In this document: one piece after another, positions 1-13,465 of the stretch
How positions within the stretch are numbered: the first letter of the stretch is position 1
Layout of the letters: every line of letters begins with the position of its first letter
From: Rubrobacter sp.
Lineage (GTDB): Bacteria > Actinomycetota > Rubrobacteria > Rubrobacterales > Rubrobacteraceae
Reading direction: 5' to 3'
NCBI GenBank assembly: GCA_013815485.1
Contig: JACDGB010000012.1
Span: 1 to 13,465 of the forward strand
Length of the DNA stretch: 13,465 bases
The notes under the pieces: model-generated
Seen by the model: the letters and a program-made list of their open reading frames with translations, nothing else
What the model was told of the DNA's origin: nothing
Database searches by the model: none
Translations under genes and position numbers: made by a program

Positions 1-147
1 ATTCCAGACTTCGAGAGCCTAGCCGAGATCGTGCCGGAGAAGATAGCCCAGGTTCCCGGCGTCGCCCGCACCGAGACAATGGTCGCCTTCCGCGCCTACT
101 CGAACCATGACCTCGACCGCGTATGGTCGCTTGGGTTCGAAGAGTAG
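1..147 (+). CDS. Lrp/AsnC ligand-binding (RAM) domain protein, C-terminal fragment
   Basis: The reading frame is open from the first base and ends at TAG 145-147, giving the last 48 residues of a protein whose start lies outside the window. The segment VPEKIAQVPGVARTET matches the closing helix and strand of the Lrp/AsnC ligand-binding domain, where an 'I..IPGV..T.T' pattern is typical. The tail (HDLDRVWSLGFEE) suits the small stand-alone versions of this domain, which lack a DNA-binding helix-turn-helix, but the fragment cannot show whether an HTH was present. Such domains bind amino acids or other small ligands and assemble as oligomers. The gene converges on the GCS2-family ligase gene with a 17-base gap and no visible terminator between them. 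Confidence 0.72.
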   Translation: MPDFESLAEIVPEKIAQVPGVARTETMVAFRAYSNHDLDRVWSLGFEE

Positions 148-164
148 CAGACCCCTTTTTGGCG

Positions 165-1289
165 CTAGCTCTGCTCCTCCGCCAACGCGGGGCGCATTCC
201 TTCTATGAGGAAGGCGACCACGTCGAGGAAATCACCACTCTTTGTGTACACCTCGCGCTGGCGTCGGCTGCCGGTGCCGCCCTCGACTATCTCCAGGATG
301 CCCGAAAGCTCGTTCTCGCAGCCGAGGTCCTGGGCGTGAGGACGCAACTCTTCGACGAGGTTGCGGGCCATGTCTTTGGCTGGGATGGTGAGTTTGTTCG
401 TGGCATCATAGAAAGCTGCGTCCATGCCGTGACGGGAGGCGCGCCACTTGTTCTCTTGCGCCAGATCCCGGTCGTATGAACCTTTCGGGCTATTGTCTTC
501 GAGGGAGCGGGCGACGATGCATTGGGTGAGGGCGGTGAGGGCGATGGTGGGTCCCAGGCTGATCTGGGTGTCAAGGATGCGTAGCTCTATGGTGCCGATC
601 CTGGGGTGGGGACGCACGTCCCACCAGCAGAATGTGTAGTCTTCCATCGCCCCGGACTCGACCATCAAATCCACGTAGTTCTCGAAGGCTTCGTAATCGG
701 GGAAGGCGGGGGGGAGTCCCGCACGGGGGAAATTCTCGAAGATCTTGACGCGGGAGGACTCGAAGCCGGTGTCGAAGCCCTGCCAGAATGGGGAGTTGGC
801 CGATAGCGCGAGAAGGAGCGGCGCGTGCTCGGAGAGACGGTTGTGGGCGTGGATGGCTTCTTCGGGGCCGGGCACGCTCACATGGACGTGCTGGCCGAAG
901 ATGACCTCGCGCTCCGCGATCCAACGCAGGGTTTCGATGACCTTCTTGTAGCGGTCCTGGTTCGTGATCTTCTGTTCCTTGTAAAGCGAGAACGGATGGG
1001 TTCCAGCGGCGGCGAGGGAAGCGTCGCAGGCAGCCGCCCAGGAGTTGACCCGGCCGCGCATCTCGCGCAGTTGTTTCTCCGCCTCGGCGACGTTCTCGCA
1101 GGCCGAGGTCTTTATCTCAAGGACGGACTGGAAAAGCTCGTAGGAGACGAACTCGCACAGATCCTCCGGGAGTCGCGCCATGATCTCTTCGATCCTGGGC
1201 ACCAACTCGCCGGTCGAGGCGTCCACGATGTGGAGCTCCTCCTCGACGCCGAGCGTGTATCCTCCATTGCCCTGGAATTCTATCGTCAT
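165..1289 (-). CDS. Carboxylate-amine ligase, glutamate-cysteine ligase family 2 (YbdK-like)
   Basis: This encodes 374 residues, the usual length for the GCS2/YbdK family (about 370). Visible family landmarks are GVEEE (14-18), ELFQSVLEIKT (51-61), GTHPF (96-100), GQHVHVSVP (132-140), ANSPFW (164-169), SSRVKIFENFPRAG (178-191) and WWDVRPHPRIGTIELRILD (222-240). These carry the acidic and histidine residues expected for ATP/metal and glutamate binding. The family makes amide bonds between a carboxylate, often the gamma-carboxyl of glutamate, and an amine. E. coli YbdK has only weak glutamate-cysteine ligase activity, so the real substrate here is unknown. The start is fixed by a near-perfect Shine-Dalgarno (AAAGGAGG) six bases or so before ATG. 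The frame stays open far upstream, but that part is an out-of-frame shadow of the transporter gene. It is transcribed leftward and is separated from the upstream transporter gene by 263 bases, so it probably has its own promoter. Confidence 0.9.
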   Translation of the reverse strand: MTIEFQGNGGYTLGVEEELHIVDASTGELVPRIEEIMARLPEDLCEFVSYELFQSVLEIKTSACENVAEAEKQLREMRGRVNSWAAACDASLAAAGTHPFSLYKEQKITNQDRYKKVIETLRWIAEREVIFGQHVHVSVPGPEEAIHAHNRLSEHAPLLLALSANSPFWQGFDTGFESSRVKIFENFPRAGLPPAFPDYEAFENYVDLMVESGAMEDYTFCWWDVRPHPRIGTIELRILDTQISLGPTIALTALTQCIVARSLEDNSPKGSYDRDLAQENKWRASRHGMDAAFYDATNKLTIPAKDMARNLVEELRPHAQDLGCENELSGILEIVEGGTGSRRQREVYTKSGDFLDVVAFLIEGMRPALAEEQS

Positions 1290-1329
1290 GGCACCTCCTT
1301 TAACCGCAGCCAGCGGGCCGGTCTGCTCC

Positions 1330-1437
1330 CTCTCGTGGCTTCCCGTAACCAACTCTCGTGGATTTCCCTCGGTGGCCCGGTCTTGCCGGTGCTCTTGCCT
1401 GGAGTCGTCGCGCGAGCAACTATTACTCTCCTCGTGG
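1330..1437 (-). repeat. Three short direct repeats (CCACGAGAG-like) in the leader of the GCS2 ligase gene
   Basis: On the plus strand CTCTCGTGG occurs at 1330-1338 and again at 1353-1361, exactly 23 bp apart, and a one-base variant (CTCCTCGTGG) lies at 1428-1437. All three are in the gap upstream of the GCS2 ligase start. Regular spacing of the first two, about two helical turns, could reflect protein binding, or the copies could be part of an RNA leader structure. I see no match to a known riboswitch or T-box core. Confidence 0.35.
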
Positions 1438-1461
1438 TTGATGCCCCTAGCGTGGGCCAGT

Positions 1462-1491
1462 ATGTTACCCGCTTTGCCCAGAAAAGACCAA
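1462..1491 (-). promoter_or_regulatory. Possible promoter for the GCS2 ligase gene
   Basis: Read leftward, TTGGTC (1486-1491) and TAACAT (1462-1467) are separated by 18 bases, a plausible sigma-70-type -35/-10 pair. It would give a 5' leader of roughly 165 bases before the ATG at 1289, containing the repeats at 1330-1437. The match is modest and rests on inspection alone. Confidence 0.28.
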
Positions 1492-1552
1492 GAGAATGCT
1501 TCTTCGGCAAGGAAGACGGAGAGACCGATGATCCCTTCCCCGGTGACCGCGC

Positions 1553-2464
1553 TCAGGATGTACCATGCGAAGGACGAGCCTTGCGTGGCCTGACCTGGGC
1601 CAGCGCCGCCCCCGCAAGGACCAGCAGGCCCCCCACTACCTTCGGCGCCGTCAAGTCTTCGCCCAGAAGCGTCACCCCAATCGCACCGGCCACCACCGGC
1701 TCGACGGTCGCCACGATGGCGGACCTTCCCGCTCCCAGCCTGCGTAGCCCGAAGGTGTAAAGGGCGAAGCCCAGTGTGGTGTGGACAACAGAGAGCATGA
1801 ACAGGAGCGCATACGAACTCGCCGAGAGTCCGGCGAGCGTATCCAGCGTGGGCACGGCGGCGACGATGAGCAATGCCGCCCCGAAGAAGAGGGCATAGCT
1901 CAGTATGACGGCGGGGCTCAGATGTCCGGCCACGGGGCGACCGAAGATCGAGTAAAGACCATAGGTCAGGCCGGCGAGAAGCCCCGTCAAAAGGACCGTG
2001 GGCGTGACCTCCAGGTTCGCTGGATCGTAGGCTCCGGCCACCAGGAAGACTCCGCCGACCGTTAGCAGCAGCGCGAAGATTTTGACCGGTCCGAGGGTCT
2101 CCCGCAGGAACAGCCACGCCAGCAGCACCACGAAGGCCGGCGAGCTGTAGAGCAGAATGGCAGCTGTCCCCACCTCGCTCTCGCGCACCGTGTAGAAATA
2201 GAAAAGGTAGAAGGCGCCGATCCCGATCAAACCCAGAGGGAAAAGAAACGCGAGATCCTTGCGTGCGACCCGCAGACTCCCAATACCTCCCGTCGCCAGC
2301 ACGAAGCCGAACACGGCCACCCACCCGATGGATGCCCGTACTGCCACAAGCGCCTCGAATGAGACGCCCTCGGCGTAGAGAATCTTGGCGAAAAACCCCA
2401 GTGTCCCCCAGATAGAAGCCGCCGCCGCGACGGCAAGCGCTCCGAGTAATCTATCTCTAGCCAA
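1553..2464 (-). CDS. EamA/DMT-family membrane transporter
   Basis: From the TTG at 2464 this is 303 residues, the normal size for the ten-helix drug/metabolite transporter superfamily. It shows two successive EamA repeats of five hydrophobic segments each. The first opens with ALAVAAAASIWGTLGFFAK and closes near LLLTVGGVFLVAG. The second opens at TVLLTGLLAGLTYGLYSIFG and closes near VVGGLLVLAGAAL, with the typical ATVEPVVAGAIG segment before it. The reading frame extends upstream to 2563, but that part overlaps the PIN gene and is basic and non-hydrophobic, so an internal start is far more likely. An AAGGAA at 2477-2482 lies 12 bases before TTG 2464 and 6 bases before CTG 2470; either could be used. 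Members export or import amino acids, nucleosides or other metabolites; the substrate cannot be read from the sequence. Its stop lies 263 bases before the GCS2 ligase start on the same strand. Confidence 0.87.
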   Translation of the reverse strand: MARDRLLGALAVAAAASIWGTLGFFAKILYAEGVSFEALVAVRASIGWVAVFGFVLATGGIGSLRVARKDLAFLFPLGLIGIGAFYLFYFYTVRESEVGTAAILLYSSPAFVVLLAWLFLRETLGPVKIFALLLTVGGVFLVAGAYDPANLEVTPTVLLTGLLAGLTYGLYSIFGRPVAGHLSPAVILSYALFFGAALLIVAAVPTLDTLAGLSASSYALLFMLSVVHTTLGFALYTFGLRRLGAGRSAIVATVEPVVAGAIGVTLLGEDLTAPKVVGGLLVLAGAALAQVRPRKARPSHGTS

Positions 2465-2486
2465 ACTCAGGAGATTTCCTTGCGTC

Positions 2487-3005
2487 CTATGCCTGACTCG
2501 GGAGGAGGAGCCGGAAGTTGTTGTAGTTGAGAGAGGCCACCCCCTGCCGTGCCAAGTGCGCATGAAGCTTGGCGTCGGTGGTTAGGACGAGGCACTCCTT
2601 GCCTGCAACTTCGGCAATTGAAGCGTCGGTGATGCCGAAAGTAATGAACTCCATCCTACCGGACAACTCTTCGGCAGGTGGTGAGTGTTCATGGGTTGTC
2701 GCTTCCGCCACATGCTTGGCGAATGCCTCAAAGCATCCACTCCTGACGTGCCCGTGTAGCTGGCCTAGGAAGTTGCTTACCTCGGTGAGTATATGGGGCG
2801 TGGTGACCAAACGGTCGAACCCGCCCACGAAGGCTCGGATGAATTCGTAGTCTTTGCGTGTGAATCCCTCACTCTTTGTACGGGAGAACCTTTCGATCTG
2901 TTCGGGGGCGTAGAGGCCGAGGTACAGTATCAGCAGCGGGCTAGTGTCCAACAAGAGGCCACGGCTACGATACTGTGCGGCCAGCGCGTTTACATATTCG
3001 AGCAA
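2487..3005 (-). CDS. PIN-domain protein, probable ribonuclease (VapC-like)
   Basis: The 172-residue product carries the four acidic positions expected of a PIN nuclease. These are D20 in LLLDTSPLLI, E75 in HILTEVSNFL, D127 in FGITDASIAE, and D144 in CLVLTTDAKLHAHL. In this family the acidic cluster holds Mg or Mn and cleaves RNA, commonly as the toxin of a VapBC-type module. The protein is longer than classical VapC toxins (about 130 residues), with an extra stretch around residues 30-65 (EQIERFSRTKSEGFTRKDYE) and another near 100-118. The start is TTG at 3005; an in-frame TGA lies only 18 bases upstream, so no longer start exists, and the Shine-Dalgarno is poor. It begins 15 bases after the stop of the 101-aa gene, suggesting co-transcription. 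Toxin function is an inference; no recognisable VapB-type DNA-binding antitoxin is adjacent. Confidence 0.75.
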   Translation of the reverse strand: MLEYVNALAAQYRSRGLLLDTSPLLILYLGLYAPEQIERFSRTKSEGFTRKDYEFIRAFVGGFDRLVTTPHILTEVSNFLGQLHGHVRSGCFEAFAKHVAEATTHEHSPPAEELSGRMEFITFGITDASIAEVAGKECLVLTTDAKLHAHLARQGVASLNYNNFRLLLPSQA

Positions 3006-3020
3006 CCGTGTCGCGTCCGA

Positions 3021-3326
3021 TCAGTCCGCTTCTATTCGACCGTCGAGCATTCCCTTGAGTTTGCCGGACTCTGCATCGATGAAGAATCTCTTATAGGCTC
3101 TAGGCTTCGCCTGTGGAAGAACATTGCTAAGCGTGCCTGGCCTCTCCGTGCTATACGGTCGTGCGAACCCTAAGGTTACCTCCCACTCGCCTTTATTCAT
3201 CGCTCCCAAATACACCTCTTCCAAGAGCAAATCCTCTAGGGTAGAGTTTGGGTACAGTTGCTGTATGGCTTCGAAGGCGATGTTCACTGCTTGCCTCATA
3301 TCGACGCGTTCTCGTTGTTCGGTCAT
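3021..3326 (-). CDS. Hypothetical 101-aa protein paired with the PIN gene
   Basis: I do not recognise a named family. The product is a small soluble alpha/beta protein. It has an N-terminal helix (AVNIAFEAIQQLYP), an acidic segment LEDLLLEEVYLG, then two strand-like stretches WEVTLGFARPY and RAYKRFFIDAESGKLKGM, a layout reminiscent of small PepSY-like or immunity-type folds. There is no transmembrane segment or signal peptide. The start is well supported: GAGGAG lies six bases before ATG 3326. Its stop is 15 bases before the PIN start, so the two are probably one transcript, with this gene first as antitoxin genes commonly are. A role as partner or inhibitor of the PIN protein is inferred only from position. 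Base composition is clearly lower in GC (48% over 3181-3300) than the flanking mutL, consistent with acquisition. Confidence 0.6.
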   Translation of the reverse strand: MTEQRERVDMRQAVNIAFEAIQQLYPNSTLEDLLLEEVYLGAMNKGEWEVTLGFARPYSTERPGTLSNVLPQAKPRAYKRFFIDAESGKLKGMLDGRIEAD

Positions 3327-3379
3327 TTTTCACTCCTCTGATGCAGCCATGTACGACACCCAAATATCTACCTAATTAT

Positions 3380-3407
3380 CCGGTAAGTATCCACAAATAG
3401 TTACCGG
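3380..3407. promoter_or_regulatory. 28-bp dyad, possible operator of the PIN cassette
   Basis: CCGGTAA and TTACCGG flank a centre in which TAT and ATA also pair, with one symmetric G/G mismatch, giving two 11-base half sites with a six-base centre. It lies 54 bases upstream of the 101-aa gene start and 22 bases beyond the end of mutL. It is not followed by a clean T-run in the mutL direction (ATAATTAGG follows), so a protein-binding site for the cassette seems at least as likely as a mutL terminator. The surrounding 3361-3420 is only 37% GC. Confidence 0.5.
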
Positions 3408-3428
3408 AGCACCGAAAAAATTTACCTT

Positions 3429-5225
3429 TTAATGCCGGTCGAGCTTGCGTCCGATCTCGTTTATGCCGAGGCGGAAGCAGATGGATCTCCCATGCGGACA
3501 GGTGGCCGGAAGGCGGCTTGTAAGCCAATCCTTCACCAACGCTTCCATCTCGGGCTGGGAGAGACGATCACCCATCTTGACGGCGGAGTGACAGGCGATG
3601 GTGGCGAGGATGCGGTCCTCGCGGCTATGGCCCGGGCCGGTGCCGGAGACAGCGGCGAGGGCGTCCTTGAAGGCCCCGGCGATGTCGCGGTCTGCGAGGG
3701 TGGAGATCACAGCCGTCACCCGCATGGAGCGCGGACCAAACGGCTCGGCCTCGAAACCATAGACGGACAATTCCTCCAAACTCTCCGCTGCCTTCATGGC
3801 TTCTGAGGCGGAGAGTTCGACGACCTCGGGGATGAGGAGGCTTTGCACGCCGGCCGGGCTCTCCGCGTCGTTGAGACGGGCCAGGATGGCCCGCTCGTGC
3901 GCGACGTGCTGATCCACGACCCACAACGACTCCGGCTCTTCGACGAGGATGTAACCCGCCGCGAGCTGACCAATAACCCGCAAGTCTTCAAGCGGCGGCA
4001 GATCCCCACGCTCCGGCGCTTCGTATGGTTCCGGATATGGTTCCCGCGCCTCCGCAAGAGGCCGCGACGCCTCCGATACACGCTCCCGCGCCTCGCTCAG
4101 ACTCCGGGCAGCGGGCGCAGGGTAGACAGGCCGACTCTCGGCGGCGAAGGAGGGCGCGTGTTCCCGGCGCGGGGAGGGCTGGGAGAGACGGTCCTGGGTG
4201 AAGGTGCGTTCGGTCGGGCGCGGGGTGGCGTTGGGGGATGGAGGACGCCACTCTATGGCCTCCCTGACGGCGGCGGCCACGGCGGCGCGGGCGGCGCGTT
4301 CCTCGGAGAAGCGCACGACCTGTTTTGTCGGGTGTACGTTCACGTCCACGCGGCGAGGGTCCACCGTTATCCGCAGGGCGGCGAGAGGATAGCGTCCACC
4401 CGGCACGGTCTGGCGGTAGGCATCATCGAGGCCGCGGTTGAGGTTGTCAGCCCGGACGAAGCGACCGTTCACGGAGACCGTCTGGTGAGTCCGGCTTCCC
4501 TCCGTCAGGCTCGGGAGGGCGGCGTAGCCACTCACCTCGAAGGCGCCGGAGGCGTACTCTATGCGGCGCATCGCGCGGGCTTTGGCGACGCCGTGGATCT
4601 GGGCGAGCCGCTCCAGCAGTTCTCCGGCCACCGGCAGGGAGAGATAATCTCTGCCGTTTTCCGAAAGCCGGAAGGCGACCTCCGGGTGGGCGACGGCGAG
4701 GTGGGTGAGCGTCTCGGTGATTGCTGCCCGCTCCGCCCTGGGGCCTTTCAGGAACGCCCGGCGAGCGGGGACGTTGTAGAAAATGCGGTCTACGAGGACG
4801 GTCGTGCCTTTCGGATGGGCGGCTGGGGAGATTTCGGCGGGGCCTCCGCCATCAACTACGACCTTCGTGCCCGCGCCATCTCCTGTCGAGGTGGTCATGG
4901 TGAAGGCCGAGACGCTCGCCATTGACGGGAGAGCCTCGCCCCGGAAGCCCAGAGTTACGACAGATTCTATGTCTCCGGCTTTCCGGATTTTGCTGGTTGC
5001 GTGGCTCAATACGGATATCTTCGCGTCTTCCGTAGTCATGCCGGAGCCGTCGTCGCGCACCAGGATGCGGGATGTCCCTCCGTCGCCTAGTTCGACCTCT
5101 ATTCGGGTCGCGCCAGCGTCGAGGGAATTCTCGGCCAGTTCCTTGACCACGGAGGCTGGACGGTCAACGACTTCTCCGGCGGCCACCTGCTGGGCCACCA
5201 GGGGATCCAGGACCTGGATGTTCAC
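3429..5225 (-). CDS. mutL: DNA mismatch repair protein MutL
   Basis: The 598-residue protein has the full MutL layout. Its N-terminal GHKL ATPase carries ENSLDAGA (32-39), DDGSGM (58-63) and GFRGEALPS (93-101), followed by a transducer domain with VNVHPTKQVVRF. A Pro/Arg/Glu-rich linker spans about 325-410, and a C-terminal dimerisation domain follows. MutL couples mismatch recognition by MutS to strand incision and removal. The C-terminal domain retains DQHVAHE (438-444), ACH (544-546) and CPHGRS (576-581), but these differ from the endonuclease consensus DQHA(X)2E(X)4E, ACR and CPHGRP; position 449 is Ala where the second Glu is expected. The start is GTG at 5225 with a weak ribosome-binding site. 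A short upstream frame (ATG at 5249, ending in a TGA that overlaps the GTG) could couple translation. No mutS lies in the window. The gene is divergent from accB. Confidence 0.95.
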   Translation of the reverse strand: MNIQVLDPLVAQQVAAGEVVDRPASVVKELAENSLDAGATRIEVELGDGGTSRILVRDDGSGMTTEDAKISVLSHATSKIRKAGDIESVVTLGFRGEALPSMASVSAFTMTTSTGDGAGTKVVVDGGGPAEISPAAHPKGTTVLVDRIFYNVPARRAFLKGPRAERAAITETLTHLAVAHPEVAFRLSENGRDYLSLPVAGELLERLAQIHGVAKARAMRRIEYASGAFEVSGYAALPSLTEGSRTHQTVSVNGRFVRADNLNRGLDDAYRQTVPGGRYPLAALRITVDPRRVDVNVHPTKQVVRFSEERAARAAVAAAVREAIEWRPPSPNATPRPTERTFTQDRLSQPSPRREHAPSFAAESRPVYPAPAARSLSEARERVSEASRPLAEAREPYPEPYEAPERGDLPPLEDLRVIGQLAAGYILVEEPESLWVVDQHVAHERAILARLNDAESPAGVQSLLIPEVVELSASEAMKAAESLEELSVYGFEAEPFGPRSMRVTAVISTLADRDIAGAFKDALAAVSGTGPGHSREDRILATIACHSAVKMGDRLSQPEMEALVKDWLTSRLPATCPHGRSICFRLGINEIGRKLDRH

Positions 5226-5241
5226 GAAACGTCTGTCATGG

Positions 5242-5269
5242 TGTACATGGGACTTCTACGATTGTACAT
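5242..5269. promoter_or_regulatory. Two TGTACAT copies 21 bp apart in the mutL promoter region
   Basis: TGTACAT occurs at 5242-5248 and 5263-5269, a 21-bp (two-turn) period, 17 to 44 bases upstream of the mutL GTG. Each contains the palindrome TGTACA. The distal copy overlaps a leftward TACAAT (5261-5266) that could be the mutL -10 element, with no convincing -35. This arrangement resembles an operator, but no regulator is identified. Confidence 0.35.
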
Positions 5270-5302
5270 CCGGGGGCGGCTTTTCCCACGGGCCGTGACG
5301 TG

Positions 5303-5308
5303 TAGAAT
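5303..5308 (+). promoter_or_regulatory. Candidate -10 element for accB
   Basis: TAGAAT, preceded directly by TG, lies 49 bases upstream of the accB GTG and about 80 bases from the mutL start in the divergent gap. No good -35 is seen at 17 bases (TTTTCC-like). It is the best -10-like match for the rightward genes in this gap. Confidence 0.3.
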
Positions 5309-5357
5309 CGTTGACTATGCCAAGAGCGAGAGACGAACATATTAGGATGGTCCTCCG

Positions 5358-5834
5358 GTGAGCGTCGAGCCGTCCGGGAAGAGTCCGCAAAAACCGTTGC
5401 CACTTGAGGACGTGAGTCGGCTCGTCGCCCTGTTGCGCGAGAGCGGAGTGGGGGAGATCCAGATCCGCCAGGGCGAACTGGAGATCTCCGTCAAAGCCAA
5501 GCCCGAAGCGCCGAATACAGTCCCAGAAGCGAGCGCGCATTCGGCGCCTCCACAGGAGCTGGTTTCGCGGGCGGAGCCGGAGACGGATGGTTTTCATGCG
5601 GTGCGCTCGCCGCTGGTCGGAACCTTCTACCGGGCTCCCGCGCCGGGTGAGGAGCCTTATGTTCAGGTTGGGGACACCGTCAAGGCGGGGCAGCCGTTGT
5701 GCATCGTCGAGGCGATGAAGTTGATGAACGAAATCCCCTCGGACGTCTCCGGGCAGGTCGTCGAGGTCCTGGCCGACAACGCGGACGGCGTGGAGTACGA
5801 TCAGCCACTCTTCCGGCTCCGGCCAGAAGAATGA
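5358..5834 (+). CDS. accB: Biotin carboxyl carrier protein of acetyl/acyl-CoA carboxylase (AccB)
   Basis: The 158-residue product ends in a biotinyl domain with the EAMKLMNEI motif; K121 is the lysine that receives biotin. Around it are the standard family segments VRSPLVGTFYRAPAPGEEPYV before and a closing VEYDQPLFRLRP. The N-terminal third (LEDVSRLVALLRESGVGEIQIRQGELEISV) is the short helix and strand typical of AccB, joined by an Ala/Pro-rich linker of about 35 residues. AccB shuttles carboxybiotin between the biotin carboxylase and a carboxyltransferase for malonyl-CoA or related acyl-CoA synthesis in the cytoplasm. The start is GTG 5358 with AGGA ten bases upstream. It is followed after 64 bases by accC, with which it almost certainly forms an operon. 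No accA/accD-type gene is visible. Confidence 0.93.
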   Translation: MSVEPSGKSPQKPLPLEDVSRLVALLRESGVGEIQIRQGELEISVKAKPEAPNTVPEASAHSAPPQELVSRAEPETDGFHAVRSPLVGTFYRAPAPGEEPYVQVGDTVKAGQPLCIVEAMKLMNEIPSDVSGQVVEVLADNADGVEYDQPLFRLRPEE

Positions 5835-5898
5835 CCGGGGTCCGGGTGTCCAGAGTAGCAAGTCGTGTTTCCCACTACCCACGGGAGCGAAGCGACCA

Positions 5899-7275
5899 AT
5901 GATCGGCAAGGTCCTCGTCGCCAACCGCGGGGAGGTCGCGCTGCGAGTGATCCGGGCTTGCAGGGAACTCGGCATCCGCAGCGTAGCCGTCTACTCGACC
6001 GCCGACGCCGACTCTCTGCACAGGATGCTGGCCGACGAGGCCATCTGCATCGGTCCACCGCCAGCCTCCGGCAGCTACCTGAACATCCCCTCCATAATCT
6101 CCGCCGCCGAGCTAACCGGCGCGGATGCCATCCATCCCGGATACGGTTTCCTGGCCGAAAATGCCCGATTCGCGGAGATCTGCGAGCGCGTCGGCATCAA
6201 GTTCGTGGGGCCTTCTTCGCGCGTGATCTCGACGATGGGCGACAAGTCAGTCGCCCGTCGCGCCGCCCACGAGGCCGGGGTCCCCGTGACCCCAGGCTCC
6301 GACGGCACCTGCGCCGACGCCGCCGAAGCGAAGCGCGTCGGGGCGGTGGTCGGCTACCCGCTCGTCATAAAGGCGAGTGCGGGAGGTGGCGGCAAGGGGA
6401 TGCGCGTGGTCGAGGACGAATCGAAACTAGACGCCGCATTCACGGAGGCGAGCCGCGAGGCCGGGGCCGCCTTCGGGGATGGCTCGGTCTACGTCGAGAA
6501 GTACCTGGAGAACCTGCGCCACATCGAAGTGCAGGTCCTCTCTGAAGCCGGAGGCAAGACGGCGGCCTTCCCTGAGAGGGATTGCTCCATCCAGCGCCGC
6601 TACCAGAAGCTGCTCGAAGAATCCCCCGCGCCCGGTCTCCCGGAGGAGGCCCGCAAAGGCATGATGGACGCGGCGGCATCTCTCGTGGATTCTTTGAGCT
6701 ACGAGGGCGCCGGGACGATCGAGTTCGTGTATGCGGACGGCGAGTTCTACTTCATCGAGATGAACACCAGGCTCCAGGTCGAGCATCCCGTTACCGAGAT
6801 GGTGACGGGGGTGGATCTGGTCGCCGAGCAGCTAAGGATAGCCTCAGGGGAGGGAATGGAGGTCCCGCGCGGCGCCTCGATGCTCGAAGGGCACGCCATC
6901 GAGTTCAGGATCAACGCCGAAGACCCGCGTCGCAACTTCCTGCCGCAGGCCGGACCCGTGGAGTTTTACAACCCGCCCGGCGGACCCGGCGTCCGGGTTG
7001 ACTCGCACCTCTACGCAGGCTACAAGATTCCTCCGCACTACGATTCACTCTTGGCGAAGCTCATAGTCTTCGCCGCGAACCGGGAGGCCGCCATTCGGCG
7101 CGGCCTGCGGGCGCTGGACGAGTTCGCCATCGCGGGCATCGAGACGACGCTGCCACTGCACCTCGCCATCCTGGAGGATGAAGACTTCCGGCGCGGCGGC
7201 GTTTCGACTAGCTTCCTCTCCGAGCGGGAGCTTCGCAACGAGGAAGGTCTCTTGCGGCTCGTACCAGCCGGGTAG
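5899..7275 (+). CDS. accC: Biotin carboxylase subunit of acetyl/acyl-CoA carboxylase (AccC)
   Basis: The 458-residue protein is a full-length biotin carboxylase (family about 445-450). It opens with the Rossmann-like segment KVLVANRGEVALRVIRA (4-20) and has HPGYGFLAEN (79-88). The ATP-grasp glycine-rich loop is KASAGGGGKGM (158-168). ERDCSIQRRYQKLLEE follows (226-241), and the active-site stretch EMNTRLQVEHPVTE is at 287-300. It uses ATP and bicarbonate to carboxylate the biotin on AccB. The C-terminal domain (IEFRINAEDP onward) is complete, ending LRLVPAG. ATG 5899 gives the standard N-terminus; the nearest purine-rich site (GGGAG) is rather distant, so initiation may rely on coupling with accB. 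It shows none of the extra biotinyl domain found in fused actinobacterial acyl-CoA carboxylase alpha chains, matching the separate accB. Confidence 0.95.
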   Translation: MIGKVLVANRGEVALRVIRACRELGIRSVAVYSTADADSLHRMLADEAICIGPPPASGSYLNIPSIISAAELTGADAIHPGYGFLAENARFAEICERVGIKFVGPSSRVISTMGDKSVARRAAHEAGVPVTPGSDGTCADAAEAKRVGAVVGYPLVIKASAGGGGKGMRVVEDESKLDAAFTEASREAGAAFGDGSVYVEKYLENLRHIEVQVLSEAGGKTAAFPERDCSIQRRYQKLLEESPAPGLPEEARKGMMDAAASLVDSLSYEGAGTIEFVYADGEFYFIEMNTRLQVEHPVTEMVTGVDLVAEQLRIASGEGMEVPRGASMLEGHAIEFRINAEDPRRNFLPQAGPVEFYNPPGGPGVRVDSHLYAGYKIPPHYDSLLAKLIVFAANREAAIRRGLRALDEFAIAGIETTLPLHLAILEDEDFRRGGVSTSFLSERELRNEEGLLRLVPAG

Positions 7276-7346
7276 ATCACACGTCCCATAATCCGCCAGC
7301 GTGCTAACCTTTGAGCCTCTGATCCTCCCTGACTAGAAGGAGTGCT

Positions 7347-8174
7347 TTGGCGCGAGAAGCCGTCCCGAAGGAACAAAAGAAAGACCGGATGTTGTTCGGC
7401 GGCATGGCGCGCTGGGACGGGTTGGACTTGTTTGGGCCTGGCTACATGAGCACGGCGTACCGGAAGAAAGGCGAGATCCACATCCGGGTCGAGTCCTCGA
7501 ACCTGTGGCGCCCGAAGAACCCGATGGTGCTCCGCGCCTCCGAGTTGCCGGTACTGCGCTCCTTCTTTTTCTGGGGTCGGCTCCTCACGCAGGTCGTCGG
7601 TTCCGCGTGGACGCTCGTCTTCTTCGCCGTCACGATGGCCGTCCTCTGGATCTTCGTGAGCCTCATGCAACTCGGGAGCGGGGGCGGAGGCGTCCTGGGC
7701 GGCGCCTTCGGCTTCTTCGCGGCGTTCCCCATCCTGCCCATCCTCATACTCTTCTTCGCCGTGATGAAGTTCGGCCCCCTCGGACGCTACCACGGGGCCG
7801 AGCACAAATCCGTCGCAGCCTACGAGGAATACGGTGAGGTGACCCTCGAAAACGCGAAGAAGGCCAGCCGCATCCACCCCCGCTGCGGCACCAATATTCT
7901 GGCCTATATCATCCTCGCCGCACTGCTCGACCCGATCATCGGCTGGTGGGGCTACGCTATCCTGCAGTTCATCCTCATCTCCGAAGCGTGGTTCATCTTC
8001 GGCAAGAGCCGCCCATCCATAGCCGTCGGCAACTTCCTGCAAAAATACTTCACCACCACCGAGCCCCGCCGCGCCGAACTGGAGGTGGCAGTGGCGTCCA
8101 TGAACCAGCTTCTCGAGGCCGAGGAAGGGAAGAAAATCGGCGAGTCTCGCGTCACGATGCCAGCGCGTTTCTAG
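7347..8174 (+). CDS. DUF1385 (YqhQ-like) membrane protein
   Basis: The 275-residue product matches the DUF1385/YqhQ family through its central and C-terminal landmarks: YHGAEHKSVAAYE (148-160), SRIHPRCGTN (174-183) and LQKYFTTTEP (231-240). Hydrophobic segments lie at about 84-106, 117-140, 183-198 and 200-218, so it is an inner-membrane protein with the conserved HGAEHKS loop between helices 2 and 3. The biochemical function of the family is unknown. The N-terminal motif usual in the family (GGQAVIEGVMMR-type) is replaced by LFGGMARWDGLDLFGPGYM. The start is TTG 7347, supported by a strong AGAAGGAG five bases upstream. It follows accC after 71 bases, on the same strand. In other bacteria this gene is often near rpmE and prfA; here the downstream neighbour is a converging pseudogene. 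Confidence 0.88.
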   Translation: MAREAVPKEQKKDRMLFGGMARWDGLDLFGPGYMSTAYRKKGEIHIRVESSNLWRPKNPMVLRASELPVLRSFFFWGRLLTQVVGSAWTLVFFAVTMAVLWIFVSLMQLGSGGGGVLGGAFGFFAAFPILPILILFFAVMKFGPLGRYHGAEHKSVAAYEEYGEVTLENAKKASRIHPRCGTNILAYIILAALLDPIIGWWGYAILQFILISEAWFIFGKSRPSIAVGNFLQKYFTTTEPRRAELEVAVASMNQLLEAEEGKKIGESRVTMPARF

Positions 8175-8217
8175 CTTTTCAGTCGGTTGGCGCTTCGGTT
8201 TGTCAAACGAGCTTTTC

Positions 8218-9091
8218 TTACCAGTACGGTGGAGGCTCCGGGAGCGGCTGGCCGCACTGACACGTCCCGTTGGAGAGGTCGTGGTCTTCCATGCTGCCGC
8301 ACGACTCGCAGCGCACCCACAGCGCGTTGATGCGCTCCGGTTTCCAGACGCTCGTCACGCCTCCGGCGGTGAAGTCGGGGCCGAAGAACTGACGCATGGC
8401 CTCTGTGCGTGCCGCCGCGGAACATCTGCCCCGGGCTCTCGGCGTCCTCCCAGGCGGTAACGGTGAGCATGCGGTGGCCGGCGCGGGCGAGCAGCACGCT
8501 GATGACGCCGGGCATCCTTGCCATTTCCTGTAGGATCTGCTGTGAGTAACTGCTGACCTTCTCAGCCTCGTCCTCGGACCTGACCTGGAGGGCCGTGATG
8601 CTGAAAGCGCCCGGCTTCGTGCGATTGCCGGGCTGCAAATACACGCTATTGCCGAAGGTGACCGGCCCGACGGAGTACGGTTGGACGATGACCTGTAGCC
8701 CGAGCTGCCTCATGAGGGTTCCCTGATCGAAGTACCCCTGGACCGACCGGACCTTGCCATCCTCCACCGCGATGAAGTCCGCTCCCGGCAGAGCGATGGT
8801 GCTCCCGGTCGGCGGGTTTCATCGCAAAGAACCGGTATTGGTCCCGCGCATCATCCACTGCGCCGCCACCATCCCGTCGCCGGCGGGGGCGTGGCTGAGT
8901 ATGTCGAACGAGAGATCCGGGAACGCCGCGAAGAGGCCGCCCGCGTACTCGGCGATGGCCTGTCCGGTCAATCCATCCGGCGCGTTAGGGTCGCTGTACG
9001 TGCCGCCATCGGCGAAAGTAGCGGCGATCGCATCCGCGTCCCGCCGGTTCCAGACGTCGAAGTAACCCTGCGCAACGTCAACAGCATCCAT
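8218..9091 (-). pseudogene. Broken SnoaL-like / ABM-monooxygenase-like / zinc-ribbon fusion gene
   Basis: The reading frame from ATG 9091 (AGGA six bases upstream) gives a SnoaL/NTF2-like start, MDAVDVAQGYFDVWNRRDAD, and runs for 90 residues to TGA 8819-8821. Directly after the TGA the same frame continues as NPPTGSTIALPGADFIAVED and VRSVQGYFDQGTL, the expected second half of the SnoaL domain. A glycine codon (GGA) is the usual residue at the TGA, so one base change explains it. Next comes a ferredoxin-like segment (GAFSITALQVRSEDEAEKV, MPGVISVLLARAGHRMLTV, WEDAES) resembling antibiotic-biosynthesis-monooxygenase domains. Near 8398-8405 the frame shifts, and in the new frame AMRQFFGPDF leads to a C-terminal zinc ribbon (CESCG, then CQCG) ending PPPYW and TAA 8218-8220. 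The intact product would be about 290 residues. It is either recently inactivated or carries sequence errors. It converges on the DUF1385 gene. Confidence 0.8.
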
Positions 9092-9126
9092 CACTCTTCC
9101 TTTCCCCGATTGCGCCCTACGCGTCG

Positions 9127-9132
9127 ATTATA
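9127..9132 (-). promoter_or_regulatory. -10 element of the SnoaL-fusion gene
   Basis: A perfect leftward TATAAT lies 35 bases upstream of the ATG at 9091. A weak TTCCGT sits 18 bases further upstream as a possible -35. The spacing would give a leader of about 28 bases containing the GGAAAGGAAGAG ribosome-binding site. The gene is preceded by the SDR stop at 9205, so this separates the fusion gene from the operon upstream. Confidence 0.5.
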
Positions 9133-9204
9133 ACCTTTGCCTACGGGCGAACGGAAGAGCACCGGGGAGGTTCAGGGCAAACCAGCGACAGAAGCTCCCG
9201 AAAC

Positions 9205-9948
9205 TTAATTCGGCTGCTGCGTGGGGCGGATGAGGATCTCGTTGATGCTAACGCGCTCGGGCTGGGTGACGACGTAGGCGATGGCGTTGGCTATGTCCTC
9301 GGACTGGAGACGTTCGATCTGCATGAGCCCGCCCATCCCTTCGAGAGCCTCATCGTCGGTGATGTGGTCCGGCAGCTCGGTTTCCACGGCCCCAGGCTCG
9401 ACCATCGTGACCCGGACGTTGTCTTCCAAAAGCTCCTGGCGCAGCCCTTCGGAGATGGCATTGACGGCGAACTTGGTCCCTGAGTAGACACCGCCGGTCG
9501 GGCGGACCTTGCGCCCGGCGACGCTTGAGATGTTCACGATGTGCCCGCTCTTCTGGCGTTTCATCACCTCGACGGCGGCGTCGGTTGCGTACAGAAGACC
9601 CATCACGTTCACGTCGAACATCTGACGCCACTGGTCCGAGAGTCCCTTCTCGACCTTCGAGAGAAGCATCACGCCCGCGTTGTTCACGAGGATGTCAACG
9701 CTCCCGAACTCTTCCTCGGCCTTTTGGATCAGGGCGTGCGCCTGCTCCTCGTCCGTGACATCACACTGCACGGAGAGGGTCTTTCCTCCATTTCCCTCCA
9801 TGCGCTTCACGAGGTCCGTCAGGCGGCCCTCCCGCCGCGCCGCGACCACCACGGATGCGCCCTCTGCCGCCAGAGCCTCGGCTGTCGCCTCCCCGATACC
9901 ACTCGAAGCGCCCGTTACCACCGCCACCTTGCCATCCAGCTTCGCCAT
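9205..9948 (-). CDS. Short-chain dehydrogenase/reductase (classical SDR)
   Basis: The 247-residue protein is a typical classical SDR. It has the cofactor loop TGASSGIG (12-19), NNAG (89-92), a catalytic Asn in FDVNVMG (114), serines at 141-142 in NISSVAG, and the catalytic pair Y155 and K159 in YSGTK. Basic residues at the end of the second strand (AARREGRL, 36-43) favour NADP(H). The segment VEPGAVETEL and the C-terminus fit the YdfG-like clade of 3-hydroxy-acid or serine dehydrogenases, but the substrate cannot be told. The start is ATG 9948 with AGGAAGG seven bases upstream. It begins 33 bases after the stop of the upstream membrane-protein gene and is probably the last gene of that leftward set, although SDR genes are so common that the functional link is uncertain. 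Confidence 0.92.
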   Translation of the reverse strand: MAKLDGKVAVVTGASSGIGEATAEALAAEGASVVVAARREGRLTDLVKRMEGNGGKTLSVQCDVTDEEQAHALIQKAEEEFGSVDILVNNAGVMLLSKVEKGLSDQWRQMFDVNVMGLLYATDAAVEVMKRQKSGHIVNISSVAGRKVRPTGGVYSGTKFAVNAISEGLRQELLEDNVRVTMVEPGAVETELPDHITDDEALEGMGGLMQIERLQSEDIANAIAYVVTQPERVSINEILIRPTQQPN

Positions 9949-9981
9949 GTTGGAACCTTCCTGTTAGCTCACGGCGCGTAC

Positions 9982-10941
9982 TTACCCCGATGTGCTGGGA
10001 GAATATTCTCCTCGCGGCGGTTGTTCGACCGTTAATTGCAGGTAGGCGAGGGTCCAGTAGGCGTGGTTGAAGACCCCGAAGATGGCGGCGAACAGGATCA
10101 GGGGCAACGAGACGATCAGGCCGACCACAACCGCCACCCCGACGACCAGCGGATACGGCGCCGCCGAGGACAGCGCGAAGAACCCGGCGGTCTGCGCGAT
10201 GCCGATGACGAAGGTCACGACGAACAATACGGCCGTGACCGCGAGGGCGATGGCAAGCTGTATCAGCCAAACCACAATGGTGCGTCCCAGATTGCGCCGG
10301 AACAGCCGGTAGCCGCCCCCTATCGCGGAGAAGATGCCCCGGCCTCCGATCACTAACTCCCGCAAAGCGAGTTGCCCCACCAGATACAACGCCACGGTGA
10401 TGACGAGCAGCAACACGAGCGCCACCAGCCCAACGATGGAGATGAACAGGACGCGCAGCCCGACCGAATCCGTGGCGGAGACTACCCCGAAGATGCCCAG
10501 CGCCGCCGGACCTGCGATCACGATCAAAGGCACGAGCCCGATCAGAGAGAACAACAAGCTGTAGAGAAACACGCGCCAGAGGTTCCTTACTCCGGCCCGC
10601 CAGGTCGAGGCGAAGCTGCGTCTCTCGCCCCGGCTCAGCGCCGCGACGCTGTCCACGAGGCCCCCGGCGGAGACTAGCGTCAGCCCGACGAAGAAGACCA
10701 GGAACAGGACGAAGACCACAGCGCCCAGGGCCACGGCCAGGGCGATATTTGCTTGCGCCCATCCGCCTATGCCGACCAGCCAGGCTGGGACGCCGCTCGC
10801 AGAGGTGGAACTCTCCGTGCTCGGGGGGACGCTGACGTTGAAATAGCCTGCTGCTCCGCCGATGAAGAAGCCGAAGAACCACAGGTAGCGGTTGCGCCAC
10901 GCCATCCTGAAAGCGTCCGCGATCAGATCCCCGTAGTTCAT
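9982..10941 (-). CDS. Multi-pass membrane protein, second of a tandem paralogous pair
   Basis: The 319-residue product is an integral membrane protein with about six hydrophobic segments: roughly 18-33, 65-91, 122-155, 163-192, 221-250 and 265-292. It shares with its upstream neighbour the N-terminal MNYGDLIxDxFRxxWRNRYLWFFGFF. Also shared are a central (R/Q)GxRRSFxxTWRAG, a YRxFRRNxGRxxxVW before the fifth segment and a C-terminal FNHxYWTLAYL. The loop after the first segment is Ser/Thr-rich (STESSTSASG, 41-50) rather than polyglycine. Layout resembles membrane-domain proteins related to the GPDPase membrane region or archaeal/bacterial DUFs of this size; I cannot name a function. The start is ATG 10941, with GAGAGG seven bases upstream. 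It lies 48 bases after the first paralogue and 33 bases before the SDR gene. Confidence 0.78.
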   Translation of the reverse strand: MNYGDLIADAFRMAWRNRYLWFFGFFIGGAAGYFNVSVPPSTESSTSASGVPAWLVGIGGWAQANIALAVALGAVVFVLFLVFFVGLTLVSAGGLVDSVAALSRGERRSFASTWRAGVRNLWRVFLYSLLFSLIGLVPLIVIAGPAALGIFGVVSATDSVGLRVLFISIVGLVALVLLLVITVALYLVGQLALRELVIGGRGIFSAIGGGYRLFRRNLGRTIVVWLIQLAIALAVTAVLFVVTFVIGIAQTAGFFALSSAAPYPLVVGVAVVVGLIVSLPLILFAAIFGVFNHAYWTLAYLQLTVEQPPRGEYSPSTSG

Positions 10942-10989
10942 CGCCGAGCCTCTCCGTTCGCCGTCAGGTCCGTTGGGACCCTTCTACGT

Positions 10990-11949
10990 TTATACGACGC
11001 GCGGGGTTGCTCCTGTTGTACCGGGCGTCATTCGCAGGTAGGCGAGTGTCCAGTACGAATGGTTGAAAGTCCCGAGGATGGCCGAGGCCACGATGAGAAG
11101 GGGGAGCAATATTATTCCGGCGATTATGCCAGCTATGATCGCCGCCGTGGCGGCCTCCGCAACCGCAAGGAGTATCGTCGGGAGGAAGAGTATGAATCCC
11201 ACTATCAGCGCGGCGATGATGAACGCGATGGTGGCGCCGAGCATGATCCCAAGCTGTATCACCCACACCAGCAGGCTCCGGCCCATGTTGCGCCGGAACA
11301 TCCGGTAGCCGCTCCCGACGGAGCTTATGACGCCCTCGCCATCAACTACCATCGTCCGCCGGGCGAACTGCCGGATAATCGCAACCGGGATGAAGATCAC
11401 GAACAGAGCCACGATAACGACCGGTATGGCTATGACGACGGCCACCACCTTAAACGCCGTCGAGTCCGTGAAGAAGGCTCCGCCGACCAGCAGTCCAATG
11501 GGTATCGCAACGGCGAGCAGAAGCCCGAGCACGATCCCGACGAACAGCAGGATCTGACCGAGCACGCGCCAGAATAGATGCGCCCCGGCCCGCCAGGTAG
11601 TCGAGAAACTGCGCCGTTGTCCCCGCTCCACCGCCGCTACGCTGTCGGTGAGACCGCCCTGAGAGACCACGTATATCGCGAAGAGGACGAGGAAGATCAC
11701 GAACGACACCGCGATCAGACCGATGATCAAACCGACGTTCTGGAACGTACTCTGAACGGCAGTCGCCGAGACGGAGGCGATCTCCGCGGAACTCTGCTCC
11801 TGGAAGTCTCCGCCGTTTCCACCACCACCACTGCCGCCTCCACCGCCGCCACCCACGGAACCCAGGTACACGAAGAACCCGAAGAACCACAGATAGCGGT
11901 TGCGCCAGGTGATGCGGAATGAGTCCCTTATGAGGTCTCCGTAGTTCAT
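10990..11949 (-). CDS. Multi-pass membrane protein with polyglycine loop, first of a tandem pair
   Basis: This protein is also exactly 319 residues, with hydrophobic segments at about 19-33, 72-96, 126-160, 166-192, 225-262 and 265-295. It shares the terminal and central signature motifs with the adjacent paralogue. The two genes match at 34 of the first 36 positions of the block starting at 11872 versus 10864, which encodes the WRNRYLWFFGFF region, so they arose by duplication. The loop after the first segment is a glycine run (SVGGGGGGGSGGGGNGG, 31-47) followed by an acidic DFQEQSSAE stretch. Function is unknown; a permease-like or scaffold role is possible. The ATG 11949 lies only five bases after the stop of the ATP-grasp gene, and the AGGTAGGG that serves as ribosome-binding site overlaps that stop. 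Translation of the two is therefore probably coupled, which ties this membrane protein to the ATP-grasp enzyme. Confidence 0.8.
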   Translation of the reverse strand: MNYGDLIRDSFRITWRNRYLWFFGFFVYLGSVGGGGGGGSGGGGNGGDFQEQSSAEIASVSATAVQSTFQNVGLIIGLIAVSFVIFLVLFAIYVVSQGGLTDSVAAVERGQRRSFSTTWRAGAHLFWRVLGQILLFVGIVLGLLLAVAIPIGLLVGGAFFTDSTAFKVVAVVIAIPVVIVALFVIFIPVAIIRQFARRTMVVDGEGVISSVGSGYRMFRRNMGRSLLVWVIQLGIMLGATIAFIIAALIVGFILFLPTILLAVAEAATAAIIAGIIAGIILLPLLIVASAILGTFNHSYWTLAYLRMTPGTTGATPRVV

Positions 11950-11954
11950 AATCC

Positions 11955-13352
11955 CTACCTTTCGAGTACCCAGGTGTCCTTCATTTTGCCGCCGCTTGAG
12001 ATGTTGACGACGTGCTTGCCCGGCGCGGCCACGCGGGTCAGGGAACCGGGAACCACCTCGACCACGCCGGGGTCCTCCGGGTCCGGGGCGAGCACGAGTA
12101 CCCGGTAGTCGGCGTATGAGTCACGCAGAAATAACCCTTCCTCGTCCGTCTCGCAGAGTACGTGGGTCGAGAAGTCTATGGTCTCCTGCGCCACGTATTC
12201 GACAGGGTCCTTCTCGACCTTCTTGCGGAACCTTTCGATGGATTCCTTCGTTTCTTCCGGGCCGATCATGACTTCCTTCCCACCGTAGCCGCCGCGGCTC
12301 TTGACGACCAGCTCCCCGAAGTGGTCCATGACGTATCGGCGGTCCTCCTCGACTGCGAGCGACCACGTCCTGGCGTTTTCGATGAGCGGCTCCTCCCCAA
12401 GATATGTCCGCACCATCTCGGGGACGAAGACACCCACGCCCTTGTCATCCACTATCTCGGAGTTCGGGGCGAAGAGGATATGGACCTTTCCCTCGACGTG
12501 GCACTCCAGAAGACCTGGGATATCCGCGTAGAGCTTGTCCTCGTCCACCCGCTCGTAGATCACGTCTATGCGGCGGCCCGATGGCTCATGCGCCAAGTAT
12601 CCGTCTCCGTCTATTTTCAGATGCTTTGTCTCGGCGAGGATGGCGTCCATTTCCCGGGCGTAGATGTGATGATCGAGGTAAAACTGGTCATCGGGACCGC
12701 TGCTTATGACGGCGAGCGTTGCCTCGGGACCTTTCGGAGAGGCGGCCCGCAGCGCGTCGCCGAGGCGGGAGAGCCATCCGTCCAGTGAGAGGACCGGAAG
12801 CCCGGCGTGAGCTTTCGGGAAGAAGACTTCGTGGCTCATCCTGCGGCGGCGGGTCATGGCGGCGAGTCCGACGGGCATTTTTGCGTTCTCTTCGATGACC
12901 TGATACTTCCAGCCTCCGTCCTCCGTCGCCACTACATCGAAGGCGATCTGACGCGCCGGAACGGGGCCGAAGCGGTCCTTCCACGAGGTGTCGTAGAGTA
13001 TGCTGCTCTCCACGACTTCTCGAGGCACGACTTCTTCCTTGCCGGTCTCCAGCCTTCGGAGGAATTCGTTGATGGCTACCATGCGCTGTGACAGCCCCAT
13101 TGCGAGGCGTTCCCAGTCAGCGGCGGGGACTATGCGAGGGAACCAGTCCGTCGGGTGGGTCTTGTCTCCCTCCAGAATGCCGAAGGCGTGCTGTTCTTCG
13201 AGGAGGAGGCGGTGGGCGTTCCGGATCCTCTCGTTCCATCGTTTTGGGCCGGTGGTCGCCAACTCCTCGAGGACAGTTTCGTAGACGGGGCGCAGGGTAC
13301 CATCGGTGAGAAATACCTCGTTGGTGCCCGGAAGTGCGCGGTCGAACCTCAC
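11955..13352 (-). CDS. Circularly permuted ATP-grasp type 2 protein (DUF404/DUF407 family)
   Basis: The 465-residue product matches the circularly permuted ATP-grasp family along its whole length. It shows RIVPAADWERLAMGLSQR (73-90), the ENAKMPVG segment (155-162) where others have ENAR.PSG, and IYERVDED (265-272). VDDKGVGVFVPEM (301-313) leads into RTYLGEEPLI. The nucleotide-binding core LVVKSRGGYGGKEVMIGP is at 348-365, with YVAQE (386-390), DYRVLVL (415-421), PGSLTRVA (435-442) and the closing SSGGKMKDTWVL (452-463). ATP-grasp enzymes activate a carboxylate with ATP and join it to an amine or thiol, so it is a presumed peptide or amide ligase of unknown substrate. The start is GTG 13352 with no Shine-Dalgarno and a TATAAT just upstream. 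In other bacteria relatives lie with alpha-E and transglutaminase-like genes; here the downstream partners are two membrane proteins and an SDR. Confidence 0.9.
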   Translation of the reverse strand: MRFDRALPGTNEVFLTDGTLRPVYETVLEELATTGPKRWNERIRNAHRLLLEEQHAFGILEGDKTHPTDWFPRIVPAADWERLAMGLSQRMVAINEFLRRLETGKEEVVPREVVESSILYDTSWKDRFGPVPARQIAFDVVATEDGGWKYQVIEENAKMPVGLAAMTRRRRMSHEVFFPKAHAGLPVLSLDGWLSRLGDALRAASPKGPEATLAVISSGPDDQFYLDHHIYAREMDAILAETKHLKIDGDGYLAHEPSGRRIDVIYERVDEDKLYADIPGLLECHVEGKVHILFAPNSEIVDDKGVGVFVPEMVRTYLGEEPLIENARTWSLAVEEDRRYVMDHFGELVVKSRGGYGGKEVMIGPEETKESIERFRKKVEKDPVEYVAQETIDFSTHVLCETDEEGLFLRDSYADYRVLVLAPDPEDPGVVEVVPGSLTRVAAPGKHVVNISSGGKMKDTWVLER

Positions 13353-13361
13353 AAGACGAAG

Positions 13362-13367
13362 ATTATA
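13362..13367 (-). promoter_or_regulatory. -10 element of the ATP-grasp operon, possible leaderless start
   Basis: A perfect leftward TATAAT ends nine bases before the GTG at 13352. Transcription would begin at or within a few bases of that codon, leaving no room for a ribosome-binding site, and none is seen. The -35 region is weak. A rightward TATACT (13364-13369) overlaps it, so divergent transcription from the same few bases is possible. Confidence 0.5.
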
Positions 13368-13385
13368 CTAGTAGCCGCGTGGCAT

Positions 13386-13465
13386 ATGCTCCCGGACACG
13401 GGCGGCGAGGAAGCCAGAGGGGTGACGTTGAGCGAGGACGAAGGACCAAGAAGCCAGGTAGAGCG
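13386..13465 (+). CDS. Possible start of a divergent gene, truncated by the window edge
   Basis: A frame is open from ATG 13386 to the end of the window. Within the same frame GTG 13422 and TTG 13428 are alternative starts, the last with AGAGGGG five bases upstream (13416-13422). From TTG the product would begin MSEDEGPRSQVE, a hydrophilic N-terminus. Too little is present to name it. Support comes only from the ribosome-binding-like site, the open frame and the TATACT at 13364-13369; it may not be a gene. Confidence 0.3.
   Translation, partial: MLPDTGGEEARGVTLSEDEGPRSQVE

Follow-up and report, generated by a model that had tools for sequence, protein, structure and literature searches.

The four-gene operon of an ATP-grasp ligase, two membrane proteins and a short-chain oxidoreductase (SDR) carried by the window (the whole stretch of Rubrobacter DNA analysed here, 13,465 nucleotides) is real and old, occurs throughout the family Rubrobacteraceae with losses, and is clearly unlike the canonical context of its ligase. 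We give about an even chance to the reading that it encodes a core small-molecule amide ligase together with an accessory, possibly transporter-like, DUF7544 partner.

Gene order and conservation of the operon

Re-reading of the open reading frames bore out the order of four minus-strand genes given in the preliminary description, with gaps of 5, 48 and 33 bases between ATP-grasp and M1, M1 and M2, and M2 and SDR, respectively (Table 1). The window spans an entire contig of a genome that is 75% complete and in 511 contigs; because the contig ends 113 bases upstream of the ATP-grasp gene, statements on genes further upstream come solely from relatives. Relative to L067, from the same genus, all four genes are under purifying selection, with dN/dS values of 0.073 (ATP-grasp), 0.178 (M1), 0.250 (M2) and 0.085 (SDR). 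Since the gene order also recurs across the Rubrobacteraceae, the arrangement is not due to chance. A GCS2 ligase is also encoded within the window. None of the four proteins had a PADLOC match, and an anti-phage role was rejected on this ground.

Table 1. Features of the operon, in window coordinates
Feature	Position	Strand	Remarks
ATP-grasp, predicted CP_ATPgrasp_2 amide ligase	11955..13352	(-)	465 aa, GTG start
TATAAT, probable -10 box of leaderless mRNA	13362..13367	(-)	ends 9 nt 5' of ligase GTG
M1, DUF7544 membrane protein	10990..11949	(-)	319 aa; start 5 bases past ligase stop
M2, second DUF7544 membrane protein	9982..10941	(-)	319 aa; 41% identical to M1
SDR oxidoreductase	9205..9948	(-)	247 aa; adh_short match

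Orthologues of the window ligase (clade A) were found in 35 of the 39 family genomes, counting fragments in G007 and G017, and those of the relatives are 69 to 89% identical to that of the window. The four genomes without one (G008, G019, G034 and G060) are 60 to 79% complete, and G060 has a clade B gene only. A perfect TATAAT stands upstream of the start codon in 32/33 clade A loci, at a distance of 9 nt in 30 of them and 8 nt in two; the sole exception, L068, has TATAGAAT. Within 20 nt upstream, the element was present for 17/37 ligase-cluster genes versus 0/257 other supported genes of the same loci, a rough control in which starts are as set by the ORF caller and wrong starts would lower both counts. 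A consensus scan found no full -35/-10 promoter, and such a promoter was rejected, only the TATAAT being conserved. With a -10 box so near the start, a ribosome-binding site cannot fit in between; the mRNA is thus likely to be leaderless, and translation of the ligase is, judging from the sequence, probably leaderless. Leaderless genes are common in actinobacteria; thus, the TATAAT marks a conserved promoter and not a novelty.

In 24 relatives (L067-L090), the ligase is flanked on one side by divergent replication genes (DnaB_2/DnaD-type by Pfam, DnaC-like by eye) and on the other by DUF1385-AccC-AccB-MutL, in a block with gaps at contig ends or missing genes. The membrane family (profile A1) matched 28/39 family genomes; the match immediately follows the ligase gene in all except G034, whose contig yielded a membrane-gene remnant and the SDR but no ligase. 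No member of the family was found away from the ligase locus in the 39 genomes. The adjacency of ligase and membrane gene, which the preliminary description had proposed following through related genomes, was thus upheld, and a special and old pairing is supported. Among the 35 clade A genomes, the membrane gene is full-length in 22, cut by a contig end in one (G033), present as fragments or remnants in four (G024, G032, G016 and G026) and without a match in eight (G003, G015, G023, G011, G030, G028, G061 and G017). In 12/35 genomes, therefore, the ligase persists without an intact membrane gene, and this decay is concentrated in genus g3.

Eighteen intact pairs (17 relatives and the window) were read base by base, with six start codons set by hand. 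Ligase and membrane gene overlap by 4 bases (ATGA, GTGA or TTGA) in 10 of these pairs; the spacing does not exceed 31 nt in 16 pairs and is 163 and 171 nt in the remaining two. We infer that the genes are co-transcribed. Many relatives, including some that have lost the membrane gene, also have an SDR of 70-92% identity downstream of the ligase; the nearest solved relative of the window SDR is 2jah, named as a clavulanic acid dehydrogenase (E 1.9e-62).

Conserved neighbours need not share a function, and the membrane gene and SDR could be carried along in a stable block, each with a role of its own. The block from the DnaD/DnaC-like genes to DUF1385-AccC-AccB-MutL is kept in the family, and the membrane gene and SDR were each lost independently of the ligase. 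Moreover, among 296 genomes of the phylum, at least 40 outside the family have the membrane family, with up to 7 candidates scored per genome, and 56 have a CP_ATPgrasp_2 match (8 below the cut-off), and no sampled genome outside Rubrobacteraceae has both families among the matches listed. However, the frequent 4-base overlaps and the absence of a copy elsewhere in the 39 genomes exceed what conservation of order alone would give, and 22 of the 35 genomes retain an intact pair although the locus sheds genes freely. We therefore regard mere co-conservation as a serious but somewhat unlikely explanation.

The ligase and its membrane partner

The ATP-grasp protein matched PF14403 (CP_ATPgrasp_2) with 264.1 bits (cut-off 32) over profile positions 1-374 of 374, and PF04174 with 181 bits. 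It has a predicted glutathione-synthetase-like permuted fold, and the nearest solved structure is 3n6x. Fifty conserved columns are common to the ligases of clades A, B and C and the alpha-E-linked group, so that the catalytic core is kept, and positions that are constant in the alpha-E-linked ligases are altered in the Rubrobacteraceae ligase. Ligases of the clade A/B type are marked by K158, D227 and E267. Going by the retained core residues and modelled fold, the protein is an active-looking CP_ATPgrasp_2 ligase. In this analysis, its branch was found only in Rubrobacteraceae.

M1 and M2 matched DUF7544 (PF24400) with 57.9 and 29.1 bits, respectively (cut-off 27). The second copy is full in the window and in G002, and in G001 its first 30 residues are seen at the contig edge; it is thus present in 3/3 genomes of the window's genus, one of them cut, and the other genera have one copy, with the exception of G027, where a second contig carries a ligase end and a membrane gene. 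A heteromer of the two paralogues, as proposed in the preliminary description, was therefore rejected as the working unit. M2 has diverged faster than M1 (68.9% versus 77.5% identity to L067, dN/dS 0.25 versus 0.18) and groups with the divergent type of L072 and L137 with a support of 97/98. A single M1 + M2 clade was not rejected (p-AU 0.056), the tree being compatible with a copy that arose within the genus as well as with an older one.

The model of M1 has a pLDDT of 84.3, with residues 35-63, including a Gly-rich stretch, unreliable; antibody-fragment matches fall on the Gly-rich loop. The best structural rows were PNS1/CTL1 and CysZ, aligned over nearly the whole chain, after which Z dropped from 11.3 to 6.9, although helical bundles can reach the Z of these best rows without clear kinship and the Foldseek E-values were poor. 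Foldseek with M1 gave nothing at E<=0.001, and solved chains of CysZ or CTL/PNS1 gave no profile match at E<=10. The PNS1/CTL1 and CysZ entries in the structure-search rows are both named as transporters or permeases, and on the model, transport is most likely the role of the M1-type protein. At 8/20 loci outside the family (L129-L136; neighbours named by eye from sequence), a DUF7544 relative is flanked by a DUF362/ferredoxin-like gene and an rsmI-like gene. A context shared between such outside genes and this operon was rejected, none being seen among the neighbours at the 20 loci.

In the proposed mechanism, a soluble ATP-dependent ligase with a circularly permuted, glutathione-synthetase-like ATP-grasp would act on changed substrates without alpha-E or transglutaminase. 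A carboxylate would be phosphorylated by ATP, the acyl phosphate would be attacked by an amine, and ADP, Pi and the product, a small amide or dipeptide-like compound, would be released in the cytoplasm. The co-translated DUF7544 protein would be a permease-like accessory for substrate import or product movement, useful but dispensable, and the SDR may oxidise or reduce the substrate or product at a hydroxy or keto group. Handling of the ligase product at the membrane, the joint function suggested at the outset, is a tentative idea, 12/35 genomes keeping the ligase with the membrane gene in remnants (4) or without a match (8).

Alternatively, the ligase might amidate a lipid headgroup or another envelope component, with DUF7544 anchoring the enzyme or flipping the product. 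The membrane linkage in clade A is consistent with this, as is the small, hydrophobic and probably membrane gene found just upstream of the ligase in 6/6 clade B loci, and in the Pseudomonas aeruginosa rlo operon a membrane protein is encoded alongside a cytosolic ATP-grasp, according to the accessible part of PMC12239564. Against it, the operon holds no lipid enzyme, its membrane gene is dispensable, and the nearest structures use soluble thiol peptides or amino acids. Amidation of an envelope component is improbable in our judgement.

Paralogous ligases of clades B and C

SDRs occur near both clade A and clade B ligases, but they are only about 27% identical, and a co-duplication of ligase and SDR was rejected. 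Clade C ligases are 38 to 42% identical to the window ligase. At L102, the order is GCS2, clade C CP-ATP-grasp, TIGR03104 amidotransferase (969.8 bits, cut-off 570.1) and DUF1028. TIGR03104 exceeded the cut-off in 4/39 family genomes (G004, G018, G024 and G062), adjoining a clade C ligase in all four; the ligase of G024 is split over two frames. The clade C locus of G010 has GCS2 without the amidotransferase, and other clade C loci have neither neighbour (e.g. L098, L099 and L109-L113, some of them short stretches), which argues against a fixed unit. In the phylum, TIGR03104 was found in 30/296 genomes and lies beside CP_ATPgrasp_2 by coordinates in only four of the 30 (G004, G018, G024 and the non-family G118), and the arrangement is thus unusual. 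The window has no TIGR03104, and its own genome, 75% complete, gave no match at E<=1e-30; matches over the cut-off in other family genomes adjoin clade C and not clade A.

In the known N-acetylglutaminylglutamine amide (NAGGN) pathway, AsnO amidates the N-acetylglutaminylglutamine that Ngg makes, according to the accessible part of PMC8070244. Clade C shares the TIGR03104 amidotransferase neighbour with this asnO/ngg system (PMC8070244, in part), whereas clade A has no such neighbour, and the NAGGN synthetase TIGR03103 exceeded its cut-off in 0/39 family genomes. The straightforward inference is that a dipeptide made by the clade C ligases, either by themselves or jointly with GCS2, would then be amidated. 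The clade C neighbours point to glutamate, glutamine and their dipeptides as candidate substrates, which serves as a first guess for the ligase family, although clade A differs in residues and in neighbours.

The ligase of clade A might likewise make a glutamyl-type dipeptide, a stress or compatible solute like that of the proposed clade C system. GCS2, the TIGR03104 amidotransferase and DUF1028 lie near clade C ligases in some genomes, and the window holds a GCS2 ligase of its own. However, clade A is without those direct neighbours and has residues different from those of clade C at fixed positions, and the Rubrobacter solutes reported in the accessible part of PMC4148983 are trehalose and mannosylglycerate. 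A glutamyl product in clade A is, we think, quite improbable.

Absence of the canonical partners

An operon of CP_ATPgrasp_2, alpha-E and transglutaminase genes was reportedly described by Iyer in 2009, and we know of no reaction for this widespread ligase family. Profile searches found alpha-E (PF04168) in 0/39 and Bact_transglu_N (PF08379) in 0/39 family genomes, each search matching 2/14 control genomes. The DNA retrieved for 37 Rubrobacteraceae loci (25 of clade A, including the window, six of clade B and six of clade C) showed neither partner. The missing partners noted downstream of the ligase in the preliminary description were thus confirmed, and its concern that they might lie just upstream was met by finding neither there in relatives. 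In other Actinomycetota, alpha-E and transglutaminase matches stand beside CP-ATP-grasp in 23/23 loci, three initial ones and 20 (from 19 genomes) chosen from the CP_ATPgrasp_2 matches of the phylum, mostly high-scoring, which is not a random sample; the alpha-E match at L169 is weak (E 6e-7) and within the ligase's own frame. A peptide-tagging system of the alpha-E/transglutaminase kind whose partners have diverged beyond detection would fit the shared ligase fold and core, but is extremely improbable given that both searches found nothing in the family while matching controls, and that the ligase departs from residues held constant in the alpha-E-linked group.

Rubrobacter is studied for its radiation and stress tolerance, so a core uncharacterised metabolite pathway in this lineage is of interest. 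Tentatively, and with more doubt than for the core ligase itself, Rubrobacteraceae may have derived ligases that act alone on small molecules from one for peptide tagging: in clade A as part of a near-universal core operon with a transporter-like DUF7544 partner, in clade B alongside a different membrane protein, and in clade C in place of the NAGGN synthetase, next to its amidotransferase. If so, as yet undescribed stress dipeptides or amides would be produced in the family, and the ligase could be uncoupled from the alpha-E/transglutaminase module. A lineage that has the ligase and a membrane partner without the rest of the module would allow the ligase to be assayed alone.

The alpha-E/transglutaminase operon, with or without Anbu, has the same ligase family, fold and core as the window in the accessible parts of PMC5666114 and PMC6376114; it differs in that the 39 family genomes gave no match for either partner, and in the DUF7544 gene found instead and the changed residues. 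For the Anbu operon, the proposed roles are given as unconfirmed, the release of phosphate from ATP being the documented part (PMC6376114, in part). Titles and abstract starts from searches of the open-licence literature contained no CP-ATP-grasp with DUF7544 or in Rubrobacter. The same literature yielded no paper combining Rubrobacter and ATP-grasp, and none naming DUF7544. Glutathione synthetase, glutathionylspermidine synthetase and the Cp1B ligase are 9 to 16% identical to the window ligase and have other neighbours. Another related system is P. aeruginosa rloABC, where, as in the window, a cytosolic ATP-grasp goes with an inner-membrane protein; it differs in that RloC is 24% identical to RimK and the transglutaminase domain of RloB is inactive, and DUF7544 or an SDR is not mentioned in the accessible part of the source (PMC12239564). 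Mutations in rlo are reported there to change the morphology of the cells, the biofilm and defects in antibiotic resistance (PMC12239564).

TIGR03104 homologues beside the clade C ligases

The N-acetylglutaminylglutamine amidotransferase model TIGR03104 scored over cut-off in four of the 39 Rubrobacteraceae genomes searched, and in all four the gene adjoins a ligase of clade C, one of the family's ligase groups distinct from that of the window (clade A). The corresponding synthetase model (NAGGN synthetase, TIGR03103) gave no match over cut-off in any of the 39. A complete clade C cluster was mapped in locus L102 (Table), and the same neighbours are found, completely or in part, in four further loci (L097, L101, L107 and L116). 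A ligase match directly adjoining TIGR03104 was also located outside the family. In L100, a 78-aa frame adjoining the clade C ligase carries the start of an AsnB-like protein, and the end of the DUF1028 protein was also recognised in it by eye; this frame looks like a deletion remnant.

Coordinates of the features discussed
Feature	Location	Strand	Remarks
YbdK-like GCS2, second peptide-type ligase of the window	window, about 165-1290	-	NF010043 over cut-off; start estimated
SnoaL-like gene in two frames, 91 and 198 aa	window, 8171-9094	-	single 319-aa frame in L067 (5508-6467)
Clade C CP-ATP-grasp, GCS2, TIGR03104 amidotransferase homologue and DUF1028 protein	L102:6999-12296
78-aa frame	L100:9378-9614
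CP_ATPgrasp_2 match (958-aa frame) directly adjoining TIGR03104	G118:C10:116732-119795		G118, non-family actinobacterium

Genes upstream of the clade B ligases

All six clade B loci (L091-L096) encode a small hydrophobic protein of 133-170 aa, 34-142 nt upstream of the ligase, preceded in each case by the gene for an unrelated SDR oxidoreductase. The small protein is probably a membrane protein, and the one example tested had no Pfam match. In the window's source genome, the clade B ligase match (L106, contig C287) covers the first 147 residues only, so this gene is broken or misassembled.

Damaged and additional gene copies

The membrane gene directly downstream of the clade A ligase, DUF7544, is fragmented or contains stops in L073, L077, L138 and L143. 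The ligase is intact in the first three, and none was found in L143. Decay of DUF7544 is under way in genus g3. Genome G027 has two contigs (L145 and L070), each with a clade A ligase and membrane gene, one ligase being represented by its end only; this is due either to a second cassette or to a mixture of strains.

Within the window, the split of the SnoaL-like gene is a frameshift or an assembly error. The GCS2 gene lies beyond MutL, and its protein falls in a cluster of 10 members, the window's own included.
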